In this document: in pieces, positions 1 to 7,314 of the stretch
How positions within the stretch are numbered: position 1 is the first letter of the stretch
How the letters are laid out: every line of letters starts with the position of its first letter
NCBI GenBank assembly: GCA_024644775.1
Contig: JAHEHB010000049.1
Span: 1-7,314, forward strand
Direction of reading: 5' to 3'
Source: Deltaproteobacteria bacterium
Lineage (GTDB): Bacteria; Desulfobacterota; Desulfobacteria; Desulfobacterales; SURF-15
DNA: 7,314 nucleotides
Position numbers and translations under genes: made by a program
The notes under the pieces: model-generated
Told to the model about the DNA's origin: nothing
Database searches by the model: none
The model's input: the letters and a program-made list of their open reading frames with translations, nothing else

Positions 1-252
1 ACATTCTTCCACTACGGGCTGTTGCGATTTCGCCGCTTTCAATGCGATAACCTGATGGGCAACAGCACAAATAAACTGTTGCCCCTTTTCGTTTGCCTTA
101 ACAACCGGGCACAGCCTGTTGGCCCAATTTTTAAAATCGGTTACCCTTTTGCCATCAGCATCGAAAACAGAGGCGTTCAGACGAGATCTTGAATTTATTT
201 CCTTTTCAAGCTCGATCCATTTTTCCCGAGGTAAAACGTCATACAAATTCAT
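1..252 (-). CDS. PocR-domain sensory protein, N-terminal part (runs off the window)
   Basis: The minus-strand frame is open from an ATG at 252-250 to the window edge, giving the first 84 residues (MNLYDVLPREKWIELEKEIN...). An AAGGAGAA ribosome site lies about eight bases upstream, which fixes the start. The sequence fits the PocR sensory domain (the ligand-binding domain of the 1,2-propanediol regulator PocR): an N-terminal helix, 'ASVFDADGKRVTDF' (residues 27-40), 'NRLCPVVKANEKGQQFIC' (45-62) and the start of the 'VVEEC' segment, with cysteines 48, 62 and 84 at positions where the family usually has them. Such domains usually sit at the front of histidine kinases, diguanylate cyclases or AraC regulators, or stand alone. 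The output domain lies outside the window, so the protein's type is unknown. It is divergent from the electron-transfer operon and need not be functionally tied to it. Confidence 0.8.
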   Translation of the reverse strand, partial: MNLYDVLPREKWIELEKEINSRSRLNASVFDADGKRVTDFKNWANRLCPVVKANEKGQQFICAVAHQVIALKAAKSQQPVVEEC

Positions 253-359
253 TTCGTAGATTCTCCTTCAATGTGTAAGCTTCCCCGATTATAGGGGGCA
301 GCAACATAATGCAGGCCTTCTGCCGCAACCAAATCCGTGTTCTCTGCTTCGACTTCGTT
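249..359 (-). other. Cryptic 36-codon open frame ending on the PocR start codon
   Basis: A minus-strand frame between an in-frame TGA (362-360) and a TGA at 251-249 encodes 36 residues, including 'ENTDLVAAEGLHYVAAPYN'. Its stop overlaps the PocR ATG as ATGA, the usual arrangement of translationally coupled genes. There is no ATG in this frame; a TTG inside it could start a 27-residue peptide. Composition looks protein-like but I recognise no family. It may be a gene remnant, a leader peptide, or a chance frame through a structured or dispersed element. Confidence 0.25.
288..293 (-). promoter_or_regulatory. Possible -10 element for the PocR gene
   Basis: A perfect TATAAT on the minus strand lies about 36 bases upstream of the PocR ATG, inside a CCCC/GGGG inverted repeat (283-297). 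No convincing -35 hexamer is found 16-18 bases further upstream, so this is weak. It competes with the reading that this stretch is transcribed leader. Confidence 0.3.
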
Positions 360-413
360 TCAGACGGTATCTTGAAAAGGTTTCAGGAATTGGGGTTTAC
401 CCGTCTGAGAAAC
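357..413 (-). repeat. Imperfect inverted repeat upstream of the PocR gene (possible leader hairpin)
   Basis: The plus-strand arms GTTTCAGACGG (357-367) and CCGTCTGAGAAAC (401-413) are complementary over 11 pairs, with a two-base bulge in the right arm and about 33 bases between them. Read on the minus strand it lies upstream of the PocR gene. It is followed by shorter complementary pairs: GGCAG/CTGCC around 300-325, and CCCC/GGGG flanking GATTATA at 283-297. Together these could form a structured leader. They could equally be part of a dispersed repeat. Confidence 0.4.
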
Positions 414-420
414 CTGGTAA

Positions 421-536
421 AATCACAAATTTCAAGCACCAAATTCCAAATAAATTTCAAATTCCAATATTCAACACGCGGCGCAAGCGCCTGCGCTGCG
501 CGTGACCAAACAGGTACGGCAATATCATTTTTCAAT
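421..536. repeat. Degenerate copy of an AT-rich dispersed repeat
   Basis: The left part reads CAAATTTCAAGCACCAAAT and onward to 'CCAATATTCAA' (425-474). It matches, with a few substitutions and a small length difference, the left arm of the element at 4363-4499. After an interruption the shared text resumes as TGACCAAACAGG (503-514). The right arm is largely decayed, so this copy no longer forms a full inverted repeat. Elements rich in CAAATTCCAA are found between genes in several deltaproteobacterial genomes (recollection, not checked). Confidence 0.6.
475..504. repeat. GC-rich hairpin inserted in the AT-rich repeat
   Basis: A 30-base, almost purely G/C segment starts CACGCGGCGC and ends CTGCGCGTG. 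The ends CACGCG (475-480) and CGCGTG (499-504) are perfectly complementary, and GCGC pairs inside with a small bulge. Compared with the copy at 4363-4499, it interrupts the sequence exactly between TATTCAA and TGACC. Confidence 0.55.
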
Positions 537-545
537 TTGCGTGGC

Positions 546-645
546 TCAATCCAAACCCCTGAACCCCGAACCCTAAACCACTAAATCCTCGTCTCGCCTA
601 AATCCCTCATCCCAACAACCCATTACTATAAACCGAAACAACCAC
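546..645. other. G-poor, C/A-rich intergenic tract
   Basis: Roughly 100 bases contain only about five G on the plus strand, with loose repeats such as CCCCTGAACCCCGAACCCTAAACC near 556-579. No gene, RNA gene or hairpin was seen. It looks like degenerate short-repeat sequence following the AT-rich element. Confidence 0.45.
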
Positions 646-666
646 GAAGTGCAAGCCGTGAATAAT

Positions 667-696
667 TTGACATAACATATTGAATTTAATTATAAT
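667..696 (+). promoter_or_regulatory. Consensus sigma-70 promoter upstream of the mvhD/flx operon
   Basis: TTGACA (667-672) and TATAAT (691-696) are both perfect hexamers, separated by 18 bases, which predicts a start near 703 and a leader of about 190 bases before the ATG at 893. The leader holds a GCGACC/GGTCGC hairpin (742-758) and a GGTTG-T-CAACC palindrome (766-776), either of which could be a regulatory structure or operator. Confidence 0.65.
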
Positions 697-812
697 TAGC
701 CTCTTTCTTGACAGGATGCCTCAAGGGTTTCCATCATAATCGCGACCCTGTTGGTCGCAAAAATAGGTTGTCAACCGCTTCCGGCTTCATTAGGGTGTTT
801 TTTATTGTGCTG

Positions 813-829
813 TTTTGATATAATCAAAA
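813..829 (+). promoter_or_regulatory. Perfect 7-3-7 palindrome over a TATAAT box (operator/second promoter)
   Basis: TTTTGAT-ATA-ATCAAAA is a perfect inverted repeat with seven-base arms and a three-base centre. A TATAAT lies inside it (819-824), so a bound regulator would cover a -10 element. It resembles a CRP/FNR-type TTGAT-N4-ATCAA site but has a three-base centre instead of four. A matching -35 is weak. The position, 64 bases before the mvhD start, suits control of the operon. Confidence 0.4.
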
Positions 830-892
830 ATTTGGTATTTTCAGATTTGCACAGACAAGGTTACTGAGGAATAAATCCAGAGAAGGGTTCAT

Positions 893-1324
893 ATGTCTGA
901 TTGGGAGCCTAAAATTGTCAGTTTTTTATGCAGTTGGTGTAGCTATGGGGCGGCTGATTTGGCTGGTGTGAGCAGAATGGAATATCCTTCGAATATACGC
1001 GTCATTCGAATTCCCTGTACCGGGAGAATGAGTCCCAAGTTTTTTTTGGCTGCGTTGCGTGAAGGTGCTGATGGGGTTTGGGTATCTGGTTGACATCCCG
1101 GTGAATGTCATTACCTGGAAGGTAATTATTACGCCCGTCGGAAGTTTGCACTGTTTCAGAATCTCATGGAGCATATGGGGATTGAGCGCAGCCGCCTTCA
1201 TTTTTCATGGGTATCTTCTGCAGAATCCACTAAATTCGTTGATGTCGCAAATGAGATTACCGATGCGGTAAGAGCATTGGGGCCCAACAAACGTTTTGTA
1301 AAAAATGGGGTGAACCTGATCTGA
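893..1324 (+). CDS. mvhD: Selenocysteine-containing MvhD/FlxD-like hydrogenase iron-sulfur subunit
   Basis: The frame starts at ATG 893 behind a modest GAGAAGG site and continues, through an in-frame TGA at 1091-1093, to TGA 1322-1324: 143 residues, the usual MvhD length. MvhD-family proteins carry a [2Fe-2S] cluster and pass electrons from a hydrogenase or an FlxABC module to HdrA. Visible family features are '[20 protein letters not shown]' (residues 4-23; C13, C16), '[12 protein letters not shown]' (C42), 'GADGVWVSG' (58-66), then position 67 (TGA) followed by 'HPGECHY' (C72). After the TGA the sequence stays family-like ('[18 protein letters not shown]...'), which a decayed pseudogene would not. 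Cysteine homologues have Gly-Cys-His at this spot, and methanogen VhuD is a known selenocysteine form. The first of four co-directional genes, 20 bases before the next. Alternative: a nonsense-mutated gene, judged unlikely because of the hairpin after the TGA. Confidence 0.88.
1091..1135 (+). promoter_or_regulatory. Bacterial SECIS-like hairpin for UGA recoding
   Basis: Directly after the TGA a hairpin can form: upper stem ATTACC (1110-1115) with GGTAAT (1121-1126), apical loop TGGAA (1116-1120), an internal loop, and a lower stem GGTG (1100-1103) with CGCC (1132-1135). The loop begins 22 bases after the UGA and has G among its first two positions, as expected of bacterial SECIS elements read by SelB. 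The hairpin lies inside coding sequence, also as expected in bacteria. Folding energy was not computed. Confidence 0.7.
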
Positions 1325-1344
1325 CATCCCGATATCGGATAAAA

Positions 1345-2292
1345 ATGTTAAAATATATTGATCGAATCAGAGAAATTTCGGAAAGACTGTTAAGAGACGG
1401 CAAAGTGGATATGATCATCGGATTTCGTAAAGGAACCGTTCCGATGATGAGTGAACCCTGTTTTATAAAAACAGAAGCAGGCGTTCAAAATCTGGTATGG
1501 GACAGCAACTGCGGCATCAATTTAGCAAACTATCTGACAGACAGAAATGAAAGGATCGGTATCATCGCCAAAGGGTGCGATTCACGAAACATCGTTACCC
1601 ATATCATCGAAAATAAGATAAAACGAGATCAACTTGTAATTCTCGGTATTCCCTGTAAAGGAATGATCGATCGGCATAAAATAACCGCAGCCGCTAATGG
1701 TGAAATCCGAAAAGTTATCGAAGATGAAAATACCATTACCGTCAAAGGGGAGGGGTTCAAGGACCAATTTCAGAAAATAGCCGTATTGCAGGAAAACTGT
1801 CGGTTATGTATTCACCGGAATCCGGTCCTATACGATGAGCTGGTCGCGGATTTAGTTGAAGAACAAACCGATGTAAACCGGTACGAAGATGTTCGAAAGA
1901 TCGAATCCTTATCTATTAAAGAAAAATGGGGTTTTTTTAACGAATTGCTTTCCGACTGCATCCGTTGTTATGCGTGTCGAAATGCGTGTCCGCTCTGTTA
2001 CTGTCCCACTTGTTTTGTGGACGAATCCAAACCACAATGGGTGGGCAAAAGTCAGGATCCCATGGATGTTCGGACGTTTCATTTCCTTAGAGCATATCAT
2101 TGTGCCGGAAGATGCACCGATTGTGGCGCCTGCGAGCGTGCCTGTCCGGTAGGCATCAATATGCGGACGTTTACAAAAAAACTGGAAAAGGATTGTCTGG
2201 AACTGTTTAATTGGGAAGCCGGATTAACGCTTGAAGAACGGCCGCCGTTGGATACCTACCGGTCGGAGGATCCGGATGATTTTATTAGATAG
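1345..2292 (+). CDS. FlxC-like / FrhB-FdhB-family iron-sulfur protein with two 4Fe-4S motifs
   Basis: This 315-residue protein belongs to the group of coenzyme F420 hydrogenase/dehydrogenase beta-subunit-like iron-sulfur proteins and matches the position of FlxC in flx clusters. The N-terminal part has scattered cysteines (39, 56, 78, 104) in 'IAKGCDSRN' and 'GIPCKGMID' contexts typical of FrhB/FdhB-like proteins, then 'NCRLC' (151-155). A dense motif, 'CIRCYACRNACPLCYCPTC' (205-223), can bind a 4Fe-4S cluster with extra cysteines, and 'CTDCGACERACP' (257-268) is a classic 4Fe-4S site. There is no signal peptide or membrane segment, so it is cytoplasmic. The ATG at 1345 follows mvhD by 20 bases with only a weak ribosome site (CGGATA), which suggests translational coupling. 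Role inferred: electron relay between the FlxB/FlxA-like subunits and MvhD. The FlxB versus FlxC naming is by analogy. Confidence 0.8.
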   Translation: MLKYIDRIREISERLLRDGKVDMIIGFRKGTVPMMSEPCFIKTEAGVQNLVWDSNCGINLANYLTDRNERIGIIAKGCDSRNIVTHIIENKIKRDQLVILGIPCKGMIDRHKITAAANGEIRKVIEDENTITVKGEGFKDQFQKIAVLQENCRLCIHRNPVLYDELVADLVEEQTDVNRYEDVRKIESLSIKEKWGFFNELLSDCIRCYACRNACPLCYCPTCFVDESKPQWVGKSQDPMDVRTFHFLRAYHCAGRCTDCGACERACPVGINMRTFTKKLEKDCLELFNWEAGLTLEERPPLDTYRSEDPDDFIR

Positions 2293-2353
2293 AGTTGGGG
2301 AATTGTAACATTTAACGTGATGTTGGGTCCTCAATTGACTATAGGATATCGTG

Positions 2354-3421
2354 ATGAAAATTGTAAAAATCAGCAAAACGGATTGGGCTGATGGAATTGA
2401 GTCTTTGAAAGAATCGTTCCGTGTTTTTGGCCCGGTTGAAGAAAAGGGCTTCCAAATATTCAAGACCCTTGAGAAAGGGCAATCGCCGGACTTAACCTGC
2501 TTAAATACCCGGCTTTCTCCAAAATCGCTCGTTTACCCCCAGTCTCAGATCCTGTTCGATTATACCCTTGATGAAAAAAAGGCAGATCACCATCTTTTAA
2601 AAGAAGTTCAACGGGAAGAATATCCCCGGGTTGTTTTTGGGATTCGGCCCTGTGATGCCAAAGCGTTTTTGCTGGTGAAGCTCAATTTTGATACACCTGA
2701 TATTCAAGATCCTTACTGGATTCGTTCTTACGAATCCACCATTTTTGTTGGGCTTGCCTGTGATCGTCCCTGCGGTAGCTGCTTTTGCACGACTGCCGGC
2801 TGCGGTCCTTTTCATGAAGAAGGGCTCGATGCATTGCTTGTTGATGCAGGGGATCATTATTTTGGGAAAGCAATCACCGACAACGGTGAGCGACTCATGT
2901 CAAAAGCCGGGTGGAATACTGAAGTAGAAGACGCGAGTGTGGATAAGCAGATTGCAGGCATGAAGCAGGCTGCCGAAGCAAAAATATATTCCTGTGTGAA
3001 GACAGATCACCTAAAAGAGCTTGAAACAACCACACTTTACGACGCACCGTTTTGGGAGGATGTAGCATTTTCCTGCATTAACTGCGGCACCTGCACGTAT
3101 GTTTGCCCGACGTGTTGGTGTTTCGATATTCAAGATGAGACTCATGGATACTCTGGCAAACGGATGCGTAACTGGGACAGTTGCATGTATCCACTTTTTA
3201 CACTTCACGGCTCCGGTCACAATCCAAGGGGTACCAAGACACACAGAGTCAGACAACGATTTATGCACAAGCTTAAGTATTTCGTAGACAAGCATGACGC
3301 GGGCATTCAGTGCGTCGGATGTGGCCGATGCATCCGTCTCTGTCCAGTCAATATTGATATCCGTAAAGTCTGCAATATGTTAAACAGCTTCGATTCAAAG
3401 GCCTGTGTCGTCCCGGGTTAG
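2354..3421 (+). CDS. FlxB / HydB / AsrA-like 4Fe-4S dicluster electron-transfer subunit
   Basis: This 355-residue soluble protein resembles the beta subunit of sulfhydrogenase and anaerobic sulfite reductase subunit A, the family to which FlxB belongs. Visible in order: an N-terminal domain with 'RPCDAKAF' (98-105), a cysteine-rich 'CDRPCGSCFCTTAGCGP' (136-152), a first cluster motif 'CINCGTCTYVCPTCWCFD' (241-258) and a second 'CVGCGRCIRLCPVNIDI' (320-336). Both match two [4Fe-4S] clusters passing electrons from the flavin subunit encoded next. I prefer ATG 2354 over GTG 2351 because AGGA (2343-2346) is then seven bases away instead of four. A 58-base gap precedes it, without a clear promoter or terminator, so it is probably in the same transcript. 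The neighbouring MvhD and absence of a catalytic sulfite reductase C subunit favour Flx over Asr. Confidence 0.82.
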   Translation: MKIVKISKTDWADGIESLKESFRVFGPVEEKGFQIFKTLEKGQSPDLTCLNTRLSPKSLVYPQSQILFDYTLDEKKADHHLLKEVQREEYPRVVFGIRPCDAKAFLLVKLNFDTPDIQDPYWIRSYESTIFVGLACDRPCGSCFCTTAGCGPFHEEGLDALLVDAGDHYFGKAITDNGERLMSKAGWNTEVEDASVDKQIAGMKQAAEAKIYSCVKTDHLKELETTTLYDAPFWEDVAFSCINCGTCTYVCPTCWCFDIQDETHGYSGKRMRNWDSCMYPLFTLHGSGHNPRGTKTHRVRQRFMHKLKYFVDKHDAGIQCVGCGRCIRLCPVNIDIRKVCNMLNSFDSKACVVPG

Positions 3422-3441
3422 GAGAGTGAGGAGTCAGTGCA

Positions 3442-4287
3442 TTGAAGAATCCATACTTGCCTTATCCGGTGCGAATCGATGAAATCATTACGGAGACCGA
3501 AGATAAGAACCTTAAGACGTTTAAGTTGGTTTTTCTGAATCCGGAAGACGAAGATAGGTTTTCGTACAAATCCGGCCAATTTGCAGCGCTTTCGGTGACA
3601 GGAAAGGGAGAGATCCCTATTGGCATCGCATCTTCTCCAACGGAAAAAGGCTTTTTGATGTTCACCGTCAACAAGGTCGGTTTGGTTTCTTCGTATTTGC
3701 ACACCATGAAGGCCGGAGATATCATAGGCGTACGAGGTCCCCTCGGCAACCGATTTCCGTGGGAAAACATGGAAGGCGGCAATGTGGTGCTCATTGGCGG
3801 CGGTTTTGCCTTCACGACCCTTCGATCTTCTATTGTTTTCATGCTCGATTCTTCCAATCGACCGAAATTTAAAGATATTCATGTAATATATGGCGCCCGG
3901 GCACCCGGCATGCTTCTTTACAAAAACGAATTGATTGCATGGGAACGACGGGACGATATCCACGTATCCATCACGGTGGATGGAACCGATGACCCGAACT
4001 GGAAGTATCATACCGGCTTTGTTCCCACCATCACGGAACAGAGGGCGCCACCGGGAAATGCAGACACATTTGCCATCGTATGCGGTCCTCCCATCATGAT
4101 CAAATTTACTCAGCCGGTGTTGGATAGTTTGGGATATGGACCGGAGCAGGTTATTATGTCGCTTGAAAACCGAATGAAATGTGGAATTGGGATGTGTGGG
4201 CGGTGCAACATTGGCGAGGCATTCGTTTGTAAAGACGGACCGGTTTTTACATTAGCGCAACTAAATCGTATGCCAAAAGAATACTGA
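3442..4287 (+). CDS. FlxA-like FAD/NAD(P)-binding oxidoreductase with PyrK-type [2Fe-2S] site
   Basis: This 281-residue protein belongs to the sulfhydrogenase gamma / AsrB / PyrK group of ferredoxin-NADP reductase-like enzymes and would oxidise or reduce NAD(P)H in the cytoplasm. The FAD-binding barrel shows 'YKSGQFAALSVTGKGEIPIG' (42-61) and 'GDIIGVRGPLG' (92-102). The NAD(P) domain shows 'VVLIGGGFAFTTLRS' (115-129) and 'AIVCGPPIM' (211-219). The C-terminal 'CGIGMCGRC' plus the cysteine at 263 (C247, C252, C255, C263) is the PyrK-like [2Fe-2S] ligand set. The start is a TTG: GAGGAG (3428-3433) sits eight bases before it, and there is no in-frame ATG until about residue 73. It lies 20 bases after the preceding gene. 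By context it is the NAD(P)H entry point of the Flx-like module rather than a sulfite reductase subunit. Confidence 0.83.
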   Translation: MKNPYLPYPVRIDEIITETEDKNLKTFKLVFLNPEDEDRFSYKSGQFAALSVTGKGEIPIGIASSPTEKGFLMFTVNKVGLVSSYLHTMKAGDIIGVRGPLGNRFPWENMEGGNVVLIGGGFAFTTLRSSIVFMLDSSNRPKFKDIHVIYGARAPGMLLYKNELIAWERRDDIHVSITVDGTDDPNWKYHTGFVPTITEQRAPPGNADTFAIVCGPPIMIKFTQPVLDSLGYGPEQVIMSLENRMKCGIGMCGRCNIGEAFVCKDGPVFTLAQLNRMPKEY

Positions 4288-4362
4288 GAGCCTGGGATGG
4301 GACTTGACGGTGCTGTAAACAATATAAAGGTAATTTTACTATCTTGGAGTATTGAGGTATTC

Positions 4363-4499
4363 AAAAATCTCAAATTCCAAGCACCAAATTCCAATGAAAT
4401 ACCAAATTTCAATATTCAATGACCCAAACAGGTTTGGAATTTTGAATTTTGGTCATTGTGATTTGTTTGGAATTTGAGTATTGGAATTTGGAGATTTTT
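4363..4499. repeat. 137-bp AT-rich inverted-repeat element
   Basis: The outer ends AAAAATCTC (4363-4371) and GAGATTTTT (4491-4499) are perfectly complementary, as is an inner pair CAATGACC (4417-4424) and GGTCATTG (4451-4458). Between them the arms carry repeated CAAATTCCAA and TTGGAATTTG text that pairs with gaps, so the whole unit can fold into one long hairpin. A degenerate second copy lies at 421-536. It encodes nothing visible. It may act as a transcript end or stabiliser after the flx-like operon, or be a miniature mobile element. Confidence 0.75.
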
Positions 4500-4584
4500 A
4501 GCCTGCATCCAGAGAATCAAATTGCTTTCATCTGGCTGGGTTACGATCTACTTTGAATTTATCGTGAAATCGGCCTATTTAGTG

Positions 4585-4613
4585 TTGACATAGAAAGGCG
4601 GATCGTATATAAA
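4585..4613 (+). promoter_or_regulatory. dsrC promoter
   Basis: TTGACA (4585-4590) and TATAAA (4608-4613) are separated by 17 bases, so dsrC should start transcription near 4620, separately from the flx-like operon. The leader contains two tandem CGGCCGT units (4642-4655) of unknown role before the ribosome site. A separate strong promoter fits the high abundance of DsrC in sulfate reducers. Confidence 0.7.
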
Positions 4614-4690
4614 TTTCGTTTATTTTAATAACAGGGAGATTCGGCCGTCGGCCGTTCAAACAATACAATCACAAAAGGAGGGTATTCTAA

Positions 4691-5008
4691 ATGCCAAATG
4701 TTGAATTTGGAGGAAAGACGTTCACTGTAGACGAAGACGGATTTATTGACACCTTCGATAGTTGGTGTCCTGAGTGGGTTCAGCATGTCAAAAAGACCGA
4801 AGGTATCGACGAACTTAGCGAGGAACATTGGAAAGTCATTGATGTGCTCCAAGATTACTACAAGAAAAACGGTATTGCGCCCATGGTTCGGGTGTTGTCT
4901 AAAGTAACCGGTTTCAAACTGAAACATATCTATGAGTTGTTCCCGTCTGGTCCGGGGAAAGGCGCATGCAAGATGGCAGGTCTTCCAAAACCGACCGGAT
5001 GCGTCTAG
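4691..5008 (+). CDS. dsrC: DsrC, sulfur-carrier partner of dissimilatory sulfite reductase
   Basis: This small cytoplasmic protein (105 residues, normal length) carries the sulfite-reductase product as a trisulfide between two cysteines of its mobile C-terminal arm. Electron-transfer complexes then re-reduce it. Family features are the N-terminal 'GGKTFTVDEDGFI', 'WCPEWVQHVKKTEGIDELSE' (25-44), 'HWKVIDVLQDYYKKNGIAP' (46-64) and the arm 'GPGKGACKMAGLPKPTGCV'. It ends with C93 and the penultimate C104 separated by ten residues, so both redox cysteines are present. This separates true DsrC from TusE/RspA-like relatives that lack one. An excellent AAGGAGG (4675-4681) lies nine bases before the ATG. 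It has its own promoter and terminator, so it is a single-gene unit. Its place beside an Flx/MvhD module suggests thiol/disulfide electron traffic. Confidence 0.96.
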   Translation: MPNVEFGGKTFTVDEDGFIDTFDSWCPEWVQHVKKTEGIDELSEEHWKVIDVLQDYYKKNGIAPMVRVLSKVTGFKLKHIYELFPSGPGKGACKMAGLPKPTGCV

Positions 5009-5040
5009 TCTTTGGATGTGAGTCTCTGTTTACATAAACC

Positions 5041-5075
5041 AAAAAGGGCCCTGTCATTTCGGCAGGGCCCTTTTT
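5041..5075 (+). terminator. Strong intrinsic terminator after dsrC
   Basis: AAAAAGGGCCCTG (5041-5053) pairs perfectly with CAGGGCCCTTTTT (5063-5075), extendable by two pairs inside around a five-base loop. The G/C core followed by a T run is a textbook Rho-independent terminator, and the A/T tails make it bidirectional. Confidence 0.92.
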
Positions 5076-5094
5076 GTATCGTTGGAGGCATCGA

Positions 5095-5502
5095 ATGATT
5101 CTAACGGTCAAAACCAACGCAAAGACGGATTTCATAGATATTACCCCTGAGGTCCAGCGGGTGGTAACTTCCGCTGATATCCCCAATGGCCTCTGTATGG
5201 TTTTTGTGCCCCACACGACTGCTGCAATTACTATCAACGAAAGCGCAGATCCCAGTGTAAAGACGGATATCCTCTCGATATTAAATAAAATTGTCCCTTG
5301 GGATGCGGCGTATCTGCATTTGGAAGGAAATTCACCCGCCCACATCAAATCGACCCTTGTTGGTGCCTCAGAACTGATTGGTATTGAAAACCAGCGATTG
5401 GTGCTCGGTACCTGGCAAGGCATTTTCTTTTGTGAATTTGACGGTCCGCGAACGCGAAAGGTGCATGTGAAATTGTTAAGGGATCCGTCTTCCGTTTCAT
5501 AG
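5095..5502 (+). CDS. yjbQ: YjbQ family protein (UPF0047; secondary thiamine-phosphate synthase type)
   Basis: This 135-residue protein has the usual length and the conserved signature of the YjbQ family: 'HTTAAITINES' (40-50), 'HLEGNSPAHIKSTLVGAS' (75-92) and 'LGTWQGIFFCEFDGPR' (104-119), with H40, H75 and H83 as likely active-site or metal residues. E. coli YjbQ shows weak thiamine-phosphate synthase activity, but the true substrate of the family is unclear. I chose ATG 5095 because GGAGG (5084-5088) is six bases upstream; an earlier in-frame TTG at 5074 lies in the terminator. It starts only 20 bases after that terminator, so expression needs read-through or an undetected internal promoter. 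It is nine bases from the next gene, with which it forms an operon. Confidence 0.9.
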   Translation: MILTVKTNAKTDFIDITPEVQRVVTSADIPNGLCMVFVPHTTAAITINESADPSVKTDILSILNKIVPWDAAYLHLEGNSPAHIKSTLVGASELIGIENQRLVLGTWQGIFFCEFDGPRTRKVHVKLLRDPSSVS

Positions 5503-5511
5503 GAGTCAACG

Positions 5512-5976
5512 ATGCCGCCTTTGGATGATACGGATCGTAAAATCCTTAACCGGATACAGTCAGATTTTCCCATAACGCCTCGACCCTATCTTTCCATTGC
5601 AAAGGATCTCGGTTTGACCGAAAAGCAAGTGTTAACCCGAATTATCCGATTGAAGAAAAATGGTATCATACGACGCATCGGTGGTAACTTTTTCCCTGAA
5701 AAACTGGGTTTTGTCAGTACATTGTGTGCTGCGAGAGTTCCGGAGGACAAAATCGATACGTTTGCAAATGTTGTTAATCGTTATGCCGGGGTAACGCACA
5801 ACTATCAGCGTGACAGCACGTTTAATATTTGGTTTACCTTCATTGCCCCTTCGATGAAGGAGATAGAGAATAACCTTGAAAAAATTTCAAAGGAAACGGG
5901 AATAACGGAGATCATCAATCTTCCTGCCACCGATGTGTTTAAGATAAGGGCACAATTTGATTTATCCGAAACTTAA
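5512..5976 (+). CDS. Siroheme decarboxylase subunit, AhbA/AhbB-like (Lrp/AsnC family)
   Basis: This 154-residue protein has an N-terminal winged helix (residues 5-60, 'DRKILNRIQSDFP', 'LTEKQVLTRIIRLKKNGIIR') and an AsnC/RAM-like C-terminal domain. AhbA, AhbB and the NirDLGH proteins share this fold but decarboxylate siroheme to 12,18-didecarboxysiroheme, the first step of the alternative heme pathway of sulfate reducers and archaea. In favour of this over a regulator are 'THNYQRDSTFNIWFTF' (95-110, including H96) and the ending 'NLPATDVFKIRAQFDL' (136-151), both characteristic of the Ahb/Nir group. I cannot tell A from B. The active enzyme is usually a heterodimer, and the partner gene is absent here. 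The ribosome site AGGAG (5501-5505) overlaps the yjbQ stop and is six bases before the ATG. A plain Lrp-type regulator remains possible. Confidence 0.78.
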   Translation: MPPLDDTDRKILNRIQSDFPITPRPYLSIAKDLGLTEKQVLTRIIRLKKNGIIRRIGGNFFPEKLGFVSTLCAARVPEDKIDTFANVVNRYAGVTHNYQRDSTFNIWFTFIAPSMKEIENNLEKISKETGITEIINLPATDVFKIRAQFDLSET

Positions 5977-6011
5977 AACCGGGGATCATTAATTCCCTAT
6001 TTTATTAAATC

Positions 6012-6045
6012 GAGTAACCAGCAATATCGAGTATCCAGTATCAAG
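6012..6045. repeat. Short imperfect direct repeats before the carbon-nitrogen hydrolase gene
   Basis: The stretch contains CAGCAATATC, GAGTATC, CAGTATC and AAG as loosely repeated seven-base units based on AGTATC. It occupies the place where a ribosome site would be expected. It resembles short imperfect repeats common in deltaproteobacterial spacers. No function is apparent. Confidence 0.35.
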
Positions 6046-6047
6046 AC

Positions 6048-6872
6048 ATGAAAGACATCCGCATTGCTGCTGCCATCACCCGTTGCCCTGTCGGTAAAGT
6101 TCAGCAAAATATCCAAGGGATGACGAAGTGGGTAAGGGCCGCAAAAAAACAAGGGGCTGAAGTGATCTGTTTTCCGGAGATGAACGTCACCGGGTATCTA
6201 AACCACTCAGAAATCAGAAAAACCGCAGTACCCATCCCCGGCGCCATTAGTCATGAACTGGTTGCACTCGCGTCTGATGAAAATATTACCCTGTTGGCCG
6301 GAATGGCCGAAAGGGCTGGTGACGGTGCACTTCATGCGAGTCATTTGGTTGCGAAACCGGATGGAACTATTGGGGTCTATCGGAAAGTCCACATCGCGCC
6401 TCCCGAAAAAACGGTTTATCAACCAGGTACTGAAATCCCTTTGTTTGAGTCGGCCGGCGTTAAATTCGGAATACAGCTTTGTTACGACGCACATTTTCCC
6501 GAGCTTTCAACCTATATGGCGCTAAACGGTGCGGATATTATTTTTATTCCCCACGCCTCACCGAGAACGACATCGACAGAAAAGTTTAAGTCTTGGTCAC
6601 GTCATTTGCCGGCGAGAGCGTTTGACAACAGCCTTTTCATTGTTGCCTGTAATCAGACCGGCGAAAATGAAAAAGGACTATCTTTTCCCGGTATCGCAGC
6701 GGTCATCGGGCCTTCCGGAGAAATTATGGGAAAAAAAGTAGCGGGTGCGGAGGGGATTCTCGTCGCAGAATTAACGGCTGCCGGCCTTGCCAGGATACGA
6801 ACTCATAAGATGCGCTATTTTCTTCCGAACCGACGACCGGAAGTCTATGGGCAGAAACCGGCAGAACCCTAA
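6048..6872 (+). CDS. Carbon-nitrogen hydrolase (nitrilase superfamily)
   Basis: This 274-residue protein (typical length) has the full Glu-Lys-Cys catalytic set of the nitrilase/amidase superfamily: E44 in 'ICFPEMNVTGY' (40-50), K113 in 'VYRKVHIAPPE' (110-120) and the nucleophile C145 in 'GIQLCYDAHFPEL' (141-153). E120 may be the second glutamate. These cytoplasmic enzymes hydrolyse amides such as N-carbamoyl amines, omega-amides or deaminated glutathione; the substrate cannot be read from the sequence. The start is ATG 6048, matching the family's first strand 'IRIAAAITRCPVG', although no good ribosome site is seen. It follows the decarboxylase gene by 71 bases without a clear promoter, so it could be in the same transcript. 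No evident link to sulfur metabolism. Confidence 0.88.
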   Translation: MKDIRIAAAITRCPVGKVQQNIQGMTKWVRAAKKQGAEVICFPEMNVTGYLNHSEIRKTAVPIPGAISHELVALASDENITLLAGMAERAGDGALHASHLVAKPDGTIGVYRKVHIAPPEKTVYQPGTEIPLFESAGVKFGIQLCYDAHFPELSTYMALNGADIIFIPHASPRTTSTEKFKSWSRHLPARAFDNSLFIVACNQTGENEKGLSFPGIAAVIGPSGEIMGKKVAGAEGILVAELTAAGLARIRTHKMRYFLPNRRPEVYGQKPAEP

Positions 6873-6884
6873 GGAACCAGGTGT

Positions 6885-6913
6885 TTGACACAATCCTTCC
6901 GAGACCCTATACT
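6885..6913 (+). promoter_or_regulatory. Promoter of the glycosyltransferase gene
   Basis: TTGACA (6885-6890) and TATACT (6908-6913) lie 17 bases apart, predicting a start near 6920 and a leader of about 78 bases. It marks the start of a new transcription unit. Confidence 0.65.
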
Positions 6914-6997
6914 CCCTCGTCGATAACCCGATTTTTTTTTAACCGAATCAGCCAAGAATTCAAACCAAACGGATAGGGTCCGGAGGGAAACATCTAA

Positions 6998-7314
6998 ATG
7001 CGAATTGCGTTGGATGGTACGCCATTGCTGACACCGAAAACCGGAGTCGGAAAGTATACCTTTGAGCTTGCAGCCGCACTAAAGCGTCTCTCCGAGTCAC
7101 CTAAGGTCCATCTGTCATTCGGAATCCATTGGAGCGCGCGTTTGATAAAGGGAGACAATGCCAATGGTCAAGGCATGCCGTACAGTGGTTTACCACAAAA
7201 GCGGTTTAGATGGATTCCTGATCCATTAAAAAAATGGTTAAAAGAAAAATTCATCAAATGTGAATTTGCTATTGTTAAACCGGATATCTTCCATGCCACA
7301 AATTACACGGGAGA
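6998..7314 (+). CDS. Glycosyltransferase family 4 protein, N-terminal part (runs off the window)
   Basis: The frame is open from ATG 6998 to the window edge (105 codons), behind GGAGGG (6982-6987) at ten bases. It opens with 'MRIALDGTPLLTPKTGVGKY' and later shows 'KPDIFHATNYTG', the N-terminal Rossmann features of GT4 (GT-B fold) glycosyltransferases: the first strand, a glycine-rich Gly-Val-Gly loop, and the Asp-x-Phe-His-Ala-x-Asn segment. Such enzymes transfer a sugar from a nucleotide donor during lipopolysaccharide, capsule or exopolysaccharide synthesis. The donor-binding domain is beyond the window, so sugar and acceptor are unknown. Its own promoter suggests it begins a separate, probably cell-surface, cluster. 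Confidence 0.82.
   Translation, partial: MRIALDGTPLLTPKTGVGKYTFELAAALKRLSESPKVHLSFGIHWSARLIKGDNANGQGMPYSGLPQKRFRWIPDPLKKWLKEKFIKCEFAIVKPDIFHATNYTG

Follow-up and report, generated by a model that had tools for sequence, protein, structure and literature searches.

An in-frame TGA very probably read as selenocysteine in the mvhD/flxD gene of a desulfobacterial flxDCBA-dsrC cluster

The window analysed here is a stretch of 7,314 nucleotides (contig JAHEHB010000049.1 of assembly GCA_024644775.1, a Deltaproteobacteria bacterium of the Desulfobacterales) in which flxD, flxC, flxB and flxA genes stand in a row (893–4287), with subunit names assigned by order and similarity, and are followed by dsrC (Table 1). 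The same mvhD-flxC-flxB-flxA-dsrC order recurs in relatives, for example at loci L071, L010, L088 and L103. An opposite-strand gene encoding a PocR domain lies at the window edge and is followed by 640 bp with no recognised gene. The promoter-like site ahead of mvhD is a possible transcript start and agrees with the consensus at 12 of 12 positions, in a region where 14 promoter-like sites were found against 9.4 expected. Between this site and mvhD there is an inverted repeat, GCGACC-GGTCGC (742–758). Additionally, each of the cluster's two long gaps contains a copy of a 56-nt AT-rich repeat (419–474 and 4364–4490, 88% alike), the second copy belonging to a 59-nt palindrome; this repeat is possibly a small mobile one and could account for spurious matches to miRNA families in Rfam.

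Table 1. Features of the flxDCBA-dsrC cluster and its surroundings, in window coordinates.
Feature	Position	Strand	Remarks
Promoter-like site TTGACA-18-TATAAT	667..696	+	12/12, consensus match only
mvhD/flxD CDS, 143 aa with predicted Sec67	893..1324	+	Terminal TGA 1322–1324
In-frame TGA, predicted Sec codon, residue 67	1091..1093	+	Frame, Cys column, TGA in homologues
SECIS-like stem-loop ATTACC-TGGAA-GGTAAT	1110..1126	+	Loop 1116–1120; 6–7 bp
flxC-like 4Fe-4S protein, 315 aa	1345..2292	+	Named by position
flxB-like 4Fe-4S protein, 356 aa	2351..3421	+	Resembles sulfhydrogenase beta and AsrA; below curated cut-offs
flxA-like FAD/NAD(P)H oxidoreductase, 281 aa	3442..4287	+	Resembles sulfhydrogenase gamma and AsrB; below curated cut-offs
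dsrC, 105 aa	4691..5008	+	Cys93 and Cys104 near the C-terminus

The mvhD/flxD frame contains two stops, both TGA, at codon 67 and at the terminal codon 144, and the standard ORF list holds only a 66-residue fragment (893–1093), which bears out the warning in the preliminary description that automatic annotation would lose the real protein. That description had also portrayed an MvhD-like frame broken solely by the TGA at codon 67 and intact beyond it, and our analysis agreed on both counts, as this was the single inner stop, the 76 codons downstream were uninterrupted and the read-through product matched the FlpD family along its full length. In a Pfam profile search PF02662 scored 174.4 bits (curated cut-off 22.3), with residues 8–130 covering profile positions 1–123 of 123, while a gap-free alignment to the solved MvhD 5odc_D (1–133 on 1–133, 166 bits) placed residue 67 opposite the Cys of GCHLGDCHY; the query protein used in the profile, structure and protein searches ended in one spurious extra Cys derived from the terminal stop. 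A fold search with an AlphaFold model of the product (mean pLDDT 73) returned MvhD 5odc_D as the top PDB match (TM 0.73/0.76). The model is poor near residue 67, with pLDDT below 50 at residues 69–71 and 75–79, and so does not show the cysteines holding the cluster. In a 27-row alignment Cys13, Cys16, Cys42 and Cys72 were invariant and residue 67 was Cys in most rows, which leaves five candidates for four [2Fe-2S] ligands, residue 67 being a possible one.

The identity of codon 67 was surveyed in 291 genomes of the order to which Desulfosarcina widdelii belongs, and a strong homologue (E≤1e-60) was present in 216 of them. Among the 224 matches listed from these genomes, 192 carried TGA (one of them also a TAA) and 32 were stop-free, every one of the latter having TGC or TGT at column 67. 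The first 148 genomes, for which lower-scoring matches were left aside, contributed 150 of the listed matches (143 with one TGA, seven stop-free), and the other 68 genomes contributed 74 (48 with one TGA, one with TGA and TAA, 25 stop-free). The best match carried TGA in 191 of the 216 genomes. When sites with fewer than 60 nt downstream and repeats of an identical 120 nt were set aside, the fetched loci comprised 216 distinct homologues, 178 with TGA, 22 with TGC and 16 with TGT. A DNA pattern for Gly-TGA-His-x-Gly-(Asp/Glu)-Cys-His-Tyr with free third positions, run on genome contigs, likewise found at least 117 stretches with at least 119 sites, and all 119 aligned to the window protein with local scores of 262–672. 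The alignment proposed in the preliminary description thus recovered the expected Cys/Sec column, with Cys in 5odc_D and TGA, TGC or TGT in relatives.

At the protein level, the best 120 of 7988 matches had Cys (109), Trp (9), Gly (1) or Arg (1) at this column. The Trp and Gly entries are probably TGA codons called with other code tables. Trp, Gly or Arg marks the Sec column of the near database proteins P0003–P0008 and P0010. We know of no code table that would give the Arg of P0006.

Phylogenetic analysis of 204 rows (203 of the 216 homologues and the window) placed the window inside a group of 56 rows that all carry TGA (support 87), nested in a group of 66 all-TGA rows (support 81), on a tree built from few columns and having many weak forks. 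The TGA/Cys label required nine changes on this tree, compared with a shuffled mean of 34.4, and at least three changes were forced by well-supported branches. Four of 20 genomes (G003, G004, G007, G015) possessed a second member of the family, a Cys form with 69–73% identity to the window. Among 20 paralogues chosen for carrying TGA, 13 had it at column 67 only, five at column 16 (CxxU) only and two at both. MvhD paralogues with TGA at both columns 16 (CxxU) and 67 were seen at loci L016, L052, L084, L248 and L249, and these are candidates for bacterial double-Sec proteins.

The SECIS-like stem-loop starts 17 nt past the UGA, its loop TGGAA begins after 22 nt, and one further T-A pair is possible in the stem. 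The bSECIS model as outlined in PMC13188914 has a loop of 3–9 nt, a stem of 4–16 bp, a G among the first two loop nucleotides, a distance of 16–37 nt from the UGA and an MFE of −7.5 or lower. The window hairpin conforms to these rules, with G at loop position 2, the 22-nt distance and a 57-nt fold of −14.2 kcal/mol; the short hairpin by itself gave −5.1 kcal/mol. Synonymous shuffling of the window sequence alone gave a weak signal, as 300 of 5000 shuffles equalled the stem length and 105 of 5000 the energy. An Rfam scan of the window, which has little bearing on bacterial SECIS elements, returned four matches, all below gathering scores and none a SECIS.

Comparison among relatives carries the case for a putative SECIS element that is weak on the window alone. 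Two hairpin forms, defined post hoc from sequences already seen, accounted for 174 of 178 TGA genes in comparison to one of 38 Cys genes: form A (ATTACC..GGTAAT) occurred in 150 TGA genes and one Cys gene, and form B (GCCAC..GTGGC and similar) in 24 TGA genes and no Cys gene. The stem is built from different synonymous codons in the two forms, on its 5' and its 3' side alike, the pattern expected of compensatory change. A plain count of stems of at least 6 bp separated the groups less sharply, including 167 of 178 TGA genes but also seven of 38 Cys genes. Within the subset having (L/I/M)(E/D)GN after CHY, codons 73, 74, 75, 77 and 78 were CAT, TAC, CTG, GGT and AAT in all 125 TGA genes while neighbouring codons varied, and the same five codons were all variable in the 28 Cys genes. 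Synonymous entropy at codons 73, 74, 77 and 78 was 0.26–0.31 bits in 89 TGA genes (window included), lower than at any other of the 56 conserved degenerate codons (next 0.40), compared with 0.75–1.84 in 33 Cys genes, both sets being restricted to ungapped frames of at least 62% identity. In the 125/28 subset Glu71 was found in 77 TGA genes and one Cys gene, for which an RNA or a protein cause is possible. A single Cys gene (TGC, locus L232) keeps both hairpin form A and Glu71 and has likely changed from Sec to Cys, leaving a fossil SECIS.

Genes of the Sec-decoding machinery were found in most of the relatives tested. SelB exceeded its cut-off in 36 of the 45 Sec-form genomes searched (19 of 20 in a first set, 17 of 25 in a second). 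In the first set tRNA-Sec was above cut-off in 18 of 20 genomes and reached at least 72 bits in 15; five of 14 control genomes also passed that cut-off. The nine genomes in which SelB was not detected included eight with SelA and four with tRNA-Sec, which may reflect gaps in draft genomes. In one genome with the TGA form (G168) these searches detected none of SelB, SelA and tRNA-Sec. SelB presence does not separate the two forms, as 24 of 25 genomes in which a Cys form ranked best also have it. Additionally, a second, divergent SelB (252–303 bits) was observed in eight of 70 genomes searched (L148, L149, L268–L273). A tRNA-Sec gene directly precedes it in seven of the eight loci, with two such units in tandem at L269, and Hdr genes occur in five of the eight, three of these with a Cys MvhD. 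A possible additional Sec-decoding unit associated with Hdr loci would merit closer attention.

Taken together, the Cys/Sec column, a SECIS-like hairpin nearly limited to TGA genes and the Sec machinery in most relatives tested corroborate the proposal of the preliminary description that codon 67 specifies Sec, and on sequence evidence the inner TGA is very probably read in this way. SelB carrying Sec-tRNA-Sec would bind the stem-loop at 1110–1126, upon which the ribosome would insert Sec at the UGA (1091–1093). Electrons would then probably pass from NAD(P)H through FlxA, FlxB and FlxC to the Sec FlxD and on to an HdrA-type flavoprotein encoded elsewhere, the neighbouring DsrC being the likely thiol/disulfide end point. 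We consider it highly probable that 893–1324 encodes a Sec MvhD/FlxD whose UGA is decoded with SelB and this hairpin, and which probably links NAD(P)H oxidation by FlxABC to such an HdrA with DsrC as the likely end point. The sequences directly show the frame, the Cys/Sec column, the hairpin with its near-limitation to TGA genes and the order of the genes; we infer Sec insertion, the electron path, an HdrA at another place and any part that residue 67 plays at the [2Fe-2S] cluster. Likewise, the effect that had been expected of a selenol at the MvhD-to-HdrA junction on the entry to electron bifurcation can only be inferred, because no hdrA precedes mvhD in the window.

An isolated stop inside a gene of a draft contig may come from a sequencing error, and one of the 224 homologues listed does carry a TAA besides its TGA, so that the true codon might be TGC or TGT or the gene might be decaying. 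This is very improbable, as 178 distinct relatives share this TGA at an identical alignment position and have intact downstream frames and a conserved hairpin, and no other inner stop was found in mvhD or in seven other window genes checked. A changed genetic code, with UGA read as Trp or Gly, would accommodate the Trp and Gly entries among the best 120 protein matches and yet is the least credible of the explanations weighed. Both mvhD and flxA in the window end in TGA, Cys dominates the column in those same 120 matches, SelB and tRNA-Sec are present in relatives and a changed code needs no hairpin; the Trp and Gly entries are more easily attributed to gene callers using other code tables.

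The remaining alternative accepts the Sec codon and differs in the electron path, treating mvhD(Sec)-flxCBA-dsrC as a stand-alone unit that would work without HdrA, with NAD(P)H as electron source and DsrC or some other partner as acceptor. Five Hdr queries gave no match in the window, so hdrABC does not adjoin the flx genes within it, the promoter-like site precedes mvhD and dsrC comes after flxA, all of which suit a self-contained unit. Upstream sequence from relatives bears on both sides. An HdrA/HdrL match lay within 700 bp before mvhD in 120 of 136 TGA rows and was absent in 16, the window included, a count covering rows with 600 bp or more of upstream sequence (18 shorter rows and seven rows with no motif being left out), in which some places are represented twice and the upstream sequence of many rows is only 1000–1500 bp long. 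HdrA may sit elsewhere in the genome, and in the systems described in PMC6019823 and PMC6687939, as far as these accounts extend, it is to HdrA that MvhD or FlxD delivers. We regard the stand-alone unit as unlikely. Slightly less likely again is its more specific version, an NAD(P)H-driven Sec FlxD-FlxCBA-DsrC system with no dedicated HdrA, in which the Sec67 selenolate would help to ligate or tune the [2Fe-2S] cluster for a partner other than HdrA.

Standard gene calling truncates this subunit at residue 66, and in 191 of the 216 sampled genomes of the order that possess a strong homologue the top match is a Sec form, so many such genes may be misread. The two hairpin forms offer a sharp signature for calling Sec mvhD genes. 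The Sec reading would also make selenium a factor in the flavin-linked electron flow of sulfate reducers.

Sec in MvhD has been in print since 2006, and the window gene is a further example. The preliminary description had cited methanogen VhuD as precedent; VhuD can indeed carry Sec, and the precedent proved wider than this, as Sec FrhD/MvhD proteins of Deltaproteobacteria are already published. The portions of these reports available to us list 19 bacterial FrhD selenoproteins, eight of them in Syntrophobacter fumaroxidans (PMC1794560, 2006), mvhD1, 2, 3 and 5 among the Sec genes of Desulfobacterium autotrophicum (PMC2702500, 2009) and mvhD as a Sec gene of Desulfococcus multivorans (PMC5109826, 2016); they give neither the position of Sec nor an flx context. 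A table in PMC13188914 (2026) gives the family motif as CxxU with a "2" in the next column, which by our own reading stands for up to two Sec. The window gene resembles the deltaproteobacterial examples in belonging to the FlpD family, in its in-frame UGA with a SECIS, in having Cys homologues and in the Hdr context of most relatives, and differs in preceding flxCBA and dsrC with no hdrA adjoining. Methanogen VhuD similarly belongs to the MvhD family, can contain Sec and feeds HdrABC (PMC6019823; PMC13188914). Archaeal SECIS elements, as summarized in PMC13188914, are mostly located in the 3' UTR, in contrast to the bacterial-type hairpin in the coding region here, and the window contains no hydrogenase genes.

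A Sec-containing FlxD was not found in the open-access literature searched: the word "selenocysteine" is absent from the available text of PMC12125255, and that of PMC6687939 describes no Sec FlxD. The methanogen MvhD passes electrons through its [2Fe-2S] cluster to the FAD of HdrA according to PMC6019823, and the Desulfovibrio FlxABCD-HdrABC complex is proposed in PMC6687939 to oxidize NADH and to reduce DsrC, the gene order printed for Bilophila being hdrCBA-flxDCBA (PMC12125255). The window cluster shares with these Desulfovibrio and Bilophila systems, as presented in those papers, the flxD-C-B-A order and the proposed partner DsrC, and differs in its predicted Sec FlxD and in that hdrABC was not found in the window. 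The likeliest interpretation of these comparisons is that the cluster would follow the same path as Desulfovibrio FlxABCD-HdrABC, but with a Sec FlxD and with HdrA encoded elsewhere.
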